Origin: Chondrosia reniformis
Lineage: Eukaryota; Porifera; Demospongiae; Chondrillida; Chondrillidae
DNA length: 64,000 bases
Direction: 5' to 3'
Assembly (NCBI GenBank): GCA_947172415.1
Contig: OX359190.1
Location: forward strand, 5,518,001 to 5,582,000
Shown here: positions 1-64,000 of the stretch, piece by piece
How positions within the stretch are numbered: the stretch's first letter is position 1
How the letters are laid out: each line of letters begins with the position of its first letter
Position numbers and translations under genes: made by a program
The notes under the pieces: generated by a model
The model's input: only the letters and a program-made list of their open reading frames with translations
Databases searched by the model: none
Told to the model about the DNA's origin: nothing

Positions 1-1937
1 TACCTGTGTGTACTAGTTGTATGTACTAGTTGTAAATAGTTATATGTACTAGTTGTATATACAAGTTATATTTAATAGTTGAAGTTACTAGTTGCATGTA
101 ATATTTATATGTACTAGTTTTATGTACTAGATACTGGTTTTATATATTCATGGCATGTCATAGTTATATGTACTAATTGTATGTTCTAATTGTGTGTAGT
201 TGTTGTATGTACTAGTTATTTGAACTTGTTGAAGTTACTAGTTGTACCAATTGTATGTGCGAGTGCCGGCAGTAGAAATTGCAGAAAATGGCCTCAGGTA
301 TTTTTGGAAAAATACCTGTCATATATTTAATATAAAAGTTTACTGTAGGATAATTTTAATCAATTAATAATTTTAATCAACCATATCTCCTTCGTAAGAA
401 ATTTCTTTCAAACCTGGTTATACATTCTTTAAAGGCCATAAAGACATTTGCTAGGAAAAATTCGCTTTCTGTTGGAGGCAATTTGTGCGATTTCTACTGG
501 CGGTGCTCACATGTACTAGTTGTATTTACTAGTAACTCTCTGTATGTCCCAGTAGTATGTACTAGTTGTACGTACCAGTTGTATGCAGTTATATGTAATA
601 ATTGAATGTACTTGTTGTGTTTAATTGTTGAATGTACAAGTTATAATTACTAATTCTAGTTACTGGTTGTATGTACTGGTTATATATACTAGTTTTATGT
701 ACTAGTTATATGTCCTAGTTGTCGAACTAGTTGTATAAAGTAGTTATATTTCCTAGTTGTATGTACTCATTGTATGCACTAGTTGAGTGTACTAGTTGAA
801 TGAAATAGTTGTAAGTACTCGTTACTAGTTGTATGTTCTAGTTGTATGTACTAGGAATAGTTTTATTTACTAGTTGGAGGTTCTAGCTGTTTGTACTCAA
901 TTCTAAGTAGTAGTTGCATGTTCTAATTGTATGTACCAATTGTAAGTACTTTTATGTGCTGGTTGTATGTTCCAGTGGTATGTACTAATACTACGCACCA
1001 GTTATTTACTACTTGTAGGTCCTAGTTGTATGTACTAGTAACCAGATGTATGTACTAGTTATATGTACTACATGCATGTACTAGTTGTATGTAATAGTTT
1101 TATATACTAGATACTAATTTTATGTACTTGTGTTATGTACTAATTGTGTGTACTAATTGTGTGTAATTGTTGAATGTACTAGTGATTTGTATCTAGCTGT
1201 AGTTACCAGTTGTACCAATTATATGTACTAGTTGTTTTAATTAGTAATTATCTGAATTTCCTAGTTGAATGAACTAGTTGTTGTATATACTAGTTGTTGG
1301 TAGTTATATGTGCTAGTTGTATGTACTAGGTTTTTACTGGTTATATGTACTAGTTCTATGTACTAGTTGTTGTACTAATTGTATGTTATAGTTGCATGAA
1401 CTAGTTGTATGTCCTAGTTTTATGTACTAGTTGTACGTACTAGTTATAAGTACTAGTTATATGGACTAGTTATATGTACTGGTTATTTGAACTAGTTCTA
1501 TGCCCTATTTGTAGTACTAGTTGTTGGTACTAGTTGTATGTAGTTATTGTTTGTACTAGTTGTATGTACTAGTTGTATAGACTAGTAAGTAGTTGATGTA
1601 CCAGTTATTTGTACTAGTTGTATGTACTAGCTGTATGGAGTAGTTGTATGAACTAGTTGTATGTACTAGTTGTATGTATTAGTTGTTTTAAATAGTAATT
1701 ATCTGAATTTCCTGGTTGTATGTGCTAGTTGTTGTACTAGTTGTTGGTAGGTATATGTACTAGTTGAATGTACTAGTTGTATGTATTAGTTTTATTTACT
1801 GGATTTATGGACTAATTGTTTGTACTAGTTATATGTACTGGTTATATGTACTAGTTGTACGTAATAGTTATGTGTACTAGTTATGTGGACTAGTTATGTG
1901 TACTTGTTTTATGTACTAGGTCTATGCCCTAGACTAC
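1..1937 (+). repeat. 13-bp minisatellite, TG orientation, left block
   Basis: Diverged tandem copies of a unit near TAGTTGTATGTAC, read on the plus strand. Most units contain the palindrome ACTAGT at the junction with the next unit. Single-base changes and small indels are common, so copies are old or fast-diverging. The block runs off the left edge of the window and is interrupted at 257-510 by a short inverted-repeat element. It ends where a PLE family B fragment begins. No gene seen; short reading frames here are products of the repeat. Confidence 0.95.
257..510. mobile_element. 254-bp MITE-like insertion with terminal inverted repeats
   Basis: A non-repetitive island inside the minisatellite. 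Its ends are inverted copies: GAGTGCCGGCAGTAGAAATT from 261 matches the reverse complement of the sequence ending at 507 (GAGCACCGCCAGTAGAAATC), about 19 of 23 positions with the following bases. A 10-bp hairpin lies inside (296-305 with 308-317). There is no coding capacity. Size, inverted ends and lack of a gene fit a non-autonomous DNA transposon; I cannot assign the superfamily, and the target duplication is unclear (possibly 2-4 bp, AT or ATGT). Confidence 0.65.
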
Positions 1938-2424
1938 TAAAACAGATTCAGCATAACTATAGACACAAGTAGGACATATTACATAAGTCTACCCTTAGGT
2001 CTTCTACTAGTAACATTTCTTTGGAGGTGGGGTAACACAATATGGGGTAACACAAGACAGTCCTTAAGCATACTAGATACTTTTTGCTTATACTTGATTC
2101 TAACTAGAGGCTGCTGGGATAGGAAGGTTTTAAAGGTTGATTTTAGCTTAAAGTATTTGTAACCCTGTTTAATAAGCCTACTGCATAACTGCAAACGTTT
2201 AGCCTGAAAACTGGAGAAGTCACTACATATTCTGGAATACCTAATTAGTTGTGAAATAAAGACACCATAGGCTGGGGTATTAGGAATATTACTATCTAAA
2301 TGGGGGAAATTTACTATACCAAAGTTAAAGTCTTCTCGCTTATCATATACTTTAGTGATAAATTGATTGTTAGTAATGGTTATATCTAAGTCTAAAAAGG
2401 GGGATTTCCTAGGGCTGGCATTTT
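1938..2424 (-). pseudogene. Penelope-like family B reverse transcriptase, C-terminal fragment
   Basis: Internal fragment of the same element as at 54,074-55,946, about 95% similar by eye. On the minus strand it encodes the segment just after the reverse transcriptase palm: FLDLDITITN, then VYDKREDFNF, then NIPNTPAYGVFISQLIRYSR, and a basic tail ending RRPKGRLM. This succession is familiar from PLE-type reverse transcriptases widespread in invertebrates. The catalytic YIDD region is absent, as is the 3' untranslated region. The frame is open from about 2,400 down to 1,979 and here lacks the one-base deletion seen in the 54-kb copy. The fragment sits at the point where minisatellite orientation switches from TG to AC. 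Confidence 0.8.
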
Positions 2425-5049
2425 ATTGTTAGAATGGTATTTTGTTGTTTGAATATTATAACTCATGCTAGTACATACAACTAGAACTTTAAACTAGTAC
2501 AAAGAAATAGTTCTACAACTAATAGAACAAATTAGTACACATAATTAGTACGTACAACTGAAAACTAGGATATACAACTAGTACCTTTAACCAATACATA
2601 CAACTAGTGCATATAAGTTGTACATACAAATAGTACATACAACATGCACATACACCTGGTTGTAACAACTAGTTCATACAATTTGTACTTACAATTAGTA
2701 CCTATGACTAGAACATTCACATATAACTGGTACATATAAATAGTACATAAAACTAGTACATCAAACTAGACCTCCAACTATTACAACTACTGAATATAAC
2801 TAGTACTAGTACTAGTACATACAACTTGTTCATACAACTCGTAAATACAACTAGTACATACAACTATTACATACAATTTGCACATACACCTACTACATAA
2901 AACTAGTACATACAACAAGTTCAAACAGTTAGTACATACAACTACTAAATACATACAACTAGTACACACAACTAATACCTATAATTAGTAAATATAACTT
3001 GTACTAGTACATACAACTAGTACATAAAACTAGCGCCTACATCTAGTAAATATTACCCGTACAAGTACATTCCACTAGCTATTAGAACTAGTACATTCAA
3101 CTAGTACATAACTAATACATACAGTTATTACATACAACTTGTACACACAACTAGTGCATAACTAGTTCATGCAACTAGTACATTCAACTAGTACATACAA
3201 TTGAGGATATACAACTAGTTTATACTTACAACTAATTAATATAACTAGAACTAGTACATGCAACCAGTACATACAACTAGTAAATATAACAAGTACCAGT
3301 ACATACAACTTCTAAATGCAACTAGTAAATATATAACAAGTACTAGTACGTAAAACTAGTACATACAACTAGGACATACAATTTGTACCTACAACTAGTA
3401 TATACATACAATTATTTCTTACAAGTAGTACATAAAACTACTACATACAATTACTAAATACAACTAGTAGATACAACTATATAGTGCATACAACTAGTAC
3501 AAACAACTAGTATTACAACTAGTACATACAACTACTACCTACAACTAGTTAATATAGCTAGTACTTGTACATACAACTAGTACACATAAATAGTACGTAC
3601 AACTAGTACATACAACTAGTACATACAACTAGTTCATACAACTAGTACATACAATTAGTACAACAACTAGTACATAGAACGAGTACATATAACCAGTACA
3701 TATAACTAGTACATACAATTAGTCCATATAACCAGTACATAAAACTAATACATACAATTAGTACATTCAACTAGTACATTCAACTAGTACATAAAACTAC
3801 CAACAACTAGTACAACAACTAGCACATACAGCTAGTTCATAGAACTACTCCATACAACTAGTACAAATAACTGGTACATCAACTACTTACTAGTCTATAC
3901 AACTAGTACATACAACTAGTGCCCACAGTTAGTAAATCTTACCAGTACTAGTAGATACCACTAGTAAATACTACTAGTACATACAACTAGTATTACAACT
4001 AGTACATACAACTACTACCTACAACTAGTTAATATAGCTAGTACTTGTACATACAACTAGTACACATAAATAGTACGTACAACTAGTACATACAACTAGG
4101 ACATACAACTAGTTCATACAACTAGTACATACAATTAGTACAACAACTAGTACATAGAACGAGTACATATAACCAGTACATATAACTAGTACATACAATT
4201 AGTCCATATAACCAGTACATAAAACTAATACATACAACTAGTACATTCAACTAGTACATAAAACTACCAACAACTTGTACAACAACTAGCACATACAACT
4301 AGAAAATTCAGATAATTACTAATTAAAACAACTAGTACATACAACTAGTACATACAGCTAGTTCATAGAACTACTCCATACAACTAGTACAAATAACTGG
4401 TACATCAACTACTTACTAGTCTATACAACTAGTATATACAACTAGTGCCCACAGTTAGTAAATCTTACCATTACTAGTAAATACCACTAGTAAATACTAC
4501 TAGTACATACAACTAGTACATACTAATAGTACATACAACTAGTATATACAAGTAGTATATTCAATTAGGAAATACAAGTAGTAAACACAACTATATAGGA
4601 CATACAACTAGTACATACAAAAAGTACATAAACCTAGTATATAACTAGTCCATACAGGTGGTACATACAACTAGTTCATACAATTAGAATATACAACTAC
4701 TACATACAACTAGTACATGCAACTAATACCAACAACTAGTAAACATAACTTCTACTAGTACATACAACTATATAGTTCTTACAACTAGTATTTACAACTA
4801 GTAAATATAACCAGTAATAGTACATACAACTAGTTAATACAACTACTACATACAACTAGTACATAACTAGTTCTTACAACTAGTACATAAAACAAGTACA
4901 CACAATTACTACATACAACTATAACATTCAACAAGTCCATGCAACTAGTACCTACAACAAGTAAATATAACTAGTGCTAGTACATACAACTAGCACCTAC
5001 CTAGTACCTAGTATAACTAGAACCAGTACCTACAAGTAGTACATTTAAT
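2425..5049 (-). repeat. 13-bp minisatellite, AC orientation
   Basis: After about 35 bp of junction DNA that matches neither the PLE nor the repeat, the minisatellite resumes with ACTAGTACATACA on the plus strand, i.e. inverted relative to 1-1,937. It contains a 480-bp tandem duplication (3,510-4,475) and a segment (about 2,640-2,790) that recurs near 7,350-7,490. No gene. Confidence 0.93.
3510..4475. repeat. 480-bp higher-order tandem duplication
   Basis: Two consecutive blocks of minisatellite are almost the same base for base with an offset of 480 bp: 3,541-3,600 and 4,021-4,080 are identical, including idiosyncratic variants such as TAATATAGCTAGTACTTGTA. The second block has an extra stretch near 4,300-4,350. 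The high identity against strongly diverged flanking units means the duplication is recent. Confidence 0.85.
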
Positions 5050-5802
5050 AGTACTAAATTTCTACAAAAATAGTAGAAGATGTAGGGATGGCATAAAAAG
5101 CACAGAAACAAGAAAGGGATGTTACACAGTGAGAGAATTATTTATGCATGAATCATACAACACCTTGCTTGTAGGATTCGTGCATAAATAATTCTTCACT
5201 GTGTAACATCCCTTTCTTGTTTCTGTGCTTTTTGTGCCATCCCTACATCTTCTACTATTTTTGTAGAAAATTTTTATTATTCTCTAGTTTCTCTACTTTT
5301 TATGGAGCATAAGCTAGGAATTATATAATAGACCGTTTTGGTTTCATAATCTTCAACTGAATATGACGTCATTAACATGGTGAATTTATTGAAGCCTTGA
5401 CTCTAGGGCCACGAAAACCGTCATGCTCAATAGTAACATTATTGCTCTCGCTTCTACAAAAGAATACAGCACGGAAATGTGGAGTATTTTCGCTTCAGAA
5501 GTAGCCCGAAAACTAATTTCCTTTTTTGTTACAGTGGGCGAAGAAAATGAAGAAGATGAAGAAGATGAAGAAAATGAAGAAGAAAACGAAAATGGGATAT
5601 TTCAAAGTTCGCTCATTTGCTAGAGGAACACGATCGCTTGCCTTTAAGGCCAGTTTATAGCATGGCTGGTATATTTTTAACTATACATAGCTTTTTTCGG
5701 CGATTTTCAGCCTATTTCGGATTTTCGCTCCTATACCAATGTATAGGGAAAACGAAACAACCCCTAGCATCCCTACATAGAGAGAACTACCGTACTCTCT
5801 GA
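5050..5802 (+). mobile_element. Foldback element family 1, copy 1
   Basis: A 750-bp island with two halves. The left half is a near-perfect inverted repeat (5,056-5,272). The right half is unique DNA with an acidic GAAGAT/GAAAAT run (about 5,545-5,590) and a terminus TATCAGAGAGTACGG when read inward from 5,802. Related copies occur at 17,395-18,133 (same orientation) and 18,875-19,603 (inverted). The 66-codon frame at 5,423-5,623 is not kept open in the other copies, so I do not call it a gene. Probably a non-autonomous DNA transposon. Confidence 0.75.
5056..5272. repeat. Long hairpin in foldback copy 1 (about 99-nt arms, 20-nt loop)
   Basis: The left arm (5,056-5,154) and right arm (5,175-5,272) are reverse complements with only a few mismatches. 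Both arms carry the motif GTAGGGATGGCA that also occurs next to the element termini. Transcription across it would give a long double-stranded RNA hairpin. Confidence 0.85.
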
Positions 5803-8335
5803 TATACAAATAGAACATACAACTAGTTCATATAACTAGTACAAACAATTACTACGTATAACTAGTCCATTTAAATAGTACACACCAGAGTACATATAAA
5901 TAGTACACACCGCTAGTTCATACAACTAGCACATACAACTAGTACCTATGACTATAACATACACCTAGTACATTTAAATAGTCCATACAACTAGTACATT
6001 AAACTAGAACATACAACCAGTACAAACAACTAGTAAATATAACTGGTAAATATAACTAATATATAAAACTTGTACTAGTACATACAACTAGTAAATATAA
6101 CGATTAATTATAACTTGTACTAGAACATATTACTAGTTGATACAACTAGCACATACAACTAGTACATACAACTGGTATACAACTAGTACATACAACTAGT
6201 ATATACAATTAGTACTGACAACAAGAGCCTACTCAGTACCTAATTTACTAGTACTAGAACTTACAACTAGTATCTATAAATAGTGCCCAACTAGTACATA
6301 TAATTAGCACATACACATATAACTGGTACCTATAAATAGTACATACACCTAGTACCTACAATTAGTACATACAAATAGTACATACAACTAGTGCATACAA
6401 CTAGTACACAGAACTAGTACTTAAAATTAGTTCATATAACTGGTACATAACTAGTACATACAATTAGTACATAGAACTAGTTCAAACTATTAGAACATGC
6501 AGCTACTACATTAAACTAATACCTATAATTAGTAAATATAGATTGCACTAGTACATAAAAAGAGTGCATAAAAATAGTACCTACAACTAGTAAATATTAC
6601 CAGTACTAGTATATACAACTAGTTTTTGGAACTAGTGCATGCATCTAGTACATAGCTAATACATACAGTTAATACATACCACTAGTAAACACAACTAGTA
6701 CATACAACTAGTACATGTAACTAGTTCATACACATAGAACATACAACTACTCTATACAATTAGTACACACTACTAATACTTACAACTAGTAAATATAACT
6801 AATACTAGTACATACAACTAGTTCATACAACTATTACATTCAACTAGTACATACAACTAGTGCCTACAGATAGTAAATATTACCAGTACTAGTACATACA
6901 GCTAGTACATACAGCTAGTACATAATTAGTACATAGAACTGGTTCATACAATTATTATATATAATTATTATTATATATAATTAGAACATGCAACTATTAC
7001 ATATAACTAGTACCTACAACTAGTTAATATAACTAGAAGTTGTATATACAACTAATACCTACTTAGTATCTAGTATTACTACTAGTAGAACTTACAACTA
7101 GTACACATAACTAGTACATACACCTAGTACATACAAATAGTACATACAAATAGTACATACAATTAGTACATACAAGTAGCACATTCAACTAGGACATAAA
7201 ACTAGTTCATATAACTAGTACATAACTAGTACATACAATTAGAGCATACATCTATTACATACACTTAGTACATACACCTAGTACATACAACCAGTACGTA
7301 CAAGTAGTACACACAACTAGTATGTACAACTAGTACATACAACTTGCACATACAACTAGTAGTAACAACTAGTTCATACAATTTGTACTTACAATTAGTA
7401 CCTATGACTAGAACATTCACATATAACTGGTACATATAAATAGTACATACAACTAGTACATCAAACTAGACCTCCAACCAATTCAACTACTGAAAATAAC
7501 TAGTACTAGTACATACAACTTGTTCATACAACTAGTACAAACACCTAGTTCAAACAGTTAGTACATACAACTACTACGTACATACAACTAGTACAAACAA
7601 CTAGTGCATAAAACTAGTACCTACATCTAGTAAATATCATCAGTACTAGTACATTCAACTAGCTATTAGAACTAGTACATTCAACTAGTACGTAACTAAT
7701 ACATACAGTTATTACATACAACTTGTACACACAACTAGTGCATAACCAATTCATAGAACTAGTACATTCAACTAGTACATATAATTAGTACATACAACTA
7801 TTACATTCAACTAGTACATCCAACTATAACCTACAATTAGTAAATATAACTAGTCCTAGTACATATAACTAGAACATACAACTAGTACATACAACTAGTA
7901 CCTACAGTTAGTAAATATTACCAGTACAAGTACATACCACTAGTTAATACAACTTGTACATACAACTAGTTCATACAACTATATAGCACCTAACTAGTAC
8001 ATACAACTACTATATAGAACTATAATAAGCAATTAGTACATATAACCATTACATCCAACTAGTAAATATTTCCAGTACCTATAAATAGTACATATGACTA
8101 GTACGTACAACTAGTAAATACAACTATTACATCAAACTAGTGCCTACAATTAGTACATGGAACTAGTAACTACTACATATACCTAGTACACACAACTAGT
8201 ACATACAAGTGGTACACACAACTAGTATGCACAACTAGTACATACAACCAGAACAAAAAACTAGTAGACACAACTACTACATATAACTAGTATATACACA
8301 TATAACTGGTCCATATAAATAGTACAATAGTACAG
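5803..8335 (-). repeat. 13-bp minisatellite, AC orientation
   Basis: Uninterrupted array. The stretch 7,350-7,490 duplicates about 2,640-2,790 with shared variants (TAGTACCTATGACTAGAACA), showing long-range exchange within the array. A short AT-rich patch lies near 6,955-6,980. No gene seen. Confidence 0.93.
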
Positions 8336-8590
8336 TAGAAGATCAAGATAAAGAAAAAGACAAAGACTCCCAGGATCACTGATGAAGGGTGGAATTCCCA
8401 GAAACTGCTGTCTGACCCAGTGGAGAAGAAGATGAAAGAAGGGAAAAAAAGGAAGGAAAGAAGAGAAAGGAAGGAAGAAAAGACTCCTGTATATTCATCT
8501 AAAGCTCTCTTTAGGTTTAGTACCCCTATAGGCTCTTTTTACAGAATAGACATATAGCATGTAGGAAAATGGTATATTAGATTTTTCATG
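8336..8590 (+). mobile_element. PLE family B 3' end, solo fragment
   Basis: This 255-bp fragment is the 3' terminal region of PLE family B, from the ribozyme-like motif to the element end (TTTTTCATG at 8,590). It is inverted relative to the copy at 9,293-9,957, so the two form arms of about 230-250 bp around 700 bp of minisatellite. It has a purine-rich GAAGGAAAG tract (8,430-8,485). No coding sequence. Confidence 0.75.
8376..8415 (+). ncRNA. Hammerhead-ribozyme-like motif, PLE family B
   Basis: Core CTGATGA (8,379-8,385), a stem II candidate GGG/CCC around TGGAATT, then GAAA (8,401-8,404), a two-base-pair stem III (AC with GT), and the canonical cleavage triplet GTC (8,410-8,412). TCA before the core pairs with TGA after the triplet to start stem I. 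One extra A flanks each side of stem II, so activity is uncertain. PLEs are known to carry hammerhead ribozymes in their terminal repeats. Confidence 0.6.
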
Positions 8591-9292
8591 CATCTAGTAC
8601 ATACCACTAGTACATACAACTAGTACATACAACTATAACATATAACTAGTACATACAACTAGTACACACTATTAGTACGTTCTACTAGTACGTATAACAA
8701 GTACAAACAAGTATTACATATAACTAGTACATACAACTAGTACACACAACTAGCACATACAACTAGTGCGAACAACTACTTCATACAACTTGTAACTACA
8801 ACTGTACCTATGACTTGAACATACACATATAACTAGTAGATATAAATAGTACATACAACTAGGACATTAAACTAGAACTCCAACTAGTATTACATATTAC
8901 TAGTGCCTACTTAGTAACTAGATTAACTAGTACTCAAACTTACTAGTACTAATACATACAACTATTCCATATATACACATATATATAACTAGTGCACACA
9001 CCATATATTGGCACATATAATTTGTACCTACCGCTAGTAAATATAACTAGTACTAGTACATACAACTCGTTTATACAACTAGAAAATATAACTAGTACTA
9101 ATAACTAGTATATACAACTAGTACATACAACTATTACACACAACTAGTACATTCTATTAGTACGTATAACAAGTACAAACAAGTGATACATATAACTAGT
9201 ACATACAACTAGTACATATAACTAGCACATACAACTAGGCTCACAACTACTTCATACAACTTGTACTTACAAGTAGTACCTATGACTGGAAC
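8591..9292 (-). repeat. 13-bp minisatellite between inverted PLE-B ends
   Basis: AC-orientation units. The stretch near 8,655-8,900 is partly repeated at 9,130-9,290 (shared ACGTATAACAAGTACAAACAA), so this spacer is itself internally duplicated. No gene. Confidence 0.9.
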
Positions 9293-9957
9293 ATGAAAAA
9301 TCTAAGATACCATTTTCCTACATGCTATATGCCTATTCTGTAAAAAGAGCCTATAGGGGAACTAAACCTAAAGAGAGCTTTAGATGAAGATACAGTAGTC
9401 TTTTCTTCCTTCTTTTCCCTTCTTTCATCTTCTTCTCCACTGGGTCAGACAGCCGTTTCTGGGAATTCCACCCTTCATCAGTGATCCTGGGAGTCTTTGT
9501 CTTTTTCTTTATCTTGATCTTCTGTGAATCCTTGGCTCACTATGCTAAATCTAGGGGCCTTATATACACTATTTTGGCGCCAAACGTTAAATAAGGTGTT
9601 AACTAAGACACATGATGAAATTTAATTTTATGAAAGGAATATAGGTCCAATTAACTTTTATGAATTAATTATAAATCTATTAGTAAACTTGCTTGTACAG
9701 GTAAAACAGACTCAGCATAACTATAGACACAAGTAGGACATATTACGTAAGTCTACCCTTAGGTCTTCTAGTAGTAACATTTCTTTGGAGGTGGGGTAAC
9801 ACAATATGGGGTAATACAAGACAGTCCTTAAGCATACTAGCTACTTTTTGCTTATACTTGATTCTAACTGGAGGCTGCCGGGATAGGAATGTTTAAAAGG
9901 TTGATTTTAGCTAAAAGTATTTGTAACCCTACTTAATAAGCCTACTGCATAACTGCA
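9293..9957 (-). mobile_element. PLE family B, 3' portion
   Basis: Minus-strand copy of the 3' region: from its end (CATGAAAAATC at 9,292) through the ribozyme-like motif, untranslated region (TTTTGGCGCCAAACG near 9,570) and the last roughly 80 codons of the reverse transcriptase protein (basic tail after the VYDKRE segment). It stops abruptly at 9,957 where minisatellite resumes. Compared with the 54-kb copy it keeps about 85 bp near 9,310-9,395 that the latter lacks. Confidence 0.8.
9445..9484 (-). ncRNA. Hammerhead-ribozyme-like motif, PLE family B
   Basis: On the minus strand: CTGATGA, stem II candidate, GAAA, AC-GGCT-GT minimal stem III, cleavage triplet GTC, and a TCA/TGA stem I start. 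Same arrangement as at 8,376 and 54,148, with the loop base variant GGCT instead of TGCT. It lies downstream of the reverse transcriptase frame on the same strand, the usual place in PLEs. Confidence 0.6.
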
Positions 9958-10576
9958 CATAAAATTAGTACATATAAATAGTACATACAACTAGGACATT
10001 AAACTAGAACGCCAACTAGATTAACATTTTATTAGTGCCTACTTAGTAAATAGATTAACTAGTACTCAAACTTAATTGGACTAGTACATACAACAATTAC
10101 TCACAACTTGTCCATATATCGAATACATAAAATTAGAACATACAACCAGTACGTACAACTAGTATTAAGCACATACAACTAGTACCTCCATAGTACGTAG
10201 TAGAACTAGTATTAGAACCTACAACTAGAACATTCAAATAGTACATACAACTAGTATATACAACCAATAGATACAACTAGCACCTACAACTGGTCCACAC
10301 AACTACTACATATAACTAATACATGTAAATAGTACATACATCTAGTGCATACAACTAGTACATAAAACTTGCACATACAACTGATTCATATCTAGTGCAT
10401 ACACCTAGTACATACAGCTAGTGCATACAACTAGTACATATAACTAGTTCACAAACATATAACTAGTACATGCAAATTGTAAATACAACTCAACTACTAT
10501 ATACAACTAGTACATACAACTAGTTCATAAAACTAGAACATACAATTAGTACATAAGTAGTACATACAACTAGTAT
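9958..10576 (-). repeat. 13-bp minisatellite, AC orientation
   Basis: Diverged units between PLE family B and a foldback element. No gene. Confidence 0.9.
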
Positions 10577-11367
10577 CATAGAGTACGGTAGTTCTCTATA
10601 AGTAGGGATGGCCGAAAAAAAAACATACATATACTAAATTGTCATGAATGTTTCCGAACTAGGGAATAGGCTACCCTAGATTTCAACGCGCTCCATCCGA
10701 AGCGTGTTACTTTTGAAAGTGCCAAATTTAGGGCCTCTTTGAATGCCATTTTTTAATTAAGTTTCAATTCTCTCTATATAAAATAAGTAACTCGAGTGAG
10801 TAATATTTGTGGTACTGCCGCCACCCGTGATCGAATTTCTTAGTCGCTTTGCAGGGCCTATATACAGTCGTATTCTTAACGATTATGGACCCTTTAATAT
10901 CCTAAACTGAATGTTAAAGAACGGTAGAAAACATACTTATCAAATTTGGGATCTTTTCGGACGCCATTTTTTAATTTAGAGCTCTCTATTATATCGTCTA
11001 TTCTGCTACTTTATTTCTACTTTTCGCCAAGAAAACTTTCAAAACAAATATTAACAAGAAAAAAGGGGCAATACAAGTTAAATAAAAACATTCAAAAATG
11101 AAGTTAAAAGTAGGGATGGCACTATAACAGTGATTGGCACATCTAGAAAAAGTAACGAAACAAGAAAGTGATCATATGGTAAGGCTAACATTGCAGAAGT
11201 GGCATACTGAAACTTAACTATACACAACACTTCTATGTTTGGGCGCATCGATCCCTACTTCTAGTATATCCATGATGCGCCCAAACATAGAAGTGATGTG
11301 TATAGTTAAGTTTCAGTATGCCACTTCTGCAATGTTAGCCTTACCATATGATCACTTTCTTGTTTCG
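10577..11367. mobile_element. Foldback element family 2
   Basis: A 790-bp island whose left terminus (CATAGAGTACGGTAGTTCTC then GTAGGGATGG) resembles family 1 termini, but whose interior is different. It contains internal repeats of GCCATTTTTTAATT (about 10,747 and 10,961) and ends with a 94-nt-arm hairpin. No open frame of note. Same architecture as family 1 (unique half plus terminal hairpin) with unrelated sequence, so probably another non-autonomous member mobilised by the same machinery. Confidence 0.65.
11156..11367. repeat. Near-perfect 94-nt hairpin in foldback family 2
   Basis: Arms 11,156-11,249 and 11,274-11,367 are reverse complements with a single mismatch by my count; the 24-nt loop holds CCCTACTTCTAG. 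So little divergence, in DNA surrounded by heavily mutated repeats, means the palindrome is recent or is maintained. Confidence 0.9.
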
Positions 11368-11370
11368 TTT

Positions 11371-12117
11371 ATACATACAACTAGAACACCCAACTAGTTC
11401 ATACAATTTGTACATAGAACTACTACATACAACTACCACATACAACTGGTACCTACAACTAGTAAATATAGCTAGTACTACTCCATACAACTAGTGCATA
11501 CAACTAGTACTTGCAACAAGTATATTTAACTAGTACACACACCTACTACACATAACTACTTCATAAAAATTTAACTTGTACATATAAATAGTACTTACGC
11601 ATAATACATATAAGTAGTACATAAAACTAGTGTTTACAACTACAAACTAGTACATACATCTAGTACATACAACTAGTACATAGCTTGTACAAACAACTAG
11701 TGCATACACCTACATAGAACTGGTTTATATCTAGTACATACAATTAGTACATACAACTAGAAAATATAACTAGTAATAGTACATTACAACTAGTAGGTGC
11801 AATTAGTACATACAACCAGTATATACATACAGTTAGTACATACAAGTGGTACATATACATATTACCTACACATATAATTTGTAAATATAAATAGTAAGTA
11901 CAACTAGTACATACAGCTAGTGCATACAACTAGTACATATAACTAGTTCACAAACATATAATTAGTACATACAAATAGTAAATACAACTCCACTACTATA
12001 TACAACTAGTACATACAACTGGTTCATAAAACTAGTACATACAACTAGTACATAAAAGTAGTGTCTAGTACATACGACTAGTACCTTCCTAGTACCTAGT
12101 ATAACTAGTACAAGAAC
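11371..12117 (-). repeat. 13-bp minisatellite, AC orientation
   Basis: Array between the foldback element and PLE family A. It ends with the variant block CCTTCCTAGTACCTAGTAT that recurs throughout 5-25 kb. No gene. Confidence 0.9.
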
Positions 12118-12184
12118 CTTTGTAACGGTTCATCTTTCGACTTTGGGAGCGTCTATAGACGCAGTTTTTCCGATTCTTCTTTCT

Positions 12185-12221
12185 GCCAAACGTTTCGAAC
12201 CTGGGGGTCTTCTTCAGTGAC
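12185..12221 (-). ncRNA. Hammerhead-ribozyme-like motif, PLE family A copy 1
   Basis: Minus strand: GTCA, CTGAAGA, A, stem II GACCC-CCA-GGTTC (one mismatch), GAAA, CGT, T, TGGC. GTCA and TGGC pair as stem I (one G-U); ACGU gives a two-base-pair stem III; cleavage would follow the T. Position 7 of the core is free in hammerheads, so CTGAAGA is acceptable. The additional A before stem II is non-standard. Confidence 0.55.
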
Positions 12222-12340
12222 TGATGTTGGTCTTCAAGGTGTCTTCATTTATAGGCATCTTTTCCCGCCATTTTCGATTACCTCATCAGTGATGTCGTCG
12301 GTTACATCATTTCCAGAGGAAGGAGAGATGAAGGGAGTAT

Positions 12341-13501
12341 TCATAAAAAGGGTTTCCAACCACTTCTTAGTACAATTCCTTGATCTAAGTTCATTCTCAC
12401 CTGACATTGTTGGATCTTCAGGGCTTCTTTAATCCTTCTTCTGTACCTGTTCTCTTCCCTCTCCACCACTCTGGCTTGGCTCCACTCAATTGGATGGCCA
12501 GTTTTTAGGGTGTGAACAGCTAAGTCATTGTTCACATACCCCATCCTGACTTTCAGCGTTCTTCCTGTTTCTCCAATGTACACTGCAGGGAAACTAGAAC
12601 AGGGGATCTGGTAAACGACACCTTTAATATCCATGGTAGGCGGTGGTTGTTTAGGCCTAGAGAGGATACTCCTCAGTGATCTCTGCTTTATGAAGATAGT
12701 TTCAATGTTCATCTTCCAGCATGTTCTGGAGATCATTTCACTGAGGCCTTTCACATATGGAATAAATATTTTTCGTTTACCATCTACCCTACTTCCCTGG
12801 CTCCGTTGTCTCTTCTTCATGTGCCTAGCAGCAACCTTACCGGGGTATCCGTTGGCCTGGAGTACCCCTTTCAGGTGCTCTTCTTCCTCTTGGAGGACAC
12901 TGGATCCAGCACCACAGATCTTCTCGGCTCTGTCCCTGAGGCAGAGGGCATTGCCAGCTTTCACCCTAGGATGGTGTTGAGACGAGAAGTGAAGGTATCT
13001 ATCCGTGTGGGTTGGTTTTCTGTACACGGATGTACTCAAACTTCCTTTGTTCTTCTTCACTAGCACGTCAAGGAACGGGATAGAGCCATCGGTCTCCTCC
13101 TCCATGGTGAACTGGATGGTTCCATGTCTTCCATTAAAGAAAGAAAGAAAATCCTCCAGCTGACCCCTACCTTGGCTCCAGATGACAAAGGTGTCGTCTA
13201 CATAACGTAGCCAGAGCCTAGGTTTGGAGCCAGCCTTCTGGAGGGCTTCGTTTTCAAACTCTTCCATGAAGATGTTTGCCTTAACTGGAGAGAGAGGAGA
13301 GCCCATTGCTGCCCCATCCTTTTGCTCAAAGAACTCGTTACAGTACTGGAAGTACGTTGTCCTAAGACAGAGTTCTGTGAGCGTTGTGATGGTGGGAGGG
13401 TCCAGAGTTGTCCGGTCTGATAGGGTGTTGTCTTCCCTCAGCCTCCTATCAATGATCTGTAGGGAGAGAACTATAGGTACCTTCATAAACAAGCTCTTCA
13501 C
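12341..13501 (-). pseudogene. PLE family A reverse transcriptase + GIY-YIG endonuclease, N-truncated
   Basis: An open 386-codon frame, the longest intact frame in the window. It starts inside the reverse transcriptase (the first Met is internal, LFMKVPIVLSLQIIDRRL). Palm motif A is lost; AAMGSPLSP and catalytic YVDDTFVIW (around residues 85-110) are present. A thumb and basic linker follow, then the GIY-YIG domain near residues 285-330 (GVVYQIPCSS, YIGETGRTLKVRM). Compared with copy 2, 11 residues (AEHKRAVRMGD) after KVRM are missing, which removes conserved domain positions. GIY-YIG nicking with target-primed reverse transcription is the known PLE mechanism; this copy is probably dead because of the 5' truncation and that deletion. 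Confidence 0.85.
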
Positions 13502-13503
13502 AG

Positions 13504-16500
13504 CTCTTCTAGTACCTACCTAGTACCTAGTTTAACTAGTACTGGAACCTACCACTAGCATATACAACTAATACATATAACTACTAAATACAATTAGTAC
13601 ACACAACTAGTACATACCACTAATACCTACAACTGGTACATATAAATAATACATACAACTAATACATAGCTAGTATAAACAACTAGTGCATAAAACGTGT
13701 ACATGAAACTGGGTCATAGCTAGTACAAACAACTAGTACATACAACTAGTAAATAAAACTAGTGCTAGTGCATAGAACTAGTGTATACCCCTAGTTCATA
13801 AAATTAGTACATACAACTAGTACATGCAACTAGTACATACAACTAGTACGTACAACTAGTAAATATAACTAGTGCTAGTGCATAGAACTAGTGTATACCA
13901 CTAGTTCATAAAAGTAGTACATACAACTATATAGTACATGCAACTAGTACATACAACTAGTACATATAACTAGTACACATACATATAATCAGTACTATTA
14001 CACAAACATATAACTAGTACATACACATATAACTGGTACTTATAAATAGTACATACACAAAGTAAATACGAATAGTACATACAAATAGTACATATAACTA
14101 GAAACTAGTACATACAAGTATTTCATAGAATGAGTACATAATACTAGAACGTAAAACTTGTATATACAACTAGTAGATAGCTACTACATACAACTAATAT
14201 ATACGAACAACTAGTACATACAATTCGCACATAACTAGTACATACAACTAGTACATACAACTAATACATAAAACTACTACAAACAATTAGTATTTACAAT
14301 TGCTCCATACAACTAATTCATACAACTAGTACCTACAACTAGTAAATATAACTAGTACTAGTACATAAAACTCGTGCAGACAACTAGTACATGCAACTAG
14401 TACATACAAATAGTACATCCAAATACTACAAACAACTAGGTAATATAACTAGTAAATACACCTGCTACATAAAACTAGAACATGCACATAAACCTAGTAA
14501 TTATAGAAAAGTACATACAAATAGTACACACAACAAGTAAATACATACAATTGTTACACACAACTAGTACATCCAACTAGAACATATAACTAGTACATTC
14601 AATTAGGCCATACAACTAGTATCTTTTACATACCACTAGTACTTACTTAGAACCTAGTATAACAAGTACTAGAACCTACAACTAGTAAATACAACTAGTA
14701 TATACAGCTAGTACATACAACTAGTAACTAACACTAGTAACTACAACTAGTAAATGTAACTAGTACCTACAATTACCCACAACTTGTACATGCATGTAAT
14801 ACATATAATTAGTACATACAACTAGTATCTAGCATATAAAACTAATACTTCTCTGGTACCTAGTATAACTAGAATTAGAACCTACAACTAGAACATACAT
14901 CTAGTACATAAAATTACTACATACAACTACTACATCCAACTTACACATACAACTAGTGCATGTAACTAGTACACACAACTACTACATATATCTAGTACAT
15001 ACACCTAGTACATACAACTAGTAAATACAACTAGTACATACAATTAGTGCGTACAACAAGTACATAAAACTAGTATGTAGGTAGTACAAACAACTAGTGC
15101 ATACAACTAGTACATACAACTGGTTCATATCTAGTACATACAACTAGTACATACAAAGTAGTACATACAATTAGTACATACAACTACCCCATACAACTAG
15201 TACATAAACCTAGTACCTACAACTAGTAAAAATAACTAGTACTAGTACACACAACTAGTACATGCAATTAGTATATTCAGCAAGTACATACAGCTAGTAC
15301 ATATAACTGGTACATACACATATAAATAGTACATATAAATAGTACGTACAACTAGTACATATATCTAGTTCATACAAATACAATGAATACATATAAGCAG
15401 TACATACAACTAGTACTTGTAAATAGTATATACAACTAGTACATACAACATTTACACACAACTAGTCCATATAACTAGTACATACAACTAGTATCTAGTA
15501 CAAACAACTAGTGCCTACCTAGGTCCTAGTATAACTAGTTTTAGAACCTATATTTAGAACATACAACTCGTATATACAACTAGTACATACAACTCTTACC
15601 TACATCTAGTACATATAAATAGTACATGCATCTAGTATATACAACTAGTACATGCAATTAGTACATGCAACCAATATATACAACTAGTACATACAACTAC
15701 CACATACAACTAATACATACAATTAGCACATATATAAATTTAGTACATACAACTACCACATACAACTTGTAAATACAACTAGCACCTACAACGAGTAAAT
15801 ATAACTAGTAATAGTACATAGAACTAGTACATGCAATTAGTAAATGCAACCAGTACATAGAGCTACTACATACAAGTAGTACATATACCTGGTACATACA
15901 CATATAAATAGTACATAGAAATAGTACGTACAACTAGTGCAAATAACTAGTACATACAACTAGGACATATATCTAAGACACACAAATATAACGAGTACCT
16001 ATAAGTAGAACATTCAACAATTACACACAACTAGTCCATATAACTAGTACATACAACTAGTATCTAGTACATAGAACAAGTACCTACCTAGTAGCTAATA
16101 TAACTAGTATTAGAATCTACAATTGGAACATACAACTAGTACATACAACTACCACATACAACTAATACATACATCTAGTCGATATAAATAGTACATGCAT
16201 CTGGTACATACAACTAGTACATACAACTAGTACATATAACTAGTACATATAGCTACTACAAATGAATAGTACCTATACACATAACTAGTGTATAAAAATA
16301 GTACATACAACAAGTATAAAAAATTAGTTCCTTCCTAATACCTTGTATAACTTGCACTGGAACCTGCAACTATTTCAAACAACAAGTACATACAACTAGT
16401 ACATACAATTAGTCACTAGTACATACAACTAGTTCATAAAACTAGTATATACAACTAGTACATGCAACTAGTATCTAGTACATACAACTACAACCTATCT

Positions 16501-17394
16501 AGTACCTAGTATAACTAGTACAAGAACCAACAACTAGTACATACACATAGTACATACCACTAGTACATACTACTAGTATGTACAACTAGAAACTAGTACA
16601 CACTACTAGTTCATAGAACAAGTACATAATACTAGAACATACAACTTGTATATGCAACTAGTACATAAATAATATTTATGACTAGTATATACATACAACT
16701 AGTACGTACAACTGATGCGTAACTATTACATACAATTAGTACATTCCACTAGTACAAACAATTAGAATAAACAACTACTACATACAACTTCTACATACAA
16801 CTAGTATCTACAACTAGTAAATATAACTAGGACTAGTACATAAAAGTCGTGCATACAACTAGTACATGCTACTAGTACATGCAACTAGTACATACCAAAT
16901 AATACACACAACTAGAACATGCAATTAGTACTTGCAACTAGTACATTCAATTAGTACATACAACTAGAACAAACAACTAGGTCAAATAACTATTACATAT
17001 ATACCTACTACATATACCCAGTAAATACACATATACCTTGTAATTATATATAGTACATACTACTAGTACATACAATTATTCACTAGTACATACAACTAGC
17101 ATATACAACTAGTACATACAATTACCCACAACTTGTACATGCATGTAATACATATAATTAGTACACACAACTAGTACGTACAACAAGTATATAGCACATA
17201 AAACTAGTGCTTCCCTGGTACCTAGTGTAACTAGCATTAGAACCTACAACTAGAACATACATGTAGTACATAAAACTACTACATACAACTACTACATCCA
17301 ACTTATACATACAACTAGTGCATGTAACTAGTACACACAACTACTACATATATCTAGTACATACAACTAGTACATACCACTAGGACATATATCT
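13504..17394 (-). repeat. 13-bp minisatellite, AC orientation
   Basis: A 3.9-kb uninterrupted array. The marker variant (TACCTAGTATAACTAGTA followed by AGAACCTACAACTAG) recurs at about 13,520, 14,650, 14,860, 15,520, 16,090, 16,330, 16,500 and 17,220, giving a loose higher-order period of several hundred bp. Stretches near 14,760-15,010 and 17,120-17,360 are long duplicates (shared TTACCCACAACTTGTACATG). No gene. Confidence 0.92.
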
Positions 17395-18133
17395 AATAGA
17401 GAAAAAAAATATTTTCTACAAAAATAGTGAAGATATAGGGATGGCACAAAAAGCACAGAAACAAGAAAGGGATGTTACACAGTGAAGCATTAGCAATATG
17501 CATGAATCACACAACACCCTTGCTTGTAGGATTCATGTATATAGCTAATGCTTCACTGTGTAACATCCCTTTCTGGTTTCTGTGCTTTTTGTGCCATCCC
17601 TACATCTTCACTATTTTTGTAGAAAATTTTTATTTTTCTCTAGTGTCTGTACTTTTTATGGAGCATAAGCTAGGAATTCGATTGTATTTAAATCCATTTT
17701 GGTTTCGCAATCTTCAACTGAATATGACATCATTAAAATGGCGAATTTATCGAGGCCTTGACTCTGGGGCCATGAAAATCGTCATACTCAATAATAGCGT
17801 TATCGCTCTCGCTTCTACAAAAGAAAACAGCTTGGAAAATTTGCAATAGTTTCGTTTAACAATTAGTCCAAAAGCTTATATAGTTTTTTAGTTATGGCTG
17901 ACGAAGAAGAAGAATAAGAAGAAGAAAAAGAATATGAAGAAGACGAAAATGGCAATTTTTAAAGTTTATTATTTCGCCAGCGGGACATATTCGCTTGCCT
18001 TTAAGGTCTATTTAGAGTATGTATATTGTATATTTAGCTATACATAGCCTTGTTTTGTCGATTTTCGGCCTATTTCGGGATTTTGCTCCTATACCCATGT
18101 TTGGGAAAAACGAAAAAAACGCGTACTCCCTGA
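17395..18133 (+). mobile_element. Foldback element family 1, copy 2
   Basis: Same organisation as copy 1: hairpin half (17,405-17,632; arms about 95 nt with loop near 17,507-17,530), then a unique half including the acidic GAAGAAGAA run (about 17,905-17,950) and TTTCGGCCTATTTCGGGATT. The right end TACTCCCTGATA is the eroded TATCAGAGAGTA terminus. Hairpin arms differ from copy 1 in the GCATTAGC segment, and the change is present on both arms, i.e. arms co-vary. Confidence 0.75.
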
Positions 18134-18874
18134 TACATACAAATATAAGGAGTGCATATAAGTAGTACATACAACATTTACACACAACTAGTCCATATAA
18201 CTAGTACATACAACTAGTATCTAGTACATACAACTAGTACCTACCTAGTACCTAATATAACTAATATTAGAATCTACAAATAGAACATACAAGTATAACA
18301 TACAACTACCACATACAACTAATACATACATCTAGTCGATATAAATAGTACATGAATCTAGTACATACAACTAGTTCATAAAGCTAGTACATACAAGTAG
18401 TACATACAACTAATATCTAGTACATACAACTAGTACCTTCCTAGTACCATGTATAACTAGTACAAGAACCTACAACTAGTACATTAATCTAGTACATACG
18501 ACTAGCACATACAACTATTATAGACATACAACTAGTACACACACCTATTACATATAACTAATACTTAAAAATATAACATAAATAGTACAAACGCCTACTA
18601 CGTATAACTAGTACATATAAATAGTACATACACATAGTCGATACAACTAGTTCATACAACTACTACATACAACTAGTACATAGAACGAGTACATAAAACT
18701 AGGACCTATAACTAGTACACACACCTACTACATATAACTAGTACATAAATATATAACTAGTACACATAAATAGTGCATCCATATAGTGCATAAAACTAGG
18801 ACGTTCAACTTGAAACTAGTAAACACAGCTAGTATATAAATAAAACTAGTACATTTAACTAATATATATAACTA
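18134..18874 (-). repeat. 13-bp minisatellite, AC orientation
   Basis: Array between two oppositely oriented foldback copies, which therefore form a large inverted pair (17,395-18,133 and 18,875-19,603) around it. No gene. Confidence 0.9.
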
Positions 18875-19603
18875 GTATCAGAGAGTACGGTAGTGCTCTC
18901 TATGTAGGGATGGTACAGGTTGTTTTGTTTTCCGTATAGATTGGTATAAGAGCGAAAATCCGAAATAGGCAAATAAAGCTGTGTATATTTAAAAATAAAT
19001 CGGCCATGCTATAAACTGACCTTAAAGGAGAGCGACAGTGTTCTGCTAGCAAATGAACGATCTTTGAAATATCCCATTTTCATTTTCTTCTTCATCTTCA
19101 TCTTCTTCATCTTCTTCGCCTGCTGTAACTAAGCAATGAAATAAGCTTTCGGGCTACTTCTGAAGCGAAAATACTTAAATTTTCTGCGCTGTATTCCTTT
19201 GTAGAAGCAAGAGTGATAACATTATTATTGAGCATGACGTTTTTGTGGCCCAAGAGTCAAGGCTTCAATAAATTTGCCATTTGATGACATCATATCAGTT
19301 GAGGATTGTTAAACCAAAATGGTCTATTATATAATTCCTAGCTTATGCTCCATAAAAGTACAGAAACTAGAGAATATTAAACATTTTCTAGAAACATAGT
19401 AGATGTAGGCATGGCACAAAAAGCATAGAAACAGGAAAGGGATGTAAAACAGTGAAGAATTATTTATGCATGAATCCTACAAGCAAGGGTGTTGTGTTTC
19501 ATGTATAAATAATTCTTCACTGTGTAACATCCTTTTCTTGCTTTTTGTGCCATCCCTACATCTTCTACTATTTTTGTAGAAAATTTTTATTGCTCTCTTA
19601 TAC
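18875..19603 (-). mobile_element. Foldback element family 1, copy 3 (both termini visible)
   Basis: Inverted copy. Here both ends survive: TATCAGAGAGTACGG at the left and, reading inward from the right, TATAAGAGAGCA, a terminal inverted repeat of about 12 bp with two differences. The unique half is at left, the hairpin half (about 19,390-19,592) at right; the right arm has lost about 8 bp (TTTCTGTG). The reading frame related to 5,423-5,623 is broken. Confidence 0.78.
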
Positions 19604-21909
19604 ATTAAACTAGTACATACAACTAGTATTTACAATTAGTGAGTACAACTAGTTCATACAACTACTAACTAGTACATATAACTAGTACATACAACTAGTA
19701 CATACAACTAGTACATACAACTAGAAACTAGTATTTACAATAAGCTCATAAATCGAGTACATAATACTAGAACAACAACTTGTACATACAACTAGTTCAA
19801 TGCTACTACATACAACTAGTGAAAACAACTAGGATATATAACTAGTACATACCTGGTACATATAACTAGTTCATAAAATTAGTACATACAACTAGTACAC
19901 ACAAACAGTAACTTCCTAGTACCTAGTATAACGAGTACAAGAAGCCGCAACTAGTACATATAACTAGGTCATACAACTAAAACATACAACTAGTACATAC
20001 CTGGTACATATAACTAGTATATACACACAACCAGTAAACACAAGTAGCACATGCAATTAGTACATACAGCAGCTATATACAACTACCACATACAAATAAT
20101 ATTTACAATTATTACGTACAATTACTTCATACAACTAGTAACTAGTTCATATAACTGGTATATGCAACTAGTACATACAAGTAGTACATACAACTAGTGC
20201 ATACAACTAGTACACACAACTAGTTCATAACACTAGTACATACAACTAGTACCTAGTACATAAAACTAGTACCTACCTAGTAGCCAGTATAACTAGTACA
20301 AAACCTACAACTAGTACATACAACTGGCACATACAACTATATCATACACATATAACTATTACATATAAATAGTACACATAAAACTAGTACATGCAACTAG
20401 TACATACAACTAGAACATACAACTAATTCATAAAACTAGTACATACAACTAGTTCAAACAACTAGTAACAAGTACATATAATTAATAAATGCAACTAGTA
20501 AATACAGCTAGTACATACAACTAGTACATTCAACTAGTTCATAAAGCTAGTACTTAAAACTAGTACCTACCTAATACATACAACTAGTACCTACCTAGTA
20601 CCTAGTGTTACAAAAACGTACAACTAGTTCCAACAACTAGCACATACAACTAGTATTTAAAACTAGTACATACAAGTAGTATATAGAACTACTACGCACA
20701 ACTAGTACATACAACTAGTACATACAACTTGAAACGGGTACAAACAACTAGTACCTAAAATGAGTACATAAACTTAGTATATACAACTACTACAGAACCT
20801 AGAAACTACGACATCCAATTAGTACATAGCTAGTACATACAACTAGTATATACATACAAATAGTACATACAATTAGTACATTCAACTAGTGCATACAACT
20901 AGTGCATAAAAGTAGTTGAAACAACTTGAACATACAACTATTGCACAAACCCACTACATATAACTAGTACAAACCCATAATCGTAGTAGATATAAATAGT
21001 TCACACAACTAGTACATACAGCGAGTGCATACAGCTAGTACATATAACTAATCCATGCAACTAGTACATATATATAGTACCCAAAAGTATAACTAGTACA
21101 TACAAATAGTACATACAACTAGTACAGATAACTATTATCTAGTACCTAAAACAAATACCTACCTATTACCTAGTAAAACTAGTACAAGAACATACAATAG
21201 TACATACAACAAGTACATACAACTTGAGCGTACAACTACTACATATAACTAGTACATACACATATAACTATCACATATAAATAGTACATATACTTAGTTC
21301 ATACAACTAGTACATACAAGTAGTATTTCCAACTACTACATACAACTAGTACATACAACTAGAAACTAGTACATACAACTAGTACATGCATCTACTACAT
21401 ACAACTACTACATACAACCAGTACCTACAACTAGTAAATATAACTAGTGCTAGTACATACAACTAGTACATACAAGTAGTGTATACAACTAGTACACACA
21501 ACAAGTACATACAACTACTACATGAACAAGAAACTAGTACATACAACTAGTGCATAACTAGTACATAAAGCTAGTATATACTTACAACTAGTACGTAAAA
21601 TTAGTACATACAACTACTACCTCTAACTACTACATACAACCAGTACCTACAACTAGTAAATATAACTAGTACCAGTACATACAACTAGTACGTTAAAGTA
21701 GTACTAACAACTAGTACATACAACTATTACCTTCATAAGTACCTACTATAACTAGTACTAGAGCCTACATACAGCTAACACACGCAACCAGGACAGGCAA
21801 CTATTACATACAACTGGTACATACAACTAGTACATATAACTAGTACACACAACTACTACATATAACCAGTGCATACACATATGACTACTACATAAAAATA
21901 GGACATGCA
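19604..21909 (-). repeat. 13-bp minisatellite, AC orientation
   Basis: Array with marker variants at about 19,910, 20,275, 20,590, 21,160 and 21,740. No gene. Confidence 0.92.
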
Positions 21910-22088
21910 CTAATGGAAAAGGATTTCTTCTAACTGCGCCGAACTTATCTTTGTAATGGTTCATCTTTCGACTTTGGGTGCGTCGTCACTGAAGAAGACG
22001 CCCTGGGTCGAATGTTTTGCAGAAAGAAGAGTTGAAAAACTGTGTCTCTAGACGCTCCCAAAGTCGAAAGATGAACCTTTACAAAGAT
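21910..22088 (+). mobile_element. 179-bp non-coding PLE-A derivative with ribozyme core
   Basis: Contains only PLE family A terminal sequences: CTAATGG and TTTGTAATGGTTCATCTTTC at left, and the inverted counterpart GAAAGATGAACCTTTACAAA at right, flanking a single hammerhead-like core. No part of the reverse transcriptase is present. The end-to-end inverted arms (about 21,948-21,985 with 22,050-22,088) make it a compact foldback. It resembles in principle small retrozyme-like parasites of PLEs, or a deletion product. Confidence 0.65.
21985..22020 (+). ncRNA. Degenerate hammerhead-like motif in PLE-A derivative
   Basis: GTCA, CTGAAGA, A, stem II GACGCCC/GGGTC and then GAAT in place of the invariant GAAA. 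Loss of that A predicts inactivity. Confidence 0.4.
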
Positions 22089-22170
22089 ACATACACCTGT
22101 ACATACAAATGGTACATTCAAAAGGTACATACAACTAGTACATACAACTTGAAACTAGTACTTACACCTA

Positions 22171-22325
22171 GTTCATTAGCTATGCATGAATCCTACAAGC
22201 AAGGGTGTTGTATGATTCATGCATATATAGCTAATGCTTCACTGTGTAACATCCCTATCTTGTTTATGTGCTTTTTGTGCCATCCCTACATCTCCACTAT
22301 TTTTGTAGAATTTTTTTTCTCTAGT
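22171..22325 (+). mobile_element. Foldback family 1, partial copy 4 (right hairpin arm)
   Basis: Only the loop region and the right arm remain (GCTTCACTGTGTAACATCCC, then GTGCCATCCCTACATC and ATTTTTGTAGAA). It shares the GCTAATGC variant with copy 2. The left arm is cut to about 20 bp. Confidence 0.7.
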
Positions 22326-22660
22326 ACAACTAATACAACAAATAGTGCATACAATTGGTACATACAACTAATTCTTGCAAGTAGTGTACATATAACTTAT
22401 ACGTACAATTAGTACATTTGATCAGAACATATATATTCATATAGCTAGTACATACAGACAGCACATCAAACGAGTTCAAACAACTAGTATATATCACTAG
22501 TACATACAACTAGTACATAAAACTAGTACTTAAAACTAGTACATACAACTACTACATACAAATAGTTCATTCAATTATATAGAACATACAAATACTACAT
22601 GAAATAAGTACATACAACTAGTAATTATAGCTCGTGCAAGTACGTACAACTAGTGATTAC

Positions 22661-22950
22661 TATTAGGGCTCAAACCACAAAAATATATCACATGAAATAT
22701 TTTTAACGACAAATAATAACACGTTGTACAGTCTATGTATATGTAAATGCAACACAGCTGAGCGCGGCCAAAAAGGCTCTACTGCGATACCTGCAGCGCA
22801 AGGACGGTTTACCGGACCCAAAAGGGTGACTTTCGTCGGAAGAACCAGCAGCAACAATCGCTCGTGCGACCCAGACCACAAAAATATTTTAACACAAAAA
22901 TTTTTCCCACGAAAATTTCTGAACACACAAATTTCCCCAACTACGGTAGT
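22661..22950. other. Unclassified 290-bp insertion
   Basis: Higher GC in its centre (about 22,740-22,870) flanked by AT-rich arms with repeated CACAAAAATAT/CACGAAAATTT motifs in direct orientation. ACCACAAAAATAT occurs at 22,674 and again at 22,875. No frame is convincing and I could not build a tRNA-like fold from it. Probably a short non-autonomous element or composite insertion. Confidence 0.45.
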
Positions 22951-25518
22951 TCATACAAAATGTATATATAACTAGGACATAAAACTAGTACAACAATTAG
23001 TTCAAACAATTGGTACATACAAATAGTACTACAACTAATACAAAGACCTAGTACACACTATTAATACGTACAACTAGAAACTAGTACATGCAACAAGTAT
23101 ATTGAAGTAGCAGATACCACTATTATATGCAACTAGTAGATACAACTGGTACATACAACTGTTACATTCAATTATATTAAACATGTACATAGAACTAGTG
23201 CATAAAATTAGTACATACCACTAGTACTTACAACTAGTAACTAGTACATACAACTGGAACATACAACTAGGACATAACTAGTACTTTCAACTAATATATA
23301 CAACTATTATATACAATTAGTAGATATCACTAACTAGTACCTACAACTACTATAGATAACTAGTATATACAACTAGTACATACAACTAGTACAAAAAATT
23401 AGTACAAAAAATAGTAAATACAATTACTACGTACAACTAGTTCATACAACTATTACATAAACCTTTTACACGCAACATGTACATTGAACTAGTGCATATA
23501 AATAGTACATACAACTAGTACATTCAACTAGTAACTACTACAACAACTAAAACATACAACTAGTTCATATAACTAGTAAATACAACTGGTACATGCAAAT
23601 GGAATCTGGTACATTTAACTAGTACCTACTGAGTACCTAGTTTAACTAGTACTAGAACCTACAACTAGTATAAACAACTAGTACATACACTTATAACTAG
23701 TACACACAACTAGAAGATACAACTAGTACATAACTAGTATATACAACTAGAACATACAACTAGTACATAACTAGTATATACAACTAATATATAGAATTAT
23801 TATATACAATTAGTACATATAACTCTTACATTCCACTAGTACATATAACTAGTACCTACAACTAGTACATATACCTAGTACCTACAATTGGCACCTACAA
23901 CTACTAAATATAACTAATACTAGTACATATAACTAGTTCAGAAAATTAGTACAAACAATTAGTAAATACAACTACTACATACAACTAGTGCATACAACTA
24001 GTTCATACAACTTTTACACACAACATGTAAATAGAACTAGTGCATATAAGTAGTAGATACAACTAGAACATACAACTGGTATATACAACTAGTTCAAATA
24101 ACTAGTAAATACAACTAGTACATAGTAGTAGTCTCATGTACATTTAATTTGAACCTACTTAGTGCCTAGTTTAACTAGTACTAGAACCTAAAACTAGTAC
24201 ACACAATTAGTAAGTACAACTAATACATTGAATTAGTACACACAACTAGTACGTGCTACTAGTTCATACAACTAGTACATACAACTTATACATGGAACAT
24301 TTACATAGAACTAGTGCATACAACTAGTAATTAGTACAATCAACTAGAACATACAATTAGTACAAATAACTAGGACATACAACTGGTATATAGAACTAGT
24401 TCATATAACAACTTCATTCAACAACAACATACAAGTAATATCTAGTACATATAACCAGTACCTACCTAGTACCTAGTTTAACTAGTACTAGAACCTACAA
24501 CTAGTACATACAAGTAGTACATAAAACTAGTTCATACAATTAGAACGTACAACTACTACATACAACTATTACATACAACTAGTACCTACAATTAGTAAAG
24601 ATTACCAGCACTAGTACGTGGAACTAGTAAATACAACTCCTACATACAACTAGTGTATAGAACTATTATATACAATTAGTACATTGAACTATTACATTCA
24701 ACTAATACATATAACTAGTACCTACAACTAGTTAACATAACTAGTACTTGTACATACAACTAGTACCTGGTATAACTAATACTAGAACCTACAACTAGTA
24801 CATAGAACTAGTACATAGAACTAGTACATAGAACTAGTAAATACAATTAGTACATCAAAGTAGTGCCTACTAGTAGTACATGAAACTGCTAACTAGTACA
24901 TACAACTAGTACATACAGATAGGACATACAACTGGTATATACAACTAGTACAAACAATTAGTACAAACAAATAGTATATTCAACTAGTACACCCAATTAG
25001 TCCTACAACTAATACAAAGAACTAGTCCACACAATTAGTAAGTACAACTAGAAACTATTACATACAACTAGTACATATATACAACTATTATGTACAACTA
25101 GTACATATATACAACTATTACGTACAACTAGTATATACAACTAGTACATACAATATTTACACACAACACTTACATAGAACTAGTGCATAAAACTAATTCA
25201 ATAAACTTGTACATACAACTAATACATACAACTAGTAACCAGTACATACAACTAGTATATATATAACTAGTCCATATAAGTAGTACATACAACTAGTTCA
25301 TACAATTAGAACATACAGCTGCAACATACAAGTAGTACCAAACTATTACTTACAACTAGTAAACATAACTTGTACTAGTACATACAATTATTACTTTCAA
25401 CTAGTAAACATTACCAGTACAAATTTATATATACAACATGTTAATACCACTACTTCATACAACTGGTACATAACTAGTAGATGCAGGTATTAAATACAAC
25501 TAATATATAATAATATAA

Positions 25519-26340
25519 CGGTGTGTTAGAACCAATGATATAAGGGCCCAAGCTATCTCTGTGTTACAACCTGATGTACTTGCTATATCTGAAACAAGGT
25601 TACAGATTAATGAGTCTATGAAAGTGGATAATTATAAGTGGGTTGGGAATAATCGGAAGCAGACACAGCAAAGAGCCTTGAGTGGGTCAGGGGGAGTGGG
25701 CCTCATAATTAACAATAGCCTAACCGCCAAGTATGAAATTCAGGTACTAGATGATTCACACGAGGACATTCTTTGGGTTTTGCTTGATGCAATAAGGGAG
25801 GAGGATAGAGAAGACAGCCTAGTAGTGGGTGTGTGCTATATGCCACCATTTGGTAGTTCAATAGGGGAACACCCAGATGCCTTTTTCGATAGTTTGATAG
25901 ACTGTTTACACCAATATTATAGTTTAGGCTCTGTTGTTATATGTGGGGATCTAAATGCTAGATGTGGTTATGAGGTGGACCTCCATGAAGACTACATTGG
26001 AATTATTCCCAGTAGGCAGGCAATTCTTGAAATTAAGAACCCGAGTGGAGATATGTTGCTGCAGTTTTTAAGGGACTGCAAGTTATGTATGGTTAATGGA
26101 AGGTCTGGTAAGGACAACTTTACTTGTGTATCCCCAAAGGGACGATCTGTACTTGAGTTCTGTATTGTGGAGGCTGACTACTTCTCTAATGTTACTAACT
26201 TTTCAGTTAAAACACTATCAGAGTTTTTGGAAGAGACTAACATAGTGGAAAGGGAGCGGTTGCCTGATCATTCAATAATCAGCTGGGAATTAGATGGAGC
26301 TGTGCCAACATGCAGGACAAAGAAAGAGCAGGGTATATAA
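25519..26340 (+). pseudogene. LINE AP-like endonuclease (EEP) domain fragment
   Basis: Open frame beginning directly after the minisatellite (the coding sequence already reads NDIRAQAIS before the GTG at 25,561) and running back into the repeat at 26,336. It covers most of an endonuclease/exonuclease/phosphatase domain: PDVLAISETRL (metal-binding Glu), GGVGLIINN, VGVCYMPP, VICGDLNARCG (catalytic Asp and Asn) and LPDHSIISWEL (Asp-His pair) at the C-terminus. The usual SxxD position reads SVLEF. These are the features of APE-type LINE endonucleases, which nick target DNA. No reverse transcriptase follows and both ends are cut, so it is a fragment, yet it has no internal stop over about 270 codons. 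Confidence 0.85.
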
Positions 26341-27622
26341 CTAGTAAATACAGCTGGTACATACAACTAGTACATACAATTGGCACCTATAACTAGTAAA
26401 TATAACTAGTACTAGTACATAAAACTAGTTCAGAAAACTAGTAAATACAACTAGTACATACAACTAGTACAAAACTAGAACATACAACTAATATATAGAA
26501 CTATTACATACAATTAGTACATATAGCTATTAAATTCAACTAGTACATACGTATAACTAGTACCTACAACTAGTACATATAACTAGTACATAAAACTAGT
26601 GCGTTCAACTAGTACTCACAATGGTTACTACAACTAGTAACTAGAACTAGTAAATAGAATGGATGCATCATAACTAGTACAAAAACTGTTACATACAACT
26701 AGTTCATACAACTAGTATATACAATTAGTACTGAAAACTAGTACACACAACTAGTTCTACAACTAGTAGATAGAACGAGTACATAACAACTGGAACATAC
26801 AACTTGTATATACGAGTACATAGCTACTACATATGACTAGTATATAATTACAACTATTACATACAACTGGTACATAACTAGTACATACACCTTGTACATA
26901 ACTAGTACATACAACTTGTACATAGTATTGAGTACATAAAACTAGTATATACAACTACTACATAAACAATAAACTAGTACAAACAACTATATACTACATC
27001 CAACTACTACATACAACCAGTAGCTACAACTAGTAAATATAACTGGTACAAGTACATCCAACTAGTTCATACAATTAGTACATACAATTAGCACATTCAA
27101 TTAGTAATACAACTAGTATATATAACTAGTACGTTAAAGTAGTACTAAAACTAGTACACACAACGAGTACCTACAGAATACATACTATAACGATTACTAG
27201 AAACTACAACTAGTACATAAAGCTAGCCCATTCAACTAGTACAGGCAGCTAGTACATACAACTAGTACATACAGCTAGCACATACAATTAGTACATATAA
27301 CTAGTACACACTCATATAACTAGTAAATACAAATAGTAAATACAACTAATACTTACAACTAGCACATACAACTTGTACATATAACTAGTATATACAACTA
27401 ATATCTAGTACATACAACTAGTACATAGCTAGTACATACAACTAATATATACATACAACCAGTACACTGAACTTGTACAAACAATTAGCACATACAACTA
27501 CTATATACAACTAGGACCTACAAATAGGAAATATAGCTAGTTCTAGTACATACAACTAGAATCTAGTACATACAACTAGAACATACAACTAGTACAAGGC
27601 TAGTACATACAGCTAGTATATA
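26337..27622 (-). repeat. 13-bp minisatellite, AC orientation
   Basis: Array between the LINE fragment and a pogo-type MITE. No gene. Confidence 0.92.
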
Positions 27623-27965
27623 TAGTGAATCCTCGATTAAACAAACCTCAATTATCCGGATCCTCGATTATCCAAATCACAAAATTACCTTACAAGTGAC
27701 ATGTGCATTACGCAATTATGATACCAACGTATGCAAATGTGTCATATTTCAGTCGCGCTAATGTTTTTTGCTCGATCAAGAATGGCAGAGTCTACTAGAA
27801 CAGTTTTAAGTATTAAATCAATAGGTGTTTTGTTGGCGTGCTTGATCGTTCAAAGAAATCGTTCTACTGTTCTACATATTTGATTGTATTTCACTTATCC
27901 TACCTCATCCAAACAAAATTTTTATGCCATTTGACCAATGGGGTTTGAATTCCGAGGATTCACTG
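27623..27965. mobile_element. pogo/Tigger-type MITE, 343 bp
   Basis: Terminal inverted repeats: TAGTGAATCCTCGATTA at left and, reading inward from the right, CAGTGAATCCTCGGAATT. The insertion is bounded by TA on both sides (27,621-27,622 and 27,966-27,967), the expected target duplication for Tc1/mariner-pogo elements. CAGTGAATCCTCG plus an ATTATCCGGATCC-like continuation is characteristic of Tigger/pogo ends. No transposase. The best-defined insertion in the array. Confidence 0.85.
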
Positions 27966-28080
27966 TACATACAACTAGTACAAAGAACTTGTACAAACAA
28001 TAGCACATACAACTACTACATACAACTATTACATACAACTAGTACCTACAACTAGTACTTGCAAATTAGTACATATTTTG

Positions 28081-28109
28081 TAGTAGGAGTGTAGTACACA
28101 CTCCTACTA
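28081..28109. repeat. Short perfect hairpin
   Basis: TAGTAGGAGTGT and ACACTCCTACTA, 12-nt arms with a 5-nt loop. GGAGTGT is foreign to the array unit. No U tract follows, so it is not a convincing terminator. Confidence 0.5.
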
Positions 28110-28255
28110 CATATAAGTAATATATAAAAATATGACTAGTACATATACATAGTACATACACATAGCACATACAAATAGTACATACAACTAGTATTTACAA
28201 CTAGTACATACAACTAGTACATAAAATGAGTACATAAAACTAGTACATACAACTA

Positions 28256-28534
28256 GCAACTAGTCATTACAACCAGTATATATATAAAAGTAGTACATTT
28301 AACTAGTACATACAAATAGTATATACATACAACTAGTACATACAACTAGCAACTAGTCATTACAACCAGTATATATATAAAAGTAGTACATTTAACTAGT
28401 ACATACAAATAGTATATACATACAACTAGTACATACAACTAGCAACTAGTCATCACAACCAGTATATATATAAAAGTAGTACATTTAACTAGTACATACA
28501 AATAGTATATACATACAACTAATACATAAAATTA
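28256..28534. repeat. 93-bp higher-order repeat, three copies
   Basis: The block beginning GCAACTAGTCATTACAACC recurs at 28,256, 28,349 and 28,442 with an exact period of 93 bp and almost no differences (ATTAC becomes ATCAC in the third). Recent local amplification. Confidence 0.9.
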
Positions 28535-31500
28535 ATAGGTACAACTAGTTCACACAACTAGTAACTATCACATATAACTAGTACATGCGACTATGACATA
28601 CAACTAGTACATACAACTAGTACATGGAACTAGTACATACAACTAGTACAATGAACAAGTACATACAACTAGTAACTACAACAAGTAAATATAACTTGTA
28701 CATATAACCATTGCACACAACTAGTACATACAATTAGTACATATAGATTTTTACTACAACACACAACTAGTAACTACAACTAGTAAATATAACTAGTACA
28801 TACAAATGTTACACACAACTAGTACTTGCAACTAGTATATGCAACCAGTATCTTTTATCTGCTTACAACTAAGAAATACAATTAGTGCATACAATAAGTA
28901 TTTACAACTAGTTCATGTAACTACATACAACTAGTTTTTACAAATAGTACATACAACTAGTAAATACAGATTGTTACTAGTACATACGACTAGTACATGC
29001 AACTTGTACATACAGCTAGTATATAGTTCAAGTAGTATATACAACTAGTAAATATAACTATATAGTACCTACATCGATTCCCCACAATTAGTGTGTACAA
29101 GTAGTACATATAATTACATACAATTAGTACATACAACTAGTACATACAACTAGTCCATACAACTAGTCCATGCAACTGGCATATACATCTTGTACATACA
29201 TCTTAGTTACTAGTACATGCAACTAGTACATCCAACTAGTAACTGCAAAAAGTAAATATAAGTAGTAAATACAACCAAAACACACTAGTACTGCATAAAA
29301 GTAGGATATATATCTATAAACAATTAGCAAATACAACTGGCACATACAACTACTACATACATCTAGTTACTAGTACATTCAACAATTACACACAACTAGT
29401 TCATAGAAGTAGTACATACAACAAGTACATAAAACTAGTACATACAACAAGTTCATACAACTAGTACAAATTGTTTGTACATACAACTAGTACATACATC
29501 TAATTACTAGTACATGGAACTAGTAACTACAACTAGTACATATAACCATTATACACAACTATTACATACAACTAGTACATAAATTTACATACATCTAGTG
29601 CATTCCATTAGTACACACAACTACTATTAGTAAATATAACTAGTACATACAGCAATTACATACAACTAGTACATACAAGTAGTACATACAACTACACACA
29701 ACTAGTATATACATAGATCTAGTACAGACAATTAATACATTCAGACACTTACTAGTACATACAACTAGTACATACAACTAGTTAATAGTACATACAACTA
29801 GTGCCTAGAATTATTACATAAATCTAGTATATATTACTAGTACATACAACTAGTACCTACAGCTAATACATAACTAGTACATACAATTAGTACATAAAAC
29901 AGGAACATACAACGAGCACATAACTTACAATTAATACATACAAACATGAAACTACTACTTAGAATTGAGTACAAACAACTAGAACCTCCTACTAGTAAAT
30001 AAAACGAGTCCTAGTACATAAAGCCAGAACATACAACTAGTAATGAGTACTTACAAATATTACATACAACTAGTACATTCAATTAGTACATAAAATTGGT
30101 ACATACAATCAGTACGTTCAAGTAGTATTACGACTAGGACATATAACTAGTACATACAACTAGTACAAATAACCTGTACATACAACTAGTAACTACAACT
30201 AGTCAATATAACTATAAAGTACATACACAATAACACACAACTAGTACTTACAACTTGTAAATAAAACTGGAACATACAAGTAATATCTAGTACATTAAAC
30301 TAGTACATACAAATAGTACAAACAACTAGTATATACAACTACTACATACATCTAGTTACTAGTACATTCAACAATTACACACAACTAGTTCATAGAAGTA
30401 GTACATACAACAAGTACATTAAACTAGTTCATACAACTAGTACAAATAGTTAGTACATACAACTAGTACATACATCTAATTACTAGTACATGGAACTAGT
30501 AACTACAACTAGTACATATAACCATTATACACAACTATTACATACAGCTAATACATAAATCTACATACCACTAGTGCATTCCATTAGTACATACTACTAC
30601 TATTAGTAAATATAACTAGTACATACAGCAATTACATACAACTAGTACATATAACTCATACACACAACTAGTTACTAGTACATAGAACAATTACACACAC
30701 CTATATAGTACTTACAAGTAGATTATATAACTACATAAAACTAGTACATTCAACTAGTACATACAACTAGTAAATACAGATTCTTACTAGGACATACAAC
30801 TAGTACATACAACTCCTACAAACAACTAGTACATATAACTAGTACATGCAACTGCTTCCTAGTACATACAACTAGTACATACTACCAGCGCATAAACTAA
30901 TTCATACGACCAGTACTACAATTAGCTCATAGAACTAATACATATAACCAGCACATATAGCTAGTTCATATGAATAGTACACATACCTAGTACATACAAC
31001 TAGTACGTATAATCAGTATATACATATATAACTAGTACATATAATCAGTACATACATATATAACTAGTACATATGTATAGTACAAGTATAGTACTAGTAC
31101 ATATATACAACTGATATATATACAACTAGTATATATAACAAGTACATAAAACTGTTACATACAACTGGAACATACAACTAGCACACACCTAGTAATTACA
31201 ATTAGTACATACAATTAGAACATGCAACTACTACTTACAATTGAGTATATACAACTAGAACTTCCAACTAGTGAATATAAGAAGAGCTAGTACTTACAAC
31301 TACTACATACAACTAGTTACTAAGACATACAAGTAACACACTCAACTAGTACACACATCTACTTATTAGTACATGCAACTAGAAGACACAAATTGTATAT
31401 ACAACTACTACATATAACTTCTATAACTAGGACCTACAACTAGTACATTCAAGTAGTAAATACAGATTGTTACTAGTACGTACAACTAGAACATGCAACT

Positions 31501-34489
31501 AGAACATGCAACTAGTACATCTAACTAGTACATACAACTAGTACATAGAAGGAGTAACTACAAATAGTAAATATAACTGGTATATACAACTACTACATAT
31601 GACTACCTATAACTAGTACATACAACTAGTACATTCAAGTAATAAATAGAGATTGTTACTAGTACATACAACTAAAACCAGTACATATAAGTAGTACATT
31701 CAATTAGTTACTAATTCAAACAACTAGTACATGCAACTAGAAGCTACAACTAGTACAGAGAACTAGTACATAGAAATAGTGTATACAACTAGAACATACG
31801 ACTAGTTACTAGTACCTGCAACTAGTACATACAACTAGTACATACAACTAGTACCTACAACTAGTATATCTAACTAGTACATACGACTAGTTACTAGTAC
31901 ATAAAACTAGTACATACAACTAGTACACACAACTAGTATATACAACTAGTAGATACATCTAGTTACTAGTACATGCAAATAGTATATACAAGTAGTACAA
32001 ACAACTAATAACTACAGCTAGTACAAGTAAGTAGTACATACAACTAGTATATACAACTAATAGATACATCTAGTTACTAGTACATGCAACTAGTACATAC
32101 AAGTAGTACAACCAACTAATAGCTACAACTAGTACAAATAATTAGTAAATACAACAAGTATATACAACTAGTACACACATATAACTAGTACATATAACTA
32201 GTATATACAACTAGTTACTAGTACATCCCACAATTACACACAACTAGTACATAAACGTAGTACATATAGCAGTACATACAACTAGGACATACACCTAGAA
32301 CACACAACTAGTACATACATCTAATTACTAGTACATTCAACTAGTACCTACAATTAGTAACTACAACTAGTAAACATAACTAGTACATAAAACTAGTACA
32401 TACATCTAATTACTAGTACATGCAACTAGTACATAAAACTTGTAACTACAACTAGTACATATAACCATTACACACAATTTTTACTTACAACTAGTACATA
32501 CAACTAGTAACTACTATTAGTAAATATAACTTACATAAAGCAATTAAACACAGCTAGTACATAAAAGTAGTACATAAAACTACACACAACTAGTATATAC
32601 ATAGATCTAGTACAGAAAATTAGTACATACAGATAATTACTAGTACACACAACTAGTACATACAACTAGTACATTCAACTAGTTACTAGTACCTAGAACA
32701 ATTACACACACCTAGTACTTACAAGTAGAACATATAACTACATACAACTAATACATGCAATTAGTATATACAACTAGTATATCTAACTAGTACATACAAA
32801 TAGTTACTAGTGCATAAAACTAGTACATACAACTAGTACATGCAACTAGAATGTACAACTAGTAGATACATCTACTTACTAGTACATGCAACTAGGACAT
32901 ACAAGTAGTATAAACAACTAATAACTACAACTAGTACAAATAAGTAGTACATACAACAATTACACGCAACTAGTACAAACAACTAGTACATACAACTAGT
33001 AACTACAACTGGTAAATATAACAAGAACATAAAACAATTACACACAACTATTACATACAACTAGTACATACAAATAGTACATACAACTAGGACATACAGA
33101 TTGTTACAAGTAAATACAACTAAAACATACAATTGGTAAATCTTATAACTACAACTAGGTCAAATAACTAGTTCATACAACAATTAAACACAATTAGTAC
33201 ATATAACTATTCCATACAATTAATATATACCACTAGTATCTAGTACATAAAACTAGTACATACAACTAGTACATATAACTAGTACATGCAACTACTAACT
33301 ACAACTAGTAAATATAACTGTATATACAACTAGTTCATATGACTACCTACACTAGTACATATAACTACTACATTCAACTAGTTACTGGTACATAAAACTA
33401 GTATATACAACTAGAATATACAACTAGTACATTCAACTAGGACACACATCTAGTTACTAGTACATGCAACTAGTAGATACAACTAGTAGATACGACTAGT
33501 AGATACAACTAATAACTACAACTACTAAATATAATAAAATAAGTACATACAGCCATTTCACACATATATTACATACAAGTACTACATATATTTGCATACA
33601 ATTCGTATATACAGATAGTTACTAGTCTATTCAATTAGTACATAAAACTACTACATACAACTAATACATATAACTAATACATACAACTAGTTACTAGTAC
33701 ATACAACTAGTACATTCAAATGATACATCCAAATAGTACCTTCAATTAGTAGGTACAACTAGTACTATAACTATTACAAAGAACTTGTACATACAACTAT
33801 TACATACAACTGGTTACTACTGCAATCATTAACTCTGTACAACTAGTACATAAAAGGAGTTACTAGTACATGCAACTTGTACAAATAACTAGTGTATACA
33901 ACTAGTACAAAAAATAGTACATACAACTAGTGACTGGTATATACATTCAAGAACTACATTTAACTAGTACATACAACTAGTTACTAGTACATATAACTAG
34001 TACATACAACTAGTACATAGAACTTGTGCATAAAACTACATAGAAATAGTACATAAAGCTAGTATATACAAGGAGTAAATATAACTAGTACATACAACTA
34101 TTACATATAACTAGTACAGGCAACTACTTACTAGAAAATTCAACTAGTAAATACAATTAGCACATACAACTAATACATATTTCTAGTACATACAGCAATT
34201 ACACAAAACTAGTACATACAACTTGTCCATATAACTATATACAACTAGTACATACAACTAGTAAATACAGATTGTTTCCAGAACATACACATATACATAC
34301 AACTAGTATATACAACTTCTAACTAAAACATATATACAACTAGTACATACAACTAGTACCTGCAACAAGTAAATACAACTAGTACATACAACTAGTACAT
34401 GCAACAATTGCTCACAATGAGTACATACAATTAGTACATATAACCAGTACATAAAACTAGTATATGCAACTAGTATATACTACTTGTAG

Positions 34490-35035
34490 TACTAGTTGTA
34501 TTAACTAGTTGTATGTACTATTCATACGTACAAGTTATATGTGTATGTTCTACTTATCCTTACTAGTTCTATGTACAAGTTTTATGTAAGAGTTGTATGT
34601 ATTAGTTGTATTTACTAGTTGTATGTACTAGTTTTATGTACTCGTTGTATGTACTAGTTGTATGTACCAGTAGAATGTACTAGTTGTATGCATTAGTTAT
34701 GTGTACTATTTGTATGTACTAGTTGTATGAACTTATTATATGTACTAGTTGTAAGTACTAGTATTATGTACTAGTGGTAATCACTAGTTGTAAGAACTAG
34801 TTATATGTAGTAGTTGTATGTACTAGTTGTACGTACTAGTTATAAATACCAGTTGTATGTACTAGTTGTATGCACTAGTTGTAAGTACTAGTTATAGGTT
34901 CTAGTGGTATGTACTAGTTATATGTACTAGTTGAATGTACTAGATATATGTACTAGTTGTATGCACTAGTTATGTGTTCTAGTTGTATGTACTAGTTGTA
35001 TGAACTGGTTGTATGTACTGGTTGTAATCTTCAGT
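34490..35035 (+). repeat. 13-bp minisatellite, TG orientation; orientation switch point
   Basis: Within about 15 bp (34,475-34,490, TACTACTTGTAGTACTAG) the array changes from AC to TG orientation with no inserted element, forming a dyad. From here to 56,277 all units are TG-oriented. Confidence 0.9.
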
Positions 35036-35211
35036 ATAGATATTACGCATGTGTAACATGTCTACGAATTTCCGATTTTTGTAAATCGTCTATTAGCACA
35101 TTCAGAGGTGTCACATTCCAGGCGGAAGTGTCTCTAGCATGTGACCTGCTCGTGAATCAGAGCACCAGCCACTGAAACGTCACTAGTCATCACTAATCGT
35201 TATCGATGTTA

Positions 35212-35405
35212 AATTATCAATTATGAAAACTTATGAGCAATTGCGGAGGAAGGCCAACGACAGAGGAAGGCCAATAAAGGCCTACGTGACCGAAACGTTC
35301 TATTTTTCTTTTGATTATACTATGTTAATAATCAAAAGAAGAATAGAACGTTTTTCTTTTGATTATACTTCGTTAATTGCTCATACATTTTCGCCATTGA
35401 TAATT
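35212..35405. mobile_element. 194-bp MITE-like element with 31-bp inverted ends
   Basis: AATTATCAAT..GAAAA..TATGAGCAATT at left matches the reverse complement of the right end at 26 of 31 positions. Inside is a second hairpin (35,296-35,350; CGTTCTATT arms with CTTTTGATTA) whose left arm is also repeated directly afterwards. No coding capacity. Confidence 0.65.
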
Positions 35406-35688
35406 ACGTAGATATTGGTAGACATGCAATATGTTTACTGTTTCCACTTACCTCTTACAATAACAAACAACTTCGATCAAGGAAACTGTATCGCTACCGA
35501 GAAGCCTTACTTGACATATCAACTTCGGAAGTCTAATGCTTGTATAACGTGTTACCAAATATTTGGGTGCATATGCAACGTCATAAGACGTCATTGTATG
35601 ATGGCTAAGCTATATCACTAATTTCGGCTGATAATCACGTGACAATACCATTACTCGAAGGAGAAGAGACAAATGGAAAACGAACCGA

Positions 35689-35971
35689 TTATTAGACAGT
35701 GGGGAATTGTATATCTAACCATTTTTTGACATCAATCTCTTCAGTAAGTAACAGCCTAAAAGTTGTATGTAAACTCCTGGAATATTCCCTTGTTTAACTG
35801 AGATATGAAGTACTAGATGCGCCTGATAAAGGTACAAAAATACGTTTTCGATTGTAATTCAAAAAGTAAAGGGAATTTAAAAGGAGTATACATACCATCG
35901 TTAGATATCATTATCCTTCATAGATTGGTGTCACCATTTATTCTATATTCGTATTTTCCACTGTCTAATAA
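35689..35971. mobile_element. 283-bp inverted-repeat unit, possible MITE
   Basis: Perfect 14-bp inverted ends TTATTAGACAGTGG / CCACTGTCTAATAA. A further AAGGAGAAG / CTTCTCCTT pair lies just outside (35,658 and 36,014). The 69-codon frame at 35,817-36,026 crosses the right end and is unlikely to be a gene. Confidence 0.5.
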
Positions 35972-36227
35972 AACATTTTTGGCGATTTGGCACCTATCAC
36001 TTACGGCCGCTAACCTTCTCCTTTAAGCCTCTTGTAGCCAAATTATTAAGAAAGAATAGCGCTTCAAATCTATATAATTTGTTTAGTGATACGATGTTTC
36101 TAAAGTAAAATAGAGTAGATTAAAAAAGAGTGTTAGTTAACGACTTTTTTTGAAAATTTCCGGAAGTATGGACATGTTCCACTAGCATAGTGATGTGTAG
36201 TAGTTGTATGTAGTAGTTGTATGTACT

Positions 36228-36545
36228 AGTTAGGGACTGCCTCAGGCAGCCCTTATATTGTTTTCATTAGCCGATTTTGTTGTACGGCTTCATGTTACGG
36301 AAAGATATTTATATATATATATATGTATATATATAATACGGGTTCATACACAACTATGGTAACACTTAATTTATACTTCAATACATCGTTTTTACAAATG
36401 GCGGTGTTCAGGAAGCTTTAGTTTACAACACTGTTCCATCGTTATTTATAAAGTTAAGGACACTTAAGCATCCTGAATCGTTGGTATTACGAATATATAT
36501 ATCAAACCCAACAATGTGGCAGAGTAGTTCGAATTAATTCGGGGG
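36228..36545 (+). mobile_element. Unclassified dispersed repeat C, copy 1
   Basis: Begins with a palindrome (GGGACTGCCTCAGGCAGCCC, 36,228-36,247), then CTTCATGTTACGG, an (AT)n tract (36,307-36,340), TCAATACATCGTTTTT and AAATGGCGG. Copy 2 at 56,278 shares all of these in the same order and orientation at roughly 75% identity, and likewise starts right after TG-oriented minisatellite. No coding capacity; class unknown. The right boundary is uncertain; bases 36,546-36,598 match nothing else here. Confidence 0.6.
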
Positions 36546-36598
36546 ACGGCAGACCGACGAGTTTTTAAACTAGAAATAATTGTTTTTTTTCTAATTGG

Positions 36599-37537
36599 AT
36601 GTACTCATTGTATGTACTAGTGTATGTACTGGTTATATGTACTTATTGTATGTACTAGTTATATGAAATAGTTATAAACTAGTAGTATTTTGTAGTTATA
36701 TGTGTATGCACTAGTTGTATGTACTATTTATATATACTAGTTATATGTGTATCTTCTAGTTATTTTTACTAGTTGTATGTACTAGTTGTATGTATTAGTT
36801 TTTTGTACTAGTTGTATGTTTATGTACTAGTTGTATGTACTAGTTGTAAACACTAAATATAGAGTACTTGTTATATGTACTATTTTTATGTACTGGTTGT
36901 AAATTCTAGACATATGTACTGGTTGTATGTACTAGTTATATGTACTAGTGCTATGTCCTTGCTTTATGTACTACTTGCATATACTTGTTATGTACTAGTT
37001 GCATGGACTAGTTGTATGTACTAGTTGTATGTCCTAGTTTTATGTACAAGTTGCATATACTAGTTATGTACTAGTGGTGTGTACTAGTTTTATGAACTAG
37101 TTGTATGTACTAGTTGTATTTACTAGTTATATGTGTATGTTCTAGTTATATGTTCTACTTGTATGTACAAGTTGTATGTACTAGTTATGTATTAGTTGTA
37201 TGTAGTATTTATATGTACTATTTATATGTGTATGTTCTAGTTATCCATACTAGTTCTATGTACAAGTTGTATGTACTAGTTGCATGTACTACTTGTATGA
37301 AGTAGTTGTAAGTACTAGTTGTATGAACTAGGTCTATTTCTAGTTCTATGTATTGGCTACTAGTTGTATGTACTACCTTTTGTATATACTAGTACTAGTC
37401 ATATTTCCTAGTTTTAAGAAACTACTTGTGTGTACTAGTTGTATGTACTAGTTGTATGTGGTAGTTGTATATATTGGTTGAATTTACTTTTTGTATGTAC
37501 TAGTGGTATGTACTAGTTGTATTTACTAGTTATATGT
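36599..37537 (+). repeat. 13-bp minisatellite, TG orientation
   Basis: Array block. Its part 37,114-37,320 is nearly identical to 50,692-50,900 (see that entry). It ends against the RLE LINE. No gene. Confidence 0.9.
37114..37320 (+). repeat. Long-range duplicate of 50,692-50,900
   Basis: About 200 bp of minisatellite is near-identical to a block 13.6 kb downstream, including shared irregular units (TATGTGTATGTTCTAGTTAT and the order of variants); conceptual translations differ at about 2 of 63 positions. The similarity points to recent copying across 13 kb of the array. Confidence 0.8.
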
Positions 37538-38179
37538 GCTGAAACTCCTACAAATGATCATCCTAGTCCAAGGACAAGTGGCAATGATCAACTGATGCAA
37601 CTTTTAGGCAAAGCAAAAGATGCCTGTCTCCGAAAAAAACCTGGAGATTTCTCTGATAGAAAACCCTGTGGGGCGGTGCGGTTCAACCATGTTGATACGG
37701 CACTGCTTCAGGAGGCCAATGATTGGGTGGAGAAAGAGTGGCAGGAAGGCCCTAGGTCGGCCTGGCACCTGAACTGCCTAGTCTACTCTGTTGCTATGGC
37801 TGTGAGGGGAAAAACAACCTATGAATCGCAGCCATGCAACCAGGGAAGGAAATCAGATATTCAGAAGGGAAGTAAGAAACAGGAAGGTCACATAAGTGAC
37901 AGGAAGGCCAAAGGCCTTAGGTTTAGAAGACTGCTTGCCTGGTTGGATGTGGAAATAGCACGTCAATAGAGTAATAAGCCTATGACCAAACGCCAGAAAG
38001 TACTCCAAAGAAAGCTTAGGAGGGAGTTCCATTCATTAAACCTGAATGTGCTGATTAGAGCTCGGGAACAGACACTGGGGAAACCCAGGGTCTGGACCCT
38101 ACAAGAGCGAAGATCGGTTGACCGCAGGAAATTCCAGGAACAAAACCACCTTTGGAATACCCAAAGGAAGTTCGGATGA
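37538..38179 (+). pseudogene. RLE LINE N-terminal region
   Basis: One frame with a single in-frame stop at 37,967-37,969, then TKRQKVLQRKLRREFHSL and a basic stretch to 38,179. The segment ANDWVEKEWQEGPRSAWHLN is a pre-RT region; I see no zinc finger or Myb DNA-binding motif, which R2-type proteins usually have further upstream, so the true N-terminus is missing. A frameshift near 38,140-38,160 links it to the reverse transcriptase. Confidence 0.7.
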
Positions 38180-39930
38180 ATGGCAATATTCCAACCTCCA
38201 ATGAAGCTCCCTCAATTGAGGTAGTAAGAGACTTTTGGACAAAGATTGTAGGTACTGTTGGTAAGGTCAACAAAGACGACCCAGGGGTGAAAGAATGGCT
38301 AAAGGAAACCAAAAAGAGGGTGGGTAGAACCTCCTCTGAAGGTCCCGAGAGCATTGATGAGACCAAACTGAGGAAAGCCTTAAAAAAGGCAAAAAGCTGG
38401 TCAGCTCATGGGCCGGATGGCATCCACTCTTTTTGGTGGAAAGCACTCCCCTCTGCACAGTCTGCCTTGGCAGATGTACTACAGAGGGTGGTGAGCGGAG
38501 ATCTGTCAGTCCCAGACTGGCTTACAAGGGGTCGCACTCTACTCATCCCCAAAAAGGGTGACCCGAAAAGTGTGGCCAACTACCGACCTATTGCGTATCT
38601 CAACACAATGTACAAGGCTGTCACAGCATACATTGCATCAGAATTACTCACTTACACCTACACTAATGATCTTTTACCTATGGCTCAACGAGCCATGAGG
38701 AAAGGGAGGTGGGGCTGTGTGGACTGTCTATTGCTGGATCAATCAATCGGTCTAGATGCCAAAATTATGGGCAAGCCACTTAGTGTGGCATGGATCGATT
38801 ATTAGAAGGCATATGACAGAGTCCCTCACAAGTGGGTGATGAAGGTGCTAAAAACCATCAAGTGCCCAGGTTGGATCCAGAGGTCTATAGAGCCCTTCTC
38901 CAAACAATGGGCTACTGTGCTTCAGTTGAGGACTGCGGGGAAGGTGGTTAGGAGCACCCTTGTTAAATATAACAGGGGACTCTTCCAAGGAGACTCCTTA
39001 TTGCCACTTCTCTTTTGTCTGGCCATAGATCCCTAATCCCAAGTTCTTAACAGAACCAAGGGATATACCCTCTGGCATAATGGGGAACGGAACACCATGT
39101 CACACTTGTTGTACATGGATGACCTTAAGATATATGCTGGAGGGCCTGATAAACTCAGGGAAGCCATGGAATGTGTGGAGAAAACCTCAAATGCCATTGG
39201 CATGAGATTTGGAGTGAGAAAGTGTGGAACAGCTCACATGCAAAAGGGGAAATTTCTGGCTGTCCCAGACAACCCTGAACGCAGTGAAGAATCCATAAGG
39301 AGCCTTGAAAAAGGTACTACTTATAAGTACCTAGGGCTAGAACCACTGTTTGAGGTAGATGACAGTAAGGTCAAAGCTTGCTTGATCAACGAATTGAGGA
39401 GGAGACTCCACAAAGTGTGGGGCCCTCACCTCAATGGTAAGAATGCTGCAGAAGCCTCAAACATGTTGTGTGCCTCTCTATTGAGATACTCTTACCCAGT
39501 TTTGAAGTGGACTCAAAGTGAACTTCCAAAACTGGACCAAATGGTGAGAAAGATCATGAGAAAGTACCAGTGTCATCACTATAACTCTGCCATTGAAAGA
39601 GTGAACTTGTCTCGCTCTCAAGGTGGTAGAGGGCTCTGTAGTTTTCCTTTGGATCACGAAAGGACTGTTGTGAATCTGGCAAGATACCTCCATACTGCCA
39701 ATGATCCACTCATAGCTGTTGTGGTTAAACACCAAAAGTGGCTGGAGTGCTCAAAGCAGAGGAGGACTGTCTTGAAAGAAGCCAGATTGATACTGAGAAG
39801 CCACAGAATAGAACCGGAAATGTTGCTGAAGACAGATCCCTCACAAAATAATGTAAGAGAATGGGGGAGAGTGGCACGTGAGCTCCAGGAGGCTCAGACT
39901 GAAAGGTTAAAAAGTAACCTAGCCGAATAG
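38152..39930 (+). pseudogene. RLE LINE reverse transcriptase
   Basis: Frame interrupted only by TAG at 38,803-38,805 (where a Lys codon is expected: AWIDY*KAYDRVPH) and TAA at 39,034-39,036 (LAIDP*SQVL). Motifs in order: WSAHGPDGIHSFWWKAL, LIPKKGDPKSVANYRPI, AWIDY.KAYDRVPH (motif A Asp), LFQGDSLLPLLFCLAI (motif B) and LLYMDDLKIYAGG (motif C, YMDD). The thumb and linker region follow. Both stops are one base change from a sense codon. The TAG at 39,928-39,930 is again Lys (AAG) in the minus-strand copy, so the original frame ran on into the endonuclease. Confidence 0.85.
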
Positions 39931-40692
39931 TCTCACCAGGGCTCATACCACAGACAAGTCACAAATAGGGAGTCTTATGTGTGGCTTTCTGAGGGGAGAC
40001 TCAGACCTCAAACTGAGGCTCTGATTCTCGCAGCCCAAGATGATGTGCTGCACACTAGGTGGAACCAAATAGGATTCTGAAGAATTCTAGCCTCCTGATG
40101 TGCAGAGAATGTGGCATGGCTATGGAAACTACTAAACATGTGTGAGCCCAAGGGATTTTCTCTCTACAAAGAGAGACATGACCGGGCGATACTGATTGTG
40201 TTGTGGAGACTGTTGAAAGAATATGGATTCAAGCAGGAAGAGCCCTGGTACAAACTAGAAGCAAAACCAGTCTATGAGAATAGGTCTGTCAAAATCTTGT
40301 GGGATCCTAGTATCCCTACAGATGATGAAATGACAGAAAGAAGGCCAGACTTAGTGGTTGAGGATCGGCTATGTAAGTCCATCTTCATTATTGAGATGTC
40401 AGTTCCTACTGACAGCAATATTAATGGAAGATGGCAAGAGAAGTTCCAAAAGTACCAGAAGCTGGCGGCTGATATGAGGAAACAATTTAGGGGCTACCAA
40501 ATTAAGGTAGTCCCGATGATAATTGGTGCTTTGGGGACAGTGGAGACGCTCCTGGAAGACTTTAGGGGAATTCCAAAGCTGTCAAAAAGTGCAGTAGAAG
40601 TGATGAGAGCCATGCAGAGAACTGTTCTCTGTTCGGCTGTGAGGATATTGAGGCGACATCTATCTGTTGAGGGATTGGGGCCTGGACGATAA
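39931..40692 (+). pseudogene. RLE LINE C-terminal knuckle and restriction-like endonuclease
   Basis: Continues after the 39,928 stop as YVWLSEGRLRPQTEALILAA, loses one base near 40,070, and has an 11-nt deletion near 40,125 that removes the His of the CCHC knuckle seen in the other copy (CRECGKAMETVKHILNMC there). From 40,111 the frame is open: FSLYKERHDRAI, then the PD-(D/E)XK nuclease core RRPDLVVEDR...IFIIEMSVPTDSN, then KYQKLAADMRKQF and a C-terminal tail to 40,692. In R2-type LINEs this domain nicks the target DNA. Confidence 0.82.
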
Positions 40693-40953
40693 GTAGTCTT
40701 GTCCCATTCCTTGCCTGTCGACCTCTGGAAAGCAGTGGTGGATTGGTGTATGGAGGTACTCCCTCCTATTATGACGGTCAACTTTGGCCCGACGTGCATC
40801 TGTCGGCTGCTGCCAGAAGGAGGCAAAGCCGAGGCTTCTGGCTAAAAACCCAAAGAAAGAAAAACATAACTGACTGAGGGTTGTCCAAGCCAGATACTCC
40901 ATGCTTTAGTAAACTAAGGCAAGAAGTAACAAGGTTCTCGGTAAAGGCTTTTG
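40693..40953 (+). other. RLE LINE 3' untranslated region
   Basis: Nearly identical to 57,861-58,132 reversed. Contains GGAGTACCTCC-like and AGCCTCGGCTT-like short inverted motifs (GCCGAGGCTTCTGGCT) and ends GTAAAGGCTTTTGTTTCTAA with no poly(A) tract before minisatellite resumes. The sharp shared terminus defines the element's 3' end. Confidence 0.75.
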
Positions 40954-43900
40954 TTTCTAAATATGTGTATGTTCTAGTTATATGTTCTACTTATATGTAC
41001 AAGTTGAATGTTCTAGTTATGTATTAGTTGTATGTAATATTTAAATGTACTAGTTATATGTGAATGTTCTAGTTATCCTTACTAGTTCTAAGTTGTTGTT
41101 TGTAGGCGTTGAATGTACTACTTGTATATACTGTTTGTATGTACTAATTGTATGTTCTGATTTTATATACCATTTATACGTACTAGTTGTATGTACTAGT
41201 TATATATACTATTTATATGCACTAGTTTTATGTGTATGCTCTAATTGTATGTACTACTGGTATGTAAAATTGTAGGTACTAGTTGTATTTACTTACAACT
41301 AGTAAGTGCTAGTTATATGTACTAGTTGCATAGAGTAGTTGCATATACTAGTTGTAGGTGTTATTTATATGTACCAGTTTTATTTGAATGTTCAAGTTAT
41401 CTGTACTAGTTGAATGTACAAGTTGTATGTAATAGTTATTTGTAGTAGTTGTATGTACTAGTTATATGTACTTGGTGCATTTACTAGTTGAATGTAATTG
41501 TTGTAAACACTAGCTATAGTGAACCAGTTATATGTACTCTTTGTTTGCACTGGTTGTATGTTCTAGACATATGAACGGGTTCTATGGACTAGTGTATGTA
41601 CTAGTCATATGTACTAGTTATATGTACTAGTTGCATGTACTAGCTGTAATCACTACTTATAGGTATTAGTGATATGTAATAGTTGTATGTACTAGTTGTT
41701 TGTACTAGTTGTATGTACTATTCATATGTACACGTTATATGTGTATGTTCTGGGTATCCTTACTAGTTCTATGTACGAATTTTATGTACTAGTTGTATGA
41801 ACTAGTTAAATGTACTAGTTGTATGTACTACTTGTATGTACTAGTGGTAATCACTTGTTATAGGTACTAGTTAAATGCACAGGTTTTATGTACTAGTTGT
41901 ATGTACTAGTTGTATATTGTAGTTTTATTTACTTGTTGCATATACTAGTTATGTACTAGTTGTATTTACTAGTTTTATGTACTAGTTGTATGTACTAGTT
42001 GTACGTATTGGTTGAATGTACTGTTTGTATGTACTAGTTGTATGTCCTAGTTATATGTGTATATTCTAGTTATATATTCTACTTGTATATACAAGTTGTA
42101 AGTACTAGTTATGTATTCGTTGTATGTAGTATCTATATGTACTAGTTATATGTGTATGTACTAGTTATATGTTCTAGGTGTATGTACAATTTGTGCATAC
42201 TAGATGTATGTACTAGTTGTATGTATCAGTTGTCTGTACTAGTTGTATGTACCAGTTGCATGTACTAGTTGTATGTATCAGTTGTTTGTACTATTTGTAT
42301 GTACAAGTTGTATGTGTATGTTCTAGTTATCCTTACGAGTTTTATGTATAACTTTTATGCACGACTTGTCTGTACTAATTGTATGAACTAGTTATATGTA
42401 CCTGTTGTATGTACTAGTGGTGATCACTAGTTGTAGGTACTAGTTGTACATACTATTTGTATATTCTAGTTGTATGTACTAGTAATATGTACTGGTTGTA
42501 TGTACTAGTTATAGGTACTAGTTGCAGATACTAGTTTTGTACTAGGTATATGGGGCAGTTGTATGTATTGTTTGTATGTACTGTTTCTATGTACTAGTCG
42601 TATTTACTAGTTGTAGCTTCTAGTGGTAATCACTAGTTATAGGTACTAGCTATATGTACTAGTTGTAGATACTAGTTGTAGATACTAGTTGTTTATTCTT
42701 GTTGTATGTACTAGTTATATGTACTACTTGTATGTACTAGTTGTTCGTACTATATAGATATAAATTCTAGTTGTATGTACTAGTAATATTTACTTGTTGT
42801 ATGTAATAACTTGTACTAGTTGAATGTCCTAGTTTTATATACTAGTTGTATATAGTAGTTATGTACTAGTTGTATGTACTAGTTGCATGTATTGGTTGTA
42901 TTTACTGATTGAATGTACTTGTTGTTTGAACTGGTTGGATGTAATATTTATATTTACTTTTCGTATGTACTAATTATATGTACTATTTATAAGGACTAGT
43001 TATATGTGTATGTTCTAGTTATATGTACCAGTTGTATGTACCAGTTGTATGGATTAGTTGTATGTACCAGTTGTATGTATTATTTGTATGTACCAGTTGC
43101 ATGTACTAGTTGTATGTACTAGTTGTATTTAATATTTATATGTACAAGTTATATGTGTATATTCTAGTTATCCTTAGTAGGTCTATGTACAAGTTGTATG
43201 TACGAGTTATATATACGAGTTTTATGTACTAGTTGAATGTACTAGTGGAAATCAGTAGTTATATTTACTAGTTTTATGTTCTAGTTGTATGTACTACTTG
43301 GACGTACTAGTTGTATATCAAGTTGTGTGTCATAGTTTTATGTTCTAGTTGCATATATCAGTTATGTACTAGTTGTATGTAATATTTATATGTACAAGTT
43401 ATGTGTGTATATTATAGTTATCCTTAGTAGGTCTATGTACAAGTTGTATGTACGAGTAGTATGTATGAGTTGTATGCACTAGTTGTCTGTACTAGTGGTA
43501 ATCACTACCTATAATTACTAGTTATATTCCCAAGTTTTATGTACTAGTTTTATGTACTAGTTGTATATTCAAGTTTTATGTACTAGTTGTAAGGACTAGT
43601 TGTTTGTACTAGTTATATGTACTATTTATATGAACTAGGTATATGTACTATTCATATGACTAGTTAAATGAGTATGTTCTAGTTATGTACTAGTTGTAGT
43701 TTGTATGTACTAGTTATGCGTATTGGTTGAATGTCCTGTTTGTATGTACTAGTTGTATGTACTAGTTATTTGTGTATATTCAAGTTTTATGTTCTACTTG
43801 TATGTACAAGTTGTAAGTACTGGTTATGTATTCGTTGTATGTAGTTTCTATATGTACTAGTTATATGTGTGTATACTAGTTAAAATAACTAGGTGTACAA

Positions 43901-44587
43901 TTTGTGCTTACTAGATGTATGTACTAGTTGTATGTACCAGTTGCATGTACTAGTTGTATGTATTAGTTGGTTGTACTATTTGTATGTACAAGTTATATGT
44001 GTATGTTCTAGTTATCCTTACTAGTTCTATGTACAAGTTGTATGTACGACTTGTCTGTACTAGTTGTATGAACTAGTTTATGTACTAGTTGTATGTACTA
44101 GTTAAAGGTACTATTTGTAGGTACTAGTTGTACCTACTATTTGTATATTCTAGTTGTATGTATTAGTAATGTGTACTGGTTGTATGTACTAGTTATATGT
44201 ACTAGTTGCATATGCTAGTTATGTACTAGTCGTATGGACTAGTTGTATGTACTCTTTGAATGTACTGTTTGTATTACCTTGTCGTATGTACTAGTTGTAG
44301 CTTCTAGTGGTAATCACTAGTTATAGGTACTAGTTATATGTACTATTTGTAGGTACTAGTTGTATGTACTAATTGTATATTCTAGTTGTATGTACTAGTA
44401 ATATGTTCTAGATGTATAACCTAGTTTTATGTACTAGTTGTATATACTAGTTAGGTACTAGTTGTAGTTACTAGTTGTATGTACTGGTTTCATGTACTGG
44501 TTGAATGTACTAGTTGTATGTTTTGGTTAAATGTACTCTCTTATATGTACTAGTTGTATGTACAAGTTGTATGTACTAGTGGTATGT
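40954..44587 (+). repeat. 13-bp minisatellite, TG orientation
   Basis: A 3.6-kb array. Local duplicates are visible, e.g. about 43,130-43,240 with 43,375-43,470 (shared ATCCTTAGTAGGTCTATGTA), and 42,040-42,140 with 43,740-43,870. No gene. Confidence 0.92.
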
Positions 44588-45368
44588 ATCTTTGTAAAGG
44601 TTCATCTTTCCACTTTTAGAGCATCTAGAGATGCAGTTCTTTCGATTCTTCTGTCTGCCAAATGTTTCGACCCTGGGGGTCTTCTTCAGTGACTGGTGTT
44701 GGTCTTCAAGGTGTCTTCATTTATAGGCATCTTTTCCTGCCATTTTCAATTACCTCATCAGTGATGTCATCGGTTACATCATTTCCGGAGGAAGGAGAGG
44801 TGAAGGGAGTATTCATAAAAACGGGTTTCCAACCACTTCTTAGTACAATTCCTTGATCTAAGTTCATTCCTACCTGACATTGTTGGATCTTCAGGGCTTC
44901 CTTAATTATTCTTCTGTACCAGTTCTCTTCCTTCTCCACCACTCTGGCTTGCCTCCACTCAATTGGATGGCCAGTTTTTAGGGAGTGAACAGCTAAGCCA
45001 TTGTTCACATCCCCCATCCTGACGGCACGTTTGTGCTCCGCCATCCTGACTTTTAGTGTTCTTCCAGTTTCTCCAGTGTACGCTGCAGGACAACTAGAAC
45101 AGGGGATCTGGTAAACGACACCTTTAATATCCATGGTAGGCAGGGGTTGTTTAGGCCAAATAGGATACTCCTCAGTGATCTCTGCTTTGTGAAGATGGTT
45201 TCGATGTTCATCTTCCGGCATGTTCTGGAGATCATTTCACTGAGGCCTTTCATATATGGAATAAAAAGTTTACATTCACCATCTACCCTACTTCCCTGGT
45301 TCCATTGTCTCTTCTTCATGTGCCTAGCAGCAACCTTACTGGGGTCTCCGTTGGCCTGGAGTACCCTT
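44588..45368 (-). mobile_element. PLE family A, copy 2 (inverted 3' piece)
   Basis: Minus-strand 3' portion: end of the reverse transcriptase, GIY-YIG domain, 3' region and terminus at CTTTGTAAAGG. It is joined head-to-head to copy 3 at about 45,368 without a spacer. Frames 45,053-45,373 and 44,721-45,221 (minus) overlap by a frameshift near 45,150. Includes the complete GIY-YIG run VYQIPCSSCPAAYTGETGR then KVRMAEHKRAVRMGDVNN. Confidence 0.85.
44657..44693 (-). ncRNA. Hammerhead-like motif, PLE family A copy 2
   Basis: As copy 3 but with ACAT instead of ACGT in the minimal stem III, which breaks one of its two base pairs. Stem II GACCC-CCA-GGGTC is intact. Confidence 0.5.
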
Positions 45369-45459
45369 TCCACATTCCACAGGTTGACATCATTGCGGGG
45401 ACAGAATCCTTAGCTCGTTACTTACCTGGTCACCAGGGAGAACAACTCAGGAGTGAAGT

Positions 45460-47278
45460 CCAATGATGCCTGTCAAAAGCTGGTGTCCCGAGCCCTAATC
45501 TGACCAAACGTCAGACAGCAGCCATCAAGGAGCTCAAGGTGGACTCTGATACCATCATTCTTCCAGCAGACAAGGGAAATGCCACAGTCCTCCTGGACAA
45601 AGAAGAGTACGACCCCAAAGTAAGGGAACCTTTGGATGATAGAAGCTATCAACCAATCAAAAGGAACCCAACATTGAAAATAGAACGGAAGGTAACTGAA
45701 GTTCTCCGGTCACTGGAAAAGAATAGCAAACTCCCCAATGATCTGAGGAAGAGGGTTCAGAACCAACAGAGCTCCACCCCCCAGTTATATGGACTCCCAA
45801 AGATCCATAAGGCCAGTTGCCCCTTAAGACCTATTGTTTCCTCTATAAACTCCCCTACCTACCACCTATCCAGATATCTGGCGAATATCCTCTCACCCCT
45901 GTTGGGGAAAGCTCCTCACTTTGTGAGGAACTTAGAGGACTTTGTGAAGAAAATCAGGAGATTACAAGTAGAGAATGAAGATAAGTTAATCAGTTTTGAT
46001 GTGAAGAGATTGTTTACGAAGGTACCTATAGATCTCTCCTTACAGATCATTGATAGGAGGCTGAGGGAAGACAACACCCTATCAGACCGGACCACTCTGG
46101 ACCCTCCCACCATCACAATGCTCACAGAACTCTGTCTTAGGACAACGTACTTCCAGTACGGTAACGAGTTCTTTGAGCAGAAGGATGGGGCAGCCATGGG
46201 CTCTCCTCTCTCTCCGTGGTAGCAAACATCTTCATGGAAGAGTTTGAAAACGAAGCCCTCCAGGAGGCTGGCTCCAAACCTAGGCTCTGGCTACATTATG
46301 TAGACGACACCTTTGTCATCTGGAGCCAAGGTAGGGATCAGCTGGGGGATTTCTCTCTTTCCTTAATGGAAGACACAGAAACATCCAGTTCACCATGGAG
46401 GAGGAGACAGATGGCTCTATCCCGTTTCTGGATGTGCTAGTGAAGAAGAACAGAGGAAGTTTGAGTACATCCGTGTACAGAAAACCAACCCACACGGATT
46501 GATACCTTCACTTCTCATCTCATTACCATCCTAGGGTGAAAGCTGGCATTGCCCTTTACCTCAGGGACAGAGCGGAGAAGATCTGTGGTGCTGGATCCAG
46601 TGTCCTCCAAGAGGAAAAAGAGCACCTGAAAGGGGTACTACAGGCCAACGGATACCCCAGTAAGGTTGCTGCTAGGCACATGAAGAAGAGACAACGGAAC
46701 CAGGGAAGTAGGGTAGATGGTGAATGTAAACTTTTTATTCCATATGTGAAAGGCCTCAGTGAAATGATCTCCAGAACATGCTGGAAGATGAACATCGAAA
46801 CCATCTTCACGAAACAGAGATCACTGAGGAGTATCCTATTTGGCCTAAACAACCCCTGCCTACCATGGATATTAAAGGTGTCGTTTACCAGATCCCCTGT
46901 TCTAGTTGTCCTGCAGCGTACACTGGAGAAACTGGAAGAACACTAAAAGTCAGGATGGCGGAGCACAAACGTGCCGTCAGGATGGGGGATGTGAACAATG
47001 GCTTAGCTGTTCACTCCCTAAAAACTGGCCATCCAATTGAGTGAAGGCAAGCCAGAGTGGTGGAGAGGAAAGAGAACTGGTACAGAAGAATAATTAAGGA
47101 AGCCCTGAAGATCCAACAATGTCAGGTAGGAATGAACTTAGATCAAGGAATTGTACTAAGAAGTGGTTGGAAACCCGTTTTTATGAATACTCCCTTCACC
47201 TCTTCTTCCTCCGGAAATGATGTAACCGATGACATGACTGATGAAGTAATTGAAAATGGCAGGAAAAGATGCCTATAA
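45460..47278 (+). pseudogene. PLE family A reverse transcriptase + GIY-YIG, frameshifted
   Basis: The coding frame is already readable at about 45,495 (NLTKRQTAAIKELK), before the GTG at 45,539. It carries DTIILPADKGNA, LYGLPKIHKASCPLRPIVSS, ISFDVKRLFTKVPIDL (motif A Asp), DGAAMGSPLSP (motif B) and, after a frameshift at 46,216, HYVDDTFVIWSQG (motif C). More frameshifts lie near 46,370 and 46,850, with stops at 46,438-46,440 and TGA at 47,042-47,044. The GIY-YIG domain (46,855-47,040) is complete by motif: VYQIPCSSCPAAYTGETGR, KVRMAEHKRAV. Broken by small indels only; not functional as read. Confidence 0.85.
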
Positions 47279-47305
47279 ATGAAGACACCTTGAAGACCAA
47301 CACCA

Positions 47306-47342
47306 GTCACTGAAGAAGACCCCCAGGGTCGAAACGTTTGGC
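47306..47342 (+). ncRNA. Hammerhead-ribozyme-like motif, PLE family A copy 3 (best preserved)
   Basis: GTCA (47,306-47,309), CTGAAGA (47,310-47,316), A, stem II GACCC-CCA-GGGTC fully paired, GAAA (47,331-47,334), CG-T minimal stem III, cleavage expected after T47,338, then TGGC (47,339-47,342) pairing with GTCA. This is a minimal type I hammerhead with a very short stem III, which in known PLE and retrozyme ribozymes favours cleavage as a dimer. One A more than the consensus lies before stem II. Confidence 0.6.
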
Positions 47343-48665
47343 AGACAGAAGAATCGAAAAAACTGCGTCTCTAGACGCTCTGAAAGTCGAAAGATGAACC
47401 TTTACAAAGATAAGTTCGACGCAGTTAAAAGAAATCCTTATTCCATTAGTTGTACGTAATGGTTGAATGTACTGTTTGTATGTACTAGTTTTATCTACTA
47501 GTGGTAATCACTAGTCATAAGAACTAGTTATATGTGCTATTTGTATGTACTAGTTGTTTGTACTATATAGTTATAAATTTTAGTTGTATGTACTAGTAAT
47601 ATGTACTGGTTGTATGTATTAACTTTATGTACTAGGTGAATGTCCTAGTTTTATGTACTAGTTGCATATAGTAGTTATATACTAGTTGTATGTACCAGTT
47701 GTATGTATTGGTTGTATTTACTGATTGAATGTACTAATTGTATGAACTGGTTGGATGTACAATTTATATGTACTTTTCGTATGTACAGTTATATGTAGTA
47801 TTTATATGGACTAGTAATATGTACTATTTATATGTACTAGTTATATGTGTGTGTTCTAGTTATATGTACTAGTTGTATGTACCAGTTGTATGTATTAGTT
47901 TTATGTATATACCAGTTGTATGTATTAGTTGTATATACTGGTATATTAATTAGTTGTAGGTACTAGTGGTATGTATTAGGCATATGCACTACTAGTATGT
48001 ACTCGTTACTAATTGTATATTCTAGGCTTATGTACTAGTTGTATTTACTCATTACTAGTTGTATGTACTAATTGCACCTACTAGTATTAGTTATATTTCC
48101 TGATAGTAGGAACTACTTGTGTGTATTAGTTGTATGTACTAGTTGTAGGACCTAGTTACTAGTTCTTGGTACTAGTTGTATGTACTAGTTTTATGTACTG
48201 GTTCTATGTACTAGTTCTAGTTATCTTTACTAGTTGTATGTGCTAGTTGTATGTACTAGTTGAATGTACTAGTTTTATGTACTAATTTTATGTACTAGTT
48301 TTATGTACTACTTGTAGTACTAGTTGTATGAACTAGTTGTATTTACTAGCTGTTTGTATTAGTTGTATGTACCAGTTGTACGCACTAGTTGTACGAACCA
48401 GTTGCATGTACTAGTTGTGTGTATTAGTTGTATTTACTATTCATACGTAGTAGGTATATGTGTATGTTCTAGTTATCCTTATGAGTTCTATGTACAAGTT
48501 GTGTGTACGAGTTGTATGTACGAGTTGTATGAACAAGTAAATGTACTAGTTATATGTACAAGTTGTATGTACTAGTTGTATGAACTAGGTGTATTTACTA
48601 GTTGTATGTACTAGTTTTATGTTCTAATTGTATTTACTAGTTGTATGTTCTAGTTGTATTTTTAC

Positions 48666-48715
48666 TGTATGTAACAGCGACCTCCTACTGAGGAGATGAG
48701 CTACATGATGAATTG
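48666..48715 (+). mobile_element. Micro-insertion resembling a LINE/SINE 3' tail
   Basis: About 50 bp foreign to the array: CAGCGACCTCCTACTGAGG, then AGATGAGCTACATGATG and GAATTGAATTGAAAA. A short unique piece ending in a pentamer-like GAATT repeat is what 3' tails of CR1/L2-type LINEs and their SINEs look like. Too short to identify. Confidence 0.35.
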
Positions 48716-49764
48716 AATTGAAAATGTACTAGTTGTATGTACCAGTAGCATGTCTTAGAGTGTATGCATTAGTTGTATGTAATATTTATGTGTACAAGTT
48801 ATATGTGTATGTTCTAGTTATCCTTCTTAGTTCTATGTACAAGTTGTATATACGACTTGTATGTACTAGTTGTATGAACTAATTATTATATGTACTAGTT
48901 GTATGAAGTAATTATTATATGTACTAGTTGTATGTACTAGTATTATGTACTAGTGGTAATCACTAGTTGGAAGAACTAGTTATATGTACTAGTTGTTGGT
49001 ACTAGTTGTATGTAGTAGTTATAAATACCAGTTGTATGTACTTGTTGTATGCACTAGTTGTAAGTAATAGTTATATGTACTAGTGGTATGTAGTAGTTAT
49101 ATGTACTAGTTGCATGTGCTAGTTGTATGTACTAGTTTAATGTACTAGCTATACGTACTAGTAATATGTACTAGTTGCATGTACTAGATATATGTACTAA
49201 CTGTAGGCACTAGTTATTTGTACTAGTTGTAAGAACTAGTTGTATGTACTGGTTGTATGTACTAGTTGTAATCTTTAGTTATAGGTATTGGTGATATGTA
49301 GTAGTTGTATGTACTAGTTGTATGTACTAGTTGTATGTACTAGTAATATTTTACAGTTGGATGTATATAGTCGGTGTATGTACTAATGTATGTACTGGTT
49401 ATATGTACTAATTGTATTTACTAGTTATATGAACTAGTTATAAACTAGTAGTATGTTGTAGTTAAATGTGCTAGTTGCATAAAAAGTTGTATGCACTAGT
49501 TGTATGTACTATTTGTATGTACTAGTTATATGTGTATCTGCTAGTTATCTGTACTAGTTGTATGTACAAATTGTATGTACTAGTTATATGTACAAGGTTT
49601 ATGTACTAGTTGTATGTACTAGTTGTAAACACTAGTTATAGTGTACTTGTTATAAGTACTATTTTTATGTACTGGTTGTAAGTTCTAGATATATGTACTG
49701 GTTTGATGTACTAGTGTGTGTACTAGTTATATGTACTAGTCCTATGTACTAGTTTTATGTACTA

Positions 49765-50125
49765 GTTGTATGTCCCAATTATATGTACAAGTTGCATATA
49801 CTATTTATGTACTAGTTGTATGGACTAGTTGTATGTACAGATTGTTTATACTGGTTGTATGTACAAGTTGTATGTACTAGTTGTGATCACTAGTTATAGG
49901 TAATAGATATATGTACTAGTAGTATGAACCAGTTGTACGTACTAGTTGTATATTCTAGTTGTATGTACTAGTAATATATACTGGTTGTATGTACTAGTTT
50001 TATGTACTAGTTGTATGTCCCAATTATATGTACAAGTTGCATATACTATTTAAGTACTAGTTGTATGGACTAGTTGTATGTACAGATTGTTTATACTGGT
50101 TGTATGTACAAGTTGTATGTACTAG
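49765..50125 (+). repeat. About 245-bp higher-order duplication
   Basis: Two blocks (start 49,767 and 50,010) share over 100 bp including TACAGATTGTTTATACTGGT and TATGTACAAGTTGCATATAC, with minor differences. Recent local duplication. Confidence 0.75.
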
Positions 50126-50691
50126 TTATATATACTGGATGTAGGAACTAGTTACTAGTTCTATTTACTAGTTGTATGCACTAATACTAGTTATATTTAC
50201 CAGTTGTAGAAACTAGTTTTATGTTCTAGCTGTATGTACTAGTTGTATGTACTACTTGTATGAACTAGTTGTAGGTACTAGTTGTATGAACTAGGTGTAT
50301 TTACTAGTTGTATGAATTCGCTACTAGTTGTATGTATATACCAGTTTTTCTATATACTAGTACGAGTTAAATTTACTAGTTGTAGGTATTGGTTTTATAT
50401 ATTAGTTGTATATACTAGTTTTATGTTCTAGTTTTATGTATTAGTCGGATGTTCTGGTTATATTAATTAATTGTAGGTACTAGTTGTATGTATTAGGTAT
50501 ATGCACTAGTTGTGTGTACTCATTACTAGTTGCATGTAATAGTTGTATGTTCTAATACGAGTTATATTTCCTAGTTTTAGGAACTTCTTTTATGTACTAA
50601 TTGTATGTACTAGTTTTATGTACTAGTTGTATGTGCTAGTTGTATGTATTGGTTGAATTTACTGTTTGTATGTACTAGTGGTATGTACTAG

Positions 50692-50900
50692 TTGTATTTA
50701 CTAGTTATATGTGTATGTTCTAGTTATATGTTCTACTTGTATGTACAAGTTGTATGTACTAGTTATGTATTAGTTGTATGTAGTATTTATATGTACTATT
50801 TATATGTGTATGTTCTAGTTATCCTTACTAGTTGTATGTACAAATTGTATGTACTAGTTGCATGTACTACTTGTATGAAGTAGTTGTAAGTACTAGTTGT
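50692..50900 (+). repeat. Long-range duplicate of 37,114-37,320
   Basis: Near-identical to the earlier block, in the same orientation; the similarity extends upstream (GGTTGAATTTAC then TTTGTATGTACTAGTGGTAT) in both places. Confidence 0.8.
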
Positions 50901-53900
50901 AGGAAATAGGTCTATTTCTGGTTGTATGTATTCGCTACTAGTTGTATGTACTAGTTATGTATTAGTTGTATGTAGTATTTATATGTACTAGTTTTATGTG
51001 TATGTTCTAGTTATCCTTACTAGTTCTATGTACAAGTTGTATGTACGCATTGTATGTACTACTTGTATAAACTAGTTTTATGTACTAGTTGTAGGTACTT
51101 GTTGTAGGTACTAGTGGTAATCACTAGTTAAAGGTATCACTTATATGTACTAGTTGTAGGTAATACTTATAAATTCCAGTTGTATGTTCTAGTAATATAT
51201 ACTGGTTGTATGTACTAGCTTTATGTGCTAGTTTAATGTCCTAGTTTCATGTACTAGTTGCATATACTAGTTATATCTACTCTTTACTTGTACTAGTTGT
51301 ATGTACTTTTTGTATGTACTAGTTGTATGTACGAGTTGTATGTACTAGTTGTATGTACTAATTACTAATTTTTGTTCTAGTTGTATGTACTAGTGGTCTA
51401 TACTAATTTTATATACTAGCTGTAGAACTAGTTGTATGTACTAATTTTATGTAATAATTTTAAGAACTAGTTATATGTACTAGTTGTATGTACCAGTTGT
51501 ATGTACTAGTTGTAAGTACTAATTGTATGTACTAGTTATATGTGGTAGTTGTATATACACGTTACTAGATGTATGTACTAAACAAACGTTCTAGAACTAG
51601 TTATGTTTATTACTTGGAAGTACTAATGTTATGTAGTAGTTGTATGTACTAGATCTAGTTATATTTCCTAGTTGTAGGAAGGACTTGTATGTACTAGTTG
51701 TATGAACCAGATGTAGGAACTAGTTACTAGTTGTATTTACTACTTGTATATACTAATACTAGTGATATTTACCAGTTATAGGAACTAGTTTTACGTTCTA
51801 GCTGTATGAACTAGTTGTATATCCTACTTGTATGAACTAGTTGTAGGTATTAGTTGTATGTACTAGGTGTATTTACTAATTGTATGAACTAGTTTTAGGT
51901 ACTAGTTGCATGTACTAATTGTATTTACTAGTTGTATGTATTCGCTACTAGCTTTAAATACTAGTTTTATGTTCTAGTTTTATGTATTAGTTGTACATAC
52001 TAGTTATATTAATTAGTTGTAGGTACTAGTTCTATGTATTAGGTATATGCACTAGTTGTATGTAGTCGTTACTCGTTGTATGTACTAGGTTTATGTATTA
52101 GTTGTATGTACTCGTTACTAGTTGTATTTACTATATAGTTGTGTGTACTAGTAATATTTCATAGTTTTAGGAAGTACTCGTTGTATGTACTAGTTGTAGG
52201 ACCTAGTTACTAGTTGTATGTACTAGTTCTGTGGACTAGTTCTATGTACTAGTACCAGTTATATATACTAATTGTATGTGCTAGTTGTGTGTACTAGTTG
52301 TATGTACTAGTTGTTTGTTTTAGTTGTATGCATAAGGTGTGTGTACTAGTTGTATGTACTAGTTTAATTTACTAGTATTATATTCTATTAGTATGTATTA
52401 GTTGTTTGGACTAGTTGTTTATACTCGTTACAAATTGTATCTACTTGTTCTAGGTACTAGTTCTAGTTATAATTTCTAGTTGTAGGTACTAGTTGTAAGT
52501 ACTAGTTGTATTTAGTGGTTGTATAAACTCTTTACTAGTTGTATGAACTAATTTTATGTACCATTAATAGTTATATTGACAAGTTGTAAGTACTAGTTGT
52601 ATGTAGTAATTCTATGCAATAGTTGTATGTACTAGTTTTATGTACTAATTGAATGTACCAACTGTGTGTACTAGTTGCATGTACTAGTTTTATCTACTAG
52701 GTTTATGTACTAGGTTTATGTACTAGTTGTATGTACTAGTTGTATGTACTTGGCGTATGTACTAGTTGGATGTACTTGGTGTATGTACTAGTTGTTTGAT
52801 CTAGTTGTATGTACTAGTTGCATGTACTAGTTGCATGTACTAGTTGTATGTCCTAATTGTAGGTGATAGTTATGTGTATGTTCTAGTTATATGTGCTAGT
52901 TTTATGTACTAATTGTATAAACTAGTTCTTGGTATTAGCTATTTGTACTATTTGTACGTATTCGTAATATGTACTAGTTGTATGTACTAGTTGTATGTAC
53001 CAGTTTCATGTAATGGTTGTATGTATTGGTTGCTTGTACTAGTTGTATGTACTAGTTAAACGTGCTATTTTTATGTACAAGTGATATGTGAATGTTGTAG
53101 TTATATTTACTAGTTCTATGTACAAGTTGTATGTACGACTTGTATGTACTAGTAGTAGGCACTAGTTATATGTACTAGTTGTATGTACTAGGTGTTAGTA
53201 CTAGTTGTATGGACTAGTTGTATGAACTAATTACATGTACTACTTATATGGACTAGTTCTATGTAGTTTGTATATGGACTAGTTTTATGTAATAGTTAAA
53301 TGTACTAGTTGTAAGTACTACTTGTATACACTAGCTGTATGTACGGGTTGTATGTACTAGTTCTATGTAGTACTTGTATGTACTAGTTGTATGTATTAGT
53401 TGTATGTCCCAGTTGTATGTACTAGTTGTATATACTAGTTCTATGTATATACTAGCTGTATCTAGTGGGTGTATGTACTAGTTGTCCATACAAGTTCTAA
53501 TTACAATTTTGACGTTCTAGGTGTATGAACTGGTTGTATGTACTAGTGTGTATACTAGATATACGTACTAATTGTATGTGCTAGCCTTATAAAATAGTTA
53601 TGTACTAGTAGTGTGTTCTAGTTATATGTACTAGTTGTATGTACTAGTTGTATGTATTAGTTGTATGTACTATTTATATGTACAAGTTATATGTGTATGT
53701 CCTAGTTATCTGTACTAGTTTAATGTACAAGTTGTAGGTAATAGTTATACGTACTAGTTGTATGAACTAGTTATATGTACTTGGTGTACGTATTTGTTGT
53801 ATGTTTTAGTTGTTAATACTAGTCATAATGAACCAGTTACATGTACTATTTGTATGCACTGGTTGTTTGTTCTAGACATATGTTCTAGTTGTATGGACTA

Positions 53901-54147
53901 GTGTATGTACTGGTTATATGTACTAGTTGTATGTACTAGTTGTATGTACTAGTTGTATGAACTAGTTATATGTACTACTTGTATGTACTAGTTGTAGGTA
54001 CTAGTTGTAAATTCCTTATGTATATTCTAGTTGTTTGTACTTCTAATATGTACTGGCTCTATGTACTAGTTATATGAAAAATCTAAGATATGATACAGGA
54101 GTCTTTTCTTCCTTCTTTTCCCTTCTTTCATCTTCTTCTCCACTGGG

Positions 54148-54187
54148 TCAGACAGCCGTTTCTGGAAATTCCACCCTTCATCAGTGA
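54148..54187 (-). ncRNA. Hammerhead-ribozyme-like motif, PLE family B
   Basis: CTGATGA, stem II region (TGGAATTTCCA here, one base different from the other copies), GAAA, AC-GGCT-GT, cleavage triplet GTC, TCA/TGA stem I start. On the same strand as, and downstream of, the reverse transcriptase. Confidence 0.58.
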
Positions 54188-54401
54188 TCCTGGGAGTCTT
54201 TGTCTTTTTCTTTATCTTGATCTTCTGTGAATCCTTGGCTCTCTATTCTAAATCTAGGGGCCTTATATACTCTATTTTGGCGCCACAAGTTAAATAAGGT
54301 GTTAACTAAGACACATGATGAAATTTAATTTTATGAAAGGAATGTATGTCCAATTAACTTTTATGAATTAATTATAAATTTAAGAGTAATCTTGCTTATA
54401 G

Positions 54402-55940
54402 GTAAAACAGACTCAGCATAACTATAGACACAAGTAGGACATATTACATAAGTCTACCCTTAGGTATTCTAGTAGTAAAATTTCTTTGGAGGTGGGGTAA
54501 CACAATATGGGGTAACACAAGACAGTCCTTAGATACTTTTTGCTTATACGATTCTAACTAGAGGCTTCCGGGATAGGAAGGTTTTAAAGGTTGATTTTAG
54601 CTTAAAGTATTTGTAACCCTGTTTAATAAGCCTACTGCATAACTGCAAACTTTTAGCCTGAAAACTGGAGAAGTCACTACATATTCTGGAATACCTAATT
54701 AGTTGTGAAATAAAGACACCATAGGCTGGGGTATTAGGAATATTACTATCTAAATGGGGGAAATTTACTATATCAAAGTTAAAGTCCTCTCGCTTATCAT
54801 ATACTTTAGTGATAAATTGATTGTTAGTAATGGTTATATCTAAGTCAAAAAGGGGGATTTTTTAGGGCTGGTATTTGTCTTTTTAAGAATAAGTTCTTTG
54901 GGGTAAATATCACTAATTGACAGTTCAAAATCCTTGTTGTTAATACATAAAAGGTCATCAATATACCTATAAGTATTGGAAAATTTAATAGCTAGGGTGA
55001 TGTTATCCTTAAGTAGTCCTTTCATAAACTCATACTCATAGGCAAACAGAAAAAGATTAGCAACTACAGGGGCACAGTCAGTACCCATAGGGATACCTAC
55101 ACATTGCTTAAATACAGAACCGTCTACACATACATAAATGTTGTTAATAAGGTAATTAAAGAGCTCTACTAAATGAACAGCTGTGACTGCTTTATTAGAG
55201 GCATTGTTAGACCAAAAGGCTTTATCCTGACAGACTTCTATATATTGGGACTTTCTACAGGTATAGGCATTATGAATTAGGTTAGTAATCTTATCTTTAA
55301 GTAGGTTATGGGGGATCGCTGTATATAATGTAGAAAAATCAAAACTAGCTAGCTGGGCTTTTCTAGTGGGTATAGACCTAAGACTATCTAAGACTTCTAG
55401 TGAGGTTTCTACTATCCAAAAGGCATTAACACCAGTATTCCCATATATACCTAGGCAGTATTCTCTAAAATGTTTGAGAATTAGTCTGAGTGCCGAATTT
55501 AGAAATCTAGAAAGGGGTTTGGTAGTACATTTGTGACAGGCGGCTATGAATCTGTAGCTGTAAGGGTTCTTATGTAGCTTAGGCATCCAGTAAAAAGAGG
55601 GAAGGTTACACCAGTCTGGTTTAGGTTCTAAGTTCTCTAGTTTTAAGAAATCTATGTGTTTCCTAATTAACTGTTGTGGTTCTACTGTACATTTAGCATA
55701 AGTGGAGGTACTGCCTAGTTCTTAATTAATAATTTGTCTATAGTAGGACTTATATATAAAAATTATATTATTAGAGGCCTTATCGGCAGGTGCTATAACA
55801 TACTTATCAATTAGGTCTGCTAAGAATTTCTTAATTTTAGGGCAAGTAAGGGTCTTCTTGGCTACTGAGGATTTGGTATACGATTTAGACAGCTTAGAGA
55901 TCCTATCATTAATTTTCTTAAGTACAGCAGATCCTCATGG
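54402..55940 (-). pseudogene. PLE family B reverse transcriptase
   Basis: Readable from about 55,930: LIDKYVIAPADKASNNIIFI, an in-frame TAA (near 55,722), then SFYWMPKLHKNPYSYRFIAA (55,586 downward), SFDFSTLYTAIPH (motif A Asp), CVGIPMGTDCAPVVANLFLF (motif B) and YRYIDDLLCINN (motif C, YIDD), then NTSPKKSPFL. A one-base deletion at about 54,850, absent from the copy at 1,938-2,424, shifts the frame before the DLDITITNN segment, which continues out of frame to 54,402. The 248-codon open part is 54,840-55,586. Role: target-primed reverse transcription. Domain order and motifs fit PLE reverse transcriptases; subclass uncertain. Confidence 0.82.
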
Positions 55941-55946
55941 AGCTCT

Positions 55947-55965
55947 ACCGTTTCCATAGCCTTGC
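55947..55965 (-). other. 19-bp sliver matching the RLE LINE
   Basis: ACCGTTTCCATAGCCTTGC lies exactly between the end of PLE family B and the resumed minisatellite, and is identical to bases at 58,704-58,722 in the zinc-knuckle region of the RLE LINE copy on the same strand. It may be filler DNA from repair or a template-switch remnant. Confidence 0.6.
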
Positions 55966-56277
55966 ATATGTACTAGTTGTCTGCCCTAGTTTTCTGTACT
56001 AGTTGCATATACTAGTTATGTACTAGTTGTATCTACTAGTTGTATGTACTAGTTGTATGTACTGGTTGTATGTACTAGTTGTATGTACTAGTTTTATGTA
56101 CTATTTATATATACTAGTTATATATACTATTTATATGCACTAGTTATATGTGTATGCTCTAGTTTTATGACTACTTGTATGTAAAAGTTGTATGTACTAG
56201 TTGTATTTACTACTTGTATGTGCTAGCTTTATGTACTAGTTGCATATACTAATTGTATGTACTAGTTGTAGGCATTA
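55966..56277 (+). repeat. 13-bp minisatellite, TG orientation, right end of the array
   Basis: The last block. After 56,277 no more 13-bp units appear in the window, so this is the right border of the array. Confidence 0.9.
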
Positions 56278-56590
56278 TTAGGGGCTGCCATAGGCAGCCT
56301 CCTATATTGTTTTCATAACGCAATTTATGTATGGCTTCATGTTACGGATATATATATATATAATACGAATTAATATGCAACTATTATAACACTTATTTTA
56401 TACGTCGTTATATGTATAATACGAGTTCATACAAAACTATTGTAACACCTAATTTATACGTCAATACATCGTTTTTTGCAAATGGCGGACTTCCTGAAGC
56501 TGAAGCTTTTCTATAATGTTCAGGACACCTAAGCTTCCAAAATCGTTTGGAATACCAGTAGATAACCATATTGAAGTCCAACGAAGGGGC
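56278..56590 (+). mobile_element. Unclassified dispersed repeat C, copy 2
   Basis: Starts with the palindrome GGGGCTGCCATAGGCAGCCTCC, then TATTGTTTTCATAACG, CTTCATGTTACGG, an (AT)n tract, TCAATACATCGTTTTTTGCA and AAATGGCGG. It has a roughly 50-bp internal repetition of the TATAATACGA...AACACTTATTTTATACG segment that copy 1 lacks. It sits exactly at the right edge of the minisatellite. Confidence 0.6.
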
Positions 56591-56807
56591 CAAGTACTTT
56601 CAGTTAGAAGCGCAATGAAGAAAGACAAGTAAGTTTGGTCAATATCTATGAATCCTCTTTTGATTTAGGTAAATACTGTAATACTAGGCCTATGTCAGTC
56701 TAGAAAGACGTTCTAATGTCTACGATCTGTGTAACCTCTGTCAGTGCTAAGTTGTTATTGTAATTCTACCTGTACAGCCCGTAGGACTGATTTTGTAAAC
56801 ATTTTGA
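56591..56807. other. Unique spacer
   Basis: About 220 bp without repeats or genes; TTTGAAGAAAGACGTTCTA at its right end already resembles the first 45-bp repeat unit. Confidence 0.6.
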
Positions 56808-57695
56808 AGAAAGACGTTCTATGTGTGTCTAAATTTGAACGAATGCAGCTTGGTAGAGCTATTCCATGTATGTCTGAGAGTTGTACGAGTGTAGCTTAGC
56901 ACAGGCGTTCTACCTGTGTTTACAGTTGTACGAGTATAGCTTAGTAGAGCCTGACAGAGGCGTTCTAAGTGTATCTAAAGTTGTATGGGTGTAGTTTGAC
57001 AGAAGTGTTCTTCGTGTGTCTAAGTTTGTACAAGTGTAGCTTAGCAGAGGTGTTCTACGTGTGTCTAAAGTTGTACTTAGCAGAGGCGTTCTACGTACGT
57101 GTGTCTCGAGTTGTATACGTGTAGCTTGAAAGAGGTGTTCTTAGTGTATCTAAAAAGTTGTATGAGTGTAGCTTGACAGGGGCGTTCTAAGTCTGTCTGA
57201 AGTTGTTCGAGTGTATAGCTTAGCAGAGGGGTTCTAAGTGTGTCTAAGGTTGTTCGAGGGTAGCTTAGCAGAGGCACTCTAAGTCTGTCTAAAGTTGTTC
57301 GAGTGTATAGCTTAGCAGAGGGGTTCTAAGCGTGTCTAAAGTTGTACGAGTGTAGCTTAGCAGAGGGGTTCTACGTGTGTTTAAAGTTGTTCGAGTGTGA
57401 CTTGACAGAGGCGTTCTAAGTGTGTCTAAAGTTGTTCGAGTGTAACTTGACAGAGGCATTCTAAGTCTGTCTAAAGTTGTTCGAGTATAGCTTAGCAGAG
57501 GGGTTCTACGTGTGTCCAGAATTGTATGAGTGTAGCTTAGAAAAGGAGTTCTAAGTGTGTCTAAAGGTTATGAGTGTAGGTAACTTTGCTGAGGAGTTTA
57601 AGTCTATCTAAGTTGTATGATTGTAGCCTGACAGAAGTGTTCTACGTGTGTCTAAGGTTGTACAAGTGTAGCTTAGCAGAGGCGTTCTACCTGTG
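56808..57695 (+). repeat. 45-bp minisatellite, about 20 copies
   Basis: Unit close to GTGTGTCTAAAGTTGTACGA + GTGTAGCTTAGCAGAGGCGT + TCTAC (44-45 bp). Copies vary at GTTGTACGA/GTTGTTCGA and TTAGCAGAGG/TTGACAGAGG, and these two variants alternate in the middle of the array, hinting at a two-unit higher-order period. Unrelated to the 13-bp repeat. Bases 57,696-57,860 after it are unique with no gene. Confidence 0.9.
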
Positions 57696-57860
57696 TCTGA
57701 TGTTGTCTGTACTTATAGCACTACAACTGTAACTTATCTCATTGTACAAATTGTGTAGGCGATCATCGTCTTTACTCAACCCTTTTTTAATCGCATGTGA
57801 CATAAAAAGTCCTGCAATGGATAGATCTCATGTTTGTGAAAAAGAGTTGATTAGACATTA

Positions 57861-59100
57861 AACTTTAGAAACAAAAGCCTTAATGGAGAACCTTGTTACT
57901 TCTTGCCTTAGCTTACTAAGGCAAGGAGTATCCGCCTTGGACAACCCTCAGTCAGTTATGTTTTCCTTTCTTTGGGTTTTTAGCCAGAAGCCTCGGCTTT
58001 GCCTCCTTCCGGCAGCAGCAGACAGGTGCACGTCGGGCCAAAGTTGACCGTCATAATAGGAGGGAGTACCTCCATACACAAATCCACCACTACTTTCCAG
58101 AGGTCGACAGGCAAGGACTGGGACAGGACTACTTATCGTCCAGGCCCCAATCCCTCAACAGATAGATGTCGCCTCAATATCCTTACAGCCGAGCAGAGAA
58201 CAGTTCTCTGCATCGCTCTCATCACTTCTATTGCACTTTTTGACAGCTTTGGAATTCCACTTAGGTCTTCCAAGAGCGTGTCCACTGTCCCCAAAGCACC
58301 AATTATCATCGGGACTACCTTAATTCGGTAGCCCCTAAATTGTTTCCTCATATCAGCCGCCAGCTTCTGGTACTTTTGGAACTTCTCTTGCCATCTTCCA
58401 TTAATATTACTGTCAGTAGGAACTGACATCTCAATAATGAAGATGGACTTACATAGCCGATCCTCAACCACTAAGTCTGGCCTTCTTTCTGTCATTTCAT
58501 CATCTGTAGGGATACTAGGATCCCACAAGATTTTGACAGCCCTATTCTCATAGACTGGTTTTGCTTCTAGTTTGTACCAGGGCTCTTCCTGCTTGAATCC
58601 ATATTCTTTCAACCGTCTCAACAACACTATCAGTATTGCCCGGTCATGTCTCTCTTTGTAGAGAGAAAATCCCTTGGGCTCACACATGTTTAGTATGTGT
58701 TTGACCGTTTCCATAGCCTTGCCACATTCTCTGCACATTAGGAGGCTAGAATTCTTCAGAATCCTATTTTGGTACCACCTAGTGTGCAGGACATCATCTT
58801 GGGCTGCGAGAATCAGAGCCTTAGTTTGAGGTCTGAGTCTCCCCTCAGAAAGCCACACATAAGACTCCCTATTTGTGACTTGTCTGTGGTATGAGCCTGG
58901 TGAGACTTTTCGGCTAGGTTACTTTTTAACCTTTTAGTCTGAGCCTCCAGGAGCTCACGTGCCACTCTCCTCCATTCTCTTACACTATTTTGTGAGGGAT
59001 CTGTCTTCAGCTACATTTCCGGTTCTAGTTCTATTCTGTGGCTTCTCAGTATCAATCTGGCTTCTTTCAAGACAGTCCTCCTCTGCTTTGAGCACTCCCA
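57861..59100 (-). mobile_element. RLE-type LINE, 5'-truncated copy
   Basis: Minus-strand copy sharing the 3' terminus (TTTAGAAACAAAAGCCTTA at 57,861 on the plus strand) with the 37,538-40,953 copy. It covers the end of the reverse transcriptase linker, the knuckle, the endonuclease and the 3' untranslated region. Identity breaks off at about 59,098 (after GAGCACTCC), typical 5' truncation of a LINE. No clear target duplication. Confidence 0.88.
58133..58858 (-). pseudogene. RLE LINE zinc knuckle + restriction-like endonuclease
   Basis: An open 241-codon frame: WLSEGRLRPQTKALILAAQD, knuckle CRECGKAMETVKHILNMC (CX2CX8HX4C, residues about 42-59), FSLYKERHDRAI, nuclease core RRPDLVVEDR...IFIIEMSVPTDSN (residues about 130-155; Asp and Glu of a PD-(D/E)XK fold), KYQKLAADMRKQF, and tail LRRHLSVEGLGPGR. 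Upstream the frame is lost by a one-base deletion near 58,898 (CACCAGGCTC against CACCAGGGCTC). The intact knuckle shows what the 40-kb copy lost. Only the C-terminal part of a protein, so not functional alone. Confidence 0.85.
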
Positions 59101-60549
59101 TCCTCTTGTCAGCTCGGAACCACAGCCTCCAATTCCCACGACATTAAACATTAAACAACCTTAAAATTAATATTGGTTAATCGTCTTGACTATCTTTTAT
59201 TTTCCCGAATCAGGTTAATTAATGAATAATTAATTACGTAAACAATGCATATAAATGTTTATAGTTCTACTGAAAGAAAATGTTCCCGCCTTCAGAAACA
59301 TTTATTGAATGGAACGTATAAAGGAAAAAAAGAGAAAAATTATTAAATTTTTTACATATATTATACATTCAACTGTTGGCATGTTGTTTACCATTGAACC
59401 CTTACCCCTTCTACCCACATTGCTTTTGGGGAGTTGCATCTTTTTCACATCCCCCTGAAGCCAAAGTTGTAGAACCTACATCTCTACTAAAGTCTTACAG
59501 TACATTTAGGCTGTAAGTTTACTTCTAACTTAAATTAGATTTCCGTGTTTACAAACATGACAGTATTTGGTTATAAACTGTTTATAATAAACACTGTAAT
59601 GTTTGTATCATCTATTGATAATAATGCTAAGCAGTCATAAGAAGCGTACGCCAAAGACAAAGACGGAGCCTGCCAAATAAATACACTAGTCTTTTGCGCT
59701 CTGAAAGCCCTATTTTTTAGGCATATTACATGATATCCATAATTATGTCAGGCGCCAGGAATCATCCCAGAACAGTGAACATGGAAAAAACAGTAAGAAA
59801 GGCTGCACAGAACACAGCCAACTTAGCCATCATTGATTTGTAAAGTGACAATATTGTATGTGTGAGTTTTATTGATAATTATGCGAGGCAATAACTGGGC
59901 GCACGAATTTCTATTGCACTATTTAATTGCTGTATTTATAAAAATCGACAACACTAACTTCAAGCATGTCGCAATGAATTACTTCTTCAAGCGTTGATAC
60001 TGAACGTGTTTGTAGAAGAATCAGCGACAGCGGAAATAATGTTGAAGTGGCCATTTTTGAGTAAGTCAAAATCATCACTTCTGTTTACTATATAATAGTT
60101 ATTATTAGTTCAGAATTGTGCCTTCATGTGATTCTAGAAGACTGTGGGTGGGGCAGTTGTCTAGAGGTGGTGGGTGGGGCAGCTAGCTGCTCAAGGGGTG
60201 GCGCTAATCTTGATAGACAAGATCGAATTCATATAAAAAGGGCTAATGTGTTTAGAGGCCAAATTTTCGAAAATCTCAATAATTTTTCAGATGCTAACAA
60301 TTGTATCTTTATCTTTAAGTTGTTCTATGCTGTGTGACAGGGTGTTCTTTTGTATATATATTAGCTGCCTTTCTATTCTTTATTCCATGCTATAGATGTC
60401 TGAACCATGAACAATACATAGAATGTATGCACTCTAACACCACTCCATTTGCATACATCTCACATGAACAGACTGTCATGATAGGCACTATCTAAAAACA
60501 TAATTACACTCAGTCTGTCATTTCTTGGCTCTGTTTCTGGAGTCAAAGT
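59101..60549. other. 1.4-kb region without a recognisable gene
   Basis: AT-rich unique DNA. It contains a GAATTAATGAATAATTAATT-like AT patch (59,215-59,235), GTTTATAATAAACACTG (59,580), a good donor-like sequence TTTTTGAGTAAGT (60,053-60,065) and the promoter-like block annotated separately. The frame at 60,116-60,337 overlaps that block and shows no motif. Confidence 0.6.
60144..60240 (+). promoter_or_regulatory. Candidate RNA polymerase II core promoter
   Basis: Two exact copies of GTGGGTGGGGCAG (60,144-60,156 and 60,170-60,182, 26 bp apart; GT/GC-box-like) followed 50 bp later by TATAAAAAG (60,232-60,240). Spacing of proximal boxes to a TATA element is plausible and the Helitron frame starts about 550 bp downstream. 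Motif-based inference only. Confidence 0.4.
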
Positions 60550-60780
60550 AAATCACCCTGTGGCTGGAGTCGATTACCCTGTGGCTGGGGTTGCTCACCC
60601 TGTGGCTGGGGTCAATTACCCTGTGGCTGGGGGTGCACACCCTGTGGCTGGGGTCAATTACCCTGTGGCTAGGGTTGCCAACCCTGTGACTGGGGTTACT
60701 CACCCTGTGACTGGGGTCCTGGACCTAGCTGCCGGGGTCCTGCACCCTCATTCTGGGGTCACTCACACTGTATCTGGAAT
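60545..60780 (+). repeat. 21-bp minisatellite, about 11 copies
   Basis: Unit ACCCTGTGGCTGGGGTCAAT (plus one base) with the GTCAATT/GTTGCTC/GTGCACA variants. Because 21 is a multiple of three, both strands stay open (VAGVNYP on plus, SHRVIDP on minus), which explains the frames at 60,560-60,832 and 60,518-60,703. I do not regard these as genes. The array lies just upstream of the Helitron frame. Confidence 0.85.
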
Positions 60781-60783
60781 GGA

Positions 60784-61242
60784 TTGTCTTGTGTTTGGCA
60801 ATCTGAAATATGTACTTCTACTTACAGTATGATCCATGAAATAAAAATGTACACTGACCTTAATGAAATGAACCTTGACGGTTTCACAATCCTTATGTCA
60901 GTAACATATGAGCCTTGCCATGGTCATATTACAACTAATTCCTTGGAGTACCATGACATTCCAATGAAGCATTATCATTTGGTTTTTGTATTGCACAAGA
61001 ATATGTGCATCCATCAACGAAAACAATGGTTCAGGTGTACATTGCATCACCTGCTACGCAGAAGGCGCTACTGTAAGGGCAACTTTCGCTTAGCTTGTTC
61101 ATTAAGTATACTGCTATTGCTGGGTGGAGATGTTGAACTGAACCCAGGCCCACGTCAGAATGAGATACATGATGAACTGACAATGCCTACATCAGCTGTT
61201 AATCCAGTTATGGACCAAACTGGAATTGACAGTCAAGAATAA
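60784..61242 (+). CDS. Helitron N-terminal leader with 2A-like motif
   Basis: 152 codons: no recognisable domain in the first 100 residues, then a basic run (LLRRRRYCKG), a hydrophobic stretch (FRLACSLSILLLLG) and GDVELNPGP at about residues 115-123, then 29 more residues to TAA (61,240-61,242). The next frame starts with ATG immediately after this stop in the same reading frame, so leader and Helitron protein were probably one polyprotein interrupted by one nonsense codon. The start is uncertain: TACTTCTACTTACAG at 60,815-60,829 is a good splice acceptor, so the coding exon may begin at 60,830 with the ATG at 60,831. In animals such leucine-rich leader plus 2A arrangements are known at the N-termini of some LINE and NLR proteins. 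Confidence 0.65.
   Translation: MSCVWQSEICTSTYSMIHEIKMYTDLNEMNLDGFTILMSVTYEPCHGHITTNSLEYHDIPMKHYHLVFVLHKNMCIHQRKQWFRCTLHHLLRRRRYCKGNFRLACSLSILLLLGGDVELNPGPRQNEIHDELTMPTSAVNPVMDQTGIDSQE
61126..61152 (+). other. 2A ribosome-skipping motif (GDVELNPG/P)
   Basis: Matches the complete D(V/I)ExNPG/P consensus, with the leucine-rich upstream context usual for active 2As. In known 2As the ribosome fails to form the Gly-Pro bond, here between codons ending 61,149 and starting 61,150, releasing the leader and continuing with Pro. Activity is inferred from the consensus. Confidence 0.85.
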
Positions 61243-61890
61243 ATGGACAGTGCAATAAAGAAATGTTCTACACTGGCCATGCTGTCAGCATGTCAGAGAA
61301 AGCGGCTAGATGCTGAAACAGTTGAAGAGCACCGTATAAGATTATTAATAATGTCAGAGAACCAGAGACTGCGGCTGCAATATGAGACTGAGAAGCAAGG
61401 TGCTGTGAGGCTTGCTGCACTCACTGAAAATAACAGGAAATGGCTGTACTCAGAAACCAAGGAAAATCGTGCAACAAGACTTGCCACCCTCTCTGAAAAT
61501 CAGAGTAAGAGGTTGCAGTCAGAAAGCAATGAAGATCGTGCTGCAAGACTTGCCACCCTCTCTGAAAATCAGAGTAAGAGGCTGCAGTCAGAAAGCAGTG
61601 CAGATGGTGCTGCAAGACTTACCACCCTCTCTGAAAATCAGAGTAAGAGGTTGCAGTCAGAAAGCAATGAAGATCGTGCTGCAAGACTTGCCACCCTCTC
61701 TGAAAATCAGAGTAAGAGGTTGCAGTCAGAAAGCAATGAAGATCGTGCTGAAAGACTTGGTACCCTCTCTGAAAATCAGAGGAAGAGGTTGCAGTCTAAA
61801 TCGACTAAAAAACAGGAGTCAAGACTGAGCAGCAGTAACAAATTTAAGAAAACAAGATTGATTAATGAATCTAAACAAAAAATACTCTAA
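61243..61890 (+). pseudogene. Helitron N-terminal 23-aa repeat region
   Basis: 215 codons, mostly a 69-bp tandem repeat (exact period; starts at 61,491, 61,560, 61,629 and on) encoding units of the type RLATLSENQSKRLQSESNED plus RAA. About six to seven units of heptad-like charged helix, probably coiled coil. Such ENQRxRLQ/RLA repeats often precede the DUF6570 region in Helitron proteins. The frame ends at 61,888-61,890; a one-base slip in the A-run near 61,875 restores it (the other frame continues LEREKEQARLRMQAWRRQ). Confidence 0.8.
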
Positions 61891-62192
61891 GACTGGAGAG
61901 AGAAAAAGAGCAAGCAAGATTAAGAATGCAAGCATGGAGGAGGCAAAAACGTAACTCAGAAGGAGAAATAACCAGTAGTGTGCCATGTACTAGCATTGTT
62001 TCAAATACCAAGGTAAATGTGACCCGCATTAGTTCAATTTATGAATCCACTGATGGGTTGGAGAGTGACAGTTTGAAGGAAGTTCAAAGAGAATCAACCC
62101 AAAGTGATGATTCAGTCATGGATGATACTGGTAAGGAAAATCTTATCAGCCAAAGTCTGAAGAGGTGGACATGGAAGTGGGTGGAAGTGTAA
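61881..62192 (+). pseudogene. Helitron linker segment, frameshifted
   Basis: Continues the protein in another frame from about 61,881 (LEREKEQARLRM, then QAWRRQKRNSEGE) through a Ser/Thr/Asp-rich linker to about 62,150, where the frame shifts again (KSEEVDMEVGG in the third frame). No domain recognised in the linker. Confidence 0.7.
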
Positions 62193-62929
62193 TTGAGTCT
62201 GGTGTTGTTACTGCATCTGCTGTGCAAGTACCAAGACTTGAGATTTCAATACCATCAAAACAAGCTTTAAAGTTGAAAAATAACTTACATAAATTTGAAA
62301 AAGCAATTCTTAAGGGGCCGACCCATAAGTGTTTTTCATGTAAAAGGTCGTGCTCTGACCAGTTGGGTGCCCTGTACAGCTGCGATGTGGCAAATGATCT
62401 ACTTGCTGTGGTGAATGAATCAGTTCAAGAAAGTATAGAAAGTGTTTGGTTGTGTAACAAGTGCAAGAGTGCTATGGAAAGAAAGAAAATTCCAGCAGGA
62501 TCACAGATTAATAAAATGAAAGTACCAGAGGTCCCTTCAGTGTTCATTGGACTAAACACATTAGAGCAGCGTTTGATTTCAAAGGCTACTGTTTTCATGA
62601 AAATGACCAATTTGCCAAGGGGTGGAAAAAGGGCTGTTAGAGGCCAGGTAATCACTTTTCCCTCTAATGTTGACTGTGTCATTTCAGAGCTCCCTCGTTT
62701 ACCCAGTGGTGAAGATATTCTTTACATTCAGCAGCCAGACTCTATTGGAAGTAAACCAAATGGCTCTGTCCCTGATACAATTTACCAAACCTGTCGATAC
62801 TCCAATGTGATGCAAGCTCTGAAATGGTTAGAGCAACATAACCCCTTGTATGGTGACATCACCATCACTAAGATGTCAGAAGACATGTTCAACCATAAAG
62901 AAGAAAAGTCACTGACGGTGAAAATGTGA
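62150..62929 (+). pseudogene. Helitron DUF6570-like zinc region
   Basis: About 255 codons. Cys pairs CFSCKRSC...SCDV...WLCNKC (62,329-62,466) look like a zinc-binding site; then IPAGSQINKMKVPEVPSVF, LNTLEQRLISKATVFMKM, GQVITFPSNVDCVISELPRL. This block is the DUF6570 region found N-terminal to the Rep domain in many animal Helitron proteins. The frame fails at 62,927-62,929; the adjacent frame continues (NVNEDILEMDET, then TAA at 62,959-62,961, then LDALQPVVEAVNLIQ) to about 63,058, where a further shift leads to the next domain. Confidence 0.8.
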
Positions 62930-63059
62930 ATGAAGATATTTTAGAAATGGATGAAACATAAATTGTTAGGTTGGATGCTCTCCAGCCTGTTGTAGAGGCT
63001 GTTAACTTGATACAAGGTAGTATACCAATAGAACAACAGATACATAAGTTACAGAGTAA

Positions 63060-63490
63060 CAACCACACCACTAAGTATATTTGAGAATCAAAATGATTTA
63101 GAAGTATTGGCTTTTCCGACCCTTTACCCCAATGGTGAAAATGGTTTTGGCACCATCAGAGAAGTCAAAGTTACACCTCTAGAATATTTGCAAAGAAGAA
63201 TGCTTAATGCTGACTCAAGATGGGCATGTCATCCTGCTAATATCTTTTGGGCCTGTAAAATTGTAGAAGCCCTGAAGTTGCAGAGCAGCATTTCCATTGC
63301 TATGAGGATGCGATCATTCAGAATAGGCCACTGTGAGAAGTCTAACAAGGAAACCAATGAGAAGGAGCTACTCACAGCTGGTTTGCTGCTAGGATGCCTG
63401 GAAAATAACCCTCACTTGCGTGAAAATTGTTATAGCTTCATGAGAGATATTCGTGGCACAAAGGCTTATTGGAACTCAGTAAAGATCTAG
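63060..63490 (+). pseudogene. Helitron helicase-like N domain, first part
   Basis: From about 63,060 (PLSIFENQNDLEVLAFPTLY) the frame holds PNGENGFGTIREVKVTPLEY, NADSRWACHPANIFWACK and IRGTKAYWNS, the beginning of the Helitron-like N (Rep) domain. The FP(T)LYP-G-G block and the TKAYW block are standard landmarks. The frame stops at 63,488-63,490; a frameshift at about 63,483 continues the domain. Confidence 0.85.
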
Positions 63491-64000
63491 CTATTTGCTA
63501 GGTCCTCCCACATTCTTTGTCCCACTGAGTGCTGACGATAATAATTGGGTGGACTTGATGATAGTGCTAAGCAGGAGTATGGGTCAGAATCTGTCAGAGG
63601 AACAGGCAGCTAATTTATCAGCCAGTGAGAGGAGAGAACTGATGAGGACAAATCCAGTGGTTACAGCTAGGCATTTTGCACATCGCTTTCAGTGCTTCCT
63701 CAGGGAAGTGATTAAAGGATCTGGGCAACCTATTGGTGAGGTAGTTGACTACTTTTGGAGAATTGAATTCCAGTTGAGGGGATCTCCACATATCCATTCC
63801 ATGTGGTGGATAAGGGATGCTCCAAACTTAGATACTACAGCTGGAAGGCAGATTGCTCCACAGTACATTGATAGGTACATTTCTGTGAATATTCCAACAC
63901 AAGGTTGCAAAGATGAAGAACTTCATTCATTGGTGTTGAGAGTGCAGCAGCACCATCATACATCAACTTGCAGGAAAGCAACACAAGGGGAAAAATGTGG
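63483..64000 (+). pseudogene. Helitron Rep (HUH endonuclease) domain, continues past window
   Basis: Open to the window end, starting SSYLLGPPTFFVPLSADDNN, then WVDLM, VVTARHFAHRFQCFLREVI, VVDYFWRIEFQLRGSPHIHS (HUH motif: His-hydrophobic-His), MWWIRDAP, and VQQHHHTSTCRK before a Cys. The catalytic Tyr and the Pif1-like helicase would lie to the right of 64,000. Role: nicking and rolling-circle replication of the transposon. This 172-codon stretch is intact, but the protein upstream carries at least seven disabling changes. Confidence 0.88.

Follow-up and report, generated by a model that had tools for sequence, protein, structure and literature searches.

A 2A-like motif between leader and Rep/helicase in Helitrons of the sponge Chondrosia reniformis

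Does a rolling-circle DNA transposon make use of ribosome skipping to separate its replication enzyme from an N-terminal leader? The question is raised by a 2A-like sequence, GDVELNPGP, at positions 61126–61152 (plus strand) of the window, the whole 64,000-nucleotide stretch of Chondrosia reniformis DNA analyzed here, upstream of the coding remains of a Helitron. As described in PMC4981915, the core D(V/I)ExNPGP and a suitable upstream context are common to 2A sequences, at which the ribosome skips the Gly-Pro bond. According to PMC12846837, RNA viruses often use such recoding whereas cellular genes seldom do, with LINEs and sea urchin NLRs as other cases in the account of PMC4981915. Our literature searches found no Helitron with a 2A, in keeping with the earlier note on this DNA, which knew of no well-described one, and 2A use in Helitrons is undescribed as far as these searches reach; a case could still be contained in Odon et al. 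2013 or in Rao et al. 2025 (Cell Rep. 44, 115822, cited in PMC12846837), which surveys 2A sequences from eukaryotes and viruses.

The motif and its surroundings in the window

The motif reads GGDVELNPGP from 61123, with its aspartate codon at 61129, and D[VI]ExNPGP occurs a single time across the six frames of the whole window. The open frame around it extends from 60673 to 61239, and all features described below lie on the plus strand unless stated otherwise. As the earlier note had claimed, the motif sits behind a basic, leucine-rich leader: the C-terminal leader part (60829–61125) consists of a basic segment, CIHQRKQWFRCTLHHLLRRRRYCKGN, followed by the leucine-rich LSILLLLG, and the predicted skip falls between the last glycine and the proline of the motif that it adjoins. 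The leader is probably longer than had been stated there, because the frame is open for 256–290 codons 5' of the motif in 11 of the 20 genomic copies fetched at 10 kb (see below). Its probable N-terminal part in the window (60325–60828) contains a hydrophobic stretch, SFVYILAAFLFFIP, and then 21-bp repeats reading PCGWG...; this segment aligns to copy L009 from residue 3 of the latter, and the corresponding frame is open in L009, L010, L011, and others.

Downstream of the motif, a linker of 29 codons (61153–61239) ends at a TAA (61240–61242), which is followed by an in-frame ATG at 61243. The Helitron protein proper starts here with STPR 23-residue repeats (61243–61887; PF21107, E = 7e-36), encoded by a 69-bp tandem repeat. 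That the leader frame continues into the Helitron protein with one TAA as the sole interruption is correct for these repeats and goes no further: DUF6570 (PF20209, E = 3.9e-21) is found in an open stretch in another frame (62135–62926), Helitron_like_N (Rep; PF14214, E = 9.1e-20) in one that runs off the window (63483–63998) and has HIHS in the position of the HUH motif, and two additional in-frame stops, a TAA at 60493 and a TAG at 60670, interrupt the leader on its 5' side. The window copy is a degenerate Helitron, given these two upstream stops and the downstream frame breaks. Tandem repeats of 13 bp (56000–56270) and 45 bp (56815–57706) adjoin the element in the window, and similar stretches lie beside other copies.

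Copies of the element and 2A sites across the genome

The genome searched comprises 117,379,552 bases in 15 contigs. A 137-residue leader piece (60829–61239) gave at least 84 matches, which merged to 76 loci, and Helitron_like_N gave at least 133, which merged to 119 loci, both lists being lower bounds. Twenty of the 76 leader loci, a non-random set with mostly long open frames, were fetched at 10 kb, and a readable 2A core is present in all 20. The earlier note had allowed that full-length copies might lack the leader; in four copies (L009, 2312 aa; L010, 2523; L011, 2510; L012, 2555), leader, 2A, and Rep/helicase are joined in a single open frame of 2312–2555 codons, with the 2A core beginning at residue 264–291. 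The core D(V/I)ExNPGP is in frame with the downstream protein in these four and broken from it in the window copy. Pfam finds DUF6570, Helitron_like_N, a PIF1-type helicase (PF05970), and OTU in both of the long copies scanned (L010 and L011), as well as STPR in L010, the repeat of L011 being a different one. By pattern scan, each of the four long copies has the two-histidine (HUH) and two-tyrosine motifs of the Rep along with a Walker A motif; in the window copy the two-histidine part of the Rep is present and the rest lies beyond the window.

The TAA followed directly by ATG in the window copy, together with a single stop between leader and repeats in L035, would suit a leader encoded as a separate upstream reading frame, in which case the Helitron protein would start at an ATG such as 61243 and the 2A would never be part of the same product. 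We regard this as extremely unlikely. The earlier note had left open whether the TAA is private, and it proved nearly so: among the 14 window-type and L010-type loci of the 20 fetched, a stop 29 codons after NPGP occurs only in L023, which is the window copy itself, and its near twin L022. Of nine loci inspected at this position, L022 and L023 read TAA and L019 and L024 read TAC (Tyr), the other five being without the exact search string. A shared, meaningful stop at 61240 is rejected on its presence in 2 of 14 loci; furthermore, the frame of L036 passes the stop of L035, and the four single-frame copies place leader and Helitron protein in one product.

A leader that belongs to a LINE inserted before the Helitron, another possibility raised by the earlier note, is ruled out as well, since the homology between copies is unbroken through the leader (98.5% identity over 5,556 bases for L009–L013) and the window's LINE-like repeat forms a unit of its own, 1.24 kb long and with its frame on the other strand. 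This repeat (57862–59098) carries a minus-strand open frame (58133–58918) that by eye resembles the end of a LINE protein, and 37 of the 40 long matches scored among 668 candidates share its ends or nearly so at 97–98% identity. In a comparison of L009 and L010, which represent two subfamilies, ∼700 bases 5' of and extending into the leader are 82–98% identical and the next leader windows 49–63%, a pattern that points either to 5' modules having been swapped or to constraint acting at the DNA level. Helitrons begin with 5'-TC, end with 3'-CTRR and a hairpin, and insert between A and T; here the ends of the element were fixed neither by block comparisons nor by scanning the 3' side of L010 for inverted repeats. 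Residues 1–420 of L010, used as a protein query, gave no match at E 0.001 among 2971 candidates.

To place these copies in a wider frame, 2A sites were counted over the genome with a degenerate 2A codon pattern, GAYRTNGARNNNAAYCCNGGNCC, which yielded 126 sites (lists of 35 and 91) versus 1 for the reversed pattern, so that a chance motif is ruled out. Of the 126 sites, 69 are followed on the same strand by Helitron_like_N at a distance of up to 5 kb; none has it at that distance upstream, and none on the opposite strand. Leader loci contain 58 of the sites, including 6 with no Rep match downstream. A further 17 have Rep downstream and no recognised leader, 14 of them encoding DVEVNPGP and 3 encoding D[MIV]EQNPGP, and 51 have neither. 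Viewed from the elements, the exact motif is kept in 58 of the 76 merged leader loci and stands upstream of 69 of the 119 Rep loci; the 18 leader loci and the 50 Rep loci without the exact pattern (within 5 kb upstream in the latter case) count intact and fragmentary copies together.

Some copies are arranged head to tail. On contig G000:C5, 2A sites at 4587408, 4599373, and 4611338 mark three Helitrons exactly 11,965 bases apart, with Rep matches at the same spacing, and on G000:C6 leader matches at 4212392 and 4223217 are 10,825 apart; these arrays resemble what might be leftovers of rolling-circle multimers. All 76 merged leader loci (G000:C1–C14) fall between 0.31 and 0.66 of chromosome length, a clustering that is possibly a pericentromeric build-up. 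The 51 other 2A sites range from 0.05 to 0.91, with 43 of them between 0.3 and 0.7.

Selection on the 2A region and the origin of the leaders

Selection on the leader was assessed from windowed pN/pS ratios in all three frames for seven copy pairs, which share members and are non-independent. In the window from residue −30 to the end of the core (38 residues ending NPGP), the in-frame ratio is low in all seven pairs (0.38, 0.33, 0.31, 0.13, 0.16, 0.26, and 0.33), compared with out-of-frame values of 0.42–1.73. This window has the lowest ratio along the leader in four pairs, is tied in one, and is undercut by one or two windows in the remaining two. Leader windows before residue −30 range from 0.28 to 1.91 in frame; in L014–L018 and L028–L018 the stretch from −110 to −30 gives 0.86–1.91 versus 0.13 and 0.16 in the 2A, and the N-terminal leader part of L009–L010 gives 0.98. 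Likewise, L009 and L011 agree at 27 of 38 residues in the 2A window, at 8 of 20 before it, and at 1 of 6 after it. The low in-frame ratios and the agreement between L009 and L011 thus indicate that the 2A is maintained at the protein level amid drifting surroundings, the leader being weakly constrained outside it. The conserved island is about as long as the >30 native residues that FMDV 2A needs for full activity, as described in PMC12846837.

For the PCGWG-repeat part (−180 to −140), evidence that it is a translated, constrained protein is mixed. L009 and L010 against L011 give 0.35 and 0.38 in frame versus 0.93–1.52 out of frame, whereas L011–L014 and L011–L018 give 1.08 and 0.92 in frame versus 0.41 and 0.30 in one other frame, and the lower ratio in another frame argues against protein constraint; in L009–L010 the changes are too few to discriminate frames.

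When 13 leaders were compared with their last 28 residues removed (cut-off E 0.01), they fell into separate groups: the window type (L009, L010, L011, L014, L018), L035/L036, L037–L039, and, among the LINE-like leaders, the pair L040/L049 and the single L045. Once the 2A is included, matches between the groups appear over the 2A region. Three Helitron leader groups therefore lack detectable similarity outside the 2A, and all end in the 2A core, which in L037 has M in place of V/I. A leucine- or isoleucine-rich context precedes the core in 25 Helitron loci (L009–L028, L035–L039). Before the aspartate, the L010 and L035 types have AG or SG, the window and L011 types GG, L037–L039 HG, and L024 GR. 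PMC12846837 describes a 2A class whose L-rich context ends in (A/S/C)G, and GG and GR do not exactly match this published ending.

Eleven of the 51 remaining 2A sites were fetched. Pfam identifies endonuclease domains after the 2A in four of them (L040, L045, L047, L049) and PHD in L040 and L050, the PHD of L049 being below its cut-off; L041, L042, and L044 resemble LINE endonuclease regions by eye, L043 is like a Helitron lineage, and L046 and L048 are unclassified. Judged by such domains, LINE-like elements with a 2A are present in the Helitron-bearing genome. Window-type leaders resemble the LINE leaders only over about the last 14–57 residues, and once the last 28 residues are removed no match between them is found at E 0.01.

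Related proteins of other genomes broaden the picture. A search with the L010 core collected 92 proteins, seven of which contain [DE]x[ED]xNPGP (P0003, P0004, P0005, P0007, P0037, P0039, P0077) and one a near form, GGVEKNPGP (P0031); a search with the L011 core collected 73, with the motif in five (P0093, P0097, P0105, P0107, P0159). The resulting 12 of 165 (153 being without the motif) is a floor and not a rate, because some records start at or after the leader position: P0093 begins four residues before the motif, P0001 and P0002 begin past the place of the leader, and several of the relatives whose N-termini were inspected begin inside the protein. The Ephydatia muelleri records P0110, P0147, and P0162 show no motif. 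Four proteins (P0003, P0004, P0005, P0007) contain two 2A motifs and would yield three products per frame. In P0105 and P0107, a PHD finger follows directly after the 2A. P0107 aligns to the LINE-like L049 over leader, 2A, and PHD (37.5% over 160 residues) and P0105 over 2A and PHD (43% over 113 residues), with E-values that apply to a small set. P0105 and P0107 share 43% identity over 263 residues, and the fusion is therefore not a single recent chimera.

Capture of the 2A from a LINE, which the earlier note had considered, is accordingly suggested for P0105 and P0107 and is not suggested for the window type, whose likeness to LINE leaders is confined to the vicinity of the 2A. One could go further and view the 2A leader as a LINE-derived N-terminus that has been a passenger since its capture and has no role in transposition, a reading to which the four LINE-like elements with 2A before an endonuclease and the 2A-PHD module of the two relatives lend some support. 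We think it improbable, however, as purifying selection on the motif window contrasts with drift in the rest of the leader, window-type leaders match LINE leaders near the 2A only, and the 2A is kept in three Helitron leader groups that are otherwise dissimilar. LINE origin and present function are in any case compatible rather than exclusive. With P0105 and P0107 it becomes testable whether LINEs and Helitrons exchange N-terminal modules, alongside the capture of a LINE endonuclease by Helentrons described in PMC4067079.

Element class and a model for leader release

The domains downstream of the leader are those of a Helitron rather than an endonuclease and reverse transcriptase, which rules out an APE-type LINE as the identity of the element. 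2A sequences of APE-type non-LTR retrotransposons were reportedly treated by Heras in 2006 and Odon in 2013. The layout is shared with such LINEs, in which D(V/I)ExNPGP likewise stands behind a short, often hydrophobic N-terminal leader and before the enzymes of a selfish element; the enzyme differs, being an endonuclease plus reverse transcriptase there and a rolling-circle Rep/helicase here, and apart from the 2A region the window-type leaders do not match those of the LINEs. Helentrons, as outlined in PMC4067079, have in common with these copies the Rep/helicase and an OTU-like protease (as an additional ORF), and their endonuclease is a precedent for a module obtained from LINEs, in that case CR1. 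In contrast, Pfam finds no endonuclease family in L010 and L011 at E 0.05, OTU is part of the same frame, and the LINE-like feature is N-terminal; Helentron membership is rejected given that the two copies scanned have no AP endonuclease, which in Helentrons is fused to the C-terminus. Helitron2, in the part of PMC4067079 that describes it, is similar in having one ORF for Rep/helicase and no endonuclease, and differs in that leader, 2A, and OTU are here within the frame.

We consider it very probable that Helitrons use 2A skipping to free Rep/helicase from the leader. A single polyprotein would be translated, consisting of the leader (up to ∼290 residues), the 2A, the repeat region, DUF6570, HUH Rep, PIF1-type helicase, and OTU protease (the last in the two copies scanned). 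At NPG^P the ribosome would fail to form the Gly-Pro bond, release the leader, and continue, such that Rep/helicase would be made as a separate protein that begins with proline and is freed from leader targeting. The likeliest use would be that the leader is still made but the enzyme stays clear of the secretory path, with any unskipped fraction sent elsewhere, because the leader starts with a signal-like hydrophobic stretch in several subfamilies. What the sequences show is a motif placed within single open frames, recurring in several Helitron lineages and genomes, and selected as protein; skipping activity, leader use, and ER targeting are inferred.

The hydrophobic stretches are unevenly distributed. 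A first Met followed by a hydrophobic 15-mer (mean 2.08–2.81, starting at residue 7–55) is present in 8 of the 25 Helitron loci (L009, L011, L012, L014, L018, L028, L035, L036), and the fraction of shuffles reaching the value is 0.15 for L011, 0.12 for L012, and 0.000–0.060 for the other six. A membrane- or ER-directed leader would fit these eight. In the remaining 17, the best 15-mer lies inside the 2A in 4, and none exceeds 1.15 after the first Met in 13; in L010, L026, and L027 no Met precedes the hydrophobic stretch of the open frame, which makes their start uncertain, and other loci are interrupted by stops. Four of the 11 other 2A sites fetched (L040, L044, L045, L049) display the same layout (1.83–2.75; shuffles 0.02–0.13).

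Dual targeting through 2A skipping is plausible by analogy, since a 2A signal sequence in sea urchin NLRs partitions the product between cytoplasm and exocytic path (Roulston 2016, PMC4981915) and ER translocation of some upstream sequences inhibits 2A cleavage in mammalian cells, yielding a fused product (PMC2978324). The urchin proteins, as described there, resemble these Helitrons in having an N-terminal 2A as signal sequence and recoding element, with skipping deciding between the two destinations. However, their 26-residue 2A is itself the signal, whereas several Helitron subfamilies have a long leader with its own hydrophobic stretch before the 2A, known here from sequence.

The same inhibition by ER translocation, together with a hydrophobic 15-mer (mean 1.53–2.93) within the last 28 leader residues of all 25 Helitron loci, would also agree with a membrane anchor or pausing peptide formed by the hydrophobic stretch and the NPGP core, the polyprotein staying fused. 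This we judge very unlikely: D, E, N, P, G, and P recur across Helitron leaders that differ elsewhere, so that more than hydrophobicity is kept. The recurrence is a biased count, because the loci were found or picked with the core in view, and the pN/pS test is the better evidence.

Here the 2A precedes the enzyme that replicates a DNA transposon; it does so across several lineages and genomes and is under selection. If release of Rep/helicase by skipping is confirmed, 2A use would extend to rolling-circle transposons. Such release may account for late-starting gene models of these Helitrons, and it offers a simple test of why selfish elements of different kinds place a skip site and a hydrophobic leader ahead of their enzymes. 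More tentatively, and with considerable doubt, rolling-circle transposons may have acquired 2A leaders repeatedly, partly from LINEs, and use skipping as a translational switch, in which the skipped product would enter the nucleus as transposase, the leader or unskipped fusion would go to the ER or out of the cell, and transposition would be tuned by translational conditions. In P0159, one of the Helitron proteins from other genomes, the 2A is preceded by a leader of great length (residues 1–345) that is hydrophobic and rich in cysteine.
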